Shown: in pieces, positions 1 to 64,000 of the stretch | Numbering within the stretch: position 1 is the stretch's first letter | Layout of the letters: every line of letters begins with the position of its first letter | Origin: Halorussus sp. MSC15.2 | GTDB taxonomy: Archaea > Halobacteriota > Halobacteria > Halobacteriales > Haladaptataceae | Direction: 5' to 3' | DNA length: 64,000 nt | NCBI RefSeq assembly: GCF_010747475.1 | Contig: NZ_VSLZ01000001.1 | Coordinates: 1,302,001 to 1,366,000, forward strand | The notes under the pieces: model-generated | Told to the model about the DNA's origin: nothing | Database searches by the model: none | What the model saw: the letters and a program-made list of their open reading frames with translations, nothing else | Translations under genes and position numbers: made by a program

Positions 1-180
1 GGCGCGGCGGGCATCGAAGCGATAAAGCGAGCGGGCGGTGCGACGGTCGCGCAGGACGAGGAGACCTGCTCGGTGTTCGGCATCCCGGCCCGCGCCATCG
101 AGACCGGTTGCGTCGATAGCGTGCGCCCGGCCGACGAGGTGGGGAAGGCGATTCTGGACACGATTCGCGATAACGGGTGA
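1..180 (+). CDS. cheB: CheB protein-glutamate methylesterase, C-terminal 59 residues (5' end outside window)
   Basis: Open from the window edge to TGA at 178-180. The residues GATVAQDEETCSVFGIPARA followed by IETGCVD match the end of the CheB methylesterase domain, where a G-P-A-x-A-I-x-x-G segment closes the catalytic fold. CheB removes methyl groups from transducer glutamates and acts with CheR in adaptation. The receiver domain and most of the catalytic domain lie outside the window. It is 6 bp upstream of cheA on the same strand, so the two are probably co-transcribed. Confidence 0.9.
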   Translation, partial: GAAGIEAIKRAGGATVAQDEETCSVFGIPARAIETGCVDSVRPADEVGKAILDTIRDNG

Positions 181-186
181 TAATAC

Positions 187-2364
187 ATGGACGACTACTT
201 ACAGGATTTCATACGCGAGAGTGAAGAGAACGTCACGGAGTTGAACAACTCCCTGCTCGAACTGGAGGACGACCCGTCCGACGAGGCCGCGATGGACTCA
301 ATCTTCCGGACGGCCCACACGCTGAAGGGCAACTTCGGCGCGATGGGCTTCCAAGACGAGAGCAACCTCGCACACGCCATCGAGGACCTGCTGGACGAGA
401 TTCGGCAGGGCCGGATGGAGGTCACGCCCGAGATTATGGACCTCGTGTTCGCGGGCGTGGACGAAATCGACCGCGCGCTCGGTCAGATAGAGGACGACGG
501 CGAGTCCGACATCGACCCGGACGACACCATCGAGGAGATTCGGGGCGTCATCGAGCGCGGCGAGACGGTCTCGGACGACGCCGACGCGGAGTCCGCGACC
601 CCGGATTCGGGCGACGACGCGAGTTCCGAATCGACCGGCGACGAGATTCCGGTGGACGAGTTCGAGGACCCCGCGGTGCTGGCCGACGCCGACGGCGACG
701 TGTTCCACGTGGCCGTGGACATGGGCGACCCCCAGATGAAGGGCGTGGACGCGATGTTCGCGCTCGAAGGACTGGAACGGGACCTCGACCTCCTCGGGAC
801 GGTCCCCGGGGTCGAGGCCATCAACGACGGCGAGTACGACGACGGCTTCGACGCCTTCGTCGTCGGCGAGAGCGCTGGCGACGTGGAGGCCGTTGTCGGG
901 TCGGTCGGCAAAATCGACGCCGGGACGGTGACCCCGCTCGACGCGGACGACATCGACGTCGAAAGTTCGACGGATGCGGGCGGCGACGAGACCGGTGCGG
1001 ACGGCGAGGCGGCGACGGACGCCGCTGACGTGAGCGACGCGGACGTCAGCGATACCGACGACACCGACGCAGGCGCTGACGATGCTCCCGTCGACGCCAC
1101 CGAGACCGACGCGGCCGACGAACCGACGGACGCAGACGACTTCACCGATGCCGACGTGGTCGAGACCGCCGATTCGGACGACCCCGACTCAGACGGCGGG
1201 TCCGACGACGCGTCCGCCGAGGAGATAGAGGAGATACAGTCGGTCCGCGTGGACGTGGACCAGTTGGACGACCTGCACGGGCAGGTCGAGCAGTTGGTCA
1301 CCAGTCGCATCAAACTCCGGCGGTCGGTCGAACAGGCCCAACTCGACAGCGCGGAGGACCACCTCGACGAACTCGACAAGATAACGTCGAGTCTGCAGGA
1401 CACCGTGATGGACATGCGGTTGGTCCCGCTGAAGAAGGTCGTCAACAAGTTCCCGCGACTGGTTCGGGACCTCGCGCGCGAGCAGGACAAGCAGATAGAC
1501 TTCGAGATGGAGGGGACCGACATCGAGTTGGACCGCACCATCCTCGACGAGATAAGCGACCCGCTGATGCACCTCCTGCGAAACGCGGTGGACCACGGCA
1601 TCGAACCGCCCGAGGAGCGCGAGGCGGCGGGCAAGCCTCGGGAGGGGACCATCCGACTCCGCGGCTTCCGCGAGCGCGACCGCGTGACCATCGAAGTCGA
1701 GGACGACGGTCACGGTATCGACCCCGACGGCATCCGGTCCAAGGCGGTCGAGAAGGGCGTCATGACCCGCGAGGAGGCCGAGAAGCTCGACACCGAGGAG
1801 GCCCAGAAACTCGTCTTCCACGCCGGGTTCTCGACCAACGACGAGGTGACCGACGTCAGCGGTCGAGGCGTCGGGATGGACGTGGTGCAGGACACCGTCT
1901 CGCGTCTCGACGGCGAGATTCGAGTCGATAGCGCGCCCGGCGAGGGCACGACCATCAGCCTCTCGCTGCCGGTCACCGTGGCCATCGTCAAGGTCCTGTT
2001 CGTCCAGTCGGGCGACGAGGAGTACGGCATCCCCATCAAGAACGTGGACGAGATTCGCCGGATGGAGGACGTCCAGACCGTCGAGGGCGAGGAAGTCGTC
2101 ACCCACGACGACACGGTCTTCCCGCTCGTGCGACTCGGCGACGCGCTGAACGTCCCCGGCCAGACCAAGAACGGCGACGGGATGCTCGTCCGCATCAAGG
2201 AGTCCGAGCGAACTGTCGCCGTCCACTGTGACGCCGTGAGCCGTCAGGAAGAGGTCGTCGTCAAACCGTTCGAGGGAATCCTCTCGGGCATCCCCGGTCT
2301 GTCGGGTGCCGCGGTCCTCGGCGAAGGCGACGTGGTGACGATTCTAGACGTGGAGACGCTATGA
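187..2364 (+). CDS. cheA: Chemotaxis histidine kinase CheA
   Basis: 725 aa. An HPt domain opens the protein, with the phospho-accepting His44 in TAHTLKGNFG. A long acidic, Asp/Ala-rich linker (about 110-350) contains a short folded P2-like segment near 165-250. The P3 dimerisation helices start near 355. The P4 ATPase follows, with an N box at HLLRNAVDHG (about 462), VEDDGHGID (about 503) and GRGVGMDVV (about 559). A CheW-like P5 domain runs from about 599 to the end. CheA autophosphorylates and passes phosphate to CheY and CheB under transducer control. The length is within the haloarchaeal range. It lies between cheB and cheC in the usual order. Confidence 0.97.
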   Translation: MDDYLQDFIRESEENVTELNNSLLELEDDPSDEAAMDSIFRTAHTLKGNFGAMGFQDESNLAHAIEDLLDEIRQGRMEVTPEIMDLVFAGVDEIDRALGQIEDDGESDIDPDDTIEEIRGVIERGETVSDDADAESATPDSGDDASSESTGDEIPVDEFEDPAVLADADGDVFHVAVDMGDPQMKGVDAMFALEGLERDLDLLGTVPGVEAINDGEYDDGFDAFVVGESAGDVEAVVGSVGKIDAGTVTPLDADDIDVESSTDAGGDETGADGEAATDAADVSDADVSDTDDTDAGADDAPVDATETDAADEPTDADDFTDADVVETADSDDPDSDGGSDDASAEEIEEIQSVRVDVDQLDDLHGQVEQLVTSRIKLRRSVEQAQLDSAEDHLDELDKITSSLQDTVMDMRLVPLKKVVNKFPRLVRDLAREQDKQIDFEMEGTDIELDRTILDEISDPLMHLLRNAVDHGIEPPEEREAAGKPREGTIRLRGFRERDRVTIEVEDDGHGIDPDGIRSKAVEKGVMTREEAEKLDTEEAQKLVFHAGFSTNDEVTDVSGRGVGMDVVQDTVSRLDGEIRVDSAPGEGTTISLSLPVTVAIVKVLFVQSGDEEYGIPIKNVDEIRRMEDVQTVEGEEVVTHDDTVFPLVRLGDALNVPGQTKNGDGMLVRIKESERTVAVHCDAVSRQEEVVVKPFEGILSGIPGLSGAAVLGEGDVVTILDVETL

Positions 2365-2377
2365 GAGGAGACGAGCT

Positions 2378-2989
2378 ATGAGCCGAGGTGACACTAGAAA
2401 CTTGCAAGTGGACATACGAAAGCTGAACCTGTTCAACCAGATGGCCAAGGAGGGGGCGAACACGGTCGCCGACCACCTCACCCAGATGACGGGGATGGAG
2501 ACCGAGATGGAGATTACCAAGATTAACTTCCTGGACATCGAGGACATCAAGACCCACGTCGGTCACAACAAGCAGGTCGGCACTCACATCGAACTCGTGG
2601 AACCGCCGTACGGCTACATCCTGTTCCTGTTCAGCGCGAGCAGTGCCAAGAAACTCGCGGCGGGGATGCTCGGTCAGGAGGCCGACTCCTCGTCGGGGTT
2701 CTCGGACATGGAACGGTCCGCAGTACAGGAAATCGGTAACATCATGACCAGCGGGTTCATCGACGGGTGGGCGAACGTGCTGAACACCACCATCGACATC
2801 TCGACGCCGAAGTTCACCTACGGTGCGGGTTCGAAGATGGTCGGCAACCTCGTGGGCACTCGCCCCGACGAGATGGCTTTGGTGTTCGACTCGCGCGTAC
2901 ACGCACGCGAGGCCGACGTGGAAGTGAAGGTGTACACGTTCCCCGAACTGGAGGAACTCGTCTCGCTGATGCAGAAGATAGAGATATAA
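2378..2989 (+). CDS. cheC: CheC-family CheY-P phosphatase / adaptation protein, single domain
   Basis: 203 aa. One CheC signature is seen, MERSAVQEIGNIMTSGFIDG, with the catalytic-type pair Glu118 and Asn121. A GWANVLNTTIDISTPKF strand pattern follows. CheC proteins dephosphorylate CheY-P and bind CheD. Bacterial CheC normally has two such active sites per chain; here I see one. The ATG lies 13 bp after cheA, so this is the same operon. The next gene carries two more CheC units, giving three CheC-type sites encoded in a row. Confidence 0.9.
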   Translation: MSRGDTRNLQVDIRKLNLFNQMAKEGANTVADHLTQMTGMETEMEITKINFLDIEDIKTHVGHNKQVGTHIELVEPPYGYILFLFSASSAKKLAAGMLGQEADSSSGFSDMERSAVQEIGNIMTSGFIDGWANVLNTTIDISTPKFTYGAGSKMVGNLVGTRPDEMALVFDSRVHAREADVEVKVYTFPELEELVSLMQKIEI

Positions 2990-3026
2990 TGGTTGGCCAG
3001 ATGAACGCGGAACCGAGGACGATTCC

Positions 3027-4199
3027 ATGAACGTCGACGTCGAATCGCTGGGGTCGTTCAGCAGGACCGCCCAATCGGGTGCCGAACGCGCCGCCGAGAA
3101 CCTGACCGGACTGACCGGTATCGAGACGGCGGTGGACGTGACGGAGGTGTCGCTAGCGTCCGCCGACGAACTCGACGGCGACGACGAACGCGTCGGCGTC
3201 GCCATCGACTTCGAGGGTGGTATCGACGGCACGACCTTGCTGACGTTCTCGGCCGACGGCGTCGAGACGATACTGGACACGCTCGTGCCCGACATCGGTA
3301 CCGAGGAGGGCGCGGTAGAAGAGGTCGGCAACGTCGTCACCGGCGGTTTCATCGGCGGGTGGGCCGACCACCTCGAAACCATCATCGACATCTCGCCGCC
3401 GGAGTACGTCGAAGGCACGACCGCCGAACTGCTCGACGACGCGGAGTTCGACCGCGACAGAGCCTTCGTGTTCCGAAGTCGAGTCAGCGCGGTCGGCGAG
3501 GAGTTGGACGTCCAGTTCCACATGTTTCCCGACGACGACTCGATGCAGGAGATGCTCGCGGGCGGCGACGAGCAGATTCCCATCGAGAAACTCGCGACCC
3601 TCCGGCGGATGGCCGAGACCGGCGCGCGGACCGCCTCCGGGACCGTCTCGGCGATGACCGGCATCGACACCGGCGTCGATATCACCCAACTGAGTTTCGT
3701 CCCGGTCGAGGACGTGCCCGCGGAACTGCGCGACCAGAAGTACGTGGGCGTGGTCCTCCAGTTCGAGGGCGCGCTCGGGGGGTACGTGCTGATACTGTTC
3801 GACGAGGCGTCGGCCCGCGACGTCGTAGGAGCGCTCGTCTCGGACACGGAAGTCGGAGCGACGTTCGACGGCGAACAGCGGTCGGCGATGGAGGAGATTG
3901 GCAACGTGATGACGAGCAGTTTCATCGACGGGTGGGCGAACGTCCTCGACGCCACCATCGACATCTCACCGCCCCAGTTCGTTCACGACATGGGTCGGGC
4001 GGTCGCCCAGTCGGTCGTCGCGCGCCTCGGCCAGCGACAGGCGTTCGCGTTCCTGTTCGACGCGACGCTCCGGGCGGACGACCGGGAGTTCGACTGCGAA
4101 ATCTACGCGCTGCCCGACGAGTCCGAACTCCACGCCGCGCTGGCGGAACTGGACCCGGACGCGACGGCAGAGCGTACCACGAGAGCAGGGTCACTATGA
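3027..4199 (+). CDS. Tandem two-domain CheC-family protein
   Basis: 390 aa made of two CheC-like halves. The first half (about 1-185) has VEEVGNVVTGGFIGGW with Glu99 and Asn102. The second (about 190-375) has MEEIGNVMTSSFIDGW with Glu290 and Asn293. Both are followed by an IDISPP(E/Q)(Y/F)V strand. The second half resembles the preceding single-domain CheC more closely than the first does. The gene probably arose by duplication and fusion of a cheC unit. Its stop overlaps the cheD start (ATGA), implying translational coupling. Role: CheY-P phosphatase and/or CheD partner. Confidence 0.9.
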   Translation: MNVDVESLGSFSRTAQSGAERAAENLTGLTGIETAVDVTEVSLASADELDGDDERVGVAIDFEGGIDGTTLLTFSADGVETILDTLVPDIGTEEGAVEEVGNVVTGGFIGGWADHLETIIDISPPEYVEGTTAELLDDAEFDRDRAFVFRSRVSAVGEELDVQFHMFPDDDSMQEMLAGGDEQIPIEKLATLRRMAETGARTASGTVSAMTGIDTGVDITQLSFVPVEDVPAELRDQKYVGVVLQFEGALGGYVLILFDEASARDVVGALVSDTEVGATFDGEQRSAMEEIGNVMTSSFIDGWANVLDATIDISPPQFVHDMGRAVAQSVVARLGQRQAFAFLFDATLRADDREFDCEIYALPDESELHAALAELDPDATAERTTRAGSL

Positions 4200-4712
4200 G
4201 TAAGCCAACCGAGTGCCGCTCGCTCACGGACGACGCGCCCGACCGCGTGCGAGTCGGCGTCGCCGAACTCGCCGTCGCCAGCGGCGACACCCGACTCACG
4301 ACCAGCGGTCTGGGTTCCTGCGTCGGCGTCGCAGTGGCGGACCCGGCCGCGGGCGTCGCGGGACTGGCCCACGTCATGCTGCCGGACGCCACCGACGACG
4401 ACCGGGCCAAGCCCGCCAAGTCGGTCGAACTCGGCGTCGAACGACTGCTCGACGCGGTCGAGACCGAGGGGGGGCGACCCCGACGCCGTGGAAGCGAAAA
4501 TCGCCGGGGGAAGTCAGATGTTCGACTTCTCGGGCGTCAGCGAGGGCGTCGGCGAGCGGAACGTCGAACGGACGCGCGAGGCACTGGCCGACCGCGGCGT
4601 CTCGGTGGTCGCCGAAGACGTGGGCGGCGGTCACGGTCGGTCGCTGGAACTCGTTCCGGACACGTGGACGCTCAGAGTCACCAGCGCTCACCGGGGGGTC
4701 GAGGACCTGTGA
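4196..4712 (+). pseudogene. cheD: CheD receptor glutamine deamidase, frameshifted at a G7 run
   Basis: The N-terminal part is open from ATG 4196 (overlapping the previous stop). It contains the CheD signature TSGLGSCVGVAV with catalytic Cys42, and AGLAHVMLPD with His59. After about residue 92 the frame is lost. The rest of CheD (EAKIAGGSQMFDFSGVS, then GERNVERTREAL and AEDVGGGHGRSLELVP) is in another frame up to TGA at 4710-4712. The break falls in a run of seven G at 4468-4474. Removing one G restores a continuous 171-aa CheD, the normal size. The gene length, 517 bp, is one more than a multiple of three. Either a sequencing or assembly indel, or a real inactivating or slippage mutation. The cheR start overlaps the stop. 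Confidence 0.9.
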
Positions 4713-5536
4713 CGCCCGACGACGAGGCGTTCGAGGAGTTACTCGACTACGTGGAGTCCGAACTCGGGTTCGCCACGAGTTACTACGACGACGCGTATCT
4801 CGACCGCCGGGTCTCCTCGCGGATGCGCCGGTCGGACACCGACGACTACGCGGAGTACCACGACCTGCTCAGCGGGGACGAGCGCGAACAGGAGGCGCTG
4901 CTCGACGCCTTCTCGGTCAACGTCACGAGTTTCTTCCGGAACCCGGAGGTCTGGGAGGAGATGCGGTCGGTCATCCGGGCGCTCTCGGAGGAGCGCAGTC
5001 GAATCCGACTCTGGAGCGCGGCGTGTTCCGACGGCCGCGAACCGTACTCGATGTCGATGTTGGCCTTAGACGACCCGGAGGTGGACGACTCGCGTATCCG
5101 AATAACCGCGACCGACATCGACCGCGAGATACTCGCGGCGGCCCGACAGGGCGTCTACGAGAACACGCGCACGACCGACATCGGCGAGCAACTCGCGCCC
5201 CTCGACGAGTACGAGCGGTACGTCGAGCGCGACGGCGACCAGTTCGCCGTGGCCGACGCGGTCAAGGAGTTGGTGTCGTTCGAGCGCCACGACCTCATCA
5301 ACGGCGACCCCAAGTCGAACTTCGACCTCGTCGTGTGCCGGAACCTCTTCATCTACATCGACACCGAACACAAACTCCCGATTCTGGAGACGGTGTCGAA
5401 GTCCCTGTCGGAGGGCGGGTATCTCGTCATCGGGAAGACCGAGACCCTTCCCGAACTGCTCAAACCGGCCTTCGAACCTATCGCCCGACGACTCCGTATA
5501 TACAGGAAGATAGACAGCATTCCTGACAGGTCGTAG
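4709..5536 (+). CDS. cheR: Chemotaxis protein methyltransferase CheR
   Basis: 275 aa from GTG at 4709, which overlaps the cheD stop TGA. An N-terminal helical domain carries YLDRRVSSRMRR. The SAM-binding domain carries VNVTSFFRNPEVW, LWSAACSDGREPYSM and VVCRNLFIYID. CheR methylates transducer glutamates using S-adenosylmethionine. The length fits the family. Because of the cheD frameshift, the frame is open without a stop from the cheD ATG right through cheR, so a much longer ORF can be drawn here; the family alignment supports the GTG start. Confidence 0.95.
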   Translation: MTPDDEAFEELLDYVESELGFATSYYDDAYLDRRVSSRMRRSDTDDYAEYHDLLSGDEREQEALLDAFSVNVTSFFRNPEVWEEMRSVIRALSEERSRIRLWSAACSDGREPYSMSMLALDDPEVDDSRIRITATDIDREILAAARQGVYENTRTTDIGEQLAPLDEYERYVERDGDQFAVADAVKELVSFERHDLINGDPKSNFDLVVCRNLFIYIDTEHKLPILETVSKSLSEGGYLVIGKTETLPELLKPAFEPIARRLRIYRKIDSIPDRS

Positions 5537-5655
5537 GTACCCCCGAACCGCATTTAGGCGCGCTCTACGTGGATTCTGGCCTCACAACGTCGGGAGTATC
5601 AGAGCTGATAACTCAGGGGGAAGATTAATGTGGCGGAAGTTCGCTGTTGACGACA

Positions 5656-7077
5656 ATGAAACTTATCGGTCTCAGCGACCAGTTCGTTCACCTCCTCGGG
5701 ACGGGCTTGGTCGGCATGGGAATCATGGATTTCATGGACGAAGAGGAGGGTGAGAGCGTCGAAGCCGACGGCGGCGGTGGCGGCGACGACGCCGAGGACG
5801 ACCTCTTCGGCGACGGCATGGGCGGCGACGCGGGCGGTGAGATGGACGACTTCGGCGAGATGGACGACGGGATGGGGATGGACGGGGAGATGGACGACTG
5901 GGCCGACGGCGGTGGCGGCGACGACGAGTTCGCCATGGGCGGCGGGTCCGGTCCGACGCAGGAACTCGAAAACCGAATCGACGAACTCGAAAACGAGGTC
6001 GCGGAGATATCCTCGACGGTCGGCACGGTTCGGAGCGAGAACGAACAGATTAGCGCGAAAGTCGACGAGACAGAGGAGAACGTCCGCAAACTCCTCGAAA
6101 TCTACGAGATGGTGACTCGGGGAGTCAACCCGTTCGTGGACGACGTGCAACAGGGCGGCATGGCCGGCGGCGACGCCCTCGACCAAGACGGCGGCGGCGG
6201 TAGTTTCGGTCTGTTCGACGAGGAGGAGGAACAAGAGGAAGAAGAAGACCTCGACTCCGACGTCGCCGACGCCGAGGCCGAGAGTTTCTTCGACGACGAC
6301 TTCGACGAGGAGGAAGACGACTTCGAGGAGGAAGACGAGTTCGGCGAGGAAGACGACTTCGACGACGCCGCCGACGATCTCGGGTTCGACTCGCCCGAGG
6401 AAGCGCTGGACGACGAGGAGCCGACGATGGAGGCTCCAGAGGAAGACGACGCAGACGACGGCGACGGTGGACAGGCAGGCGGTTCGACCTTCGCGGAACT
6501 CAAAGAGGAGTACGAGTCGGGCGACGCCGACTGGGCCGAGGAGGGCGAGGAAGGCGCGCCCGAAGGCGGCCAACCCGACCCCGAACCCACGGTCGAAGTG
6601 GAGTCTACGGCCGACGAACCGTCCGACGGGGACTTCGAGTTCGAGGAACCGGCGGAGACCGAACCCGCACCCGAACCGACGGACCCGGCCACGTCCACCC
6701 CACAGAACTCGGGCCGAGGCGGCAAGCCGTACTTGGCCCAACTCCCGAACGGCTACGTCTCTGACCTAGTGGTGATGGAGTGGTTGGAGTTCCTCGTGAG
6801 CGAGTTCGGACCCGAGGACGCGGTTCGGACCATCGAGTACTACGGCGACATCGGATGGATTAGCGAGTCGGTCGAGGAAGAACTGCTGGCGTTCGTGGGC
6901 GGTTTCGCCGACGTGGAGTCGGTCGAGACCGAGGAGACCGGTCCCGCGACACTCGAAGTCGACGACCACGTCCAGAGCCTCACCTTCCTGAGCCAACTGA
7001 CAGGCGACGCCGTCCAGCGCAAAATCGTCGAACACTGTTCGCAGATTAGAGGTGGGCGCGATGGGATTCAGCGTTAG
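5656..7077 (+). CDS. arlCE: Archaellar switch-complex protein ArlCE (FlaCE fusion)
   Basis: 473 aa from ATG 5656; an upstream TTG at 5647 would add three residues. A short N-terminal segment is followed by a Gly/Asp/Met-rich stretch and a coiled coil (about 95-155, QELENRIDELENEV). A very acidic linker comes next. The C-terminal ArlD/E domain begins at PYLAQLPNGYVSDLVVMEWL and includes YYGDIGWISESV. In haloarchaea ArlCE links the Che system (through CheF) to the archaellum motor. The gene begins the arl block and overlaps arlF by 17 bp. Confidence 0.93.
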   Translation: MKLIGLSDQFVHLLGTGLVGMGIMDFMDEEEGESVEADGGGGGDDAEDDLFGDGMGGDAGGEMDDFGEMDDGMGMDGEMDDWADGGGGDDEFAMGGGSGPTQELENRIDELENEVAEISSTVGTVRSENEQISAKVDETEENVRKLLEIYEMVTRGVNPFVDDVQQGGMAGGDALDQDGGGGSFGLFDEEEEQEEEEDLDSDVADAEAESFFDDDFDEEEDDFEEEDEFGEEDDFDDAADDLGFDSPEEALDDEEPTMEAPEEDDADDGDGGQAGGSTFAELKEEYESGDADWAEEGEEGAPEGGQPDPEPTVEVESTADEPSDGDFEFEEPAETEPAPEPTDPATSTPQNSGRGGKPYLAQLPNGYVSDLVVMEWLEFLVSEFGPEDAVRTIEYYGDIGWISESVEEELLAFVGGFADVESVETEETGPATLEVDDHVQSLTFLSQLTGDAVQRKIVEHCSQIRGGRDGIQR

Positions 7078-7510
7078 CGGTGCGACGGTGATTCTGTTCC
7101 TCGGTATATTCATCAGCTTCGGAGTCGCCTATTCGGCCGCCAACGACGGCTTCGAGCGAGTGAACGGAGCGTTCGAGGACAACTCCGAGGACGAACTCAC
7201 TCGTCAGAACACCGCCATCGCCATCGGCAACGCCTCGGTCGCGAACGAAGGCGGGCAGTCGTACCTGAACCTGACAGTCAACAACACCGGTTCGAGCACG
7301 CTGTCGGTGAACGACACCGACATTCTTATAGATGGAACCTACACGAACCACACGAGTGACAACATGGTGAGGCTGGAAGTCGGCGACGATAACGAGACGG
7401 ACCTGTGGCTCCCCGGCGAGACACTTCACGCCAACGTCTCCGTCAACAACCCCGACCGGGTGAAAGTCGTGACCGGGCCGGGCGTGTCGGACTCCGAGGA
7501 GGTGAACTGA
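7061..7510 (+). CDS. arlF: Archaellum stator-type protein ArlF
   Basis: 149 aa from ATG 7061; an in-frame GTG at 7052 is a less likely start. One N-terminal membrane helix (GATVILFLGIFISFGVAYSA) is followed by an extracytoplasmic beta-sandwich domain with many N-x-S/T sequons. ArlF binds the S-layer and anchors the rotating motor. The gene starts inside the 3' end of arlCE and is followed directly by arlG, as in other archaellum operons. Confidence 0.92.
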   Translation: MGFSVSGATVILFLGIFISFGVAYSAANDGFERVNGAFEDNSEDELTRQNTAIAIGNASVANEGGQSYLNLTVNNTGSSTLSVNDTDILIDGTYTNHTSDNMVRLEVGDDNETDLWLPGETLHANVSVNNPDRVKVVTGPGVSDSEEVN

Positions 7511-7969
7511 ATGGCGAGCGTCTCCACGTCCCACCTCATCCTGTTCATCGCCAGTCTACTCATCGCCGCCAGCGTGGCGGGGACGTTCACGCAGGGCGTC
7601 CAGCGCCTCTCGTCGGCACTCGGCGACAGGAGTGTGGACGTGAGCAGTGACATCCGTAGCGACATCACGCTCATCAGCGACCCCGGCAGCGGTGCGGTGT
7701 ACGACGACTCGGGAGACGGGAACGTCACGGTATTAGCCAAGAATACAGGGTCACGCGACCTCGAAGCGTCGAGTGACCAAATCGAGGTGTTGTTGAACGG
7801 ACGGTATCAGACGAACGTCTCCGTGACAGTCGTGGACGGTTCGGCGTGGACCGTCGGAAACGTCCTCCGGATTACCATTCGTCTCGACCAGCCACTCGAC
7901 ACGGGCAGCGACCATCGCGTGAAGATAATCGTAAACGGTGACGAAGAGGTGCTTCAGTTCCGAACATGA
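7511..7969 (+). CDS. arlG: Archaellum stator-type protein ArlG
   Basis: 152 aa. An N-terminal membrane helix ([19 protein letters not shown]) is followed by a beta-sandwich outer domain ending [12 protein letters not shown]. ArlG forms filaments capped by ArlF in the pseudo-periplasm and is part of the stator. The ATG follows the arlF stop with no gap. The stop overlaps the arlH start by 4 bp, consistent with coupled translation. Confidence 0.92.
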
Positions 7970-8730
7970 CACGAGACAATCTCTACTCGCTCGGCCTAGA
8001 AGACCACGACCGACTGAACCACGAACTCGGGGGCGGCGTCCCCCGCGGGTCCATCGTCCTCATCGAGGGCGACTACGGGGCCGGGAAGTCGGCTATCAGC
8101 CAGCGGTTCAGTTACGGACTCTGCGAGACGGGCCACTCGGTTACCCTGCTCTCGACCGAACTCACCATCGGCGGGTTCATCGACCAGATGCACTCGCTGT
8201 CGTACGGCGTCGAGGACCACCTGCTCGACGAGCGACTCCTCTTCCTCCACGCCGACGTGGACACCGGCGGCGGTCGCCTGACCGCGCCCGCCGAGGACGA
8301 GGAGGGCAACCGCAAGGAACTGCTCAACCGACTCATGAACGCCGAGGCGATGTGGCAGGCCGACGTCATCGTCATCGACACGTTCGACGCCATCCTCCGG
8401 AACGACCCCAAATTCGAGGCGCTGATTCGACAGAATGAGGAGCGCCAAGCCGCCCTCGAAATCATCTCGTTCTTCCGCGACTTGGTCTCGCAGGGGCAGG
8501 TCATCGTCCTCACAGTGGACCCCTCCACGGTGGACGAGGAAGCCATCGGCCCGTTCCGGGCCATCGCCGACGTGTTCATGGAACTCCAGATGGTCGAGGT
8601 CGGCAACGACGTGCGACGGAACATCTCCGTCAAGCGGTTCGCCGGGATGGGTGAACAGGTCGGTGACACCATCGGGTTCTCGGTCCGGGCCGACGCCGGA
8701 ATCGTCATCGAGAGTCGGAGCGTCGCCTAA
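7966..8730 (+). CDS. arlH: Archaellum assembly ATP-binding protein ArlH
   Basis: 254 aa, RecA/KaiC-like fold. Walker A is GDYGAGKS at residues 35-42. The Walker B-type strand is [11 protein letters not shown] near 132. ArlH binds ATP, forms a ring around the ArlI motor and is thought to control assembly versus rotation. Size and motif order match the family. It overlaps arlG by 4 bp and is 14 bp before arlI. Confidence 0.95.
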
Positions 8731-8744
8731 CGACCCCTCACATT

Positions 8745-10532
8745 ATGACCGAACACGGGACCGCACAGATTCAGGACGACCTTCGGGAAGTGGCCATGCG
8801 ACGGCCACACCTGCGGGACTACCTGAAACGGTTCAAGCAGTTCACCGGGGAGTTCCCGCGGCTTATAGACGAACCGAACGACGAGTGGGAGACGGACAAG
8901 CCCAACGTCATCTACCCGGTCGGCGGTCCTATCTACTGCCACGTCTACGGCGACGTGGGTCAGGACACCGAGTACTACGCGGTCGAACCTGAACTCTCGG
9001 GGACCGAACAGGAGCTGTTCGGCAAGGTTCGCGGCGAGATTCTCGAAAAGAGCGTGAAGAAGCCCGCGCCTCAGGACGAGGGCGAGTACGACGACCGCAT
9101 CGAGGAACTGCTCGACGACACGGTGCTGGTCAACGACGGCGATACTGGCGGTGGCGGTCGCGCCAACCTCCGGAACCTCTCGGCCGACCAGATTCTGAAC
9201 TGGATAAAGAACGTCTCGTACAACGACTTCAAGCACAACGTCCGGACGTTCTCGACCGAAGACATCGTTCGGGTCGTCAAGGACTACACCAACATCGGCA
9301 CCTACGAGGTGTCCGAGCAGACCTACGAGAACATCCGGTACCGGCTGAACCGCGACATCGTCGGGTTCGGCCCGCTGGAACCCATCATGCGCGACCCGGC
9401 CAACGAGGACATTCACGTCATCGGTCCGCACGAGACGTACGTGGACCACGGCACGTTCGGCATGCTCGGGACCAGCGTAGACTTCGGGACGCCCGACAGG
9501 TTCGACAACTGGCTGCGGAACATGGGCGAGCGAATCGGCGACCCCGTGAGCGACAGCGACCCAATCGTGGACTCCACTCTCCCCGACGGGTCGCGTATCA
9601 ACATCATCTACTCCGACGACGTGAGCCTGAAGGGACCGAGCCTCACTATCCGTCAGGGCGAGGGGACGCCGCTGTCGGTGGCCCAGATTACCAAGTGGGG
9701 CACGCTGTCGCCGAAACTGGCGGCGTACCTCTGGCTCTGTCTGGAGAACGAGCAGACGGTGTTCGTGGTCGGAGAGACGGCGTCCGGGAAGACCACGACC
9801 CTGAACTGCATCATGTCGTTCATCCCCCGCGACTCGAAGATTTACACCGCGGAGGACACTGCGGAGGTCCTGCCGCCCCACGACACGTGGCAGCAGCTCT
9901 TGACCCGCGAGGGCGGCGGCGAGGACTCCACGGACGTGGACATGTTCGACCTCGTCGCGGCCGCGCTGCGTTCGCGCCCCGACTACATCGTCGTCGGGGA
10001 GGTTCGTGGCGAAGAGGGTCGGATGGCGTTCCAAGCGGCCCAGACCGGCCACCCCGTGATGCTGACGTTCCACGCGAGCGACATCGTCTCGATGATTCAG
10101 CGTTTCACCGGGGACCCCATCAACATCCCCGAGACGTTCATGGACAACGCCGACGTGGCGCTGTTCCAGAACCGGGTCAAGCAGGGCGACGACGTGCTCC
10201 GTCGCGTGACCTCCGTCCAAGAGATAGAGGGCTACTCGAAGGAGATGGGCGGCGTCGTCACCCGGCAGGCGTTCTACTGGGACCCCGTGGAAGACGAAAT
10301 CGTCTTCCAAGGGATGAACAACTCCTTCGTCCTCGAAGAGCAGATTGCGACCCTGCTCGGGTACGAGAACACTCGCGACATCTACAACGAACTCGACTTC
10401 CGGGCCGAGATGATGGAGCGCATGATAGAGGAGAACATCCTCGGCTACCACGAGGTCAACGAGACCATCGAGGCGTTCCAGCGCGACGGCGTGGACGGGT
10501 TGCCGTTCAACATCCACCGTTCCATCGACTGA
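8745..10532 (+). CDS. arlI: Archaellum motor ATPase ArlI
   Basis: 595 aa, type II/IV secretion-family hexameric ATPase. An N-terminal domain precedes the RecA-like core. Walker A is GETASGKTTTLN (about 343). An Asp-box region lies at YTAEDTAEVLPP, and a Walker B strand DYIVVGEVRG (about 415) precedes a His-box segment PVMLTFHASD. ArlI powers both filament assembly and rotation together with ArlJ. The gene follows arlH by 14 bp. Unlike the compact upstream genes, 426 bp separate it from arlJ, and that gap holds a small antisense gene. Confidence 0.96.
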   Translation: MTEHGTAQIQDDLREVAMRRPHLRDYLKRFKQFTGEFPRLIDEPNDEWETDKPNVIYPVGGPIYCHVYGDVGQDTEYYAVEPELSGTEQELFGKVRGEILEKSVKKPAPQDEGEYDDRIEELLDDTVLVNDGDTGGGGRANLRNLSADQILNWIKNVSYNDFKHNVRTFSTEDIVRVVKDYTNIGTYEVSEQTYENIRYRLNRDIVGFGPLEPIMRDPANEDIHVIGPHETYVDHGTFGMLGTSVDFGTPDRFDNWLRNMGERIGDPVSDSDPIVDSTLPDGSRINIIYSDDVSLKGPSLTIRQGEGTPLSVAQITKWGTLSPKLAAYLWLCLENEQTVFVVGETASGKTTTLNCIMSFIPRDSKIYTAEDTAEVLPPHDTWQQLLTREGGGEDSTDVDMFDLVAAALRSRPDYIVVGEVRGEEGRMAFQAAQTGHPVMLTFHASDIVSMIQRFTGDPINIPETFMDNADVALFQNRVKQGDDVLRRVTSVQEIEGYSKEMGGVVTRQAFYWDPVEDEIVFQGMNNSFVLEEQIATLLGYENTRDIYNELDFRAEMMERMIEENILGYHEVNETIEAFQRDGVDGLPFNIHRSID

Positions 10533-10571
10533 CAGGCGGCTTTTGACGGCGACCCGTTCGGTTCGGTAGCC

Positions 10572-10751
10572 TCACTCTGCGATGTGGTCGACCAACTCGA
10601 CGAGGAGATAGACCGGGATACCGTATATGAGACCGAGGGCGACGAACGCCATGACAACCAGTGCCGGGTTCGAGTTTCCGGACCCGCTTCGGAGGAACGT
10701 CGCTGCGACGAACCACAGAGTCAACACCTGAAAGAATTCTATCCTGTTCAT
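10572..10751 (-). CDS. Small two-helix membrane protein, antisense between arlI and arlJ
   Basis: 59 aa, read on the minus strand from ATG at 10749-10751 to TGA at 10572-10574. Two hydrophobic helices are visible: FFQVLTLWFVAATFL, then LVVMAFVALGLIYGIPVYLL. A short GSGNSN loop separates them, and the C-terminus is charged (VELVDHIAE). The even hydrophobic pattern and lack of rare codons argue for a real gene. I recognise no family. I see no clear TATA box ahead of it. It is the only gene against the direction of the arl operon. Confidence 0.6.
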   Translation of the reverse strand: MNRIEFFQVLTLWFVAATFLRSGSGNSNPALVVMAFVALGLIYGIPVYLLVELVDHIAE

Positions 10752-10958
10752 GTGGCGTGTCTGTAATTGCGCACGCCCTTCAAGTTGTTTTCGTTACACG
10801 TGTCGGTATATTCCGCCGATTTCCCCCACTACGGCCTCCGAGACGGGGTACTCTCGCAGTTGGGCCACGCGCACCGAGTATCAGTACAGATATTCCGAGG
10901 GAAAAAGAGATGAAGGTGGGACGAAAACCCCGCGAACACCTGCCGCCCGACGACGACC

Positions 10959-12695
10959 ATGGCGACGAACGAACAGTCCGGTGAGAACCCGAAGGACGCC
11001 AAAGACCTTCTGGCTAGCTTCGCGTCCTCGACCATCGAGTCCTACCAGCACATGGAGACGCCGGTCGCCCGGTACCTCGGACTCGTCGTCGCTCCCTCCG
11101 TCGTCTTCCTCGTGCTGACGGTGATGATATTCGTACTCACCGACTTCCCGCTGCTCATCAGCCTGCCGATTCCGCTGCTCGGCGTGCTGTCGCTCGTGGT
11201 CGCGGTCATCTACCCCAAGATTCTGCGCGACCAGAAGCGCAAGGAGATAGAGGACCGCCTCCACCTGTTCATCACGCACATGACCATCCTCTCGACCGCC
11301 AACATCGACCGCGTGCAGGTGTTCCGCACGCTCGGCGAGGAGGAGGAGTACGGCGCGCTGGCCGAGGAGATGCGCCGCATCACCCAGTTGGTGGACACGT
11401 GGAATCAGAGTCTCGACGACGCGCTGCGAATCCGGGCGAACAAGTCGCCGAGCAAGCCCTTCGCCGACTTCCTCGACAGACTCGCCTACACCATCAACGC
11501 TGGTCAGGAGATTCAGGACTTCCTGCTGTCCGAACAGGACGTGGTCATCCAGAACTACGTCACCATCTACGAGGGGTCGTTGGAGAACCTCGAAGTGATG
11601 AAGGACCTCTACCTCTCGATGGTGCTGTCCGTGACGTTCGCGCTCGTGTTCGCGACCGTCCTGCCGATTCTGACGGGGACGAACCCGACGATGACGGTCA
11701 GCGCCGTCGTCGTGATGTTCGCGTTCGTCCAGACCGGGTTCCTCGTCATGATTCGGAACACGGCACCGTACGACCCCGTCTGGTACCACCCGGACGGTCA
11801 CACCACTGACGCCGAGTGGCGCATTCGCATCTCGGTCGCGGTCGGTCTCCTGTTGACCTTCCTCCTCATGGGTGGCTGTCTGCTGGTGTTGCTAGGCCGG
11901 ACGAGTCTCGACCCGAACGCGATACCACTGCCGTTCTACGCGGCGATTCCGTCCACGCCGCTGTTGATACCCGGCATCGTCGCCCGCAAGGAGGAAGAGC
12001 GGATAAAGGAGCGCGACGAGGAGTTCACCAGTTTCATCCGGGCGCTGGGCGCGACCGAGAGCGCCAAACAGAGTACGACCACGAAGGTCTTAGAGAGCCT
12101 GCGGGGCAAGAACTTCGGGGCGCTCAGCGAGAACGTCAGCGACCTCTACAAACGGCTCAACATGCGCATCGAACCCGCGATGGCGTGGCGACACTTCACC
12201 GCCGACTCGCGGTCGTACCTCATCCAGAAGTTCAGCGAGATGTTCCTCGTCGGCAGACAGATGGGTGGCGACCCGAAGAAACTCGGCGAACTCATCTCCG
12301 CCAACATGAACGAGGTCATCCAGTTACGCGAGCGCCGCGCCCAGTCCACCGTGACTCTCATCGGCGTCCTCTACGGGATTACCGCGGCCTCCACCTTCGC
12401 GTTCTTCATCGGTCTGGAGATTGTGCAAGTGCTGGCGAGCATGTCCGTCGGTCTCAACAACAGCCAACTCGACATCACGACCATCATCCACACCAACGTG
12501 TACGACATCCCGACCATCGAGTACCTGCTCGTCATCATCATCCTGCTCAACTCCCTGCTGTCCTCGCTGATTATCCGCATCGCCGACGGCGGGCACAAGG
12601 TCAACTCCTACATGCACTTCGTCTTCCTGACGTGGGGGTCCAGTTCCATCGCGGTGTTCACTCGAATCGTGGTCGGGTCGTTCCTGAACGTCTAA
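10959..12695 (+). CDS. arlJ: Archaellum membrane platform protein ArlJ
   Basis: 578 aa, TadC/GspF-type polytopic membrane protein. Hydrophobic segments are grouped at about 45-90, 220-270, 290-340 and 460-560. Charged cytoplasmic domains lie between them (about 95-215 and 345-460). ArlJ anchors the ArlI motor and is the assembly platform for archaellins. Its TAA overlaps the stop of the convergent minus-strand gene by 3 bp, so the two genes meet tail to tail with no terminator space. Confidence 0.94.
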   Translation: MATNEQSGENPKDAKDLLASFASSTIESYQHMETPVARYLGLVVAPSVVFLVLTVMIFVLTDFPLLISLPIPLLGVLSLVVAVIYPKILRDQKRKEIEDRLHLFITHMTILSTANIDRVQVFRTLGEEEEYGALAEEMRRITQLVDTWNQSLDDALRIRANKSPSKPFADFLDRLAYTINAGQEIQDFLLSEQDVVIQNYVTIYEGSLENLEVMKDLYLSMVLSVTFALVFATVLPILTGTNPTMTVSAVVVMFAFVQTGFLVMIRNTAPYDPVWYHPDGHTTDAEWRIRISVAVGLLLTFLLMGGCLLVLLGRTSLDPNAIPLPFYAAIPSTPLLIPGIVARKEEERIKERDEEFTSFIRALGATESAKQSTTTKVLESLRGKNFGALSENVSDLYKRLNMRIEPAMAWRHFTADSRSYLIQKFSEMFLVGRQMGGDPKKLGELISANMNEVIQLRERRAQSTVTLIGVLYGITAASTFAFFIGLEIVQVLASMSVGLNNSQLDITTIIHTNVYDIPTIEYLLVIIILLNSLLSSLIIRIADGGHKVNSYMHFVFLTWGSSSIAVFTRIVVGSFLNV

Positions 12696-13714
12696 GTCCG
12701 GTGGATGACCGAGAAGGCCGCGAGTCCGCCGACGGCCAGCGCGAACCAGTAACTCGCCACTCGATAGACCAGCGCCACGCTCGCGGCGAGGTCGGTCTGG
12801 AGCGCGGTCAGCGCGACCAGCAGGCCGACCAGCGCGAACTCGACGCCGCCGACGCCGCCCGGCGTCGGGACGATACCCGCGATGGAACTCGCCGGAACTA
12901 CGAACAACACCAGCACCGGACTCAGGTGGACGCCGAGCGTCCGCCCTGCGAGGTAGAGCGGCGCAGCGAAGAACAGCCACCCAACGTAAGCAAATACGAG
13001 CGTGTAGGCGAGTTGTCGCCTGCTCGCCGCGATGCGGTCGACGAGGTCGTAGAACTCGTCGATGCGGTTCCGGATGCTTTCGGCGTCGATTCTATCGACG
13101 CGTCGGGCGATTGGCGAGGACACTTTCACGACGAGACCTTCGACGAAATTCCGGTGTCGGTAGGACCCGTAGATGGCCAGCGGGAGCAGAACGGCCATCC
13201 CGCCGAGTCCGGCGACGAGGACCTCGGCCTGCTTCGGAACTTCGCCCTGTATCAGGAGCGCGAGCGTCCCGAGACCCGCGAACGTGAAGAAGGGGAGCAG
13301 GTTCAGCAGGTCGGCGGTGACGACGCTGGCGAGACTGTCCTGATAGTTGGCCTCGGTGTCGGCCGCCAGTACGTAGGCGATGAAAGGACCGCCGCCGGCC
13401 TTCCCGAACGGCGTGGCGTAGTCGGCGAAGGTGGCCGCGAAGTAGGTCACGACGATTTTCCGGAAGGGGACGTCGATGCCGACCGTACAGAGGATGACGT
13501 CCCACGACTTGGCCCAGACGACGAGCGAGACCAGCGTCGAGACGAAGGCGAACCCAATCCAGACCGGTTTCGCGTTCCGAAAGGTGCGTAGGATTTCCGG
13601 CCACCCGATGACCCGACCGAAGAGGTAGAGGAGGACCGCCGCCACGGCGAACCCGGCGATAACTTTGATGGTGGTGCGCCGGTCGAACACCTCGCCGGAG
13701 GTTTCGGTGGACAT
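12692..13714 (-). CDS. Flippase-like integral membrane protein (LPG synthase TM / UPF0104, AglD-like)
   Basis: 340 aa with about eight membrane helices. The family signature is visible as FADYATPFGKAGGGPF near 95-110, and near the C-terminus as IAGIVPTPGGVGGVEFAL. This family includes bacterial lysylphosphatidylglycerol synthase transmembrane domains and putative archaeal lipid-linked sugar flippases or transferases (AglD C-terminal region). No soluble catalytic domain is attached. The substrate cannot be told. It converges on arlJ with overlapping stop codons. A link to archaellin glycosylation is possible but only inferred from position. Confidence 0.85.
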   Translation of the reverse strand: MSTETSGEVFDRRTTIKVIAGFAVAAVLLYLFGRVIGWPEILRTFRNAKPVWIGFAFVSTLVSLVVWAKSWDVILCTVGIDVPFRKIVVTYFAATFADYATPFGKAGGGPFIAYVLAADTEANYQDSLASVVTADLLNLLPFFTFAGLGTLALLIQGEVPKQAEVLVAGLGGMAVLLPLAIYGSYRHRNFVEGLVVKVSSPIARRVDRIDAESIRNRIDEFYDLVDRIAASRRQLAYTLVFAYVGWLFFAAPLYLAGRTLGVHLSPVLVLFVVPASSIAGIVPTPGGVGGVEFALVGLLVALTALQTDLAASVALVYRVASYWFALAVGGLAAFSVIHRT

Positions 13715-13801
13715 CTACGCCACGAAACGCGCGAGAGACAGTTAGGTTTCTCGGCCCGACTCGCGTGACGCTCGTCCGGTTCTAGCTGGCCCGGACGGAC
13801 C

Positions 13802-13816
13802 GAAAAAATATTTACC
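13802..13816 (+). promoter_or_regulatory. BRE/TATA-like promoter of cheF
   Basis: An A/T-rich block, GAAAAAATATTTA, in an otherwise G+C-rich stretch. It has a purine-rich BRE-like part and a TATTTA core. It lies about 60 bp ahead of the cheF ATG, so a short leader is expected. Confidence 0.5.
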
Positions 13817-13875
13817 CTCACTGAGAATTGCTTTTCAAAGAGGAGCACGCCGAAACGGGCGTCTCTCGCCAATCC

Positions 13876-14730
13876 ATGTCCGAAAAGGTCATCGCCGACT
13901 TCGTCGCACGCTTCACTCTCGACACGTTCGATTCGCCCGAACCCGTCAAGGGCCGAATCGTCCTCAGTCGGAAGCGTCTCGTGTTAGCCACCGACGAGTC
14001 GAAGACAACCGTGCCGCTCTCGGCCATCTTCGACATCAACGTCGGTCACGTTCCCGGCGAACTGGAGTCGTTCTTCCAAGACACCATCACCATCGCCTAC
14101 CGCGAGGACGACCGCCGCAGAGTCGCCGTCGTGGAGGCCGGGAGCGAGGAGGTCTCTCGGTTCAAGACCGTGCTGTTCAAGGCAGAACTCAACGGGGCCG
14201 ACGCGAGAATCAAGCACCCGACCCGAATCGGCGGTCGGGTGACCGACGCGTCGTTCCGGCCGGCGAAACTCAAGATACAGTCCGGCGCGGTTCAGTTCGC
14301 CGGGGACGAGTCGGTGACCGTGGAACTCGCCAACGTCACCTACTTCAAGAAAGAGAGTCGCGAGACGGGGCCGGTCCTGCTCGTCCGTCACGCCGACGAG
14401 GGTCAGTCGGTGACCTCGGAGTTCGCCATCGAGAGCGACCGTAAACTCAACCTACTGGGTCGCTATCTGCGACTCGAATACTCCGAGATAGCCAAAGAAG
14501 TCGAGGACGTGACGACCTCAGAAGCGGAGATGGAGGCGCTGGTCGCCATCTACTCGGGTGCCCGAAGCGGGGACCTCGCCGGAACGCTCGGCGTCGATTC
14601 GAGTCGGGTCACGATGCTGCTCAACGACCTCCGCGAGAAGGGTCTGGTCGACGAGGGCAAGAAGGGACTCTCGCTGACCGCGCAGGGGCAACTCCTCGTC
14701 AGCGACCGCATCGAGACGGTGAACACGTGA
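13876..14730 (+). CDS. cheF: Archaeal chemotaxis adaptor CheF
   Basis: 284 aa. Matches the CheF family (archaea-specific, formerly DUF439) in its opening FVARFTLDTFDSPEPVKGRI and in a C-terminal winged-helix-like part (AEMEALVAIYSG, MLLNDLREKGLV). In Halobacterium salinarum, CheF proteins bridge CheY, CheC/CheD and the archaellar motor. A second, diverged cheF lies at 27935. The start at ATG 13876 was chosen because upstream codons show no family similarity. Confidence 0.92.
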   Translation: MSEKVIADFVARFTLDTFDSPEPVKGRIVLSRKRLVLATDESKTTVPLSAIFDINVGHVPGELESFFQDTITIAYREDDRRRVAVVEAGSEEVSRFKTVLFKAELNGADARIKHPTRIGGRVTDASFRPAKLKIQSGAVQFAGDESVTVELANVTYFKKESRETGPVLLVRHADEGQSVTSEFAIESDRKLNLLGRYLRLEYSEIAKEVEDVTTSEAEMEALVAIYSGARSGDLAGTLGVDSSRVTMLLNDLREKGLVDEGKKGLSLTAQGQLLVSDRIETVNT

Positions 14731-14802
14731 CCTCCTCGTCATCTCCGGGTTTGGGGGATTTATTCCGAAGTATAAAACACTGCATTTCTCCTGTGGATTT
14801 TT

Positions 14803-14830
14803 ATACCGCACCTTGGTAAATATAAACATA
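14803..14830 (+). promoter_or_regulatory. A/T-rich promoter of the hybrid histidine kinase gene
   Basis: TTTTTATACCG, followed by TAAATATAAACATAG just before the ATG at 14833. The first element lies 20-25 bp ahead of the start codon, the position expected for a leaderless haloarchaeal transcript. Confidence 0.5.
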
Positions 14831-14832
14831 GT

Positions 14833-17136
14833 ATGGGGAACGCCATCCGCGTCCTGTTGGTGGACGACGATTCGGCCATCGCGGACCTGACCGCGACGTA
14901 CTTAGAGCGGGCGAGCGACCGCATCGAGACGGTCGTCGAGACGTCCCCGACCGACGCGCTGGCCCACGTAACCGAGGGCGCGGTGGACTGCGTGGTTAGC
15001 GACTACGAGATGCCCGAGATGGACGGCCTGACGTTCTTGGACGAGGTGCGCGAGACCGCTCCGTCGCTCCCCTTCATCCTGTTCACGGGAAAGGGGAGCG
15101 AGGAGATAGCGAGCGAAGCCATCTCCGCGGGCGTGACCGACTACCTCCAGAAGGAGACCGGAACCGACCAGTACGCGGTGCTGGCCAACCGGGTCGGCAA
15201 CGCGGTCGCCCAGTACCGCGCCGAACGCGAGGCCGAGGAGGCCGACGAGCAGATTCGGCGCATCTTCGAGCGTATCACGGACGCGTTCTTCGCACTGGAC
15301 GACGAGTGGCGGTTTCGCTACGTCAACGAGCGCGCCGCCGACTTCTTCGACTGCGACCCCGACGACGTCCTCGGCGAGGACATACGAGACGCGTTCTCGG
15401 TCGGTCTCGGCGACGAGTTCCGCGACGCCTACCGCGAGGCCCTCGAAACGCAGGAGCCGGTGACAATCGAAGCTGAGTCGGTGTTCCGTCCCGGTACGTG
15501 GCTGGAGGTGCGAATCTACCCCGCCGAGGACGGTCTGTCGGTGTACTTCCGGAACGTGACCGAGCGCCGTCAGGCCCAGTTGGAACTGCGCGACACCAAG
15601 CAGAAGATAGAGGCGCTCCACGACGTGGCCGCGAGGGCGGTGGCCTGCGAGACCGAACAGGCCATCTACGACCTCGCCATCGAGACGGCCGAGGAGATAC
15701 TCGCCTTCGACCTCTGCACCGTGGACGCCCACGACGACGGCGTGCTCGTGACCAAGACAGTCTCGAAGGTCGTCTCCACGGACGGCTACTACGAGGAGAC
15801 GCCCGTCGAGGCCGAGGGGAACCTCGCCGCCCGGGCGTACCGTGAAGGGGAGTCGTCGCTGGTCGGCGACCTGCGCGAGACCGACGTGGTGCCCGCCGAG
15901 AGCGAGTACCGCTCGGCGCTCAGTGTTCCCATCGGCGACTTCGCGGTCTTTCAAGCGGTCTCGAAGGAACCGAACGGGTTCGACGAGGACGACCGCGAAC
16001 TGGCCGAACTCCTCGCGGCCCACATCTCGGAGGCGCTGACCCGCGTCCGGACCGAGACCGAACTTCGGGCCGAGCGCGACCGATTCGCCGCGCTGTTCGA
16101 GAACGTGCCCAACTCGGTCGTTCGCTACGAGATAGACGGCGTCGACGCCATCTGTAAGTCGGTGAACCCGGCGTTCGAGGACGTGTTCGGGTGGCCCGAG
16201 GACCTGATAATCGGCGACGAGGTGGACGACTACATCCTGCCCGCCGACCAGCACCATCAGGGGGAGTCGCTCAACGAACGGGTGAAACGCGGCGACAGAA
16301 TCGAGGGCGAGGAGGTCAATCGCCGGACTCGCGACGGGTGTCGGGACTTTCTGCTCCACACGGCCCCGGCGGGCAACGGCGAGGCCGAGGCGTTCGCCAT
16401 CTACGTCGATATCACCGAGCAGAAGGAACGCGAGCGCCAACTCGCGCGCCAGAACGAGCGACTGGAGGAGTTCGCCAGCGTGGTCTCCCACGACCTACGC
16501 AACCCACTCAACGTCGCTCTCGGCCGGTTCGACTTCCTCGCAGAGGAGTGTGAGAGCGAACACCTCGCGCCCATCGGTCGGTCGCTCGACCGGATGGACT
16601 CGCTGGTCGAGGACCTGCTCACGCTGGCCCGACAGGGACAGGTCGTGGACGCCACCGACCCCGTCTCGCTGTCGTCGGTCGCGGAGGCGGCGTGGGAGAC
16701 CGTCGATACGAAGGATGCCGGTCTCCGTCTCACCGAAGACGTCGTGGTCGAGGCCGACGACGCGCGGTTCCGCGAACTACTGGAGAACGTCTTCCGCAAC
16801 GCGGTGGAGCACGGGACCACCGGCAGTCCGCCGTCGGACTCCGACTCGGCGGAACGCACCGCCCGGGTCGAAGTCGGCCCCCTCGACGACCGCGACGGCT
16901 TCTACGTCGCCGACGACGGGCCGGGTGTCCCGGAGGACCTGCGCGACCGCGTCTTCGACCACGGGTTCACGACCGAGGACGAAGGGACCGGGTTCGGGCT
17001 CGCCATCGTGGAGTCCATCGCCGACGCCCACGGTTGGACGGTCGAAATCGCCGACGAGGACCGGCCCAACTCGACCGGCACCCGTTTCGAGTTCTCGCGA
17101 GTGTCGGTCCACGAAGACGAGTCTGCACAACGTTGA
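14833..17136 (+). CDS. Receiver-PAS-GAF-PAS histidine kinase
   Basis: 767 aa. An N-terminal receiver (1-125) has phospho-acceptor Asp57 in VVSDYEMPEMDG. A PAS domain covers about 140-245, a GAF domain about 260-405, and a second PAS about 415-535. The HisKA helix has VVSHDLRNPLNV with His553. The HATPase has an N box ENVFRNAVEH, VADDGPGVP and GTGFGLAIV. No membrane segment is seen, so it is a cytoplasmic sensor. Signal and partner regulator are unknown. It follows cheF in the same direction but has its own promoter, so a motility role is not proven. Confidence 0.92.
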   Translation: MGNAIRVLLVDDDSAIADLTATYLERASDRIETVVETSPTDALAHVTEGAVDCVVSDYEMPEMDGLTFLDEVRETAPSLPFILFTGKGSEEIASEAISAGVTDYLQKETGTDQYAVLANRVGNAVAQYRAEREAEEADEQIRRIFERITDAFFALDDEWRFRYVNERAADFFDCDPDDVLGEDIRDAFSVGLGDEFRDAYREALETQEPVTIEAESVFRPGTWLEVRIYPAEDGLSVYFRNVTERRQAQLELRDTKQKIEALHDVAARAVACETEQAIYDLAIETAEEILAFDLCTVDAHDDGVLVTKTVSKVVSTDGYYEETPVEAEGNLAARAYREGESSLVGDLRETDVVPAESEYRSALSVPIGDFAVFQAVSKEPNGFDEDDRELAELLAAHISEALTRVRTETELRAERDRFAALFENVPNSVVRYEIDGVDAICKSVNPAFEDVFGWPEDLIIGDEVDDYILPADQHHQGESLNERVKRGDRIEGEEVNRRTRDGCRDFLLHTAPAGNGEAEAFAIYVDITEQKERERQLARQNERLEEFASVVSHDLRNPLNVALGRFDFLAEECESEHLAPIGRSLDRMDSLVEDLLTLARQGQVVDATDPVSLSSVAEAAWETVDTKDAGLRLTEDVVVEADDARFRELLENVFRNAVEHGTTGSPPSDSDSAERTARVEVGPLDDRDGFYVADDGPGVPEDLRDRVFDHGFTTEDEGTGFGLAIVESIADAHGWTVEIADEDRPNSTGTRFEFSRVSVHEDESAQR

Positions 17137-17216
17137 TGGCGCTCCACATCTGAGAGTCAGATTGTGGCCGCTCACGACGACCACAACGAGGCCGGACGCG
17201 GCCGAACTTCGGACGT

Positions 17217-17302
17217 GGAAGGGTAGCTCAGTGGTAGAGTACCACCGGTTTCCCCGGTGGCAGCCTTACAGGCTTCGCGTGGTTCGACTCCCGCCCCTTC
17301 CG
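17217..17302 (+). tRNA. tRNA-like gene, apparent TTC anticodon, long variable arm; possibly a pseudo-tRNA
   Basis: 86 nt. Acceptor strands GGAAGGG and CCCTTCC pair fully. The D-arm GCTC/GAGT with AGTGGTA loop looks normal. The anticodon stem CACCG/CGGTG closes a 7-nt loop GTTTCCC, putting TTC at 34-36 (Glu by code). Three things are wrong for tRNA-Glu: a 17-nt variable region with its own AGCC/GGCT stem, an extra base between D and anticodon stems, and a T-stem that pairs only if one T is bulged (GCG-T-GG with CCCGC). No CCA is encoded. It could be a decayed tRNA, an intron-containing gene with an unusual splice, or an element-derived tRNA. Confidence 0.5.
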
Positions 17303-17465
17303 CTTTTGCGACGAACATCACGGCGAGCGCTTCGTGCGCTCGCTACTTCGTGAGTCGCAAACAGAGTTCGGAAGGGCGTCGAGCAGACGAGTCGCAGGCC
17401 CGGACCGGCGCTTTGCGCCGCACGCCCGGAACGTCTCGTCGGGTTCGACTCCCGCCCCTTCCGCT
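17281..17465 (+). repeat. 24-bp direct repeat of the tRNA 3' end flanking a palindromic segment
   Basis: Bases 17281-17304 (T-loop, T-stem and acceptor 3' strand plus GCT) recur exactly at 17442-17465. Between them is a nested palindrome: TTTGCGAC at 17305-17312 pairs with GTCGCAAA at 17354-17361. Inside it GCGAGCGC/GCGCTCGC form a tight hairpin (17323-17343). A second GGAAGGG at about 17371 could pair with the second CCCTTCC. Repeats of a tRNA 3' end are typical of att sites, but 137 bp is too short for an element, so this may be a deletion scar. Confidence 0.6.
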
Positions 17466-17891
17466 CACGCTACTTCTCTGCGAGACGGTTCGTCGTCGAG
17501 CGTCGGCAATGGCGGGAGCGGTGAGCAATTCCCCTGTTGGCTTCCTCGTGAACCGTACAGCAGATTTCCGAGTATCAGCGTTTCACTGTTCAACGCAGAC
17601 GCGGACGCCGACCAGAAGCTAGCTACTGCTTGAGCCGAGGAGTCGCCGCGACCGCACAGCCACCGCCCTGCACCGCGACCGCGCCCCGTGCCTCCCCGCT
17701 TGCGAGCGCACGAACGCGCTCGCGGCGCGTCCCATGGTCGTGTCGGGGAACGCCTCCGGCGGACGGTCCACCCGTCGATTTTGGCTGTCTTCGAACGTCT
17801 GTACAGGTATTAGTGGTCGCTGGCGGGGTCGAATCGAGTGAAAACGAAAGCGCCCGCCTCGCCCGGAAACCCGGCCGCGTCGATTCCCCCG
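17466..17891. other. Non-coding spacer, 426 bp
   Basis: No ORF here has convincing protein character on either strand; those present are Arg/Pro/Ser-rich products of high G+C. The part from 17614 shares a 22-nt segment with the spacer at 54315-54336 (opposite strand), starting AGAAGCT and ending TACTGCTTGAGC, with 19 matches. This is probably a dispersed non-coding repeat. Confidence 0.5.
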
Positions 17892-18839
17892 TTAGCGCGG
17901 CCCGATGGGTTCGCGCGGGAGCGGTTCGTCGTCCTTGATGTCGGCCGCGACCGAATCCATCGTCTCGACCGACAGCGGGGTGGTCTCTCGGACCGCCGCG
18001 AGATGTTCGAGGATGGCCTCCATGCGCTCGAAGTCCCGCTCCTCGGTCAGGTTGTTCGGGTGGAGCCACATGTGGAACACGCCGTCTTCGGTGCTTGCGC
18101 GGTCGATACCTCGCTTGGCCATGCTGACTATCGGGTCGTCGCCGACTCGTTCGGCGGCCGCCCGCGCGCGGCCCTCGAAGCAGAACAGGTAGAGCGACGC
18201 CGGGACGTTGACCAGTCCGTACTCGTCCTCCTCGGGCGTGACCAGCGTCGGCGATACCGCCTTGCTCGGCCAGCCCAGAAGCTTCGCCGCGGACCCCAGA
18301 ACGCCGCGGTCGTACCACCGCCGGGGCTGTGTTCCCCGGTAGCACTTGACGCCGTAGGCCGCCAGCACGTCGCGGTGGCCCACGTAGTTCCGCGGAAAGA
18401 CGACCGAATCGACCGAGAGACCCCGCTCCTCGGAGCGTTCGACGCACTCGCGCATCTCGGCCGACGCTACCTCCCGCGAGACCGACCGCATCTCGACGTG
18501 CGAGAAGGTGTGGCAGCCGACCTCGTGGTCGGCGTCGGCGTTCTCTATCGCGTCGACGAGTTTTGACCCGTACCACTGTTCGTCCCGTCCCTCCCACGTG
18601 CCGGGGTCGCGCTCGAACCAGTCGTCTGCGACCGGGTGGTCGGCGTGGTCGCCGTCGCAGGAGTCGAGCAGGAGGTGGCCGACGACCGCCCACGTCGCCG
18701 GAACATCGTAGTCGTCGAACAGTTCGAGCAGACGGAGCCACGACTCGCGGGCCGTGGCGACCCTGTCCGCTGGCATCCTCTCGCGGTCGTGGAACCCCCA
18801 CGCGAGTTCGGCGTCGAGGGAGAGTACGACAGAACCCAT
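17892..18839 (-). CDS. Polysaccharide deacetylase family protein (NodB-type)
   Basis: 315 aa from ATG 18837-18839. An upstream in-frame ATG at 18902 would add a basic stretch with no family likeness. The metal-site motifs of NodB deacetylases are visible: SLDAELAWGF near the N-terminus (catalytic-base Asp) and HTFSHVEM (H-x3-H zinc ligands, about residue 115). VFPRNYVGH corresponds to a later motif. No signal peptide is seen, so it probably acts on cytoplasmic or lipid-linked substrates. It lies convergent with the tRNA region and co-directional with glmS, 78 bp downstream of the glmS stop. Confidence 0.88.
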   Translation of the reverse strand: MGSVVLSLDAELAWGFHDRERMPADRVATARESWLRLLELFDDYDVPATWAVVGHLLLDSCDGDHADHPVADDWFERDPGTWEGRDEQWYGSKLVDAIENADADHEVGCHTFSHVEMRSVSREVASAEMRECVERSEERGLSVDSVVFPRNYVGHRDVLAAYGVKCYRGTQPRRWYDRGVLGSAAKLLGWPSKAVSPTLVTPEEDEYGLVNVPASLYLFCFEGRARAAAERVGDDPIVSMAKRGIDRASTEDGVFHMWLHPNNLTEERDFERMEAILEHLAAVRETTPLSVETMDSVAADIKDDEPLPREPIGPR

Positions 18840-18917
18840 CGTATCGTAGCTATCGGAGGGTCGGCGAGTAAATCGGACCGACCGTTCAGGAGCGTTCTGC
18901 ACGGTAATCGGGGGTTT

Positions 18918-20738
18918 CTACTCGACGGTCACGCTCTTTGCGAGATTTCTCGGCTTGTCGATTGCTCGTTCGAGCAGGTCTGCCGCGTGGTACGACACCA
19001 ACTGCAACTGGACGTTCGCCAACACGCCCGCGACGTCGGGGTGGGTATCGGGAATCGTCAGCACCTCGTCGGCGTACTGGTGGACCGAGTCCTGTCCGTC
19101 GCTGGCGACCGCGACCACGGGTGCGCCCCGTGCCTCGGCCTCCTTGACGTTACCGAGGGTCTTCTCGTCGTTACGTCCGGTGAACACCGCGAACACCGGC
19201 GTGTCGGACGTGACGAGCGCGAGCGGTCCGTGTTTGAGTTCGCCCGCGGCGAACCCCTCGGCGTGTTCGTAGGATATCTCCTTGAACTTCAGCGCGCCCT
19301 CCAGCGCGACCGGTCGGACCGACCCCCGGCCGATGAAGAAGTACGCGTCGCTGTCGCGGTACTGCTCGGCGACTCGCCGGGCGCTGCTGTAGTCGAGAAT
19401 CTGCTGGACGTGGCCCGGCAGGTCCGCGAGGGCACCGAGTCGCTCGCGGGTATCGTCGGTCCACGTTCCGGTCACGTCGCGGACGAGACGCTCGGCGAGC
19501 AGCGCGAGCGAGACGACCTGCGAGGAGAACGTCTTGGTCGCCGCGACGCCGATTTCGGGTCCGGCCCGGATGAACAGCGCGTCGTCGCACTCGCGGGCCG
19601 CGGTCGAACCCACGACGTTCGTCACCGCGAGCGTGGTCGCACCCGAGGCGTTGGCCTGCCGGAGGGCGGACAGAGTGTCGGCGGTCTCGCCGCTCTGCGT
19701 GACGCCGACGACCAGCGTGTTCTCGTCCACGGGTGGCTGACCGGTCGCGTACTCGCTGGCGAGGAACGTCTGGGCGGGGACGCCGCCCGCCGAGAGGTAC
19801 TGCGCGCCGACCAGCCCGGCGTGGTACGAGGTGCCGCAGGCGACGAACTGGACCCGGTCCACGTCCGCGAAGGTCCCGGCGGGGAAGTCTTCGAGGTCGA
19901 TGTCGCCGGTGGCGGGGTCGGCCCGCCCGCGGAGGGTCTGACGGAGCGCGGCGGGTTGCTCGTGAATCTCCTTGAGCATGTAGTGGTCGTATCCGCCCTT
20001 CCCGGCGTCTTCCGGGTCCCAATCGACCGTCTGGACCGACCGCTCTACCGTCTCGCCCTCGGCGGCCGTGATGCGGTGGTCGTCGGACTCCACGACGACG
20101 ACGTCACCGTCGTCGAGATATATCACGTCGTCGGTGAAGTCGAGGAACGCGGGCACGTCGCTGGCGAGGAAGTACTCGCCGTCGCTCACGCCCAGCACCA
20201 GCGGCGACCCCCGTCGCGTGGCGTACACCGCGTGGTCGCGCTCGGTTATCATCGCCACGGCGTAACTTCCCGACAGTTCGTCGAGCGTCGCTCGGAACGC
20301 GGTCTCGGGGTCGGCACCCCTCGCGAGTTCCTCCTCCACGAGGTGCGGGATGACCTCGGTGTCGGTGTCGCTCTCGAACTCGTGACCGCGGGCCTGTAGC
20401 TCGGACTTGAGTTCGTCGTAGTTCTCGATGATACCGTTGTGGACCACGGCCACGTCGCCCGTGCAGTCGGTGTGGGGGTGAGCGTTGGCGTCGCTCGGCG
20501 GGCCGTGAGTGCTCCATCGGGTGTGCCCGATGCCGAGACCGCCGTCCGGTACCTCGTCGGCGAGCGCCTCCTTCAGGTGCGAAATCTCGCCCTCGCGCTT
20601 GAACACCTCGGGACCGCCACCGTTCTTGATGGCGACTCCGGCCGAATCGTACCCCCGGTACTCCAGATTCTCGAGTCCCGTGAGCAGTTCGTCGACGGCG
20701 TCGTCGTCACCGCCGATTCGGGCGATGATGCCACACAT
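18918..20738 (-). CDS. glmS: Glutamine--fructose-6-phosphate aminotransferase (isomerizing) GlmS
   Basis: 606 aa. Start fixed by the obligatory MCGI N-terminus: Cys2 is the nucleophile of the glutaminase domain after Met removal. The first half has LEYRGYDSAG, HTRWSTHG and HNGIIENYDELK. Two SIS isomerase domains follow (VACGTSYHAGLVGAQ, and FFIGRGSVRPVALEGALK with LKHGPLAL). It converts fructose-6-phosphate and glutamine to glucosamine-6-phosphate, the entry to UDP-GlcNAc. It is divergent from the GlmU-type gene. A copy of the RTAACAAAG element in sense orientation lies 214 bp upstream. Confidence 0.96.
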   Translation of the reverse strand: MCGIIARIGGDDDAVDELLTGLENLEYRGYDSAGVAIKNGGGPEVFKREGEISHLKEALADEVPDGGLGIGHTRWSTHGPPSDANAHPHTDCTGDVAVVHNGIIENYDELKSELQARGHEFESDTDTEVIPHLVEEELARGADPETAFRATLDELSGSYAVAMITERDHAVYATRRGSPLVLGVSDGEYFLASDVPAFLDFTDDVIYLDDGDVVVVESDDHRITAAEGETVERSVQTVDWDPEDAGKGGYDHYMLKEIHEQPAALRQTLRGRADPATGDIDLEDFPAGTFADVDRVQFVACGTSYHAGLVGAQYLSAGGVPAQTFLASEYATGQPPVDENTLVVGVTQSGETADTLSALRQANASGATTLAVTNVVGSTAARECDDALFIRAGPEIGVAATKTFSSQVVSLALLAERLVRDVTGTWTDDTRERLGALADLPGHVQQILDYSSARRVAEQYRDSDAYFFIGRGSVRPVALEGALKFKEISYEHAEGFAAGELKHGPLALVTSDTPVFAVFTGRNDEKTLGNVKEAEARGAPVVAVASDGQDSVHQYADEVLTIPDTHPDVAGVLANVQLQLVSYHAADLLERAIDKPRNLAKSVTVE

Positions 20739-20952
20739 CAGCGGCACACCCCCGTCGTCTCGGTCGCTTGCGTCGTATTGGTAGCTATCATGATTAGAGC
20801 ATCGTAGTGCGATAGTCGTTCGGGACGGTGTCGTACGGTCCGTCACGTAACCTCCGCCTATCGTTCGCGCCGTCCAATCCATCGCGCATTGTACCGTCCT
20901 GACCGCCCTCACGTGCGAGGCGGGTGCTGTTCGACAGATTGCCACCGGACCC

Positions 20953-20973
20953 CTTTGTTATACGCTCGCTGAC
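20953..20973 (-). promoter_or_regulatory. Bipartite element GTCAG-7 nt-ATAACAAAG, facing glmS
   Basis: One of 11 copies of CAR-N7-RTAACAAAG in the window. Sense orientation with respect to glmS, 214 bp ahead of its start codon. This is the most distant copy, implying a long leader or an upstream operator role. Confidence 0.6.
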
Positions 20974-21129
20974 CGCAGGGTAGGGCAAAATACGTCGGGC
21001 GTAGGGCCGACTTATCGCCGTTCGTCGGTCCGTTCTCGCCGAGCGTACCGCGGTTCGGTCCCCCGTTCGGGCACCGCGTTATTCGAGGGAAGTGGTCACT
21101 ATCGGTACGGTACCTCACACTTACCCGCG

Positions 21130-21150
21130 TACAAGGAGGTGGTAACAAAG
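21130..21150 (+). promoter_or_regulatory. Bipartite element TACAA-7 nt-GTAACAAAG, facing the GlmU-type gene
   Basis: Sense orientation, with 24 bp between its last base and the ATG. This is the position of a TATA box for a leaderless transcript. No other TATA-like sequence is present nearby. Confidence 0.7.
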
Positions 21151-21174
21151 GTCTCGCCCCGAGTCGTTCCCACG

Positions 21175-22371
21175 ATGACAGCCGAGAGCATTCAGGCGGT
21201 CGTTCTCGCGGCGGGCGAGGGAACGCGAATTCGGCCACTGTCGGCGTCGCTCCCCAAACCGATGCTGCCGGTTGCGGACCGACCGCTGGCCGCCCACGCG
21301 GCCGACGCCGCCGTGGACGCGGGCGCGGACGAACTCGTGGTCGTCGTCGGTTACGAGGCCGACGCCGTCCGTGACTACTTCGGCGAGGAGTACGCGGGTA
21401 TCCCGGTGCGTTACGCCGTGCAGGAGTCCCAGTCGGGCACCGCCGACGCGGTGCGTGCGGCCCGCGACCTGTTAGACGGTCCCTTCGCGGTCCTCAACGG
21501 CGACAACCTCTACGACTCCGAGAATATCGAAGCGCTGTTCGAGGCGGGACCGGCGGTCGGCGCGATGCGGGTCGAAGACCCCTCGAACTACGGCGTCCTC
21601 TCGACGGACGGCGACACCGTCACCGACATCGTCGAGAAACCAACCGACCCACCCACCGACCTCGCCAACACGGGGGCGTACCTGTTTCCCGAGGCGGCCC
21701 GCGATTGGCTCGACGTGCCCGAGAGCGAGCGCGGCGAACGCGAGATAACCGACGTTCTCGCGCGCGCCGTCGAGGAGTACGACGTCTCGGCGGTCGAACT
21801 CGACAAGTGGCTCGACGTGGGGCGTCCGTGGGAACTGCTGGAAGCCAACGAGTGGAAACTCGGCGAGTTGGACCGCGACCTCCGGGGAACCGTCCACGAG
21901 GACGCCGACATCCGGGGCGACGTGGTGGTCGAGGAAGGAGCGACCGTGGACGCGGGAGTGGTAATCGAGGGTCCGGCGCTGGTGCGCTCGGGCGCGAGCG
22001 TCGGGCCAAACGCGTACGTCCGCGGCGCGACGCTCGTCGATGAAGACGCCAAAATCGGCCACAGCGTCGAGGTCAAGAACAGCGTCCTCGGCCGAGGCAC
22101 GCACGTCGCACACCTCAGTTACGTCGGCGATAGCGTGCTGGGTCGCGACGTGAACTTCGGCGCGGGCACGAACGTCGCCAACCTCCGCCACGACGACAAG
22201 CCGGTAACGTTCACAGTGAAGGGAGAGCGCGTCTCGACCGGCCGCCGGAAGTTCGGCGTCGTCGCCGGAGACGGCGCGAAAACCGGCATCAACGCGAGTC
22301 TGAACGTCGGGACGAAGCTCTCGCCGGGCGTGGGCGTTCCGCCGGGCGAGACGGTCACGCGGGACCGATAG
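21175..22371 (+). CDS. glmU: GlmU-type sugar nucleotidyltransferase / acetyltransferase
   Basis: 398 aa from ATG 21175. The N-terminal nucleotidyltransferase has AVVLAAGEGTRIRPLS (nucleotide-binding loop), a downstream KPMLP lysine, and the metal-site NGDNLY. The C-terminal left-handed beta-helix has hexapeptide-type repeats (about 245-385: ADIRGDVVVEEGATV, VEVKNSVLGRGTHV). This matches archaeal bifunctional enzymes that acetylate GlcN-1-P and form UDP-GlcNAc. A glucose-1-phosphate thymidylyl/uridylyl-type activity cannot be excluded. Together with glmS and glmM in this window it completes a UDP-GlcNAc route. Confidence 0.85.
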   Translation: MTAESIQAVVLAAGEGTRIRPLSASLPKPMLPVADRPLAAHAADAAVDAGADELVVVVGYEADAVRDYFGEEYAGIPVRYAVQESQSGTADAVRAARDLLDGPFAVLNGDNLYDSENIEALFEAGPAVGAMRVEDPSNYGVLSTDGDTVTDIVEKPTDPPTDLANTGAYLFPEAARDWLDVPESERGEREITDVLARAVEEYDVSAVELDKWLDVGRPWELLEANEWKLGELDRDLRGTVHEDADIRGDVVVEEGATVDAGVVIEGPALVRSGASVGPNAYVRGATLVDEDAKIGHSVEVKNSVLGRGTHVAHLSYVGDSVLGRDVNFGAGTNVANLRHDDKPVTFTVKGERVSTGRRKFGVVAGDGAKTGINASLNVGTKLSPGVGVPPGETVTRDR

Positions 22372-22403
22372 TGGAGGCGAGGTCGGCTATCGGCGTCGGC
22401 CGG

Positions 22404-22817
22404 TCAGTTGTTTATCTCTTCGGGCTTGACCCAGACCACGAAGTCGTCGTCCTGTCGGACGATACCGCGGACCGACTCGCTCTCGACGCTCTCGTCTACC
22501 TCGCCGCTGTCGATGCTGACGACCTGATTCACCGCGTCGATGAGCCAACCGACGTTCTCGCCATCGCCGTCGCCTTCGAGGACGACGACGCGCTGGCCGG
22601 TTTCGGTCGTCTCCAAGTCCAGCACTTGTTTGGGATTGATGATGGTGGTCGTCGTTCCGCGGAGGTCCATCACACCTTCGACACGAGGCTCGGAGTTCGG
22701 GAGGGGTGTCAGTTCCTCCTTGTCGACAATTTCGTCCACGTGCGCGATGTCGATGCAATACTTCCGGTCCTCGAGCCTGAATTCGAGGACCTGAACGTCG
22801 CCGACGGTCTCTGGCAT
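22404..22817 (-). CDS. cheW: Chemotaxis coupling protein CheW
   Basis: 137 aa, a single CheW domain. It has VLEFRLEDRKYCIDIAHVDE at the N-terminus, then TPLPNSEPRVEGVMDLRG and INPKQVLDL. WLIDAVNQVVSID matches the second sub-domain. CheW docks CheA to transducers. It is transcribed divergently from the winged-helix gene and is the only CheW in the window. Confidence 0.95.
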   Translation of the reverse strand: MPETVGDVQVLEFRLEDRKYCIDIAHVDEIVDKEELTPLPNSEPRVEGVMDLRGTTTTIINPKQVLDLETTETGQRVVVLEGDGDGENVGWLIDAVNQVVSIDSGEVDESVESESVRGIVRQDDDFVVWVKPEEINN

Positions 22818-22892
22818 GTTCGATGCGACCCGCGGGGACCACTTTACTGTTCCGGCGCCGACTACTCGGTCCCGGCTGACGAATCGGCTACG

Positions 22893-22906
22893 GTACCTTT
22901 TTAACC
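22893..22906 (+). promoter_or_regulatory. TATA-like promoter of the winged-helix regulator
   Basis: ACCTTTTTAACCC centred about 30 bp ahead of the ATG at 22930, fitting a leaderless transcript. Confidence 0.45.
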
Positions 22907-22929
22907 CACGTTTTCAAACGCGATAACTG

Positions 22930-23268
22930 ATGGAGGCCGTCGAACTCCTCCGAGTACTCGGCAACAAGTACAACGCCGAGATACTCCGGGCCACGAACGA
23001 ACCCAAGTCGGCCCAGGAGCTGAGCGACGAACTCGAAATCCCGATAGCGACCAGCTACCGCCGAATCGAGGAACTCACCGAGGCCGAACTCCTCGAACTG
23101 TCGGGCCGGGAGTTCTCGGACGAAGGGAGACGCACGAAAGTCTACCGACGCAACGTCGATGCACTCGAAATTTCGTTCGAGGACGGAGCTATCGACGTGT
23201 CGGCCGAGGACCGGCCCGAAGTGGACAACGCGCTCGCGGACGTGTGGCGCGACCTCAAGGCGGAGTGA
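22930..23268 (+). CDS. Winged-helix transcriptional regulator (ArsR-like)
   Basis: 112 aa. A helix-turn-helix is seen in KSAQELSDELEIPIATSYRR followed by IEELTEAELLEL. A wing strand RTKVYRRN and a short C-terminal helix complete it. No sensor domain or metal-binding cysteines. It lies between cheW and the archaellin gene, so control of archaellin or chemotaxis genes is a reasonable guess, not shown. The next small membrane gene follows in the same direction. Confidence 0.8.
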   Translation: MEAVELLRVLGNKYNAEILRATNEPKSAQELSDELEIPIATSYRRIEELTEAELLELSGREFSDEGRRTKVYRRNVDALEISFEDGAIDVSAEDRPEVDNALADVWRDLKAE

Positions 23269-23355
23269 GTGCAATCGCTCTCCGGGACGGTAGCTTGCGC
23301 ACGCTCCCGGCCCGACCACGTCGCGCAGGTCGGCGGTCTCTCAAACAGAGAACCC

Positions 23356-23637
23356 ATGCAAACGATAGAACTGCTGTATACGGTGTTCAGTCTGACCCTG
23401 GCAGTCGCCGGTCTCTCCATGGTCGGATTCGCGGTTCGCGCGTACAATCGAACGTCGCGGCAGGCGATGTTCCATCTGTCGGTCGGTTTCACACTCATCG
23501 TCGCGGCGGCGATAGCGACGACGGTCAGTGCGTTTGCGACTAACTTCGAACAGACTCGGATGCTACTCTCGGTCAACTACCTCATCACGACCGTCGGTTA
23601 CCTCTTCGTCATCTACAGTATCACTGCGCACAGATGA
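23356..23637 (+). CDS. Small three-helix membrane protein (DUF7521-like)
   Basis: 93 aa from ATG 23356. An earlier in-frame start at 23269 would add a non-conserved basic stretch. Three hydrophobic helices: LLYTVFSLTLAVAGLSMVGF, LSVGFTLIVAAAIATTVSAF and LLSVNYLITTVGYLFVIYSI. Such proteins commonly sit beside winged-helix regulators in haloarchaea and may sense the membrane state for them. Function unknown. Confidence 0.75.
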   Translation: MQTIELLYTVFSLTLAVAGLSMVGFAVRAYNRTSRQAMFHLSVGFTLIVAAAIATTVSAFATNFEQTRMLLSVNYLITTVGYLFVIYSITAHR

Positions 23638-23748
23638 GTCGGGTCGGCCGAAATTCCACCGCTCGGAGTGTTTTGCCGGAGTATACGCTATCTGTCTGGT
23701 TCCGGACCCGTCGCATCGACCAATATCACGTCTGATAATCGTGGCCGT

Positions 23749-23760
23749 AGATTTATTACG
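23749..23760 (+). promoter_or_regulatory. TATA-like promoter of the archaellin gene
   Basis: AGATTTATTACG lies about 70-80 bp ahead of the archaellin ATG, so a 5' leader of about 45-50 nt is expected. Unlike most genes here, this one would not be leaderless. Confidence 0.45.
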
Positions 23761-23829
23761 GAGGTTTGTATCGTTCCGGATAGAGTCCGTGGTCAATGTC
23801 ACATTGACGTTCGGACAGGACGTGAGAAA

Positions 23830-24411
23830 ATGAAAGAAAAAATCAAAGAGCGGTTAACTGACAGAGGTCAAGTGGGTATCGGTACACTCATCGTGTTCAT
23901 CGCGATGGTGCTGGTCGCCGCAATCGCGGCGGGCGTTCTCATCAACACGGCGGGATTCCTCCAGACGAAGTCCGAGCAGACTGGTCAGGAGTCCAGCGCG
24001 CAGGTCTCGAACCGCGTGCAGGTCGTGAGTGCGTTCGGTAGTGTCGCAAACGAACAGGTCACCGACATCAGCCTGACGGTCATGCGCGGGTCCGGGTCCG
24101 ACGATATCAATCTCTCGGCCGCCACGATAGAGTGGATTGGTCCGGAGAAAGCCCAGACTCTCGTGTACGGTGACAGCGCGAACGATACGCAGTTCACCGT
24201 CAACACCATCAAAGACCCTGACGGCTCCAAGCCCGTCCTCAACACGCAGGACGACCGCCTCGAAATCAAGATGACTCCCAAGCAGATTTCGAGTCCGCTC
24301 GGTGAGGGCGAAGAGGTCAAACTGAAGCTCACCACGCAGTACGGGGCAGTGACGCTCTACCGCGCCAACGTCCCGCAGTCGCTCTCGCAGGAGAGCGCAG
24401 TCACGGTCTAA
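23830..24411 (+). CDS. arlA: Archaellin (major filament subunit)
   Basis: 193 aa. A short basic leader [13 protein letters not shown] ends in the class III signal site, with PibD cleavage expected between Gly13 and Gln14 (QVGIGTL). The long hydrophobic helix [20 protein letters not shown] that forms the filament core follows, then [13 protein letters not shown] and a beta-rich outer domain. N-glycosylation sequons NLS and NDT are present. Start at ATG 23830 gives a normal-length leader. This is the only archaellin gene in the window, about 11 kb from arlJ. A hairpin/poly-T terminator follows. Confidence 0.95.
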
Positions 24412-24439
24412 CGCGCACAGTTCGCTAACCGACCTTCCT

Positions 24440-24472
24440 CTCGACGTTCAGTCGAGTACCACCACGTTTTTT
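24440..24472 (+). terminator. Hairpin plus T6 terminator of the archaellin gene
   Basis: CTCGAC (24440-24445) pairs with GTCGAG (24451-24456) around a 5-nt loop. A T6 run follows at 24467-24472. A clear poly-T site is rare in this G+C-rich window and fits a strongly expressed gene. Confidence 0.6.
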
Positions 24473-24497
24473 CTCGGACCGATTCGATTGGACAGTC

Positions 24498-25718
24498 GTG
24501 ACTTCGCTGTTCGAACTGGAAAAGACGGGGGACGTAGACAAACTCACCACGCTGTTGACCAACAGCAACAGCGAACCGGTCCGTCAGCGCGCGGCCGACA
24601 TCCTCGGCGAGGTGGACGCCGAGGACCGCAACGTGCTGGACCCGCTGGTGACTGCGGCCCAGAGCGACGACAGCGAAGTGGTTCGCGCCGCGGCCATCGA
24701 CGCTCTCGACCAGCGTCACGCCGTCGAACGGTTGGTCTCCGCGCTGACCGGCGAGGAGGTTCCGACCGAAGGAGCCGAGTGGGCGCGCGCGGAGGCGCTG
24801 GTCGAGACCCTCTCGGCGGACCAACCGGAACTCCGGATGGCCTCGGCCAACGCGCTGGGTCGCATCGGCAACAAAGCCGGGACGAAGGCGCTCGTGGGCC
24901 GTCTCGGCGACCCCGACCAGCGAGTCCGAGCGCGGGCGGCCCGCGCGCTCGGCCGCATCGAGGACCCGCGGGCCGTCTCGGCGCTTCGGAAGCGACTGGG
25001 CGACGAGAGCGTCGAGGTCCGACGCGAGGCCGCCGACTCGCTCGGTCGCATCGGCGGCGAGGAGTCGCTCGAAGCGCTGCTGGACCTGCTCGATGACGAG
25101 AGCGAGACCGTCCGGCGCATCGCGGCCAACTCGCTCGGTAACTTCGGCAGCGCGAAACCGCTGGACGCGCTGGTCTCGTTACTGTCGGACGAGGTCGAGG
25201 CGGTCCGGCGAGCGGCGGTGTTCTCGCTCATCGAACTCCTCTCGAACGCGCCCGGCCAGCAGAGCCACCAGTTGCGCGAACGGATGGTCGAGAAACTGAG
25301 CGCGACCGACCACCGGAGCGTCGTGGACTCGCTGGTGGACATCCTTGACCAAGGGACCCAACCCCACCAGCGTCGGAACGCGGCGTGGTTGCTCGGCAGA
25401 GTGACCGGCGAGCGCAACCGGGAGGCAGCCATCGAGGCGCTGGCGTCGGTGTTGGACGACAAGGACGGGATGACCGCGCAGTTCGCCGCGACCAGCATCG
25501 CCAACGTCGGGGGCGAGAGCGCCGAGGACGCCCTGCTGGACGTGTTGGACGACCCCGAGGCGAGTAGCGACGCTCGGTCCAAGGCGGCGTTCACGCTCGG
25601 AAAGGTCGGCGGCGAACGCGCTCGCCGGCGACTCGACGCCATCATCGACGACACCGACGACGAGGAGGTCCGGGAACGGGCGTTCTCCGCGCTCTCGAAA
25701 CTCGGTGGGAGAGGGTAG
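24498..25718 (+). CDS. HEAT-repeat (PBS-lyase type) protein
   Basis: 406 aa from GTG 24498. About ten HEAT units repeat with a period near 31 aa. Examples are RQRAADILGEVD, RMASANALGRIGNKAGTKAL, RARAARALGRIEDPRAVSAL and RREAADSLGRIGGEESLEAL. No membrane segment or catalytic motif. HEAT proteins are scaffolds. In Halobacterium salinarum a HEAT-like protein is encoded next to cheF and was reported to contact Che proteins. Here it sits between archaellin and transducer genes, close to a cheF, which fits that role. Confidence 0.85.
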   Translation: MTSLFELEKTGDVDKLTTLLTNSNSEPVRQRAADILGEVDAEDRNVLDPLVTAAQSDDSEVVRAAAIDALDQRHAVERLVSALTGEEVPTEGAEWARAEALVETLSADQPELRMASANALGRIGNKAGTKALVGRLGDPDQRVRARAARALGRIEDPRAVSALRKRLGDESVEVRREAADSLGRIGGEESLEALLDLLDDESETVRRIAANSLGNFGSAKPLDALVSLLSDEVEAVRRAAVFSLIELLSNAPGQQSHQLRERMVEKLSATDHRSVVDSLVDILDQGTQPHQRRNAAWLLGRVTGERNREAAIEALASVLDDKDGMTAQFAATSIANVGGESAEDALLDVLDDPEASSDARSKAAFTLGKVGGERARRRLDAIIDDTDDEEVRERAFSALSKLGGRG

Positions 25719-25834
25719 GGGTGTCGGCGATACAGCGCCGGATAGCGGACGCCTGCGCCGGAACTGAGGCGGAATCGTGACGGCGCCCGACTTGCGCACG
25801 CCACCGGGTTATCGCGCGTGAAATTTGCGTAAAA

Positions 25835-25842
25835 CTTTATAT
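25835..25842 (+). promoter_or_regulatory. TATA box of the soluble transducer gene
   Basis: CTTTATAT, 27 bp before the ATG at 25870 and preceded by the A-rich GTAAAA. This is a canonical position for a leaderless transcript. Confidence 0.6.
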
Positions 25843-25869
25843 CCGGTTGGTGTCTCTTTCAGGCATAAG

Positions 25870-27816
25870 ATGGTCAGGGACAGATTATTGAAAATTCTCC
25901 GGAATTTACGCGGCGGTGATAGCCCCGCCGAACGACAGCGAAACGTGACCTTCGACGGGGGGACCCAGACCGGTGAGGTCTCCGTCTCCGGCGGCCGAAC
26001 CGTCACGCGTTCGCAACTCGACGAGGCGTATCGGAACACCGACGCGAGCGACGACCTCCGCCAGGCGCAGGCGGTCCACCTCGGGCAGGTTCTCGACGAC
26101 CCCGGGTCTGCGGCCGGGGACGCGACCGACCTCGGCCGCCGACACGTCGACGCCGGGGTGTCGGCCGCGGCGTTCGCCGGGACCTACGAAGTCGGCGTCG
26201 AGGAACTGGTTTCGGAGGCGTTCGAGCAGCTCGGACACCGACTCGGTGCGAACAACGAGGCGGTCGCCGAGGAACTCCAGCGCGCCGAGGAGGACCTTCA
26301 GTCTGCGCTCTCGGCGACGCTAGCCGACATGCGGACCGGACTCGACGCCTACGGGTCGTCGGGGACGGTCGAATCGGCCGACGACGAGGAACTCAACGTG
26401 GACGACGACGACCTGCTCGACGGTATCGGCGTTCCCGTGTTCATGCTCGACACCAAACGCGACGAGGTCGCGGCGTGGAACTCCGCGCTGGCAGACCTCA
26501 CCGGCGTCCCGGCCGAGCAGGCGCTCGGGACCGAAAACGTCAGCGAGGCGTTCTACCCCGACGGGCGGCGCGTGAAGACGCTGGCCGACAAGGTAGCCGA
26601 GGCCCCGGAGTCGGCGAACGTCGAGTTCGACGTCGGGAGGGCCGACACCGAACGGACGCTGTACACCGACGAAAGTACGATGGTGGACCGCGAGGGCGTC
26701 GAGCGGAGTATCGAGTTCTCGGCCATGCCGCTGTACGACGACGGCGAACTCATCGCAGTCGTGGAGACGGTCCGCGACCGGACGGAGGACGTCCGACGTC
26801 AGGAAGGCGTCACTTCGCTGGTCGAGGAACTCATCGGGACCCTGACCGCGATGGAGATGGGCGACCTCTCGGCCCGCGCGTCGTTCGAGGACGAACACGG
26901 CGTCGTGGACGACTCGCTGGTCGAAGTCGTGGGACAGGTCAACGCCATGGCCGAGCGATTCGAGACGCTGACCGAACGCGTCGGCGAGAAGGCCGACGAC
27001 CTCGAAAGCTCGGTCGAACAGGCCTCCCAGTCGGCCCGCGCCATCGACGAACGCGTCGGCGAGCAGACCGAACAGCTCTCGGAGGTCGCCACACAGATGG
27101 AGAACTTCTCGGCCAGCATGGAGGAGGTCGCCGCGAGTTCCGACGAGGTCGCGTCGGCGGCCGAACAGGCCAAAGCGTCGGCCGATAGCGGTCTCGAATC
27201 CAGCGAGGGCGCTCGCGAGGCCACCGACGAGGTCATCGAGATGAGCGAGGAACTCGTGGGTACCGTGACCGAACTCGAATCCCAGATGAACGAAATCGAA
27301 GACGTGGTCGAGGTCATCGCCGAGGTGGCCGACCAGACCAACCTGCTCGCGCTGAACGCCAACATCGAGGCCGCACGCGCGGGCGAGGCCGGAAGCGGGT
27401 TCGAGGTCGTCGCCGACGAGGTCAAGGAACTGGCCAACGAGACCCGCGAACACACCGAGGAGATAGCCGGGCGTATCGAGGAGATTCAGTCGCAGGCCAA
27501 CGAGACCGTCGTCGCGGTCGAGGAGTCTAACGAACAGGTCAAGTACGCCGGACAGGAAATCGAAGACGCACTGGTGGCGCTCGAAGAAATCGCCGACGCG
27601 GTCGAGGAGGCCGCGACCGGCGTGACCGAGGTCGCGGAGGCCAACGACGAGCAAGCCGCCAACGTCGAGCAGGTGATGGCGACGGTCGAAGACGTGCGCG
27701 ACCAGACCCGCGAGGTCGAGGGCGCGACCGACGACATCGTGTCGGCGACCCGCGAACAGACCGAAGCCATCGAGGAACTCGCCGCGCGAGTAGACGACAT
27801 GCGAAGCGAGTCCTGA
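25870..27816 (+). CDS. Soluble chemotaxis transducer (methyl-accepting protein) with PAS domain
   Basis: 648 aa without membrane helices. The N-terminal region (about 40-150) ends in LGRRHVDAGVSAAAFAGTYE, which recalls the last helices of protoglobin sensors (globin-coupled transducers), although the heme histidine cannot be assigned. A PAS domain lies about 180-305, with a HAMP-like linker near 315-370. The long signalling coiled coil has the hairpin tip EVADQTNLLALNANIEAARA. Glu/Gln-rich methylation helices flank it. Role: cytoplasmic chemoreceptor feeding CheA/CheW. Signal unknown. Confidence 0.92.
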   Translation: MVRDRLLKILRNLRGGDSPAERQRNVTFDGGTQTGEVSVSGGRTVTRSQLDEAYRNTDASDDLRQAQAVHLGQVLDDPGSAAGDATDLGRRHVDAGVSAAAFAGTYEVGVEELVSEAFEQLGHRLGANNEAVAEELQRAEEDLQSALSATLADMRTGLDAYGSSGTVESADDEELNVDDDDLLDGIGVPVFMLDTKRDEVAAWNSALADLTGVPAEQALGTENVSEAFYPDGRRVKTLADKVAEAPESANVEFDVGRADTERTLYTDESTMVDREGVERSIEFSAMPLYDDGELIAVVETVRDRTEDVRRQEGVTSLVEELIGTLTAMEMGDLSARASFEDEHGVVDDSLVEVVGQVNAMAERFETLTERVGEKADDLESSVEQASQSARAIDERVGEQTEQLSEVATQMENFSASMEEVAASSDEVASAAEQAKASADSGLESSEGAREATDEVIEMSEELVGTVTELESQMNEIEDVVEVIAEVADQTNLLALNANIEAARAGEAGSGFEVVADEVKELANETREHTEEIAGRIEEIQSQANETVVAVEESNEQVKYAGQEIEDALVALEEIADAVEEAATGVTEVAEANDEQAANVEQVMATVEDVRDQTREVEGATDDIVSATREQTEAIEELAARVDDMRSES

Positions 27817-27934
27817 CCATCAATCCGTCCCTGTGATGACCGTATCGAATCCCGACAGACCACATCCCTCCGGGAACCCATCAGGCGACGGGTCGCCGAC
27901 GCGAGCGACCGCGCCGAGAACGTAGACACGACTC

Positions 27935-28804
27935 ATGAGCAAGGAAGGCGAGCACAAGATTACAGATACGCAGGGGAAGTTCTTGCAGGTCGTGAAGAGC
28001 GGCCGCAAACTCAACGACCCCGACTGGACCAGCGGCCGCGTTCTGCTGTCGAACAAGCGAATCGTGTTGGCCGGCAATCAGGGCAAGCGGTCGATTCCGC
28101 TGTCCGACGTGAAGGGCCTGAAAGGCCGCTACGACGTCAATCAGGCGGTCGCTTCGGTTTCTGACTACCTCAGCGTCGAGTTCGACGACAACGTCATCCT
28201 GATTGGCACGAACGTGGACATCGAGGAGTTCGAGACCGACCTCTACGGTGCCCTGCTGAACCAGAAGATGATTCTGACCAAGCACCCCGCCGTCGAAGGG
28301 GGCGTGGTGCAGGACACCAACTGGGAGAAGGCCCGCGTCAAGATTACCGACGGCATGGTCAACGTCGCCATCGCCTCGGGCACCTTCGTCGGCATCGAAC
28401 TCGACGACATCGGGTCGGTCGAACGCGCGACCCGGACGGTCAAAGGCGAACAGCGGACGGTGCTGGAGGTCGAACACACGCAGGGCGACACCAGCGTCCA
28501 GACGTACGTCTCGGGACAGACCCGCCGCTGTGCGCTTCTGGAGTCGCTGTTTCAGAAAGGCGAACGCAAGAACGAGGGCGGAGTCGAACTCGACGAGGTC
28601 GAAAAGGAGGTACTGATGGCGCTCTACTCCGGCGTCTCGCCGTTCGAGATTCCCGGGTTCCTCGGCATGGAAGTGGACGAAGTCGAGAGTATCTTCGAGC
28701 GACTCATCGAGGTGGACGTACTCGAAGAGGTCCGCAAACGGCGAGAGGTGAGTCTGAAGACTCGCGGCCGCAACATCGCCAGCGAGTCCATCAACGAGAA
28801 GTGA
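27935..28804 (+). CDS. cheF: Archaeal chemotaxis adaptor CheF (second copy)
   Basis: 289 aa. Shares with the gene at 13876 the order of a beta-rich N-terminal part (SGRVLLSNKRIVLAG), a middle part with LLNQKMILTKHPAVEGG, and a C-terminal helix-turn-helix-like segment (KEVLMALYSGVSPFEIPGF, VDVLEEVRKR). The two copies are clearly diverged, as are CheF1 and CheF2 of other haloarchaea. It follows the transducer gene in the same direction by 118 bp. Confidence 0.9.
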   Translation: MSKEGEHKITDTQGKFLQVVKSGRKLNDPDWTSGRVLLSNKRIVLAGNQGKRSIPLSDVKGLKGRYDVNQAVASVSDYLSVEFDDNVILIGTNVDIEEFETDLYGALLNQKMILTKHPAVEGGVVQDTNWEKARVKITDGMVNVAIASGTFVGIELDDIGSVERATRTVKGEQRTVLEVEHTQGDTSVQTYVSGQTRRCALLESLFQKGERKNEGGVELDEVEKEVLMALYSGVSPFEIPGFLGMEVDEVESIFERLIEVDVLEEVRKRREVSLKTRGRNIASESINEK

Positions 28805-28926
28805 CGCGAACCTGATTTTGAATCGGCGTACCGTCGTTCGATAGCGGTGAACGAGGAGTATCCGAAAACAGTCACCGGAACGAACGCCGAGGACGCAACA
28901 GCAGAAGTGAGAACGGTCCGCGCCGG

Positions 28927-30357
28927 TTATCGGAGGCGCTTGACCAGTCGGCGGAGGTCGAGGTGACCCGCCCCGTGGTACAGTTCGCCGCCCGGTGCGT
29001 CCGTCGCGGTCTCCTTTATCAGCGACTTGAGTTCTTCTGCGGAGATGTCGGGTCGGAGCGAGCGCGCGAGCGCGACTGCGCCGGTCACTTGCGGGGCCGC
29101 CATCGACGTGCCTGCCTTCCAACCGTAGCCGGGAGTCGGTTCGCCGTCGGCGTCGTGCTCGACGACGCTCGAGTACACGAGGTCGTAGAACCAGCCCTCG
29201 ACGCCCTTCTGATACGCGTCGAGGTCGTAGTTTCCACCCTCGGCGCTCACGTCCACGCCCTCGCCGTAGTTGGTGTACTTCGCGGGTTGGGTCGTCGGTT
29301 TCTCCAACTTCTTGAGTCCCTTGTCCTCGCGGCTGGCCTTCTTGTCGTCCCAGAGGTAGCCGATGGGACCCGTCGCGGAGACGCCGAAGATGCCCTCGAC
29401 CTCCGTCGGGAGGCTGATGACGTCGTCGGGGGTCATGTCGACGCCGGCGTTCCCGGCGGAGTTGACGATTATCATGTCCTGCGAGCGGGCGTACTCCGCG
29501 AGACGACTGTAGGCCTCCTTCACGTCGGCCACCCAGTCCTCGTTCGGGTTCGCGGGCGGGTACCCGACGCTGAAGTTCGCGGCGTCACAGCCCTTGGTCG
29601 CGGCGTCGGTGAGCGCCGCAATCGTGTCGCCGGTCGATGCGCCTTCGCCCGGGACGCCCGAGAAGACGCGGTGAGCGACGATTTCGGTCTCCGGCGCGGT
29701 ACCGAGGACGCCCTCGCCGTTCGCGTTCGTCCCGGCGACGATGCCCGCGACGTGAGTCCCGTGGTCGCCCGCACCGTTGGGTCGGAAGTCGTAGTCGTCG
29801 GTGGTGTAGTTCGCCGACAGTTCCGCGTTGACCACGTCCGCGAGGTCCGGGTGGCCGTCGTAGACGCCCGAGTCAACGACCGCGACGCGACTCCCCTCGC
29901 CCTTCGTGGTGTCCTGAACGGTCCGACCGTTACCGGGGTTCTCGGTCAGGTCGCCGACGCGCTGTTTGCGCTTGTCCCACTGGAGTTCGGTGTTGGTCGG
30001 TTCGCCGCTGTCCCACGCGGGACCCTTGCTGCCCTCGCCGTTCGCGTCGTGTTCCTTGGCCGGGCCGCCGTCGTACGTCTGGTCGTCTCGGTAGACCGTC
30101 ACGTCCGGCGTCGTGGACGCCTCGCCGGGGACCACATCCGGGTCGCCCCGCGCCGCGAGGAGGTCGATTTCCGAGATGTCGTGGATAATCTCCACGTCCT
30201 CCGGGACCTCACTGCGCGAAACCTCCTGCAGGTCTACGAGGAACCGCGTGTTTCGCGTTCCGCTTCCGCTGGCACTGACCGGTCCACTCACCAGCGCTGC
30301 GCTACCGACGGCGCTCCCCGCCGCCTTGAGGAACGTCCGCCTGCTATGGTCTGACAT
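28927..30357 (-). CDS. Secreted subtilisin-like serine protease (Tat substrate)
   Basis: 476 aa. Twin-arginine signal SRRTFLKAAG, then a hydrophobic stretch to VSASGSG. A propeptide region covers about 35-130. The S8 catalytic residues are all present: Asp162 (VVDSG), His202 (DHGTHVAG), oxyanion Asn303 (NSAGNAG) and Ser418 (GTSMAAP). It is halolysin-like but without a C-terminal extension. Folded export by Tat is usual in haloarchaea. It has its own A/T-rich promoter. Position at the edge of the surface region suggests an extracellular role. Confidence 0.93.
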   Translation of the reverse strand: MSDHSRRTFLKAAGSAVGSAALVSGPVSASGSGTRNTRFLVDLQEVSRSEVPEDVEIIHDISEIDLLAARGDPDVVPGEASTTPDVTVYRDDQTYDGGPAKEHDANGEGSKGPAWDSGEPTNTELQWDKRKQRVGDLTENPGNGRTVQDTTKGEGSRVAVVDSGVYDGHPDLADVVNAELSANYTTDDYDFRPNGAGDHGTHVAGIVAGTNANGEGVLGTAPETEIVAHRVFSGVPGEGASTGDTIAALTDAATKGCDAANFSVGYPPANPNEDWVADVKEAYSRLAEYARSQDMIIVNSAGNAGVDMTPDDVISLPTEVEGIFGVSATGPIGYLWDDKKASREDKGLKKLEKPTTQPAKYTNYGEGVDVSAEGGNYDLDAYQKGVEGWFYDLVYSSVVEHDADGEPTPGYGWKAGTSMAAPQVTGAVALARSLRPDISAEELKSLIKETATDAPGGELYHGAGHLDLRRLVKRLR

Positions 30358-30379
30358 GCATCACATACATCCACCACAA

Positions 30380-30404
30380 TTCATATAAATGTTTATAGAC
30401 GGGT
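30380..30404 (-). promoter_or_regulatory. A/T-rich promoter of the subtilase gene
   Basis: On the minus strand this reads CTATAAAC ATTTATATGAATTG, about 25-45 bp ahead of the start. Two overlapping TATA-like cores are possible. Confidence 0.5.
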
Positions 30405-30524
30405 GAGTAAACAGAAATGGACGAATTATAGGTTTATTGTATCTTCCTTCCGGGAGTAGAACTGTTCACGGAACGATAGTTGTCGACACAGTCTGTCGAG
30501 CGAAAACGGAACGCGCGACTCCGA

Positions 30525-31502
30525 TTACCGGAGTTCCTTCAGTTCGGCCAAGTCACGGAGACCTGCCTCCAGCGAAACCGACGGCGCGTACCCGAGTTCC
30601 GTCCGCGCCTTCGAGACGTCGGCCTCGCTGTGTCGAATGTCGCCCGGTCGCGGTTCGACGTGAGTAATTTCGGCGTCGGAGTCTGTCACCTCGACCACCG
30701 TCTCTGCGAGTTCCTCGACTGTAACGCTGCGTCCCGTCCCGACGTTGAACGCTTCACCTACGCGGTCGGTCGTCGCCGCCAACAGGTTGGCCTGTACCAC
30801 GTCCGAGACGTGGACGAAATCGCGAGTTTGCTGGCCGTCGCCCTCGATAGTCAGCGGGCCGCCGTCGGCCGCTTGCCGGAAGAAGACGTTCACGACCGCG
30901 CTGTACTCGGGGTTCTGGCGCGGCCCGTAGACGTTGAAGTAGCGTAGCGCCACGGTCTCCAGTCCGTACAGGTCGTGGTACCGCCGGGCGTAGTGGTCGA
31001 GCGAGAGTTTGTCGATGCCGTACGGCGAGGTGGGGTCCTTCGAGTCGCCCTCGGAGACCGGCACCGACTCCGGGTGGCCGTAGATGGCGGCCGACGACGC
31101 GAGGACGACGCGGGCGTCCTCCTCGCGGGCGCGTTCGAGCAGGTCCACGGTCGCCGCGGCGTTGACCCGGTTGCTCTCCGGCGGGTCCGCCACGGACTCC
31201 TCGACCGACACCAGCGCGGCCTCGTGAAACACGAGGTCAGTCCCGTCCATCGCCTCCGCGACCGTCTCGGGGTCGCAGACGTCACCTTCCACGAGGTGTG
31301 CGCCCTCGGGGACGTGTTCGCGCGCGCCGCCAGAGAAGTCGTCGAGCACGCGCACCTCGTTGTCCCCGACCAGCGCCTCGGCGAGGTGGCTCCCGACGAA
31401 GCCAGCGCCTCCGGTTATCAGTACGGTCCGGTTCGACACGTCGGGCGTCCAGTTCGCTCCGACCGCGGAGTCGTCGGACGCGTCGGTGTCGGCGTCGTTC
31501 AT
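30525..31502 (-). CDS. NAD-dependent sugar epimerase/dehydratase (UDP-glucose 4-epimerase-like)
   Basis: 325 aa from ATG 31500-31502; an in-frame ATG at 31529 is upstream. The Rossmann motif TGGAGFVGSH (about residue 33) binds NAD. The SDR triad is SSAAIYG (Ser) and YGIDKLSLDHY (Tyr-x3-Lys). NVYGPRQNP and the C-terminal RPGDIRHSEAD are typical of the GalE/WbpP-type extended SDR family. The substrate is probably UDP-Glc(NAc) or a uronic acid. It follows the flippase gene by 98 bp and may be the last gene of the operon led by the element at 34988. Confidence 0.88.
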   Translation of the reverse strand: MNDADTDASDDSAVGANWTPDVSNRTVLITGGAGFVGSHLAEALVGDNEVRVLDDFSGGAREHVPEGAHLVEGDVCDPETVAEAMDGTDLVFHEAALVSVEESVADPPESNRVNAAATVDLLERAREEDARVVLASSAAIYGHPESVPVSEGDSKDPTSPYGIDKLSLDHYARRYHDLYGLETVALRYFNVYGPRQNPEYSAVVNVFFRQAADGGPLTIEGDGQQTRDFVHVSDVVQANLLAATTDRVGEAFNVGTGRSVTVEELAETVVEVTDSDAEITHVEPRPGDIRHSEADVSKARTELGYAPSVSLEAGLRDLAELKELR

Positions 31503-31600
31503 GCTCCGACCCTCGCCGCGGAGAGCCAAATAACTGGGAGGTTAGTTCGTGACATGGGTTTCGGTGGGTGATTTCGTTCGTCGAATCGTCTGTTCGGTCG

Positions 31601-33067
31601 TCAGGTGAGGATGGTTCTGACGCGCCGGAGGTCGAGGAGGCCGCCCGCGACCGACAGTCCGGCCCAGACCGCCACGCCCGCCAGAACCGAGACGACGAGC
31701 GCGGGGATGCCCGCAATCTGGACGAGAATCCCGTACACGGCGGCCGACATCGCCGCCGTGACCGCGACCACCGCCGCGAGGTGACGGACGAGTTCGCCGA
31801 CAGACAGCGACAGTTCGGCGTGGATGACCCAGAGGGTCACCGCCAACACCGCGGTGTGGGTGATGACGGTGGCCGCGGCCGCGCCGACTACGCCGAACGC
31901 GGGAATCATCACGAGGTTCAACAGGAAGTTGCCGACCGACCCGCCGCCTTTGGCGACGGCGCGTTCGCGCGCCCGGCCGAGGAAGTCGAGGGCGTCCCCG
32001 GTGACGTACGAGACCGCCTGAAGGACGACGTAGGCGGCGAACACTTGGAGGACGGGCACGGCACCGACCCACTTCTCGCCGAAGATTAGTCGAATCGCGG
32101 GTTCGGCCACGATGACCATCCCGGCGGCGGCCGGGATGTAGAGCAGGAGGATGTACTTCAGCGTCGTCTCGTATATCTGTGCGGCGTGGTCGGTCTCGCC
32201 TTCGGCCTTGTGTTCGCCGTAGGCGGGCGAGAGCGTGAACCCGAGCGAGGCCGCGGGCGAGTGGATGAAGTCCACTATCTGCTTCGAGAGGTAGTAGTAG
32301 CCCACCGCGACCGGGTTCATGAAGTAGCCGACCAGAATCGTGTCCACGCGCTTGTCGAGGATGTTGGCTCCGCGGGTCGCTGTCAGCGGGACGCTGTACC
32401 GGGCGACCCGCCGAGTCAGACCGTCCTCGGGCGGTTCGTCGCGGTCGGCGTCGCGGTAGCACTTCCGGTAGAGCAGGCCGAGACCGACCGCCGCCCCGAC
32501 GCCGTAGCCCACGATGTAGCCGACCAGCGCGCCGACCGCGCCGCCGACGAGGAGGACGAACACCACCGCGAGGAGCAGACGGCCGACCGACCCGACCGCC
32601 CGAATCGCTGCGCTGTAGGTTATCCGGTTGTAGCCTTGGAACAGCACCTGCGAGAAGGTGAACAGCGAGTGGACCGCGACGTACCCCGCGCCGAGGACCA
32701 GCAGGGGACCGATTTCTGGTTGGCCGACGACCCGGGCGACGTGCCCGCTGAGGAGCGCGAACAGGCCACCCACGACGCCGATGGCCGCGAGGCGGTAGAC
32801 CACCGCCGCTCGGAGGACGTGAGGGACCTGACTCGGGTTCGTCTCTCGGTACTCCGTGATGTAGCGCGCGGCCGCCTTCGCGATGCCGAGGTCGGTGAAC
32901 AGTTGGACGACGCCCATCACCGCCAGCGCCGCCCCGAGTAACCCGTACTCCGTCTGGGTGAGCAGGACTCTGGCGAGGACGACCATCAGCACGCCGCTGG
33001 CGACCATGTGGAGAGCGCGGGCGCTCAGCATCGCCTTGAACGAGCGCGCGAAGCGTTTCAAGTCCAT
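31601..33067 (-). CDS. Polysaccharide flippase (Wzx/MATE-like, MVF superfamily)
   Basis: 488 aa, about 12-14 hydrophobic segments over the whole length. Segment order, with the YSVPLTATRGANILDKRVDTILVG block in the middle and long helices after it, fits the polysaccharide transporter family that moves lipid-linked oligosaccharides outward. Here only the motif start, YSVPLTATRGANILDKR, is quoted. It lies between the GT-C-like gene (57 bp) and the epimerase gene, in the same direction. Confidence 0.88.
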   Translation of the reverse strand: MDLKRFARSFKAMLSARALHMVASGVLMVVLARVLLTQTEYGLLGAALAVMGVVQLFTDLGIAKAAARYITEYRETNPSQVPHVLRAAVVYRLAAIGVVGGLFALLSGHVARVVGQPEIGPLLVLGAGYVAVHSLFTFSQVLFQGYNRITYSAAIRAVGSVGRLLLAVVFVLLVGGAVGALVGYIVGYGVGAAVGLGLLYRKCYRDADRDEPPEDGLTRRVARYSVPLTATRGANILDKRVDTILVGYFMNPVAVGYYYLSKQIVDFIHSPAASLGFTLSPAYGEHKAEGETDHAAQIYETTLKYILLLYIPAAAGMVIVAEPAIRLIFGEKWVGAVPVLQVFAAYVVLQAVSYVTGDALDFLGRARERAVAKGGGSVGNFLLNLVMIPAFGVVGAAAATVITHTAVLAVTLWVIHAELSLSVGELVRHLAAVVAVTAAMSAAVYGILVQIAGIPALVVSVLAGVAVWAGLSVAGGLLDLRRVRTILT

Positions 33068-33124
33068 AGTGGTTCGAGTGCATCGTCGTTCGGGTTCGGA
33101 CAGTTGCGTGCGATTCGCGTCACG

Positions 33125-34926
33125 TTAGCTCGTCCCGTTTATCCGGTACATCTGGAAGCCGCCGTTGGCCTGCACGCGGTTCAGTCCCGGCGCGGCGTCG
33201 AGCGAGCGGAACCCGCGCGCGCCGAACCGGAAGCCGTCGTACACCCGCAGGTCGCGCTGGCGCGCCCGGTCGGTGAACGTGAGGTATCGGTCGTCGTAGT
33301 GACGCGCCACGTAACTCCCGGTGAAGTTCTCCCCGACCGCGGGATGGGAGTCGTGGGTGTAGAGGCTCCCGGCAGCCAGTTTCAGCCGCCGACTCTGCTG
33401 GTAGCCCAGAACACCGTCGGTCCACCGCTCGCCGCCCGACCGGATGCCGACGAACGGACTCGACCCGCGGTGTTCGATGGCCGTCTCGTACCCGCTCATC
33501 TGGGCCTCGGAGACGTGGCTGGAGCTCTGGTACATGTACGGCGACTGGTAGACCGTCGGGACCGACAGCGCGAGCATGACCACGACCGCGACGCCCACCA
33601 CCCTCCGCGCGTCCCCGGCGAGAATCGCGTCGAGAGAGCGTCCATCCCGCGAGCGAGCGCCACCGCGCCGAGTATCGTCACCAGCACCATGATGAACCCG
33701 AGCTGTCGGAAGTGCAGCTTCTCGTAGCTGACGATGAAGTAGGCGGTGAACAGTCCGAACAGCGGGACCAGCGCGAGTCCGAGGTACCGGGAGAACGACC
33801 GCACGTCGGGAGCGTCCTCGAACCTGCCGAGGAGACCGCCGAGGACGGATACTCCGGCGAGCGCGCAGAACACGACGCTCACGAGGAACAGTTTGGCGAA
33901 CAGCATCTGGAGGGACCCGCCGACCGCCGACACCGACCCCGCGGCCTGCGTGGTCTCCTGACCGAACCGGAACCCGCTGGACAGCATGCCGAGCAGCGCG
34001 GAGGTGGCCCCGGTTGCGCGCTCGTGACGGGGTGCCCACACCGCGAACACCCCGGCGAGGAACACCGTCTGGAGCGCGAGCGTCCGGTGGTCGGTCTCGC
34101 GACTCCCGACGAGGCGGGCGAGGAGTTGGAGACCCAGTATGGAACCGAACACGACGAGGACGTTCGCGGCCTGCTGGGGGTGGACCAGCACGACCGCCAT
34201 CGAGGTAATCGCCATCAACGCCCCCGTCGGTGTCCCGACGAACAGGCCCTCGCGGTCGGCGCGGACGAGGTACCGCGCCGCGAGGTAGAGTATCAGCGGT
34301 AGGAACATGATTGCCTGCGTGGTCGGGTGGGGCATGTCGAAGACGCTGACGTTGTTTAGCGGCAGGAACAGCAGCGCCGCCAGCGCCGCCAGCGTGGTCG
34401 CGCGCCGGTCGCGGGTGATGGTCCACGTGGTCAGCGGGACGAACAGGAGGAACACCGCGGTGAACGCCGACACCATCACCAGCATCGCGCGCGGGAGTCC
34501 CATCCCCGTCACGTCCGAGAGAATCACCGCGACGGTGTGGGTCCCGGGGTAGAGGAAGTTCAGAACCGAGAGCTTTCCGGCGGCGATGTCCTTGGCCCAC
34601 CCGAGGTGGGTCAGCGAGTCGCCCGCGCCGAAGAAGTAGTACGACCGCACCACCGGCAGCGAGGCCACCGCGAACATGGCGACTCCGGCGAGGACGAGCG
34701 CCAACCGTCCCCGTACTCCGTCGGCCCGCAGGCCGACGAAGACCCCCACCAGCAGCGCGATGCTCGTTCCGACCCAGAACGCGACCGGCGTCCCGGCGTA
34801 TATCGAGAGTTCGTACGTCTCCGGCGGCGACCCGTGGGCGAGGAGTACCGCCGCGGCGAGCGACACGAAACCGACGATGAGTGCGCCTTTCTCCCGTCTC
34901 CGGGAGGTGTGCGTGTCCGTATCCAT
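33125..34926 (-). pseudogene. Polytopic GT-C-like membrane protein, frameshifted by 2 bp
   Basis: The N-terminal 430 residues (from ATG 34924-34926) have about ten hydrophobic segments, with YYFFGAGDSLTHLGWAKDI in an outer loop and MPHPTTQAIMFLPLIL. That layout suggests a GT-C glycosyltransferase or a polymerase. The frame breaks at GCTCTCTCGACG (33630-33642, read on minus). The rest, from VVGVAVVVMLALSVPTVYQS to FQMYRINGTS, is in another frame. Removing one CT unit restores a single protein of 599 aa; the gene length is 2 more than a multiple of three. It heads a likely operon with flippase and epimerase. Confidence 0.8.
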
Positions 34927-34987
34927 GGTAATGTCAGACCGCGCCCGTCCGGACGCGTAGCTACTTCCAGAACTCCCCGCGTCGGGG

Positions 34988-35008
34988 CTTTGTTATGGGC
35001 CGCCTGAG
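34988..35008 (-). promoter_or_regulatory. Bipartite element CTCAG-7 nt-ATAACAAAG, facing the GT-C-like gene
   Basis: Sense orientation, 61 bp ahead of the start codon at 34926. The upstream half CTCAGG is shared with the copy at 56359. Confidence 0.65.
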
Positions 35009-35265
35009 CCGCCGTAGGCGGTGAAAAACCCGTCACTGACGGGGATTCGACGGGCGCGAACGGAGAGCGGAACTTCGAGACGGTCGCCGCTTGCGCGAGT
35101 AGATAGGCCGTCGAGAACCGAACTCAGTCCGCCTCGGGGTACCCCGGCGTGCCTCCGAGTCGGTTGCCGTCGCCCGGTTACCTGAGAGTTAGCTAACCCT
35201 TATTAACTCGCGGCGGTAAGTTACCCATAGAAACCCGCTTACGGAACAGAAGCGGGGGACACCCA
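35009..35265. other. Spacer ahead of the DUF7331-like gene
   Basis: No credible gene. Contains an A/T-rich TATA-like site CTTATTAA at about 35199-35206, roughly 60 bp before the ATG at 35266, probably its promoter. Confidence 0.45.
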
Positions 35266-35433
35266 ATGACCGAGAAATACGATACCGACAACAACCGCGA
35301 CGAAGACGCGTTCGAGACGGAGCGATACGCCGCCGTCAGCGACGGCGCGGGCGAGATGGTGGTCTACGACACCGAGAACACCGACGCGTGGCTCAAGTCC
35401 GACGCGGCGGTCGAAGTCGACGAGATGGCGTAG
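35266..35433 (+). CDS. Small acidic haloarchaeal protein (DUF7331-like)
   Basis: 55 aa from ATG 35266 to TAG 35431-35433. The residues MVVYDTENTDAWLKSDAAVE match my memory of a short haloarchaeal family in which a (V/I)YD-x-N/E-x(2)-AW-(L/I)-x-SD-x-A-V core is conserved. No membrane segment or cysteine. Function unknown. It has its own promoter-like site and lies alone between two minus-strand glycan operons. Confidence 0.75.
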   Translation: MTEKYDTDNNRDEDAFETERYAAVSDGAGEMVVYDTENTDAWLKSDAAVEVDEMA

Positions 35434-35443
35434 CCGAGTCGCG

Positions 35444-36475
35444 TCAGCCCTCCTCTTTCTGATACGGCGGAGATTCGACAGTCTGCACCGCACGAGCGTC
35501 GAGTACCGTCTCCTCCGTCCCGCGACTCGCGGCGGTTCCCGCTACTCGCCGACTCGCGGAGTTCCGGCCGAGCGCGCGCTCGTAGACCGCCGCGAGTCGC
35601 GCCGCCGTCCGCTCGACGCGCAGGTCCGCGACCGACTCCCGGCCGTTCGACCGCCGGGGGTCGGCGAGCACGTCGGCCAGCGCCGCGGCGAGTCTCGCGT
35701 CGGAGTCGCCGACGAACGACGGTGAGACGCCGCGCAGGCGCTCGCGCACGTCGCCCACGTCGGTCGCGACCACCGGCAGGTTACAGCACAGCGCCTCCTT
35801 GACCGAGTTCGGCAAGCCCTCCCAGCGAGAGGTCAGCAATAGCGCGTCGGCGGCGTTCATGTAGTCGGGCATCCGGTCGTGGTCCGCGTCGCCGAGCGAG
35901 TGGAGTTCCACGGGGGCATCGACTCGCTCGCGGGCCGCCTCCACCACGCGTCCGGCCCGCGGGAAGTCCTTGACCTCCCGGTCGGGCGCGTAGGGAAACA
36001 GGACGTGGCGAGCGTCGTCGCTCCACCCGACCGCGGCGCGGGCCTCGGCCTTCGGCGCGGGCCGGAACTGGTCGAGGTTCACCCCGTGGGCGACGACGTG
36101 GGTCTCCCGGTCGAGTTCGTCCGCCATCTCCTCGGACATCACGACCACCTCGTCGGCGCGCCGGGCGCAGGTCCGCGAGAGCCACCCGAACGTACCGAGC
36201 AGGTCCGACCCCCACAGCGAGAGGACGACCGGGAGCCGAGACTGGGCGAGCGCGGCCGGGGCGGTCAGGCCGTAGTTGGCGTGGACGAGGTCGTAGTCGC
36301 GCCCGGACTCGGCCAGCACCTCCGGGACGACTCGGAGGTAGTCCCGAATCGACCGGCCGGTTTCGGGGTCGCCGGGCACTTCGAGCGTCGTTCGTTCGAC
36401 ACCTAACTCCGCCAGCGCGTCCGTCTCCCGCCGGTAGAATCCGGGGACGTTCGCGGTAACGCTCAGCACGTTCAT
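35444..36475 (-). CDS. GT4-family glycosyltransferase
   Basis: 343 aa, GT-B fold. The N-terminal half has HANYGLTAPAALAQSRLPVV and LSLWGSDLL. The C-terminal half has HGVNLDQFRP, LFPYAPDREVKDF, and the donor-site segment LLLTSRWEGLPNSVKEAL with the E-x7-E-like motif. It would transfer a sugar from a nucleotide donor in the cytoplasm. The last 40 residues are poorly conserved. It has its own RTAACAAAG-like element. Confidence 0.88.
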   Translation of the reverse strand: MNVLSVTANVPGFYRRETDALAELGVERTTLEVPGDPETGRSIRDYLRVVPEVLAESGRDYDLVHANYGLTAPAALAQSRLPVVLSLWGSDLLGTFGWLSRTCARRADEVVVMSEEMADELDRETHVVAHGVNLDQFRPAPKAEARAAVGWSDDARHVLFPYAPDREVKDFPRAGRVVEAARERVDAPVELHSLGDADHDRMPDYMNAADALLLTSRWEGLPNSVKEALCCNLPVVATDVGDVRERLRGVSPSFVGDSDARLAAALADVLADPRRSNGRESVADLRVERTAARLAAVYERALGRNSASRRVAGTAASRGTEETVLDARAVQTVESPPYQKEEG

Positions 36476-36529
36476 TGGTTCTCCGTGGTCCGAGAGGAAC
36501 CACTTCTCGGCTACTTGACTCGGGTCGGC

Positions 36530-36550
36530 CTTTGTAATTCGCCCGTTTCA
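36530..36550 (-). promoter_or_regulatory. Variant element TGAAA-7 nt-ATTACAAAG, facing the GT4 gene
   Basis: A one-mismatch copy of RTAACAAAG (ATTACAAAG), sense orientation, 54 bp ahead of the start codon at 36475. The upstream half is also degenerate. Confidence 0.45.
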
Positions 36551-36662
36551 GCGGTTCAACGGGCGGTCACGGAGGATAGACTCGACGGACGGTCGGTTAA
36601 GTACTCTAAAAACGAGGCGCGTTCGTCGCTACTGCGGTTCGCGCGCCGGGCGGGTCAGACGC

Positions 36663-37751
36663 TCACTGGACGAGTTTGTATGCCCGCTTCGCGACGTCCA
36701 TCGCCGCGCCCTCCGACTCCACGACGTAGTAGGGCACGAGGTCCGCGCCGAACTTGGCCTTGTACCGGCAGAGGCGCTCGGTGTTCGCGCCCATCAGGTC
36801 GTACTGGGTCACCGACTCGACCGGCGGGTCCTCGATGAGGTCCTCGACCAGTCGCCAGTGGATGAGGCTGTTGACCGCGGTCCCCTCGTAGATGCACTTC
36901 GCGCCGCCCTGCCAGAAGTAGGCGTGGTCGTTCGAGTAGAGCGCGGTGATGCCCGAGAGGTACTCGCCGTCGCCGTCGCGGGCGACGTAAGCCCGCGCCC
37001 GGTCGTTCTCCGCCAGCGCCTCGAACAGGTCCCGGACGTACGGCCACGTCAGCGCGAACGGTTCGTCCTGCTCGGCGTAGCGCGCCTTCGTCGCCTCGAA
37101 CACGTCGCGTGCGCCCTCCACTCCTTCGGTCTGGACGGTCACGTCGAGTTCCTCGGCGTCCCGAATCTCCCGGCGGAGGCTCTTGGAGAACGACTTGCGC
37201 ACGTCGTCGGCGCTCCGGTCGGCCACGTCGAGGAAGTAGGTGAAGTTCGGTTCGACCTGCAGGTTCCCCCACGCGTACGGCCGGGGGTCGCCGTAGGCCG
37301 CGTTGCACTCCATCCGGAAGAGCGTCAGTCGCGAGTCCACGTCGAGTCGGTCCAGAACCGTCTCGGCCATCGGCGACTCCACGCCGGCCTCGGCGAGTCG
37401 CCGGTCCAGACCGAGGTCGGTGCCGACCTGCTGGAGCACTTTCTCGGTGAACTCGTTGTTGACCTTCTCCTGCTTGCGGCGCTTCGGACTCGTCGGCATC
37501 AGAATCGGCCCGAGGCGCGGGATGCCCATGCTCGGCGGCGGCGACGTGACCGCGGTCCCCACCGACTTCCGCTGGACGAACACCGGCAGGAGCGCGATGG
37601 GCTGTTGGCCCTTGAACCCGCCGAACAGTTTCATCTCGGCGTCGGTGTGGCGCGCGACCACCTCCAGCGCCTCCGGTCGGTGAAACACTTCGAATCCGTC
37701 ACTCGGCAGCGCAGACTCCCACTCCGACAGTTCGAGTTGCTCGACTCTCAT
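36663..37751 (-). CDS. FemAB-like GNAT acyltransferase (copy 1)
   Basis: 362 aa. The double-GNAT (FemAB) fold is suggested by FSKSLRREIRDAEELDVTVQ, then AYVARDGDGEYLSGITALY and the conserved AYFWQGGAK. YDLMGANTERLCRYKAKFG closes the second domain. Bacterial members add amino acids to peptidoglycan, or act in exopolysaccharide loci as putative acyltransferases. Archaea lack murein, so the latter is likelier. It overlaps the deacetylase gene by 4 bp, and an element copy inside that gene may give it its own promoter. A paralogue is at 50869. Confidence 0.85.
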   Translation of the reverse strand: MRVEQLELSEWESALPSDGFEVFHRPEALEVVARHTDAEMKLFGGFKGQQPIALLPVFVQRKSVGTAVTSPPPSMGIPRLGPILMPTSPKRRKQEKVNNEFTEKVLQQVGTDLGLDRRLAEAGVESPMAETVLDRLDVDSRLTLFRMECNAAYGDPRPYAWGNLQVEPNFTYFLDVADRSADDVRKSFSKSLRREIRDAEELDVTVQTEGVEGARDVFEATKARYAEQDEPFALTWPYVRDLFEALAENDRARAYVARDGDGEYLSGITALYSNDHAYFWQGGAKCIYEGTAVNSLIHWRLVEDLIEDPPVESVTQYDLMGANTERLCRYKAKFGADLVPYYVVESEGAAMDVAKRAYKLVQ

Positions 37752-38875
37752 CCTGTTGACTCCGTGTTAGCACCGCTTTTCACTTTGTTATCGTCCACCT
37801 GTTCGGTGTGTAGGCGTCCCCTGTGGCGGTTTTCGGCGCGGCCGGTCGCGGCGGTACTCGGGTCGTCCGTCTCCGCTCTCTGGGTTTCCGAGTCGTCGGT
37901 CCCGACCGCTTCGGCCGCGGTTCGCGCCTCGCCGTCCACGGGGTGGGCCATCCGGTCGTAGTAGTCGGCGGGCGGGCCGACCCACGCGCCCATCTCCAGC
38001 GCTCGCTCGACGAGGCGCCGGTAGAGACGCCGATACCCCGGGAAGTCGGTCTGATTGAACAGTCGAGGGTGCCACAGCGCCGACATCACCGCGCCCTCGT
38101 CGGCGGCCTCCGCCAGCAGTCGCTCGCACTCGGACCACGCCGCCGCGAAGTCTTCGCCGGGGTCCGGAAGCGCGCACTCCATGACGGTCAGCGGGAACAC
38201 CACGAACTCGTCGTCGAACGGCCGGAGCGGCAGGTAGCCGTGGTCGAACCCGTACTCCTCGCTCGACCCGAGGCTGGCGTCGTACCGCAGGCCGAGCGCG
38301 CGGTGGTGGTCCCACGTCTCCGGCCCGCGATTGAGGTGGTGCTGGCGACCCCCGACAACCTCTTCGCCGAGCGCGGCCTCCAGTCCGGTCTTCTCCATCC
38401 GAAGGCGGTCCCTGTCGTCGTACGAGTCGTAGGAACCGTGGAGACCGACCTCCCACCCGCCGTCCCGGAGGCGGTCGAGCAGGGCGAGCATCTCGGGCGT
38501 CTCGATGTCGTACCGACCCAGATGCTCGACCCAGTAGAAGGGGTCCAGCCAGTCGCTCGGCGAGCGTTCGAGGACGTGCTGCTCGCGCAGGAAGTAGAAC
38601 GCCGAGCGGACGCCCAGCGACGCTTCGAGGTCCGTGATTTCCTCGAACTGCCACCACGGGTTCTCGCCGGGCAGCAGTCCAGTCAGTTGGCGGGGGTCGC
38701 GGTGTTCGACGGCGTGGTACACCGACTGGACCGTCTTGTACGGTCGGTCCACGTCGTGAGTCAGCAGCAGCGCGAACTCGGCGTCGGCGACCGCCGACGG
38801 GACGCCGGCGACGTGAGGGTCGTCTTCCGGTCCGGTCCGTCGCGGGTCCGCGCCCGAATCGTCGGGGTTAGGCAT
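37748..38875 (-). CDS. Polysaccharide deacetylase-like protein
   Basis: 375 aa. LLLTHDVDRPYK near residue 35 gives the metal-site Asp pair. GLHGSYDSYDD (about 155) corresponds to the substrate or metal loop of NodB-like enzymes. FPLTVMECALPDP and SALWHPRLF supply later conserved positions. The C-terminal 60 residues are a low-complexity tail. No signal peptide. It overlaps the wecB-like gene by 8 bp and the FemAB-like gene by 4 bp, placing it at the end of the Wbp-type operon. Confidence 0.8.
   Translation of the reverse strand: MPNPDDSGADPRRTGPEDDPHVAGVPSAVADAEFALLLTHDVDRPYKTVQSVYHAVEHRDPRQLTGLLPGENPWWQFEEITDLEASLGVRSAFYFLREQHVLERSPSDWLDPFYWVEHLGRYDIETPEMLALLDRLRDGGWEVGLHGSYDSYDDRDRLRMEKTGLEAALGEEVVGGRQHHLNRGPETWDHHRALGLRYDASLGSSEEYGFDHGYLPLRPFDDEFVVFPLTVMECALPDPGEDFAAAWSECERLLAEAADEGAVMSALWHPRLFNQTDFPGYRRLYRRLVERALEMGAWVGPPADYYDRMAHPVDGEARTAAEAVGTDDSETQRAETDDPSTAATGRAENRHRGRLHTEQVDDNKVKSGANTESTG
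37793..37813 (-). promoter_or_regulatory. Bipartite element AACAG-7 nt-ATAACAAAG, facing FemAB copy 1
   Basis: Sense orientation, 41 bp ahead of the FemAB start. It lies inside the 3' end of the overlapping deacetylase gene, so it is an internal element within an operon. Confidence 0.6.
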
Positions 38876-39929
38876 CGTCCAACAGGGTAGTGATTCGGGC
38901 CGCGGCGTCGCCGTCGCCGTAAGGTCGGGGCTTCTCGGACGGCGGGTCGGCGTTCGCCAGCGCGCGGCGGATGCGCTCCGGGTCCGCGCCGACCAGCGCG
39001 TTCCACCCGGCTTCGACCGTCTCGAGCCACTCGGTCTCCTCGCGCATCGTCACGCAGGGCGTGTCGAGGAAGAACGCTTCCTTCTGGACGCCGCCGGAGT
39101 CGGTCGCCACCGCGTCGGCGCAGTCCTGCAGGCGCACGAAGTCGAGGTAGCCCGCCGGGTCGGTCAGGGTCAGTCGCTCCCGGGCGTCCTCGTAGAGTTC
39201 GTATTCCCGCATACGGTTTACCGTGCGGGGATGTGCGGGCAGGACGACCTCCCGGGGGTCCTCGGCCAGCGCGTCGAGGATGGCCGCGAGTTTCTCGGGG
39301 TCGTCGGTGTTGCCCGCGCGGTGGACCGTCGCCAGCACGTACTCGCCCGCCTCCACGCCGAGGTCCTCCAGCACCGTCGAGTGTTCCTCGGCCCGGTCGC
39401 GCGCCCAGAGGACGGCGTCGTACATCACGTCGCCGGTGTCGTGGACCGCGCCCGGGACCGACTCCTCGCGGAGGTTCTCGACCGCGCGCCGGGAGGGCGC
39501 GAACAGGAAGTCGGCGGCGTGGTCGGTCAGCACCCGATTGACCTCCTCGGGCATCTCGCGGTTGTAGCTCCGGAGTCCGGCCTCGACGTGGGCGAGGTCG
39601 GTGTCCATCTTCGACGCCGCTACCGCCGCCGCCAGCGTGGAGTTAGTGTCACCGTAGACCAGCACCGCGTCTGGGTCCTCGGTCTCGATTCGCTCTTCGA
39701 GACCGACTATCATCTCGGCGGTCTGCGCGCCGTGGCTGTCCGACCCCACGCCGAGGTTGTCGTCGGGTTCCGGGATGCCCAACTCGTCGAAGAACACGTC
39801 CGACATCTCCTCGTCGTAGTGTTGGCCCGTGTGGACCAGCACCTCCTCGTGACTCCGGCGGAGTTCGCGGGACACCGCGGCGGCCTTGACGAACTGGGGT
39901 CTCGCGCCGACCACGGTCAGAACCTTCAT
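38868..39929 (-). CDS. UDP-N-acetylglucosamine 2-epimerase family enzyme (WecB/WbpI type)
   Basis: 353 aa from ATG 39927-39929, chosen because MKVLTVVGARPQFVKAAAVS is the family N-terminus. HTGQHYDEEMSDVFFDELGI, VYGDTNSTLAAAVAA and HVEAGLRSYNREMPEEVNR are all present. TDSGGVQKEAFFLDTPCVTM marks the UDP-binding C-terminal domain. In the Wbp pathway the C2 epimerase is the last step, giving the mannuronic form. It could instead act directly on UDP-GlcNAc. The start overlaps the stop of the dehydrogenase gene by 4 bp. Confidence 0.9.
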   Translation of the reverse strand: MKVLTVVGARPQFVKAAAVSRELRRSHEEVLVHTGQHYDEEMSDVFFDELGIPEPDDNLGVGSDSHGAQTAEMIVGLEERIETEDPDAVLVYGDTNSTLAAAVAASKMDTDLAHVEAGLRSYNREMPEEVNRVLTDHAADFLFAPSRRAVENLREESVPGAVHDTGDVMYDAVLWARDRAEEHSTVLEDLGVEAGEYVLATVHRAGNTDDPEKLAAILDALAEDPREVVLPAHPRTVNRMREYELYEDARERLTLTDPAGYLDFVRLQDCADAVATDSGGVQKEAFFLDTPCVTMREETEWLETVEAGWNALVGADPERIRRALANADPPSEKPRPYGDGDAAARITTLLDDA

Positions 39930-41347
39930 CGTCGGCCCTCCTCGCGGTCGGCCGCGTCGATACGTCCGTCCGTCGCGTTCGAGTTCGTTTCCATTGATTC
40001 TCCGCTCCCGATTGTGTACACTCGGTGGTCGGTCCCGTCGAGTTCGAGCGTCTGGCGGCCGTCCACGACCACCAGCGGGTCGAACCGACCCCACGAGATG
40101 TCGTCGAACTCCTCGTGGGGCGTCACGAGCACGACCGCGTCGAGTCCGCGGTCGTAAATCTCATCCTGCGATATCATTTCGGCGGCGAACCCCTCGGCGT
40201 CGTCCAGCATGGGGTCCACCGCGACGACCTCCGCGCCGAGGTCCGCGAGTCGCTCGGCGATTGGACCGGCGGGCGTGGCGCGGGTCTCCTCGACGCCGGG
40301 CCGGTAGGTCAACCCCAGTACCCCGACCGTGGCGTCCTCCGGCGAGACGCCCTCGGCGTCGAGTTCGCGGGTCAGCGTCTCGACCGTGAACCGTGGCATC
40401 GAGTCGTTGACCTCGCGGGCGGTCTCCAGCAGTCTGGCCTCGGTGTCGAACCCGTTGATGACGAAGTAGGGGTAGTAGGGGATGCAGTGACCCCCGACGC
40501 CGGGACCGGGCGTGTGAATCTCGCAGAACGGTTGGGTGTTGGCCGTCTCGATGGCCTCGTTCACGTCGATGCCCAGTTCGTCGGTCAGCGTCGCCAACTC
40601 GTTGGCCAGCGCGATGTTCACGTCCCGGTAGAGACCCTCGAACACCTTGACGGCCTCCGCGGTCGTGGCGTCCGAGACCGCGAGCACGTCGTTGTCCGTG
40701 ATTTCGCCGTAGACCAACGCCGCGACTCGGGTGCTCTCGTCGTCCGCGCCGCCGACCACCTTCGGGTACGCGCCGCGGATGTCTTCGAGCGCCCGCCCGC
40801 TGGCGGTCCGCTCCGGGCAGAACGCGAGACCGAACTCGTCGTGGCCCGCCGCCTCGGCGAGCATCGGTTCGAGAAGGTCCTCGCAGGTCCGGGGCGGTAC
40901 CGTACACTCCACGACGACGAGGTCGCCGGGGTCGAGTCCCGACCCGACGTCTTCGGCCACCGACTGCAGGATGGAGAGGTCGGCCTCGTGGTCGTCTGTG
41001 ATGGGCGTCGGCACGATGACGACGTGCAGCGCCGCGCGGTCCGCCGCTTCCGCGGGGTCGTCGGTGGCCTCGAACGCGCCCTCTCGGACCGTTTCGGCGA
41101 CCAGTTCGGGCAGGCCGGGTTCGCGCTTGACGTGGCACGCTCCGTCGTTGACGGTCTCGACCACCTCGGGGTCCACGTCTGCGCCGACGACGTTGCCCGA
41201 CACGTCGGCGTACACCGCGGCGAGGGGGAGTCCCATCTTGCCGAGACCGTACACCGCGACCGGGACCCGCCCGGAGCGGAACGCCTCGCGCTGGTCGGAC
41301 TCGGGCAGGTCGCTGTCGTACAGGTGGACGACCTCCTGCAGGCTCAC
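39926..41347 (-). CDS. UDP-N-acetyl-hexosamine 6-dehydrogenase (WbpA/WecC type)
   Basis: 473 aa. Rossmann site VAVYGLGKMGLPLAAVYAD, VVIVPTPI and VECTVPPRTCEDLL. The catalytic cysteine is in PGVGGHCIPYYPYF and the C-terminal domain has VLGLTYRPGVEETR. It oxidises C6 of UDP-GlcNAc or UDP-ManNAc to the uronic acid with NAD. The last 30 residues are a short charged tail. It overlaps both neighbours by 4 bp, indicating one operon. Confidence 0.9.
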   Translation of the reverse strand: MSLQEVVHLYDSDLPESDQREAFRSGRVPVAVYGLGKMGLPLAAVYADVSGNVVGADVDPEVVETVNDGACHVKREPGLPELVAETVREGAFEATDDPAEAADRAALHVVIVPTPITDDHEADLSILQSVAEDVGSGLDPGDLVVVECTVPPRTCEDLLEPMLAEAAGHDEFGLAFCPERTASGRALEDIRGAYPKVVGGADDESTRVAALVYGEITDNDVLAVSDATTAEAVKVFEGLYRDVNIALANELATLTDELGIDVNEAIETANTQPFCEIHTPGPGVGGHCIPYYPYFVINGFDTEARLLETAREVNDSMPRFTVETLTRELDAEGVSPEDATVGVLGLTYRPGVEETRATPAGPIAERLADLGAEVVAVDPMLDDAEGFAAEMISQDEIYDRGLDAVVLVTPHEEFDDISWGRFDPLVVVDGRQTLELDGTDHRVYTIGSGESMETNSNATDGRIDAADREEGRR

Positions 41348-42333
41348 CGGGCGCTCACCTCCGCGGGCCGTCGCTCGTCGGCCGCGATGTCGTCGATGCG
41401 CCGCACCACTTCGAGGACGCGCAGGCCGTCCTCGCCCGAGACCACCGGGTCGGCGTCCGAGGTGGCCGCGGCGACGAACGACTCCAGTTGGTTCTTGAGC
41501 GGTTCGCCCGTCTCGACGGTCGGGCGCTCCACGATGCTCTCGTGGCGGTAGCGCACGTCGCCGTTGTCCTCGATGTACTCGGGCAGCGAGTGGCGGTGAA
41601 TCTCGACCGACCGGTCGATGTAATCGACGTTCACCCGACAGCTCTCGGCGGTTATCGAGAGTTTGCGGACCCGCTGTTGGGTCACCCTGCTCGCGGTGAG
41701 CGAGGCGACGGTCCCGTCGCCGAACTCGAGGGACGCGGTGGCGTACTGGTTGTTCTTGACCCCGTTCGCGGTGACGTTTTCGGGGGCCTCCCCGAGCATC
41801 GCCAGCACCACGTCCACGTCGTGAATCATCAGGTCCAGCACCGCGCTCTCGTCCACCCCTCGGTCCTCCGGCGGCGGTCCGAGTCGGTGGGCTTCGACCG
41901 CGATGACGTCGAGGTCGGCCACGATGTCGGCCAGCGCCCGAATCGCGGGGTTGAACCGCTCGATGTGGCCGACCTGTATCGTCACGCCAGCGTCGTCGGC
42001 GCGCTCTATCAGTTGGCGGCCGACCGCGGGGTCGTCCACGAACGGTTTCTCGACTAGCACGTCCACGCCGTGGTCGATGCAGTCGCTCGCGATGTCGGCG
42101 TGGAACTGGGTCGGGACAGCGATGGAGGCCACGTCGGCGGCGTCGAGGAGCGCGTCCATGTCCATCGCGCGCGTGCCGTGGTCCTCGGCGACTTCCCGGG
42201 CCTGCTCGTCGTCCACGTCGAAGACGCCGACCAGATTCACGTTCGGCAGTTCGCTGTACACTCGCGCGTGGTGGCGGCCCATGTTTCCGACGCCCACGAC
42301 CGCGGCGTTCGTCGGGTTGCGTTCAACGTTCAT
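41344..42333 (-). CDS. Gfo/Idh/MocA-family sugar nucleotide 3-dehydrogenase (WbpB type)
   Basis: 329 aa. N-terminal NAD site AVVGVGNMGRHHARVYSE. The conserved EKPFVDD lysine motif follows (about residue 95), then VGHIERFNPAIRALAD and DLMIHDVDVVLAMLGE, in which the D-x-x-x-H pair is typical of the family. Next to the aminotransferase and acetyltransferase genes it would oxidise C3 of UDP-GlcNAcA to the 3-keto sugar. Confidence 0.85.
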   Translation of the reverse strand: MNVERNPTNAAVVGVGNMGRHHARVYSELPNVNLVGVFDVDDEQAREVAEDHGTRAMDMDALLDAADVASIAVPTQFHADIASDCIDHGVDVLVEKPFVDDPAVGRQLIERADDAGVTIQVGHIERFNPAIRALADIVADLDVIAVEAHRLGPPPEDRGVDESAVLDLMIHDVDVVLAMLGEAPENVTANGVKNNQYATASLEFGDGTVASLTASRVTQQRVRKLSITAESCRVNVDYIDRSVEIHRHSLPEYIEDNGDVRYRHESIVERPTVETGEPLKNQLESFVAAATSDADPVVSGEDGLRVLEVVRRIDDIAADERRPAEVSAR

Positions 42334-43411
42334 ACTCTTGGATAGCGGCGGTGATAGTTCGGAGGTCGTCTTCGGAGACGTTCGGGTGGACCGGCAGGGA
42401 GAGCGCCTGCTCGGCGGTTCGCTCCGCGACCGGGGCGGTGTGGCTCACGCCGTCGTAGGCCGGTTGCTCGTGGATGGGCGTCGGGTAGTAGACGCCCGTG
42501 CCGACGCCCTCGTCGGCGAGGTGGTCGGCGAGTCCGTCCCTGTCGTCGGTCCGAATCGTGTACTGGTGGTAGACGTGGCGGCGGTCGTCGGGTTCGGTCG
42601 GCGTCACCACGTCGGCGTCGGCCAGCGCGTCGGTGAGGGCGGCGGCGTTCGACCGCCGGGCCTCGTTGAAGTCGGGCAGGCGGTCCAACTGGACCCGGCC
42701 GATGGCGGCCGCCATCGAGGTCATCCGGAAGTTGTGCCCGACCCGGACGTGTTCGTAGCCACCCGAGGGCGGCCGACCGTGGTTGACGAAACTCGCGGCG
42801 CGTTCGGCCACGTCCTCGCGGTCGGTGGTTATCATCCCGCCCTCTCCCGTGGTCATGTTCTTGGTCGGGTACATCGAGAAGCAGGCCGCGTCGCCGAACG
42901 ACCCGACGGTCCGCCCGTCGAACGCCGCGCCGTGGGCCTGTGCGGCGTCCTCGACCACCGCGAGGTCGTACTCGTCGGCCACGTCGAGCAGGCGGTCCAT
43001 CTCCGCGGGGAGTCCGTAGAGGTGGACCGGCACGACGGCGGCCACGTCGTACTCGCGCCGAATCGCCTCCTCGACCGCGGTCGGGTCGAGGTTGAAGGTG
43101 TCGGGGTCGATGTCGGCGAACACGGGTTCCGCGCCCGCGAGTCGAATCGCGTTGGCGCTGGCCACGAACGAGAACGGCGTGGTCACCACCTTGTCGCCCT
43201 CGCCGACGCCGACCGCTTCGAGGGCGGCGTGGAGCGCGGTGGTGCCGTTGCTCGTGGCGACGGCGTAGTCGGTCTCGCAGAACGCCGCGAACTCGTCCTC
43301 GAACGCCCGCACTTCGGGACCGTCGGCGATTCGCCCCGACGCCATGACCTCGCGGACGCGCTCGATTTCGCGCTCGCCCATCTCGGGGGCGGCGATGGGA
43401 ACGTCGGTCAT
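42323..43411 (-). CDS. DegT/DnrJ/EryC1/StrS aminotransferase (WbpE type)
   Basis: 362 aa, PLP-dependent. NGTTALHAALEAVGVGEGDK binds the phosphate. VVEDAAQAHGA carries the PLP-stacking Asp, and FSMYPTKNMTTGEGGM holds the Schiff-base lysine in TKNMTTG. It would aminate the 3-keto sugar made by the Gfo/Idh/MocA enzyme. It overlaps both neighbours (11 bp and 4 bp). Confidence 0.92.
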   Translation of the reverse strand: MTDVPIAAPEMGEREIERVREVMASGRIADGPEVRAFEDEFAAFCETDYAVATSNGTTALHAALEAVGVGEGDKVVTTPFSFVASANAIRLAGAEPVFADIDPDTFNLDPTAVEEAIRREYDVAAVVPVHLYGLPAEMDRLLDVADEYDLAVVEDAAQAHGAAFDGRTVGSFGDAACFSMYPTKNMTTGEGGMITTDREDVAERAASFVNHGRPPSGGYEHVRVGHNFRMTSMAAAIGRVQLDRLPDFNEARRSNAAALTDALADADVVTPTEPDDRRHVYHQYTIRTDDRDGLADHLADEGVGTGVYYPTPIHEQPAYDGVSHTAPVAERTAEQALSLPVHPNVSEDDLRTITAAIQEYER

Positions 43412-44028
43412 GCGATGTCGTTCCCCCCGTCGAGGGCCTCGGGCAGCGAGCGATGCTCAGCGGGCGCGCCCATCGCCAGCGTCTCGGGCGGGACGTCCTC
43501 GGTCACGACCGCTCCGGCCGCGACGAACGACCCCTCGCCGACGGTGACGCCGGGGAGGAGCGTGGCGTTCGCGCCGACCGAAACGTGGTCTTCGAGAGTC
43601 GGGCCTTCCAACTCCACGTCCTTCCGAATCGGGTAGGGGTCGTTGGTCAGGACCGCGCGGGGACCGACGAACACCTCGCTCCCGATGGTGGTGTCGGTCG
43701 GCACGTAGACGCCCGTCTGGAGGCTGACGTGCGACCCGATGGTCGTCGTCCCGTCGATTACCGTGTCGGTGCCGACCACCACGTCGTCGCCGATTCGGGT
43801 ATCCTCGCGCACGAGGACGTCGTGGCCGGTCGTGAAGTCGTCGCCTATCTCCACGTCGGCGTAGACGATGCTCCCAGAACGAATCGTGGCGCGGTCGCCC
43901 ACGACCGGCGGCGACGCGCCGTCGCGGTGGCGGTGGCCGACCGTGGCGGCCGGGGAGACGTGGCAGTCGTCGCCGAGTCGGGGGTCGATTCGACCGTCGG
44001 TCTCGGACCGGGTGTCGGCTTCGGTCAC
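43408..44028 (-). CDS. Left-handed beta-helix N-acetyltransferase (WbpD type)
   Basis: 206 aa, hexapeptide repeats throughout (GSIVYADVEIGDDFTTGHDV, IGDDVVVGTDTVIDG, VSVGANATLLPGVTVGEGS). Trimeric acetyltransferases of this kind use acetyl-CoA. Beside a DegT aminotransferase it is expected to acetylate the new 3-amino group. It is the first gene of the minus-strand operon, and a RTAACAAAG element lies 141 bp upstream. Confidence 0.88.
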   Translation of the reverse strand: MTEADTRSETDGRIDPRLGDDCHVSPAATVGHRHRDGASPPVVGDRATIRSGSIVYADVEIGDDFTTGHDVLVREDTRIGDDVVVGTDTVIDGTTTIGSHVSLQTGVYVPTDTTIGSEVFVGPRAVLTNDPYPIRKDVELEGPTLEDHVSVGANATLLPGVTVGEGSFVAAGAVVTEDVPPETLAMGAPAEHRSLPEALDGGNDIA

Positions 44029-44169
44029 GGTGTACTCACCTCCGCGCGTGAACGGGGAACCGTTCGAACGCTCGTAGTCGGTAGCGGAATCATAGTAGGT
44101 CAGTCGCTCTGCCCGGCCGTATCGCCGGACGGCGGGCCGGGCGTTATCGACTCAATGACCTGCTGACCT

Positions 44170-44190
44170 CTTTGTTATATGGCACCTTGA
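44170..44190 (-). promoter_or_regulatory. Bipartite element TCAAG-7 nt-ATAACAAAG, facing the wbp-type operon
   Basis: Perfect ATAACAAAG, with the upstream CAA shifted by one base against the consensus. Sense orientation, 141 bp ahead of the acetyltransferase start. Confidence 0.6.
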
Positions 44191-44349
44191 GACCGAGTAT
44201 CCGCGGCCTATCCGGCCACCGTCGGGGGAATCCGGTCTCGCGCCTCGCCGGTTTCGGCCGCGAACGACAGGCACCCCGTGTCCCGACACCGACGCGGACA
44301 ACTGGGTCGTACCGGCGGTCCGAGCGACCGTACCGTGACGTTACCCCCC

Positions 44350-44370
44350 GACAGCAACTGGGTAACAAAG
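44350..44370 (+). promoter_or_regulatory. Bipartite element GACAG-7 nt-GTAACAAAG, facing the DUF7344-like/glmM unit
   Basis: Sense orientation, 112 bp ahead of ATG 44483. The GACAG half is identical to those at 49179 and 58208. Confidence 0.6.
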
Positions 44371-44482
44371 TGCCAACGTGCCAATTTCAAGGGTATGCGG
44401 CGGTCTTACCTGCGGACATCCTCCCAACCCGGTGGCTCTGAACGTGTATCGCCTCCGACGACCTGCCGATACCGACGGGAGC

Positions 44483-45043
44483 ATGTCTCGCGCTGACGAA
44501 CTCTCTCAGGACGAGGTCTTCGAGGTCCTGAAGAGTCCACGACGTCGATACGCGCTGTACTACCTCCGTCGGGAGGGCGGCGAGTCCGAACTCTCCGACC
44601 TGACCGAGCAGGTCGCGGCGTGGGAGAACGAGACGACGCCCGCGGCGCTATCGACCGACCAGCGCAAGCGCGTGTACATCTCGCTCTACCAGACCCACCT
44701 CCCGAAACTCGACGAGGCGAACATCGTGGAGTACGACCGCGACGCGGGTATCGTCCGTCTGGGCGACCGGGCGGCCGACCTCGACATCTATCTAGGCGAC
44801 GTCTCCCGCGAGGAGTTCCCGTGGGACCGATACTACCTCGCGCTGGTCGCGGCCAGTTCCGTCCTCGTCGCGGCGGTGTGGCTCGAGGTTCCGCTCTTCG
44901 GCGCGATTCCGGGACTCCTGTTGGCGACGCTCATTCTCGTCGTGTTCGGCGTGTCGGCGGTCGTCCACTTCCTGTCGTACAGGCGCGGCGGCACTGTCGG
45001 CACGCCGCCAGAACTGCATCACGCGAACGGAGAGGGCAACTGA
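44483..45043 (+). CDS. Membrane-anchored winged-helix protein (DUF7344-like)
   Basis: 186 aa from ATG 44483. The N-terminal DNA-binding-type domain has QDEVFEVLKSPRRRYALYYL, ELSDLTEQVAAWE and YISLYQTHLPKLDEANIVEY, the usual order in haloarchaeal DUF7344 proteins. Two membrane helices follow (LALVAASSVLVAAVWL, GLLLATLILVVFGVSAVVHF). A membrane-tethered regulator is likely. It is 1 bp from glmM, so both are co-expressed. As its own promoter region carries the shared element, it is a candidate regulator of the region. Confidence 0.8.
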   Translation: MSRADELSQDEVFEVLKSPRRRYALYYLRREGGESELSDLTEQVAAWENETTPAALSTDQRKRVYISLYQTHLPKLDEANIVEYDRDAGIVRLGDRAADLDIYLGDVSREEFPWDRYYLALVAASSVLVAAVWLEVPLFGAIPGLLLATLILVVFGVSAVVHFLSYRRGGTVGTPPELHHANGEGN

Positions 45044-45044
45044 T

Positions 45045-46403
45045 ATGTTCGGAACTAGCGGTATCCGCGGACGAGTCGGCGACGAAGTGACCTGCGACCT
45101 CGCGCTGGCGGTCGGGCGCGCGCTCGCCAGTGAGGGCTACGACCGCGTCGTCGTAGGCAGGGACGCCCGCGAGAGCGGCCGGATGCTCGCGGACGCGGCC
45201 GTCTCCGGTCTCCGGGAGTGCGGCGCGGACGCCGTCCGCCTCGGCGAGGCCGCGACCCCCACCGTGGCCCGGAGCGTCGGCTGGTTCGACGCCGACGCGG
45301 GCCTGATGGTGACCGCGAGCCACAACCCAGCCCCGGACAACGGACTGAAGCTCTGGAACCCCTCCGGGCAGGCGTTCGACGAGCGCCAACGCGAGACCAT
45401 CGCCTCGCGCGTGCGCGAAGACGACTTCGACCTCCGGTCGTGGGACGAACTGGGCGGTGTCACCGAGCGGGACGACGCCGCGGAACGTCACGCGGCCGAA
45501 GTAGTCCGCGGGGCCGCGTCGGGCGACCTCTCTATCGTCGTGGACGTGGGCAACGGCGTCGGACAGGTCACGGCCGAGGCGCTCCGGCGACTGGGTCACG
45601 ACGTGGTGACGCTCAACGAGCGGCCCGACGGTTCGTTCCCGGCGCGGCCGAGCGAACCCACCGCCGAGAACTGCCGGGCGCTCTCGTCGTTCGTGGCGGG
45701 CGGGGCGGGAACCGCCTCGGGGACGGGCGGTGATGCACCGAGAGGGTTCGACGCCGACCTCGGCATCGCCCACGACGGCGACGCCGACCGGATGCGGGCG
45801 GTCACCGAGCGCGGCGAGTTCGTGTCGGGCGACCTCCTGCTCGCGCTGTTCGCCCGCGAGGCCGCCAACCCCGGCGACGAGGTGGCGGTCCCGGTGGACA
45901 CGAGTCTGACCGTCGCCGACCTGCTCGAAACGCAGGGCGTGTCGGTCTCGCGGACGCGCGTGGGCGACGTCTACGTGGCCGAGCGCGCGACCGACCCCGG
46001 GGTCGCCTTCGGCGGCGAACCGAGCGGCGCGTGGATATGGCCCGACGAGACTCTCTGCCCCGACGGTCCGCTGGCGGCGTGTCGGCTCGCGGGTCTGGTC
46101 TCGCGCCGGGGGTCGCTCGACGCGCTCGTGGGCGAAGTCGAGCGCTACCCGCTCCGACGCGGGAACGTCGAGACCGACCGGAAGGAGGCGGTCGTCGAGC
46201 GCGTCCGCGAGCGTGCCTTCGCGGCGTACGACGACGTGACGACACTCGACGGCGTGCGCGTCGGGACCGACGATGGGTGGTTCCTCGTGCGGGCCAGCGG
46301 GACCCAACCGCTGGTCCGAGTGACGGCGGAAGCAAGAAGCGAAGCGCGGACCGACGAACTGTTCGCGGAAGCCAGAGGTCTGGTCGAGGACGCGAGTCGA
46401 TAG
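45045..46403 (+). CDS. glmM: Phosphoglucosamine mutase GlmM
   Basis: 452 aa, alpha-D-phosphohexomutase family. MFGTSGIRGRVGDEV starts the protein. The phosphoserine is Ser92 in TASHNPAPDNGLK, the metal loop is HDGDADRM (about 243-250), the sugar loop GGEPSGAW, and the phosphate loop RASGTQPLVRV. It interconverts glucosamine-6-P and glucosamine-1-P, feeding the GlmU-type enzyme. A Ser/Gly-rich insert lies near 222-233. Confidence 0.9.
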   Translation: MFGTSGIRGRVGDEVTCDLALAVGRALASEGYDRVVVGRDARESGRMLADAAVSGLRECGADAVRLGEAATPTVARSVGWFDADAGLMVTASHNPAPDNGLKLWNPSGQAFDERQRETIASRVREDDFDLRSWDELGGVTERDDAAERHAAEVVRGAASGDLSIVVDVGNGVGQVTAEALRRLGHDVVTLNERPDGSFPARPSEPTAENCRALSSFVAGGAGTASGTGGDAPRGFDADLGIAHDGDADRMRAVTERGEFVSGDLLLALFAREAANPGDEVAVPVDTSLTVADLLETQGVSVSRTRVGDVYVAERATDPGVAFGGEPSGAWIWPDETLCPDGPLAACRLAGLVSRRGSLDALVGEVERYPLRRGNVETDRKEAVVERVRERAFAAYDDVTTLDGVRVGTDDGWFLVRASGTQPLVRVTAEARSEARTDELFAEARGLVEDASR

Positions 46404-46491
46404 ACGCCGAAGGGGAGAAGCAGTCGAACTGGGACGGAAACGAGGGCGGTCGGACGGAACGTACGCCAGACGCGGTCGAACGAGACGCGTG

Positions 46492-46719
46492 TTAGATGCG
46501 GTCCATCACGTCGCAGACCGAACGGGAGTCGGCGACGATGAACGCCTCCTCGCGGAGCATGTCCTCTTCTTCGGGGAGGAACATCAGGTGACCTCGGTCG
46601 TCCTTCCGGGCGCGGATGACCTCCCAGTCGTCCATCTCGTAGCCGAGGTCCGACGGCTCGGGGTCGCGGGGCGCTTCGCGCCAGCGCTCGCCGGTGTCCT
46701 GCGCGTTCTTAGGAGCCAT
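46492..46719 (-). CDS. Small conserved acidic protein, function unknown
   Basis: 75 aa from ATG 46717-46719. Sequence features are DLGYEMDDWEVIRARKDDRG, then a MFLPEEEDMLREEAFIVAD segment and a C-terminal SVCDVMDRI. No membrane helix or known motif. The composition is normal for a haloarchaeal protein, unlike the overlapping frames. I recognise no family. It lies just downstream of the decayed beta-helix copy. Confidence 0.65.
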   Translation of the reverse strand: MAPKNAQDTGERWREAPRDPEPSDLGYEMDDWEVIRARKDDRGHLMFLPEEEDMLREEAFIVADSRSVCDVMDRI

Positions 46720-46948
46720 CGTGACCCTCCGTTCCGCTGGCGGGACGGTCGGCGAACGAGGTCTCGGCCGATACGCGGTGTCTCTCCCCGGCGGAGACCG
46801 TAGTCGTCTCGTCGGACGCCCTCCCCGGAATCGTCGGTCGCGCCCCGGCGGGCGTCGCCGGGACTGCACCTGCCACGTTGGGAACCGAACGTCGGTCGAG
46901 AGGGGAAGACTCGGATTCGGAGTTGCGTGCCGTCGCGTCGCGTGCCAT
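46709..46948 (-). pseudogene. Decayed N-terminal copy of the beta-helix Tat protein gene
   Basis: On the minus strand from 46948 the first residues, MARDATARNSESESSPLDRR, align with MARDETARERGSEDSLLDRR of the gene at 47460-48995. Later, TTTVSAGERHRVSAE echoes TIEVSAGETKVINVD. The Tat hydrophobic core and the whole beta-helix are missing. Upstream DNA (46949-47035) also matches that of the intact gene (48996-49075), with CAATGCG, GGT(A/T)CCGACTT and ATTTAAGT in common. So a duplication included the promoter. The TATA-like CTTTAAGA of the intact copy reads CTTTTTCA here, suggesting loss of expression. Confidence 0.6.
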
Positions 46949-47035
46949 GCAATGTTCAATGCGTGATTACCACCTGAAAAAGGTACCGACTTGGGTTCAA
47001 TGTCTGGTTATCAATTTAAGTAATACTCTTGTGCA

Positions 47036-47459
47036 GTGTCGGTCGGCAGCGAATCCCTCTCGCGGCCCGTTTACCGGAAAGCGCTCCACGAGTATAAGTT
47101 GAACTCCGTACACTCCGTCCGGTAATCTCGTCTTTCAGCGGTCGATTACCGACGGAACAGTGTGCAACAGTGATTGCGTAGACATGTACGCCCCCTGTTC
47201 GACGGGACACTCGACTCAGTTACCGTCACGCAAACGCGACGGTCGCTCGGAACGGAAGTCGAGGTGGTCTCGTAGGGGAGTGGAGTCGCGGAGAAAAAGG
47301 AGGGGGAGAGAGTTGGGGAGGGCGAAGGGAGAGTCCCGGAGGACGGGGACCGCAGAGAGGGCGACGCCGATAGCGGAGGGGCCTCCCGTCTCGACTCGCC
47401 GAGCAGTCGGCGACCGGAACGAGTTCGGGAACGCGTCAGTGGGGACCGACCGCCTCGTC
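47036..47459. other. Non-coding spacer, 424 bp
   Basis: Between the duplicated promoter region and the 3' end of the beta-helix gene. The purine-rich stretch at 47270-47345 (GGAGAAAAAGGAGGGGGAGA) is notable. I see no gene or clear repeat. Confidence 0.4.
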
Positions 47460-48995
47460 TCAGGACCCGTCCTCGACGCGGACGTTCGCCGGACCGTCGA
47501 GGCTGAAGCCGGTTATCTCGCCGGAGAACCGGTAGCCGTCTTTGCCGCCGAACACCGCGCCCGTTATCGTCCCGTCCGAGACGCTGTCGCTCTGCTGGAC
47601 CGACCCGAGGGCGGTGTCCTTGCGGACCGCGCCGCTGACCTCGAAGGTGTAATCGGCCGACGAGCGCGGTCGGTTGCCGCCGTCGATGACCAGTTTGTTC
47701 GGGAGCGTCAGGTCGTCCACGCCGACCTCGCTACCGCCGTGCTTGAGCGTCCAGACGCTTTCGTCGAGATTCATCGACGTGATGGCTCCGTCCACGAAGA
47801 AGGCGTCGCCGTACCCGTTGCCCGCGACGCCGGAGACGGTCACCGTGCCGTCGCCGTTGTCCGTCACGCTGTCGCCGCCCTCGGCGGTGTGGCCCGTCCC
47901 GGAGGTGCGCTTGCGGACGCTCCCCTCGACGGTGAACTCGTACGTGACGCTGGCGGCGCTGTCGTCCGGGACGAGTTCGAGCAGCGTGCCCTGCCCGTCG
48001 CCGGACTGCTGTCCGTCGTCCTTCGTGGAGGAGGTCGTGTCCGTGGACGACGAGGTGTTCGACGAGGAGTCTATCTGGCCGGAGGCGGCCTCCTCGGCCG
48101 ACATCGGGACGCTGTCGGGGGCCGAGACGTCGGGACTCCCCGAGACGTTCACCTGCTCGACCGACCCGGTGACCGGCCCTTCGACTCTGCAGTTCTCCAG
48201 CGTGCCCGACCCGCCGTCGCTGGCGAACACGGCGTGAGACCCCGTGACCGAGATGTCGCAGTTGACGGCCTTCAGGCCGGACTGCTCCTTGAACCAGAGA
48301 CCGCGGGCGTTGACCTGTCCCGACTCGTTCGAGGTCACCGCGTCCTGACTCTCGACGTGGATGACGCTGTCTTTGATGTAACTGCCGGGCGTGCCGAGCC
48401 GACAGTTCTCGATGTTGTTGTTCTTGAGGTAGGCGTTCTCTATCTGCGTGACGCCCATGGTCTGCTTGACCGTGTTGCCCGCGTGGGACATGTACATCCC
48501 GTCGGCCGACCATCCGGCCACGTGGATGTTCCGGATGGTGACCGTTCCGGCGTTGGCCCAGTCGGACACCGCGGCGTGTCCGCAGCGGTCCACCGCGCCG
48601 TCGCCCATGTAGATGTTCTCGGCCAGCGCCTCGCCCTCGTCGGTGCACCGGAGGTAGAACGTGGCGTAGGTGTTGCTCTTGCTGTCGTTCTGGCCTTTCA
48701 CGCCGACGTTGCGGACGGTCCACCCGCTACCGTTCGTCATCAGTTTCACGTGCGCGCCGTCTGCCGTGATGTCGATGAGTTTGTTCTCGAACGTCTCGCC
48801 CGCGTCCACGTTGATGACCTTGGTCTCTCCGGCCGAGACCTCGATGGTGTCGTAGGACGCCGCCCCCACGGACCTGCTCGATGCGCCTGCCGCCGCGACC
48901 GACGCCGCCGCCGCACCCGCCAACTTGAGGTACGACCGTCGGTCGAGGAGTGAGTCTTCCGAACCGCGTTCGCGTGCCGTCTCGTCGCGTGCCAT
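47460..48995 (-). CDS. Secreted right-handed parallel beta-helix protein (Tat substrate)
   Basis: 511 aa. Tat signal DRRSYLKLAGAAAASVAAAG. Residues about 50-285 form repeated beta-helix coils (TVRNVGVKGQND, TVTIRNIHVAGWSADGMYM, IENCRLGTPGSYIKDSVI), as in pectate lyases and glycan-active lyases. A Ser/Thr/Asp linker (about 300-330) is followed by two related beta domains (LLELVPDDSAASVTYEFTVE and NKLVIDGGNRPRSSADYTFE) that may bind carbohydrate. No catalytic residues can be assigned. Role: extracellular polysaccharide binding or cleavage. Confidence 0.8.
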   Translation of the reverse strand: MARDETARERGSEDSLLDRRSYLKLAGAAAASVAAAGASSRSVGAASYDTIEVSAGETKVINVDAGETFENKLIDITADGAHVKLMTNGSGWTVRNVGVKGQNDSKSNTYATFYLRCTDEGEALAENIYMGDGAVDRCGHAAVSDWANAGTVTIRNIHVAGWSADGMYMSHAGNTVKQTMGVTQIENAYLKNNNIENCRLGTPGSYIKDSVIHVESQDAVTSNESGQVNARGLWFKEQSGLKAVNCDISVTGSHAVFASDGGSGTLENCRVEGPVTGSVEQVNVSGSPDVSAPDSVPMSAEEAASGQIDSSSNTSSSTDTTSSTKDDGQQSGDGQGTLLELVPDDSAASVTYEFTVEGSVRKRTSGTGHTAEGGDSVTDNGDGTVTVSGVAGNGYGDAFFVDGAITSMNLDESVWTLKHGGSEVGVDDLTLPNKLVIDGGNRPRSSADYTFEVSGAVRKDTALGSVQQSDSVSDGTITGAVFGGKDGYRFSGEITGFSLDGPANVRVEDGS

Positions 48996-49018
48996 GTAAT
49001 TCTCAATGCGACACTATC

Positions 49019-49030
49019 TATTCTTAAAGG
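49019..49030 (-). promoter_or_regulatory. TATA-like promoter of the beta-helix gene
   Basis: On the minus strand ACCTTTAAGAAT lies about 25-30 bp ahead of the start at 48995, fitting a leaderless transcript. The duplicated copy near 46970 has lost the TTTAAG core. Confidence 0.5.
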
Positions 49031-49178
49031 TTCCGACTTCCGTTCAATGCTGCATTACTGATTTAAGTGTTATGGCTGCCGGTGGAACGGTCGGGACGGT
49101 CACACCGAAACCGACCGTTTCGAGCGAGTAACGGCGGCTTAACCCGGTATTTCCGCCGATAGGTGGTATCTCACGCCT

Positions 49179-49199
49179 GACAGACGGACCATAACAAAG
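49179..49199 (+). promoter_or_regulatory. Bipartite element GACAG-7 nt-ATAACAAAG, facing the phosphatase/FemAB operon
   Basis: Perfect consensus, sense orientation, 26 bp between it and ATG 49226. No other TATA-like sequence lies in that interval. Confidence 0.7.
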
Positions 49200-49225
49200 G
49201 CCGAACGAACGGTGATGGACGGTAC

Positions 49226-50860
49226 ATGGCTGACCGCCCGCAGACGAGTTTGCAGACTCTCCTCGTCGGGATAGACGCGGGGTGTCGGTCGGTCCTCGAC
49301 CCGCTCTTCGAGGCCGGTGCGGTGCCGCACTTGGAGTCGCTGTTCGAGACCGGCGCGGCCGGGCCGCTGGAGTCCCAGATTCCGCCGTGGACTCCGAGCG
49401 CGTGGCCCTCGCTGTACACCGGCGTCAACCCGGGCAAGCACGGGGTGTTCGGGTTCCTCACCTTCGACGGCTACGACTGGGACGTGGTGAACGCGACGCA
49501 CGTCCGGGAGCGAACCCTCTGGGAACTCCTCGACGGTCACGACAAGTCCAGCGTCGTGGTCAACGCGCCGGTCACGCATCCGCCGCGCGAAATCGACGGC
49601 GCGGTGGTACCGGGCTACACCGCACCGGAGGACCCCGACTGCCACCCCGAGGGACTGCTCGACGAACTCCGCGACGAAATCGGCGAGTACCGGGTGTACG
49701 CGCCTCGAGACGCGGACGGTCGGGAGGCGGTGGAGTGGTACGAGCGCCTCGTGCGGATGCGGGGCCGAGCGTTCCGCCACCTCGCCGACCGCTTCGACCC
49801 AGAGTTCGGTTTCGTCCAGTTCCAGCAGACCGACACCGTCTTCCACGAGTTCCCGGGCGACCACGGCAAGGTCCGGGCCGTCTACGAGGCGGTGGACCGG
49901 CAGTTGGGGTCGATTCTGGAGGAGTGCGACCCCGACACCGTCGTCGTCGCCAGCGACCACGGCATGGGCGAGTACACCGGCCACGAGTTCCGGCCAAACG
50001 AGTTACTCCGCGAGCGGGGTCTCGTAGAGACCACCACCGAGGGCGAGGGGATGCCCACGTGGTCCACCATCGCCGACAACCAGTTGCAGGACGGCGAGGC
50101 GGGGAAGACCGTGGCGGACGACGACCCGACCCCGCTCGAACGCGTCGTGGCGGGACTCGCCGGAGTCGGACTCACCAGTCAGCGCATCCACGCCGCCCTC
50201 GACGCGGTTGGTCTGGCCGACTTCGTGGCCGAGCGCGTCCCGGCAGACGTGGCCCGCGCCGGGTCCGAGCAGGTCGATTTCCCGGACTCGCAGGCCTACA
50301 TGCGGGACCGAATCGAACTCGGCGTCCGGGTGAATCTGGCGGGTCGCGAACCCGACGGCGTCGTCTCCGAGGCGGAGTACGACCGCCTCCGCGAGGACCT
50401 CGTGGACCTGCTCTCCGACGTCGAGACGCCCGAGGGCGAACCGGTCTTCGAGCGAGTCGCCCGGCGCGAGGAGGTCTTCTCGGGTCCCTACGTCGAGGAG
50501 GCTCCGGACGTGGTCACGGTCCCGCGCGACTACGACGAGTTCCTCTCGACCAGGGTCGGCGACGGCCAGTTCGCCCCGCCGAGCGAACCCTACAACCACA
50601 AGCGCGACGGCATCGTGGCGATTTCGGGGGACGGTGTGAATCCCAGCGCGGACCTCTCGGACGCGCACCTCTTCGACGTGGCCCCGACGATTCTGGCGAC
50701 GATGGGAGTTCCGGCGGCCGAGCGCATGGACGGGTCGGTCCTCCCGGCGGTCGGGGCGGTCGGCACGGAATCGTACCCCGCGTTCGACGCGGGCGGACAG
50801 GTTACGACTGACGACGGGGACGTGGAGGCGCGACTCGCGGACCTCGGTTACCTCGAATAA
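49226..50860 (+). CDS. Alkaline phosphatase-superfamily enzyme (nucleotide pyrophosphatase/phosphodiesterase type), copy 1
   Basis: 544 aa, no signal peptide. TLLVGIDAG supplies the first metal Asp. PPWTPSAWPSLYTG holds the likely nucleophile Thr/Ser. FGFVQFQQTDTVFHEFPGDH and VVASDHGMGEYTGHEF give further metal ligands, and DAHLFDVAPTILATMGVP closes the fold. Bacterial relatives hydrolyse or transfer phosphodiesters. Beside FemAB-like and glycan genes it may act on a nucleotide sugar, lipid-linked sugar or phospho-substituent. A paralogue follows at 52570. The FemAB gene starts 8 bp later, so they form an operon. Confidence 0.85.
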   Translation: MADRPQTSLQTLLVGIDAGCRSVLDPLFEAGAVPHLESLFETGAAGPLESQIPPWTPSAWPSLYTGVNPGKHGVFGFLTFDGYDWDVVNATHVRERTLWELLDGHDKSSVVVNAPVTHPPREIDGAVVPGYTAPEDPDCHPEGLLDELRDEIGEYRVYAPRDADGREAVEWYERLVRMRGRAFRHLADRFDPEFGFVQFQQTDTVFHEFPGDHGKVRAVYEAVDRQLGSILEECDPDTVVVASDHGMGEYTGHEFRPNELLRERGLVETTTEGEGMPTWSTIADNQLQDGEAGKTVADDDPTPLERVVAGLAGVGLTSQRIHAALDAVGLADFVAERVPADVARAGSEQVDFPDSQAYMRDRIELGVRVNLAGREPDGVVSEAEYDRLREDLVDLLSDVETPEGEPVFERVARREEVFSGPYVEEAPDVVTVPRDYDEFLSTRVGDGQFAPPSEPYNHKRDGIVAISGDGVNPSADLSDAHLFDVAPTILATMGVPAAERMDGSVLPAVGAVGTESYPAFDAGGQVTTDDGDVEARLADLGYLE

Positions 50861-50868
50861 CGCAGAGC

Positions 50869-51891
50869 ATGAGCGTGACAATCATCGACAACGACGGCAT
50901 CAGCATCGGACGAGCAACGGAGTTGGACCACCACGATTGGGACGACCTCGTGGAGCGGTCGCCTCAAGCGAGCGTCTTCCACTACCGGGGGTCGCTCTCG
51001 ACGCAGGCCGACCACGCGGACGCCCGGGTCCACCCGCTCGTCGGCTACAAGGGGCAGGAACCGGTGGGACTGCTCCCCGTCTTCGAGACCCGGAAGGGCG
51101 GGATGACGACGGCGTTCTCCCCGGCACCGAGCCTCTGGGTCTCGTATCTCGGCCCGGCGCTCCTGAACCACCGAAAGCTCAAGCGCCGCAAGCGCGAGCG
51201 CCGCAACCGGCGGTTCGTGGAGGGGTGTCTCGACTGGGTGGAACGGGAACTCGGTCCTAAGTACGTCAACGTGCGGACCGCACCGTCGTATCGCGACGTG
51301 CGGCCCTTCGAGTGGCGGGACTTCGACATCGACGTGCGCCACACCTACTCGGTGGACCTCACCCCCGGCGAGGAGGACGTGCTGATGTCGTTCTCCAGCG
51401 ACGCCCGGAACAACATCCGGACCGAGGGCGACTACCGGGTGTACGAGGGCGGTCGCGACGAGATTCGGACCATCATCTCGCAGGTCCGGGACCGCCACGA
51501 CGAACAGGGCGAGAGCTACGGGGTGACCCCGGCGTTCGTGACGGACCTCTACGAGAAGCTACCGGAGGGGACGGTCAGGCCCTACGCCTGCGAAATCGAC
51601 GGCGAGGTCGCCGGCGGGATGGTCGTGCTGGAGTCGGGCGACACCGCCTATCGGTGGCAGGGCGGCGCGAAACACGACCGCGACCTGCCGGTCAACGACC
51701 TCGTGGACTGGGCGGTCATGACCGACGCGATGGACCGCGGCGTCGAGAACTACGACCTCGTGGGCGCGAACGAGCAGCGACTCTGCGGCTACAAGGCCAA
51801 GTTCGGCCCGCGACTCCGGTCGTACTACACCATGGAGAAGGGGTCGCGGGTCACCAACGCGCTGTCGAGCGTCTACAAGAAATTTAGATAA
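50869..51891 (+). CDS. FemAB-like GNAT acyltransferase (copy 2)
   Basis: 340 aa. Similar to the protein at 36663 in layout: VHPLVGYKGQEPVGLLPVFE, then MSFSSDARNNIRTEGDYRVY, then AYRWQGGAKHDRDLPVNDLV and YDLVGANEQRLCGYKAKFGP. Again a double-GNAT fold is expected, with an acyl-CoA or aminoacyl donor unknown. Bacterial exosortase-linked exopolysaccharide loci carry comparable FemAB-like proteins. Co-transcribed with the phosphatase gene upstream. Confidence 0.85.
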   Translation: MSVTIIDNDGISIGRATELDHHDWDDLVERSPQASVFHYRGSLSTQADHADARVHPLVGYKGQEPVGLLPVFETRKGGMTTAFSPAPSLWVSYLGPALLNHRKLKRRKRERRNRRFVEGCLDWVERELGPKYVNVRTAPSYRDVRPFEWRDFDIDVRHTYSVDLTPGEEDVLMSFSSDARNNIRTEGDYRVYEGGRDEIRTIISQVRDRHDEQGESYGVTPAFVTDLYEKLPEGTVRPYACEIDGEVAGGMVVLESGDTAYRWQGGAKHDRDLPVNDLVDWAVMTDAMDRGVENYDLVGANEQRLCGYKAKFGPRLRSYYTMEKGSRVTNALSSVYKKFR

Positions 51892-52036
51892 ACAGTTTCA
51901 ACGGGCGAAGGGCTTATTTTCTTCCACGCTCTAATTTAATTATCGAAGGCGCTCCGCCACCGACCGACTCGTCGTTCTGGCGGCGTCACGCCGGGCGGGG
52001 TACCATCGAGCGGGAACCAACCCAGTCACTCGACCA

Positions 52037-52255
52037 ATGACCTCCAAGAACCCCGACACCGAGTCCGAGCGGCCGACCCTCGTGCGGGCGAAACTCCGCC
52101 TGCGCGTCGAGCGTGCGAGCGTGCCGACGCTCGGCGAACTCGAAGGTCTCAAACTCGTGGTCGTGACCGACTCCGGCGGCCGACTCGCCAAGGCGATTCT
52201 CGTCCTGCTGGCGCTCGCCCTCTGGCACTTCGGAGTGGTCCCCGCACCGTGGTAG
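52037..52255 (+). CDS. Possible small protein with one C-terminal membrane helix
   Basis: 72 aa from ATG 52037. The N-terminal half is charged (LVRAKLRLRVERASVPTLGE). The C-terminus is one hydrophobic helix, AKAILVLLALALWHFGVV. An A/T-rich TAATTTAATTA at 51931-51942 lies about 95 bp upstream. The opposite strand is also open, so coding strand choice rests on the hydrophobic pattern. No family recognised. Confidence 0.5.
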   Translation: MTSKNPDTESERPTLVRAKLRLRVERASVPTLGELEGLKLVVVTDSGGRLAKAILVLLALALWHFGVVPAPW

Positions 52256-52569
52256 CGGATAGTTCGGACCTGCTACCGCGTACAGCAGTCGCTTAACCCG
52301 ACGACTCGGCGGTAGCGCTGGCGTTCGCCGAAGCGCGACTCGACCGACGAAGCGGACTCGGTCCCCGAGCGCACTTCGACAGCCGGAAGTGGAGACTCGT
52401 CACCCGAAACCAGACGCTTCGGCTGATGAGACGTTGGTCCGGACGGAAATCACAGACTGCTTGACTCGTTAACCGTTCTGTGTCGTCGGCCTAAGCGCCC
52501 GACAACAATACGCCGCGAACGCATACTCCGGCCGAGAGCGGTCGCGGAGAACCCGACCGCGGGAGACCG
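52256..52569. other. Spacer ahead of phosphatase copy 2, 314 bp
   Basis: No gene seen. Unlike copy 1, copy 2 has no clear RTAACAAAG element here; the nearest string is ACAACAATACG at about 52502, too weak to call. Confidence 0.45.
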
Positions 52570-54241
52570 ATGTCGAGCAACCACAACACCGTCGTCCTCG
52601 GCTTCGATGCGCTGGACTTCAACTACCTCGACGCCTTCGAGTCGTCGCTGCCCAACTTCGCGTCGCTGCGCGAATCGGGGGTCGAGGCACCGCTGGAATC
52701 GACCTTCCCGCCGTGGACCGGGAGCGCGTGGCCGTCGATGTACACCGGGACCGACCCGAGCCATCACGGCACCTACGGCTTCTTCCACCACACCGACGGC
52801 TACCCAAGCGACGACGTGCTGGTCACGCGCGACCACGTCCGGGAACCGGCCATCTGGAACTATTTGACCGCGATATCGGAACCCGTCGTCGTGCTGAACG
52901 TCCCGGTCACGCACCCCGCCGAACCCGTCGAGGGCGTCCTCGTCCCGGGGTATCTCGCCCACGAGGAGGACGCGGGCTATCCCGAGGGCGTCCGGGACGA
53001 ACTCTCCGAGGCCATCGGCGAAGAGTACCGAATCTACTCCGAGGCCGAGACCAGCGAGGACTGCGACGACAAGGAGGGGAGTTCGCTCGACCTGATTCGG
53101 ATGCGCGGGGAGGCCGCCGAGTACCTGCTGACCGAGTACGACTGGCGGGTCGCGGTCGTGCAGGTCCAGAAGACCGACACCGTCTTCCACGACTTCGACG
53201 ACCGCGAGGCGTTCCGCCGGGCGTACGAGCGCGCCGACGAGGTCCTCGGCCGGGTGCGAGCGGCCGCGGACGACGCCAACGTCGTGGTCTGTTCGGACCA
53301 CGGCATGGGTCGGGTGGACGGCTACACCGTCTACGTCAACGAGATTCTCCGGAACGCCGGGTTCGTCGAGACCACCACCGACTCGTCGGGACCGAGCCTG
53401 ATGACCGAGAAGGCGACCCTGACCGGGACGGCGTCGGACAGCGACGGGTCGGCGGCCGCGTCCGGAGGCGGTCCGTCGGTCACCGGACAGGTCGTCTCGG
53501 CCGCGACGGCCACGCTCGACCGGGTCGGGGTCTCCCCGGGCGACGCCTACGCGCTGGCGACGCGGCTGGGTCTCGGGGGGGTTCCTCTCGAACGTTCTCT
53601 CCTACGAGGCGGTGTCGGCCGCCAGCGAGGGCGTGGATTGGGCCGAATCGACGGCCTACTGCCGGAGCATCGAACTCGGGGCGCGGGTGAATCTGGCGGG
53701 CCGCGAACCCGAGGGCGTCGTCACGCCCGAGGAGTACGAGCAGGTCCGCGACGACCTGATTCGGACGCTCTCGGACCTCCGCACGCCCGACGGCGACCCC
53801 GTCTTCGAGTGGGTCAAACGGCGCGAGGAGGTGTACGACGGTCCCTTCGCGGAGTACGCCTGCGACGTGCTGTTCATGCCAGCCGACATGAACCACGTCC
53901 TCAGCACGAACCTCATCGGACAGGAGTTCGTGCCGGTGAACGACCACGACCACAAGCGCGACGGGGTGTTCCTCGCCGCGGGTCCGGCGTTCGAGGACGC
54001 CAGCGCCGGGTCCGTCCCCGACCGCCTCTCGCTCACCGACGTGGCCCCGATAGCGATGGCTGCCGCGGGTCTCGACGTGCCCGCCCGGATGACCGGCGAG
54101 GTGCCCGAGGACCTGCTCTCGGAGTCGGTCGCGCGGGCCGACTACGGCGAGGTCCCCTTCGGCAGCGACGACTCGCGGGGCGACGGCCCGGCCGACGACG
54201 GGTCGGTCGAGGAGCGTCTGAGCGACCTCGGCTACATCTGA
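52570..54241 (+). pseudogene. Alkaline phosphatase-superfamily enzyme, copy 2, frameshifted at a G7 run
   Basis: The first 337 codons from ATG 52570 give the catalytic half: VVLGFDALDFNYLD, PPWTGSAWPSMYTG, VQVQKTDTVFHDFDD and VVCSDHGMGRVDGYTVY. The frame is lost at seven G (53575-53581). The remainder (SAASEGVDWAESTAYCRSIE through EERLSDLGYI) continues in another frame to TGA at 54239-54241. Deleting one G gives a 556-aa protein that aligns with copy 1 end to end. Gene length is one more than a multiple of three. As in cheD, this is a sequencing error or a true slippage/inactivation. Confidence 0.85.
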
Positions 54242-54407
54242 GCGGTCCGCGACTTCTGGCCTCCCTGCGGTCGTCGCGTGCTGGCGCAATCGCCGTGCCG
54301 TGCGGTCTTCAGTTGCTCAAGCAGTAATCAGCTTCTTGCTCTCGTTCTACGAACGTCGTTCTCCGGCCTCCAGCACTACGTCACCGTCTTGATTCCTCAC
54401 CTCCGTC

Positions 54408-54794
54408 TCACGCCGCTTCCTCCACCTCGGCGGCTAACCCGTCCAGCAGGTACTCCGCGGAGGCGCGGGTCGTCGCCATCGGCACGTCGTGGACGTCGCA
54501 GAGTCGCAGGAGCGCGGTGATGTCCGGTTCGTGGGCCTGCGCGGTCAGCGGGTCGCGCAGGAACACGATACCGTCGATGTCGCCCTCGACCACCTCCGCA
54601 CCGATTTGAGTGTCGCCGCCGATGGGACCGGACTCCTTGCGCTCGACGTCGAGACCGATTTCGTCGGCGATTCGCTCACCGGTCGTGCCCGTGGCGACGA
54701 GGTCGAAGGTCGATAGCAGCGACTCGTACTCCCGGGCGAGCGACACGATGACTGGCTTTTCGTCGTCGTGGGCGATGAGTGCGACGCGAGGCAT
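54408..54794 (-). CDS. mgsA: Methylglyoxal synthase
   Basis: 128 aa. [20 protein letters not shown] at the N-terminus, then the phosphate-binding [10 protein letters not shown] and [14 protein letters not shown]. The catalytic-type Asp is in [15 protein letters not shown]. It converts dihydroxyacetone phosphate to methylglyoxal and phosphate. The size matches the family. It is an ordinary metabolic gene inside the surface-glycan region. Confidence 0.93.
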
Positions 54795-54912
54795 ACCGAC
54801 CCGTTATCGCGCAGGACGAAAAGCGTACTCGCGGGGTCAGATATTGACTGCGCCGAGCGCCGACGGAGTTCGGGACGTTCGGAGGCGCGTCTGGGCCGGA
54901 CGGCGCTCGCGT

Positions 54913-56334
54913 TCAGCAGGACCCGTCCGTGGTGAGTTCGGTGGTCTTCACCGTCGCGGACTCGCTGACGACCGCCTCGCCGCTCACGTCGATGGTCGAG
55001 TTACTGACCGAACAGCCCTCGGCGTCGGTGACCGAGATGCCGTCACGGGACCCGCGAGGGTGCTGGATGCAGACGTTCTCGAACTGGCAGTCGTCGCGGC
55101 CGTTGGCGCGCACCGCTCTCCCGTCGCTCGCGGTGCCGGAGATGCGGAGACCCCGCGCCCTGAACCGCGTCCGCTTCGGGAGCGCGCCCATACTCGGGAC
55201 GGTCTGGCCCTGCATGCTCTCGATGGGGTCCCGGACGTTGACCGCGAGGGTGTCGGCGTCGGTCCGAATCCGGGTGTTCTCCACGACGGCCTCGCCGAAC
55301 TGCTGGCCGACGACGATACCGCCGGAACTGTAGGTGCCGGTGAGGTCGGTGATGGCGATGTCGCAGTCGCGGATGCGGACGCTGCCGCCCTCCTCGGCCC
55401 AGATACCGCGCATGTTCGGCTTGTGCTGGGGCTGTTTGGGGTTGTCCACGCGCACGGTCACGCCGCGGACCAGCGCGCCGTTCGTCCCGCCGCCGACCCG
55501 GACCTGCTCGATGCCGTTGTTGGCGTAGTACCCCCCGAGGACCCGGAGCGGGCCGGAGTGGTACGCCGCGTACAGTCCCTCGCGCCAGTGCTCGATTCGG
55601 CAGTCCCGAAAGGTGAGTCGGCCGACGCTGTCGGGGAACACGTAGAGGGCGTGGCCGTTGGTAGAGCCGTCGGGGAGCGAGAGGTTCTCGAACCGGAGGT
55701 CGGCGTTCGGGTCCGCGGCGGCGACCTCGAAGGCCGTCCGAGGTGCGCGTCGGTGCCCGCGGACCGTCACGTCCTTCACGGCGTTGGTACCGCCGCTCAC
55801 CGAGATGTGCGACACCGGCGCGACGTTGTCGCCGCGACAGTCGATGGTGAACCCCGCGAACAGGAGTTCGCGGAGGTCGCCCCACATCAGCCAGTAGTTG
55901 ACGTCCTTCGGCGGGACGAGCGCGGCGTCCTCGCCGACGATGCCGAGGTTCCGGTAGCCGGTCACTCGCCACTCGTCGAGTCGGTAACGGCCCGACGGGA
56001 AGTAGAGCAAGGTGTCGTCGCCGACGTGCTCTTCGAGAATTGGATTTATCGGCTCTCCGCCCGAGGCGTCCGCGCCCGCCTCCGCGACGTTCACGACCGT
56101 CCCGTAGTCGGCCGCCTCGACGAGGTCGTTGGTGGTCTGGGTCGGGTCGGTCTCCGTCCGAGTCGCCGTCTCGGCAGTCGCACCCGTGGTCGTCTCCGTG
56201 CGTCGAGCCGTGGTCTCTCGGGTCGTGGTATCGGGGGCGAACTCGCCGCACCCCGCGAGCGACCCGGCGACGACGGTCGCTCCGGCGGCGCGGAGCCACG
56301 CACGTCTCGTCGGCGGACTCTCGTCGTCGTTCAC
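54913..56334 (-). CDS. Right-handed beta-helix lipoprotein (Tat/lipobox)
   Basis: 473 aa from GTG 56332-56334. An ATG at 56361 overlaps the promoter element and is less likely. A twin-arginine signal TRRAWLRAAG ends in the lipobox SLAGC, so the mature protein is probably lipid-anchored at Cys. A Thr-rich linker leads to DLVEAADYGTVVNVAEAGAD, the usual start of pectin-lyase-like helices. Repeated coils follow (VSGGTNAVKDVTVRGH, LTFRDCRIEHWREGLY, VRIRDCDIAITDLTGTY). Probably binds or cleaves polysaccharide outside the cell. Confidence 0.82.
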   Translation of the reverse strand: MNDDESPPTRRAWLRAAGATVVAGSLAGCGEFAPDTTTRETTARRTETTTGATAETATRTETDPTQTTNDLVEAADYGTVVNVAEAGADASGGEPINPILEEHVGDDTLLYFPSGRYRLDEWRVTGYRNLGIVGEDAALVPPKDVNYWLMWGDLRELLFAGFTIDCRGDNVAPVSHISVSGGTNAVKDVTVRGHRRAPRTAFEVAAADPNADLRFENLSLPDGSTNGHALYVFPDSVGRLTFRDCRIEHWREGLYAAYHSGPLRVLGGYYANNGIEQVRVGGGTNGALVRGVTVRVDNPKQPQHKPNMRGIWAEEGGSVRIRDCDIAITDLTGTYSSGGIVVGQQFGEAVVENTRIRTDADTLAVNVRDPIESMQGQTVPSMGALPKRTRFRARGLRISGTASDGRAVRANGRDDCQFENVCIQHPRGSRDGISVTDAEGCSVSNSTIDVSGEAVVSESATVKTTELTTDGSC

Positions 56335-56358
56335 GCGGGTAGGTCCGTCCCTCGAAAC

Positions 56359-56379
56359 CATTGTTATAGGTGGCCTGAG
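56359..56379 (-). promoter_or_regulatory. Bipartite element CTCAG-7 nt-ATAACAATG, facing the beta-helix lipoprotein
   Basis: One mismatch in the downstream half (ATAACAATG). Sense orientation, 24 bp before the GTG start, the same spacing as at 21175 and 49226. This spacing is one reason to prefer the GTG start. Confidence 0.6.
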
Positions 56380-56461
56380 GCGGGCTACGCCGTCGCTTCG
56401 AGCGCAGTAAGCGTGCTACAGTGGACCAAGGGCCAGTCGAGTCCCGGAGGTCGGCCGCCGG

Positions 56462-57055
56462 TCAGCGCGGTTCTTCGGCAGGGCGACTCACCCGTACCCG
56501 CGACCAGACGGACCGGAGCGGCGGCGTGCCGTCGTACAGCCACAGCGCCACCACCGACGCGAGCAGGCCGAGTTCGACCGCGACGTACGCCGATATCGCG
56601 CCGCTGGCCAGTTCGGTCACGTACCGCGCGAACAGCGTCCGGACCATGTCGAGGAACCCCACGCCCGTCTCGGTCCCGGACGCCGGAATCGCTGGCCAGA
56701 ACAGGAATCCGTAGCTGGGTTCGCTCCCGACGAGTAGCGGGAAGAAGGCGTCTGCCGGGAGGTGGCTGAGGTAACCGAACGCGAACGCCGCGCCGACGCT
56801 CCGACGGTCGAACGCCGCCGCCACCGTGACCGCGAGCGCCGCGACCGGCAGCGCCGCGAACAGCGAGTGGGCCAGCGAGTGGCCCGAGGGCAGGACGCCG
56901 AGCGTCCACGCCAGCGGCTTGTCCACGAGGTCCGGAAACTGCGTGCCGAGCGCTAACGCCGCGACCGGCCACGCCCGCGGCGCGCGACGACAGAGCGCGT
57001 GGACCAGAAGCGAGTAGCAGAGGTAGCCGACGGCGAGGTGTTCCCACGGCCACAT
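56462..57055 (-). CDS. Membrane-bound metal-dependent hydrolase (DUF457/YdjM-like)
   Basis: 197 aa with four to five hydrophobic helices. MWPWEHLAVGYLCYSLLVHA opens it, followed by LGTQFPDLVDKP, SGHSLAHSL and YLSHLPADAFFP. The spaced His/Asp residues (His6, Asp near 45, His near 62 and 66, His and Asp near 97-101) form the presumed metal site of this family. Physiological role unknown. It is 47 bp from the DUF1616 gene and on the same strand. Confidence 0.82.
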   Translation of the reverse strand: MWPWEHLAVGYLCYSLLVHALCRRAPRAWPVAALALGTQFPDLVDKPLAWTLGVLPSGHSLAHSLFAALPVAALAVTVAAAFDRRSVGAAFAFGYLSHLPADAFFPLLVGSEPSYGFLFWPAIPASGTETGVGFLDMVRTLFARYVTELASGAISAYVAVELGLLASVVALWLYDGTPPLRSVWSRVRVSRPAEEPR

Positions 57056-57102
57056 GGATTAGTGATTGTCCATCAGAATCGGTGATAGTGTCTCGGGAGT
57101 CG

Positions 57103-58119
57103 TCACGCGGACACGTTCACCCAGACGTGGACGTTGCGATAGGCGTTCTCGGTGGTCGGGTCCGCCGGCGGGTCGCCCTCGTAGACGAGGTAGACCAGTC
57201 GGAGGTCCTCGCCGGTCATCGTCGGCGTCACCTCGTGGGTGGTCCGCCACTCCTGACCCGCGCCGACGGTCGGCGTGAACGTCGCCAGCGTCCGGTCCTC
57301 TACCACCTTCGCGCCGCCGTCGTCGGCCTGCCTGACCCGTTGGAGTTCGACCACGACCGAGTAACTCGTCTGCTCGCCCTCCTGGTTCGCCAGTTCGACC
57401 ACCAGCGGTCGGCTCTCGCCGCGTTCGAAGTTCTCCGGGTAGTCGTCCGCGACGAGTTCGCCGGTCTCGTTCTGGGAGAGCAGCGAGACGCCGGTGAACT
57501 CCTGACTGTCACCCGGCGCGGCCACCGCGTAGCCGACGGCGGCCACGGCGACGACGACGGCGGCCGCGAGACCGACGTTGACCGCCCTGTCGGCCAGCGA
57601 CCCCGTGGAGACGGCCCGCCGACCGCCGTCGGCCCACGCCCGAATCGAGAGCGCGAACCGGCGGTCGGCCGGACGCCGGAGGCGGCGCACCCCGGCCGCG
57701 GCGGAGAGGGAGACCGTCAGCGCCGCCACCGAGAGCAGGACGGTTCCCGGGTCGATGGCCCACGGCGAGACCGCGAGCGCGACGCCGAGTATCGGGAGTA
57801 CCGCCAGACTGAGACCGAACCCGAGCGCCGCGCGCTCGGTCTCGACGAGTCCGTGTTGACGGACGGCGGCGAGCGTCCGACCGACCGCGGCGTCGTCCGG
57901 CGTCGCACCGGGGAACAGCAGCGCGACGAGCGCGTAGCCCGGTGCGAACAACACCAGCGGGAGACCGACTGCGACCCCCAGCGGCGACCCGTACACGCCG
58001 GGTCGGGACAGGAGCGCGACCGCGACCACGGCGTACCCGACGATAGCGAGCAGGTCGAGCGGGAGCGTCGGGCGGGCGAGGCGGTCCACGAGCGTCTCGT
58101 CTGTCGTTCCGTGACTCAT
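57103..58119 (-). CDS. DUF1616-family membrane protein
   Basis: 338 aa from ATG 58117-58119; an ATG at 58194 would add 25 unlike residues. The first half has two pairs of helices (LLAIVGYAVVAVALLSRP, LGVAVGLPLVLFAPGYALVA, then ALGFGLSLAVLPILGVALAV). A fifth helix near 190-210 leads to an outer beta domain with QNETGELVADDYPENF and WRTTHEVTPTMTGEDLRLVY. DUF1616 proteins are common in archaeal surface-glycan loci. Function unknown. A sense-oriented element lies 88 bp upstream. Confidence 0.85.
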   Translation of the reverse strand: MSHGTTDETLVDRLARPTLPLDLLAIVGYAVVAVALLSRPGVYGSPLGVAVGLPLVLFAPGYALVALLFPGATPDDAAVGRTLAAVRQHGLVETERAALGFGLSLAVLPILGVALAVSPWAIDPGTVLLSVAALTVSLSAAAGVRRLRRPADRRFALSIRAWADGGRRAVSTGSLADRAVNVGLAAAVVVAVAAVGYAVAAPGDSQEFTGVSLLSQNETGELVADDYPENFERGESRPLVVELANQEGEQTSYSVVVELQRVRQADDGGAKVVEDRTLATFTPTVGAGQEWRTTHEVTPTMTGEDLRLVYLVYEGDPPADPTTENAYRNVHVWVNVSA

Positions 58120-58207
58120 GGGTCGTCCGGGGAGGCGGCGACGTTCGTCCGAGACTGACCGAGGAGAGTTCGACGGCTCATTACACCCGGCCAACGCTGG
58201 ATTGCTA

Positions 58208-58228
58208 CTTTGTTATCACCCGACTGTC
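58208..58228 (-). promoter_or_regulatory. Bipartite element GACAG-7 nt-ATAACAAAG, facing the DUF1616 gene
   Basis: Perfect consensus, sense orientation, 88 bp ahead of ATG 58119. Confidence 0.6.
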
Positions 58229-58340
58229 GGAGTACAACGCGACGTTACTCCCGGCCGAAGGACGAATCGCCGGACGCGGCGCTGCCGACCGGCGATTCGC
58301 GAAACGCTACGAGCCGGGTTCAGGTGCGGCCTACGCGGGC

Positions 58341-58361
58341 GACAACTCGCGTATAACAAAG
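58341..58361 (+). promoter_or_regulatory. Bipartite element GACAA-7 nt-ATAACAAAG, facing the PGF-CTERM protein gene
   Basis: Perfect downstream half. Sense orientation, 143 bp ahead of the GTG at 58505, so a leader of about 115 nt is implied if it acts as the core promoter. Confidence 0.6.
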
Positions 58362-58504
58362 CCCCGAACGGCGGTACCTCCCCGATAACCCTCGCTCGGG
58401 CGGTCCCCGTCCGGCGAGAACGCTTCAACGTCGGAATAACACGCACTACGGTGAACTACGATGCTCAGGAACGACTACGCAACTCCCGAACGGAGGTACC
58501 GAAC

Positions 58505-60721
58505 GTGAAACGAACTGTTCTGGCGACGCTGCTCGCGCTGTTCGTCGTCGCGGCCGCGGTCACCGGACCCGTAACGGCCGCGAGCACGCCCGACGACGCC
58601 GGGAACTCGTCGGGACCCTCTCAGCGCTGGGCGAAGACGGTCGGCGGTGGTGACGACGACAAGCTAGCGACCGGTCTGAAGGTGGACGACGGGTATCTTG
58701 TCGTGGGGTGGTCGAACAGTTCGGCGACCGACGGGAAGCACGACGGCTACGTCTCGATGCTCGACCGGACAGGCCAGACGAAGTGGGAGCGTACCTACGG
58801 CGGACCGGGGACCGACCGCATCTACGACGTGGTGCAGGTCGAAGACGGCTACCTCGTCGCCGGAATGGAGACCGAGTCCACCGGTCAGGCGTGGAAGGGA
58901 TGGGTGATGAAACTCGGTCCTCAGGGCGACAAAAAGTGGGAACGGACCTACGGCGACAGCGGTCCGTCGGCGCTCTGGTCGCTCACGCGCTCGGACGGGA
59001 AAGTGTACGTCGGGGGCTGGCAGGACGACCGCGGGTCCGCCGAGGGATGGCTGATGGAACTCTCCTCGGACGGGGACGAGGTCTGGAGCGAGACCTACGA
59101 GACGCGCCGCTCGGGGGCCGACGAGTACGTCAACTCGGTGTTCGTGACCGGGAGCGGCGAACTCCTCCTGACCGGGACCACCGAGGGCAGCAGCGTGGAC
59201 CCGGGCGACGCGTGGGTGATACGCGCCGATAGCCGCGGAGACCTAGAGTGGCAACAGACCTACGGCGGCGGGCAGTTCGACCGCGTCCACGACGCGACCG
59301 CGGCGTCCGACGGCGGGTTCGTGCTGGTCGGTCGGACCGCCAGTCGCGGCGCGGGCGGGGAAGACGGCTGGCTGCTCAAGATTCGAGGCGACGGCCAGAC
59401 CCAGTGGCAGCGAACCTACGGGACCCCCAAGTCCGACGCCTTCTTCGGCATCCACGACGACCCCGACGGCGGGTACGCCGTCTCGGGGACGAAGCACGTC
59501 CTCGGAGACTCGGGCGCTGACGGTTGGGTTCTGAAGACCGATTCCGCTGGCAAACGCGACTGGCAGCGGACGTACGGCCAGAACTACTGGGACAAGTTCT
59601 GGCCGGTCGTGGAGGGTCACGGCGGGGGCTACCTCGCCGTCGGCGAGTCCACGAGTTACGGCGACAACCGCGACGGGTGGGTCGTCCGGGTCGGCGGTCC
59701 CGCGGTCGCGGCCGTCGAGGACGCCGACGCCAACGAGTCCGGAACCACCGTGAGGTTCGAGGACTCGCCGGTGCAGGCCGTCACGCTCGCGGACTCGAAC
59801 GTCTCGGGAATCCTCGCGGTCGCCGAGCGCACCGACCTGTCCGCGCTCTCGCCGCCCGGCGACCCCCTCTACGCGGTGTCGATGAACGGGTCCGAGGCGG
59901 TGACCGACGTGTCGGCCACCGTCGAGTTCGCGGTCCAGAAGAGCGCCGTCGGGACCGACCTCTCGGACGTCCGCGTGGCCCAGCGCACTGCGGAGGGCTG
60001 GTCGCTGCGACGGACGACGGTGGTCTCGGAGGCGAACGGCACGGCGATTCTGTCGGCCGAGACCGAGAATGCGAGTACGTTGGCGGTGACGTCCGTGCCC
60101 GCGCCGACCGCGAGCATCGACGCCGACGACGCGGTGATGGCGGGCGACACCGTCGAACTGTCCGCGAGCGGTTCGATGGCCGAGAACGCCACGCTGGCGA
60201 GCTACGAGTGGTCCGTCGGCGAGCGGTCGGCGACCGGGGAGTCGGCGACCGTCAGCTTCGAGCGCCCGGGCGTGCGCACGGTGAACCTGACGGTCACCGA
60301 CGAGAACGGTCTCCGCGACACCGCGACGGCGACGCTCGTGGTCAACGACCGGCCGACGGTCAGCGTCCGGACGCCGGACGCCGCGACGGTCGGCAAGGCG
60401 AGTAGCTTCTCGGCGAACGTGAGCGACGACGTCGGCGACGTGGCGGTGACGTGGCAGTTCGGCGGCGCGACGGTGACGGGCGAGTCGGTCGAACACAGCT
60501 TCGGGTCGGCGGGCACCAAGACTGTCACGGTGGTCGTCGAGGACGAGTACGGTGCGACGGTGACCGAGGAAGTCCAAGTCGAGGTGAGCGCGCAGGACGC
60601 CGGTGGAGCGACGACCGATGCCGGGCCGGAGACCGGTGGCGGCGTCCCCGGGTTCGGTCTGGGTGTGTCGCTGGTCGCCTTGCTCGGAGCGGCGCTCCTC
60701 GCGGGCCGACTACGGGGCTGA
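58505..60721 (+). CDS. Secreted beta-propeller/PKD surface protein with PGF-CTERM anchor
   Basis: 738 aa from GTG 58505, chosen because MKRTVLATLLALFVVAAAV is a complete Sec signal ending near VTAAS. Seven repeats of about 45-55 aa each contain W-x-x-T-(Y/V)-G-G followed by G-(Y/F)-x-(V/A)-(V/A)-G (residues about 38-400), consistent with a seven-bladed propeller. A middle beta domain follows (about 405-535). Two PKD-like domains come next (ASYEWSVGERSATGESATVS, VAVTWQFGGATVTGESVEHS). A Gly/Thr linker leads to PGFGLGVSLVALLGAALLAG and RLRG: the PGF-CTERM signal cut by archaeosortase A and replaced by a lipid. A structural or adhesive S-layer-associated protein is likely. Confidence 0.88.
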   Translation: MKRTVLATLLALFVVAAAVTGPVTAASTPDDAGNSSGPSQRWAKTVGGGDDDKLATGLKVDDGYLVVGWSNSSATDGKHDGYVSMLDRTGQTKWERTYGGPGTDRIYDVVQVEDGYLVAGMETESTGQAWKGWVMKLGPQGDKKWERTYGDSGPSALWSLTRSDGKVYVGGWQDDRGSAEGWLMELSSDGDEVWSETYETRRSGADEYVNSVFVTGSGELLLTGTTEGSSVDPGDAWVIRADSRGDLEWQQTYGGGQFDRVHDATAASDGGFVLVGRTASRGAGGEDGWLLKIRGDGQTQWQRTYGTPKSDAFFGIHDDPDGGYAVSGTKHVLGDSGADGWVLKTDSAGKRDWQRTYGQNYWDKFWPVVEGHGGGYLAVGESTSYGDNRDGWVVRVGGPAVAAVEDADANESGTTVRFEDSPVQAVTLADSNVSGILAVAERTDLSALSPPGDPLYAVSMNGSEAVTDVSATVEFAVQKSAVGTDLSDVRVAQRTAEGWSLRRTTVVSEANGTAILSAETENASTLAVTSVPAPTASIDADDAVMAGDTVELSASGSMAENATLASYEWSVGERSATGESATVSFERPGVRTVNLTVTDENGLRDTATATLVVNDRPTVSVRTPDAATVGKASSFSANVSDDVGDVAVTWQFGGATVTGESVEHSFGSAGTKTVTVVVEDEYGATVTEEVQVEVSAQDAGGATTDAGPETGGGVPGFGLGVSLVALLGAALLAGRLRG

Positions 60722-60922
60722 GCGCCGGGTGTATCGCTCCGTTTCAACCGTTTTGGAGGCAGTAAGACGCCCGTAACCTCCCGTTACGAACGGGAGGGTG
60801 GCGTATACTAAAGAACCTACCGCGGCTACAACCGAGTACGTCGAAACGAACGACGGTGATTTACCCTGAGTTGGACAATCCCCACGTCAGACCTCGACGA
60901 ATCGTTCGAAGAGGGAGAAGTC

Positions 60923-61042
60923 ATGTTCGCTGTGGACGACAGCGACGAAGAACGCACGACGGTCATCGCCGACATCTCGAACGACGAAGCGTATCTGGCG
61001 ATGCCGTTCGACGAGTCGAACACGCTCTCGCAGTGGCGCTGA
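60923..61042 (+). CDS. Small haloarchaeal protein fragment (DUF7556-like)
   Basis: 39 aa from the only ATG in frame (60923) to TGA 61040-61042. MFAVDDSDEERTTVIADISN then DEAYLAMPFDESNTLSQWR resembles a short haloarchaeal family with a V-I-A-D-(I/V)-S core and a closing (S/E)-x-W-R. The frame is open for about 18 more codons upstream (SWTIPTSDLDESFEEGEV), which look family-like. No ATG/GTG/TTG begins them and a TGA precedes, so the start may be non-standard or the 5' end damaged. Confidence 0.55.
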   Translation: MFAVDDSDEERTTVIADISNDEAYLAMPFDESNTLSQWR

Positions 61043-61211
61043 AGTAACGACCCGCTTTTCCGCCCTTCCACGACTCGGTTCTATTTATCGCGACTGCCCC
61101 GAGCAACTGCGCTTCGCTCGGTGACGCGGACGAGCGGACGTGGCTTCTGGGACTGTTCTCGACACCCGCAACCAGAAACTGCTTTTGAGGTCCAGCGCCA
61201 ACGCGGAGGAC

Positions 61212-61412
61212 ATGAACGTCACACTCACGCTCCTCGCACTCCTGACGGGGTTCGTCACGGGCGCGCTGTTCACCTTCCTCGGAATTCCGATGCCCGCGCC
61301 GCCCGAACTCCCCGGCGTCGTCGGCATCGTCGGCATCTACGTCGGCTACAAGACGGTCGAATACTTCGACGCGGGCGTGGACCTCCTCTCGATGCTCGGA
61401 CTCGCGGGATAG
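61212..61412 (+). CDS. XapX-domain small membrane protein
   Basis: 66 aa from ATG 61212. Two hydrophobic stretches: TLLALLTGFVTGALFTFLGI, then the XapX signature around PMPAPPELPGVVGIVGIYVG and YK. The domain is named after a protein of the bacterial xanthosine operon. Function unknown. Confidence 0.85.
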   Translation: MNVTLTLLALLTGFVTGALFTFLGIPMPAPPELPGVVGIVGIYVGYKTVEYFDAGVDLLSMLGLAG

Positions 61413-61717
61413 ACGGCTCTGTTCTCTCTGCGAAACTGTGTGGCCGTCCACGGTCCGGCCAAGGTTCACGTACGAAACCGGGACGAACTCGGACCGGACG
61501 CTTCGTGCGGTCCCGGGCGACCGCAGTGCACGCACACTGTGGGACCGCCAGTCCGACTACCCCGAGAGGGCTGTGCCACTAACGGAGACACCGATGTCGA
61601 ACGTCGTCGCTATCGCTCCCTCCGAACGACGTTCGCGTTCGCTAAAACGAGTCGGCGAGCGACCGCAGAAACGAGCGGACGACCGTGAAAAGGGTCTCGC
61701 GGAGACGGCCGCGTCGG
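61413..61717. other. Spacer between the XapX gene and sdhA, 305 bp
   Basis: Convergent interval. No gene, repeat or clear terminator seen. Confidence 0.45.
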
Positions 61718-63577
61718 TCAGTAGGACCGCTCTTTCGGCTCGTAGGTCTTGTCCTGCCCTTCGAGGATGACCGGCTTGTACCAGAGTTCGGGCGACCCGT
61801 CGTTCCACGAGAGCATCGTGTGCTTGAGCCACTCGTCGTCCTTGCGCTCCTGATGTTCCTGCCGCCAGTGTGCGCCGCGGAACTCGTCGCGCGCCAGCGC
61901 GCCGAGGGTGATGGCTTCCGCGAGGTCGATGAGGTTGCGGGTCTCGATGGTGTGAATGAGGTCGGTGTTGAACGTCCGCGACGGGTCGTTGACGTACACG
62001 TCCTGATACGCCTCGCGGACCTCCCGGATGTCCTCCAGCGCGTCCTTCAGGTTCTCCTCGTTCCGGAAGACGTTGACGTTCTCGGTCATCGACTGCTGGA
62101 GTTCGTCGCGGAGTTCGGCGTGCTGGATGCCGTCGTCCTTCTCCATGAGGCGCTCGATACGGGTGCGCTCGCGTTCGATGGTACGCCGGACCGTCTCGTC
62201 GGGTTCGACGACCGCCGCACCGCCGTCCGCCACGGCGTCTTCGTCGCCGTCTGCGGCCACGTCGTCGCTCGCCTCGACCGCACCGGGTTCGACGGGGGTG
62301 TCGAGACCGTCCTCTTCCTCGATTTCGCCCGTCTTGCCCTTCGTAATCTCGGCCTCGCCGAGGTCCGCACCCGCGGCGTGACGACCGGCGCGCGCGCCGA
62401 AGACGATGAGTTCCGGCAGGGCGTTGCCGCCGAGTCGGTTCGACCCGTGGACCGAGACGCAGGCGCACTCGCCCGCGGCGTAGAGACCGTCGATGAGGGT
62501 CTCGCCGTTCTCGTCGGTCTCGATGCCGCCCATCTCGTAGTGCTGGCCGGGCTTGACCGGCATCGGCTCTTCGAGACCGTTCACGCCCTCGAAGTCGCGC
62601 GCGAGGTGGAGGATGTTCTCCAGTCGGTCGGTGATGCGCTCCTCGCCGAGGTGGCGCATGTCGAGGTAGACGTACTCGTCCTCGACGCCGCGGCCCGCGT
62701 TGACCTCCGTCAGTTCCGCGCGCGACACCACGTCGCGGGAGGCGAGTTCGCCGTCGTTGTTCGCGTAGCCGTGCTCGAACATGAAGCGCTCGCCCTCGCT
62801 GTTGTAGAGGATGCCGCCCTCACCGCGCACGCCCTCGGAGATGAGGACCCCCGTCGAGGGGAGCGTGGTCGGGTGGAACTGGACGAACTCCATGTCTTCG
62901 AGCGGGACGCCCGCGCGGTAGGCCATCGCGGCACCGTCGCCGGTGTTGGCGACCGCGTTGGTGGTGTGGTCGTACACCTGTCCGGTGCCGCCCGTCGCGA
63001 GGATGACGCCGTTTCGGGCCTTGAAGCCCTCGACCTGTCCGGTCTTGATGTCGTAGGCGACGACGCCGTGACACTCGCGGTCGGCCGGGTCGTCGTGGTC
63101 GGTGACCGCGAGGTTCGAGACGTACCACTCGTCGTACACCTGAATGCCTCGCTTGACCACCTGCTCGTACATCGTGTGGAGCATGTGGTGGCCGGTCTCG
63201 GCCCCCGCGTAGGTCGTCCGGGCGAAGGAGAGTCCGCCGAACGGTCGCTGGGAGACTCGGCCGTCGTCCTCGCGGGAGAACGGCATCCCCCAGTTTTCGA
63301 GTTGGATGGTCTCCTCGGGGCTGTCCTGCGCGAGGGTTTCGATTGCGGGGGCGTCTCCGAGGTAGTCCGACCCCTTCATCGTGTCGTAGGCGTGGAGTTC
63401 CCAGTCGTCGCCCTCGCGGAGCGCCGCGTTGATACCGCCTTCGGCCGCGCCGGTGTGGCTCCGAACCGGGTGGAGCTTCGTGACGATTGCCACGTCGGCA
63501 CCCTCCTCGTGGGCCGCGATGGCCGCTCGGAGTCCGGCACCGCCGCCGCCGATTACCAGAACGTCGTGTTCGTGCAT
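61718..63577 (-). CDS. sdhA: Succinate dehydrogenase flavoprotein subunit SdhA
   Basis: 619 aa. The FAD site VLVIGGGGAGLRAAIAAHEE is at the N-terminus and the FAD-linking histidine lies in RSHTGAAEGGINAAL. Also present: HPTTLPSTGVLISEGVRGEG, GGIETDENG, and the capping-domain active-site region NRLGGNALPELIVFG. It oxidises succinate to fumarate in the TCA cycle and respiratory chain. A low-complexity acidic insert (about 430-465) is a haloarchaeal feature. The SdhB gene lies 13 bp upstream on the same strand. Confidence 0.96.
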   Translation of the reverse strand: MHEHDVLVIGGGGAGLRAAIAAHEEGADVAIVTKLHPVRSHTGAAEGGINAALREGDDWELHAYDTMKGSDYLGDAPAIETLAQDSPEETIQLENWGMPFSREDDGRVSQRPFGGLSFARTTYAGAETGHHMLHTMYEQVVKRGIQVYDEWYVSNLAVTDHDDPADRECHGVVAYDIKTGQVEGFKARNGVILATGGTGQVYDHTTNAVANTGDGAAMAYRAGVPLEDMEFVQFHPTTLPSTGVLISEGVRGEGGILYNSEGERFMFEHGYANNDGELASRDVVSRAELTEVNAGRGVEDEYVYLDMRHLGEERITDRLENILHLARDFEGVNGLEEPMPVKPGQHYEMGGIETDENGETLIDGLYAAGECACVSVHGSNRLGGNALPELIVFGARAGRHAAGADLGEAEITKGKTGEIEEEDGLDTPVEPGAVEASDDVAADGDEDAVADGGAAVVEPDETVRRTIERERTRIERLMEKDDGIQHAELRDELQQSMTENVNVFRNEENLKDALEDIREVREAYQDVYVNDPSRTFNTDLIHTIETRNLIDLAEAITLGALARDEFRGAHWRQEHQERKDDEWLKHTMLSWNDGSPELWYKPVILEGQDKTYEPKERSY

Positions 63578-63590
63578 AGTTGCTAATCTC

Positions 63591-64000
63591 TTACCAGAAT
63601 TTCAGGTTCTGTTTGACCGCTTCCCGCTTGAGTTCCTGAATGTGCTCGGTCAGCGGGATGTCTTTCGGACAGACGTTCGTGCAGGAGAACTGGGTCTGGC
63701 ACCGCCAGACGCCGTGCTCTTGGTCCATCACGTTCATCCGGTGTTCCTTCATGTTCTCGCCCTCGCGCTCGTCCATGGCGAACCGGTAGGCCTTGTTGAT
63801 GGCCGCCGGACCGAGGTACTGGTTGTCCCCGGCCGCGATGTTACACGAGGACATGCAGGCACCGCACCAGATGCACCGCGTGGACATCTTGATTTTCTCG
63901 CGGTTCTCGCGAGTCTGTCGGTACTCTTCGAGGTCGCCCTCGGACTCCTCGTCGGGTTGGAAGAACGGCTCGACCGCGTGCATCTGGTCGTAGAAGTGCT
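63591..64000 (-). CDS. sdhB: Succinate dehydrogenase iron-sulfur subunit SdhB, C-terminal part (5' end outside window)
   Basis: 136 codons visible, open at the window edge. The 4Fe-4S ligands lie in RCIWCGACMSSCNIA, and CQTQFSCTNVCPKDIPLTEH binds the 3Fe-4S cluster. The 2Fe-2S plant-type ferredoxin domain is beyond the window. An ATG at 63981-63983 is internal, as HFYDQ before it continues the family sequence. It passes electrons from SdhA FAD towards menaquinone. Confidence 0.93.
   Translation of the reverse strand, partial: HFYDQMHAVEPFFQPDEESEGDLEEYRQTRENREKIKMSTRCIWCGACMSSCNIAAGDNQYLGPAAINKAYRFAMDEREGENMKEHRMNVMDQEHGVWRCQTQFSCTNVCPKDIPLTEHIQELKREAVKQNLKFW

Follow-up and report, generated by a model that had tools for sequence, protein, structure and literature searches.

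The window, by which the whole 64-kb stretch of DNA analysed here is meant, comprises positions 1302001-1366000 of a contig of Halorussus sp. MSC15.2, whose draft genome amounts to 4.4 Mb and is 98% complete. The genes considered here are preceded by the element RTAACAAAG or a variant of it (Table 1). Nine exact matches to RTAACAAAG are present in the window, as compared to 0.03 expected from shuffled sequences, and inclusion of the conserved variants ATTACAAAG (36530) and ATAACAATG (56359) raises the total to 11 sites. With position 0 denoting the first base of the element, an A is located at -9 in all 11 sites, and A or T at +22 in ten of them, as read from the sequences. Start codons were assigned from the open reading frame, the spacing, and conservation. 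The phosphodiesterase family protein starting at 49226 has its closest named relative in Halorussus aquaticus (95% identical). A second gene of the PF01663 phosphodiesterase family in the same cluster (52570-54327, +) is not preceded by the element, and the sole Rfam match within the window is a tRNA gene (17217-17302, +).

Table 1. Element sites and associated features in the 64-kb window
Feature	Position	Strand	Remarks
Core element ATAACAAAG	49191..49199	+	Phosphodiesterase promoter; 26 nt before ATG 49226; present in orthologs of many genera
CAG with nearly invariant A at -9 (49182) in its centre	49181..49183	+	Based on the counts at -9
Region of A/T steps phased at 10.5 bp	49140..49180	+	Average over the site set; not every step is present here
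'-10' A/T (WW) position, +22/+23	49213..49214	+	TG at the 49226 promoter
Predicted transcription start, leaderless	49224..49226	+	At ATG 49226; inferred from both rulers
Type I phosphodiesterase/nucleotide pyrophosphatase family protein	49226..50860	+	PF01663
ATAACAAAG, GlmS-like gene (SIS and glutamine amidotransferase)	20953..20961	-	MCG start 214 nt downstream
GTAACAAAG, sugar nucleotidyltransferase	21142..21150	+	24 nt before ATG 21175
ATAACAAAG, membrane-protein-like ORF	34988..34996	-	61 nt before ATG 34926; without Pfam match
Variant ATTACAAAG, glycosyltransferase	36530..36538	-	54 nt before ATG 36475
ATAACAAAG, FemAB/GNAT-like protein	37783..37791	-	31 nt before ATG 37751
ATAACAAAG, hexapeptide acyltransferase	44170..44178	-	141 nt before GTG 44028; A/T present at +22/+23
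GTAACAAAG with GTTAC-N17-GTAAC, DUF7344 promoter	44362..44370	+	Retained in every Halorussus/Haladaptatus locus and in Actinarchaeum
DUF7344 protein, candidate regulator	44483..45043	+	PF24035; winged helix and two predicted membrane helices
Variant ATAACAATG (one mismatch), secreted beta-helix protein	56359..56367	-	24 nt before GTG 56334
ATAACAAAG, DUF1616 gene	58208..58216	-	ATG 58119 at 88 nt; ATG of short ORF at 26 nt
ATAACAAAG, PKD-domain secreted protein	58353..58361	+	89 nt before GTG 58451

In the whole genome, RTAACAAAG was detected 46 times, while the reversed pattern yielded nine matches. Roughly one in five matches in the genome probably arose by chance, but a chance origin of the element as such is ruled out by the excess over shuffled sequences and the reversed pattern and by the accumulation of start codons described below. 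An A at -9 is found in 38 of the 46 sites (23% of composition-matched 9-mers, p 1e-17), and an ATG follows within 23-36 nt in 28 of them (19% of control 9-mers, p 3e-10). For G019, a genome of the Haladaptatus group, the corresponding numbers are 34 and 19 out of 44. Loci outside the family gave 61/65 for A at -9 and 46/65 for a nearby ATG, a set containing many orthologs of a single gene. Related genomes do not provide independent site sets.

Spacing, core position and upstream sequences

When the distances from the element to the next ATG were pooled, a sharp edge became apparent at 24 nt, with 11 sites at this distance versus four across all of 16-22 nt. To compare the element with ordinary promoters of the same genomes, 66 canonical promoters were aligned on their W-rich hexamer. 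Their boxes conform to TTTAWW and are preceded by AA at -4/-3 (A 0.52/0.39), and they fill the same slot as the element: the W-rich hexamer peaks at -34 to -30 before the ATG in 119 genes without the element and at -35 to -31 in genes carrying it. RTAACAAAG itself does not match the TTTAWW consensus of the 66 aligned promoters, and the AA resembling a BRE is absent in front of the element sites (A 0.17 at -4, G/C 81%). A second A/T-rich block at the TATA position was not detected in element promoters.

Differential RNA-seq of Haloferax volcanii defined promoters by a BRE, a TTWT TATA box, and WW at -10, with 72% of the transcripts being leaderless (PMC4983044); for the '-10' WW element, this article names Brenneis et al. 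2007 as the original source. The element promoters show a comparable signal. Among sites with A at -9, A or T is present at +22 in 89%, 82%, and 87% of cases across the three site sets, and the values for +22/+23 are still 88%/82% at 33 sites in which no start codon follows within 20-39 nt. A weaker A/T peak was also seen at +13/+14, and the '-10' signal may in part be a continuation of the upstream phasing described below. A fixed distance, as is characteristic of archaeal core promoters, whose box is centred at about -26 to -30 relative to the start, is thus apparent both in the start-codon edge at 24 nt and in the '-10' A/T. Since the latter distance is the same whether or not a site is leadered, a fixed start is expected everywhere, and from both rulers transcription is predicted to begin about 24-26 nt past the last G of the element, leadered sites included. 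These data support the view that the element occupies the TATA slot at about -33 to -25.

Upstream of the element, A/T peaks are located at -9, -20, -30, -41, and -51, which corresponds to a period of 10.5 bp. The phasing power of 0.24 was reached by none of 500 shuffles, whereas canonical promoters aligned on their TATA box have a power of 0.008 at 10.5 bp, i.e. phasing is absent. A simple palindrome centred on the A at -9 fits only partially, as direct 11-bp and inverted arrangements score equally, and the site is therefore described as a phased array. In relatives of DUF7344 belonging to family f7, the promoter reads GTTAC-N7-GTAAC-N6-GTAAC. Activator-dependent archaeal promoters, such as those served by EarA, GvpE, or Ptr2, are recognized by a non-consensus core combined with conserved sites just upstream, and this combination is found here in the missing BRE, the deviation from TTTAWW, the A at -9, and the array.

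The proposal in the preliminary description that the element stands in for the TATA box holds at the sequence level, given the shared slot with TTTAWW, the 24-nt edge, and the constant '-10' distance. Its expectation that no canonical TATA box would be located elsewhere in these promoters was also borne out. Replacement of a TATA box does not fully describe the element, which forms the proximal end of an extended composite site common to a conserved regulon. The A at -9, the 10.5-bp A/T array, and the surface regulon had been overlooked.

Special basal factors were considered as readers of such a site. The MSC15.2 genome harbors one TBP gene and about eight TFB genes, and PMC2121645 contains the proposal that TFB/TBP variants sort promoter classes in Halobacterium. 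One of the TFB paralogs, endowed with a special DNA preference, could therefore read this promoter class, DUF7344 being just one of the targets. Such a scheme appears unlikely, as TFB contacts adjoin the TATA box and do not follow a phased array out to -51, and no TFB-like gene is driven by any of the 46 sites among the products inspected. A dedicated TBP paralog would be conceivable from the extra TBP genes of some relatives, but enrichment of the element is similar in genomes with one or several TBPs. Moreover, since the 98% complete assembly contains a single TBP gene (a 195-aa frame comprising two half-repeats), this possibility is for practical purposes excluded. Several congeners possess extra divergent TBPs.

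The regulon, its leaders and its conservation

Around 35 genes carry the element, most of them related to the cell surface. Sugar-related targets are sugar nucleotidyltransferase, GlmS-like, glycosyltransferase, hexapeptide acyltransferase, and polysaccharide biosynthesis epimerase/dehydratase-like genes. Further targets specify the phosphodiesterase, PMT-like, PKD, and PQQ-repeat proteins, an archaeal pilin, DUF1616, and DUF7344 (three genes). The product of the gene downstream of 58353 gave a borderline PGF-CTERM match.

The preliminary description had counted the same 11 sites and had correctly given spacings of 26, 24, and 24 nt for the genes at 49226, 21175, and 56334, but the start codon at 56334 is a GTG rather than an ATG. 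The element of the latter gene is the one-mismatch variant ATAACAATG, which is kept together with a spacing of 24-25 nt in six Halorussus loci. For the remaining sites, distances of 41-214 bp had been reported; these are right except for the site at 37783. In addition, 44362 and 58208 had been placed among the leadered sites, but a short conserved ORF starts there with an ATG at a leaderless distance of 24 and 26 nt, respectively. From the spacing, leaderless mRNAs are predicted for 49226, 21175, and 56334 and for the short ORFs starting at 44395 and 58181.

The short ORF behind the 44362 element (44395-44496, +) overlaps the likely ATG of the DUF7344 gene at 44483. Its ATG is located at 24 nt in all eleven loci of the DUF7344 cluster (including L075-L083 and L224), and the peptide is partly conserved in Halorussus (MRRSxLR), while in Haladaptatus it consists of six codons only. 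In front of DUF1616, a short ORF beginning with MSRRTLL (58116-58181, -) ends with a TGA overlapping the DUF1616 ATG (ATGA), which suggests translational coupling of the two. In the Halorussus loci L075-L081 this ORF starts at 25-26 nt as well, with similar initial residues (MSRR). A second DUF7344 gene (L006, L123, L220) is preceded in Halorussus and Haladaptatus by the mini-ORF MLGYEQGVA, 25-26 nt after the element and predicted to be leaderless, which stops just before the start of the gene. From these short ORFs at leaderless distance it appears that 'leadered' genes can still open with a leaderless start. For the GlmS-like gene, a leader of about 200 nt is predicted (20738-20952, -); its Haladaptatus ortholog is also element-driven, with the ORF starting at 204 nt. 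No Rfam structures were found in the long leaders.

Comparisons with G019 revealed about 20 element-driven genes common to both genomes, many of which have equal or nearly equal spacings in the two, as in the pairs 24/24, 26/27, 31/31, 27/27, 58/57, and 84/83 nt. The 31-nt spacing of the FemAB/GNAT-like gene (37751) is also found in Haladaptatus. For the phosphodiesterase gene, conservation extends further. Orthologs with the element 23-27 nt before the start are present in Halorussus, Haladaptatus, Natrinema, Natrialba, Halovivax, Haloterrigena, Halohasta, Halosimplex, Halorarius, Natribaculum, Saliphagus, and Actinarchaeum, and others retain variants, e.g. ATAACGAAG, ATAACCAAG, and ATAACAAAA. 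When 145 Halobacteria genomes were searched, a clear genome-wide excess was confined mainly to the Halorussus/Haladaptatus family and a few other genomes, so that enrichment is not a general trait of haloarchaea. In Actinarchaeum halophilum and a relative (L094, L096), far from Halorussus, a divergent pair of elements 147 bp apart was observed, and a DUF7344 gene adjoins the phosphodiesterase gene, all with the element. The locus of Halohasta litorea (L120) has five element sites in 21.6 kb, its DUF7344 gene there being without one.

As a single gene cluster accounts for many of the sites and paralogs are present among the targets, the element could be regarded as an ordinary, tolerated TATA variant that was inherited with the genes and has no dedicated regulator. 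A strict 9-mer with A at -9 and the array at unrelated, scattered genes, in a pattern common to Halorussus and Haladaptatus, renders this very improbable.

DUF7344 as the probable reader of the promoter

The DUF7344 protein encoded in the window matches PF24035 with 112 bits, the gathering score being 27.8. In its AlphaFold2 model (pLDDT 86), a winged helix precedes two long helices with the appearance of membrane spans; the predicted fold is helix-helix-strand-helix-long helix-two strands, with pLDDT values above 90 for most of it. Foldseek searches with the model gave a best E of 0.08. The top matches obtained with VIA-align are RosR-DNA complexes (Z 9.7, 15% identity), an ordinary level for winged helices. 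RosR of Halobacterium salinarum (winged helix, PDB 6qfd and others) thus provides the closest structural matches of the putative DNA-binding domain, but its entries are chains of 110-116 residues lacking the two extra long helices of DUF7344. No paper on DUF7344 was returned by a full-text literature search, and matches for the core motif together with haloarchaea were unrelated by title and abstract.

Several observations associate this protein family with the element. The genome contains 29 DUF7344 hits, and the element is present at precisely the three that score highest. Nine related DUF7344 genes of two other families, f7 and f4, have GTAACAAAG and A at -9 shortly upstream, and this promoter also precedes the Actinarchaeum gene. 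Most less similar DUF7344 genes are without it. In a quickly built tree of 67 DUF7344 proteins with some long branches, the element label required five changes, as compared to 21 when shuffled. A DUF7344 gene was detected in 28 of 40 loci whose phosphodiesterase gene carries the element and in 2 of 14 others (p 4e-4, relatedness ignored). Of the 40 loci, the remaining 12 lack a DUF7344 gene within reach, Natrialbaceae keep the element at the phosphodiesterase gene but not at a nearby DUF7344 gene, and DUF7344 is near-universal in haloarchaea, unlike the genome-wide element excess. Judged from this association, DUF7344 is probably the reader of the element, which would then mark a shared circuit run by a family of putative membrane-anchored DNA-binding proteins.

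Such a protein, or another one, might also act as a repressor: its operator would overlap a weak TATA box, TBP would be kept from binding, and the fixed position would reflect the place where repression works. The site does span the TATA slot, many repressors are found among the closest structural matches of DUF7344, and autoregulation is common among repressors. Without a separate canonical TATA box or BRE, however, the strict 9-mer must itself serve the basal factors, and operators could differ in their register to the start from gene to gene. Repression is therefore regarded as rather improbable.

Features of the element promoters recur in known systems. With the canonical haloarchaeal promoter, for which leaderless transcripts are usual, they share the slot relative to the predicted start and the '-10' A/T position. 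The canonical box is degenerate, of the TTTAWW type, accompanied by a BRE, and without phasing in these genomes, whereas the element promoters have a strict 9-mer, no BRE, and a phased array. The EarA-dependent fla (archaellum) promoter of Methanococcus maripaludis (PMC5512572) is similar in having several short sites directly upstream of a weak core, surface-structure genes as targets, and a winged helix-turn-helix activator, as predicted for DUF7344. There, a single regulator serves a promoter inactive alone, as would be the case for the element promoter. EarA sites, however, lie upstream of a consensus TATA box with a poor BRE, whereas here the TATA-slot sequence itself is the mark of the regulon, and the two proteins are set apart by family name. 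The haloarchaeal GvpE system of the gas vesicle promoters in Halobacterium and Haloferax (PMC4390858) resembles the arrangement proposed here in an activator site adjoining the BRE at a fixed close distance, weak basal promoters, and an activator gene under its own target site. GvpE, however, is leucine-zipper-like and acts on two 8-nt boxes with normal BRE/TATA in one gene cluster, in contrast to a scattered regulon. The haloarchaeal surface regulator CsmR (PMC13286277) was dismissed, its site TATCA-N4-TGATA being different.

Archaeal activators accompany promoters with TATA or BRE off consensus (PMC5512572), from which an activator-dependent core promoter is deduced. We consider it fairly probable that the element promoters are of this kind, with a non-consensus TATA box, no BRE, a start set about 24-26 nt downstream, and DUF7344 as the probable reader. 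RTAACAAAG would represent the proximal portion of a regulated core promoter of composite structure that occupies the TATA slot. As the element is not TTTAWW and lacks the BRE-like AA, poor binding of TBP/TFB alone is expected, and an activator on the phased array (A at -9; steps at -20, -30, -41, and -51) would probably recruit these factors. The presumably autoregulated and apparently membrane-anchored winged-helix protein DUF7344 is the best candidate for this activator. From the sequences we infer activation rather than repression, as well as TBP binding, the 5' ends, and the role of DUF7344. A start codon at about 24-26 nt would result in a leaderless mRNA, and otherwise a leader of defined length would be formed, sometimes with a leaderless short ORF first. 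A more far-reaching version, in which membrane-tethered DUF7344 itself reads the TATA slot along the phased array and nucleates recruitment of TFB and polymerase, would constitute an alternative, membrane-coupled core promoter for the whole surface regulon; it is regarded as rather improbable.

Archaeal promoters are usually described as BRE plus TATA box with regulators beside them. In Halorussus, a strict regulon-specific sequence supplants the TATA consensus at about 35 genes, and it does so throughout the family and, in the case of one gene, in numerous haloarchaeal genera. The element yields a prediction of transcription starts to nearly the single base and points to DUF7344 as a protein that may regulate genes for surface polysaccharides and the matrix. 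It may serve to examine the extent to which an activator can assume TATA recognition in archaea.
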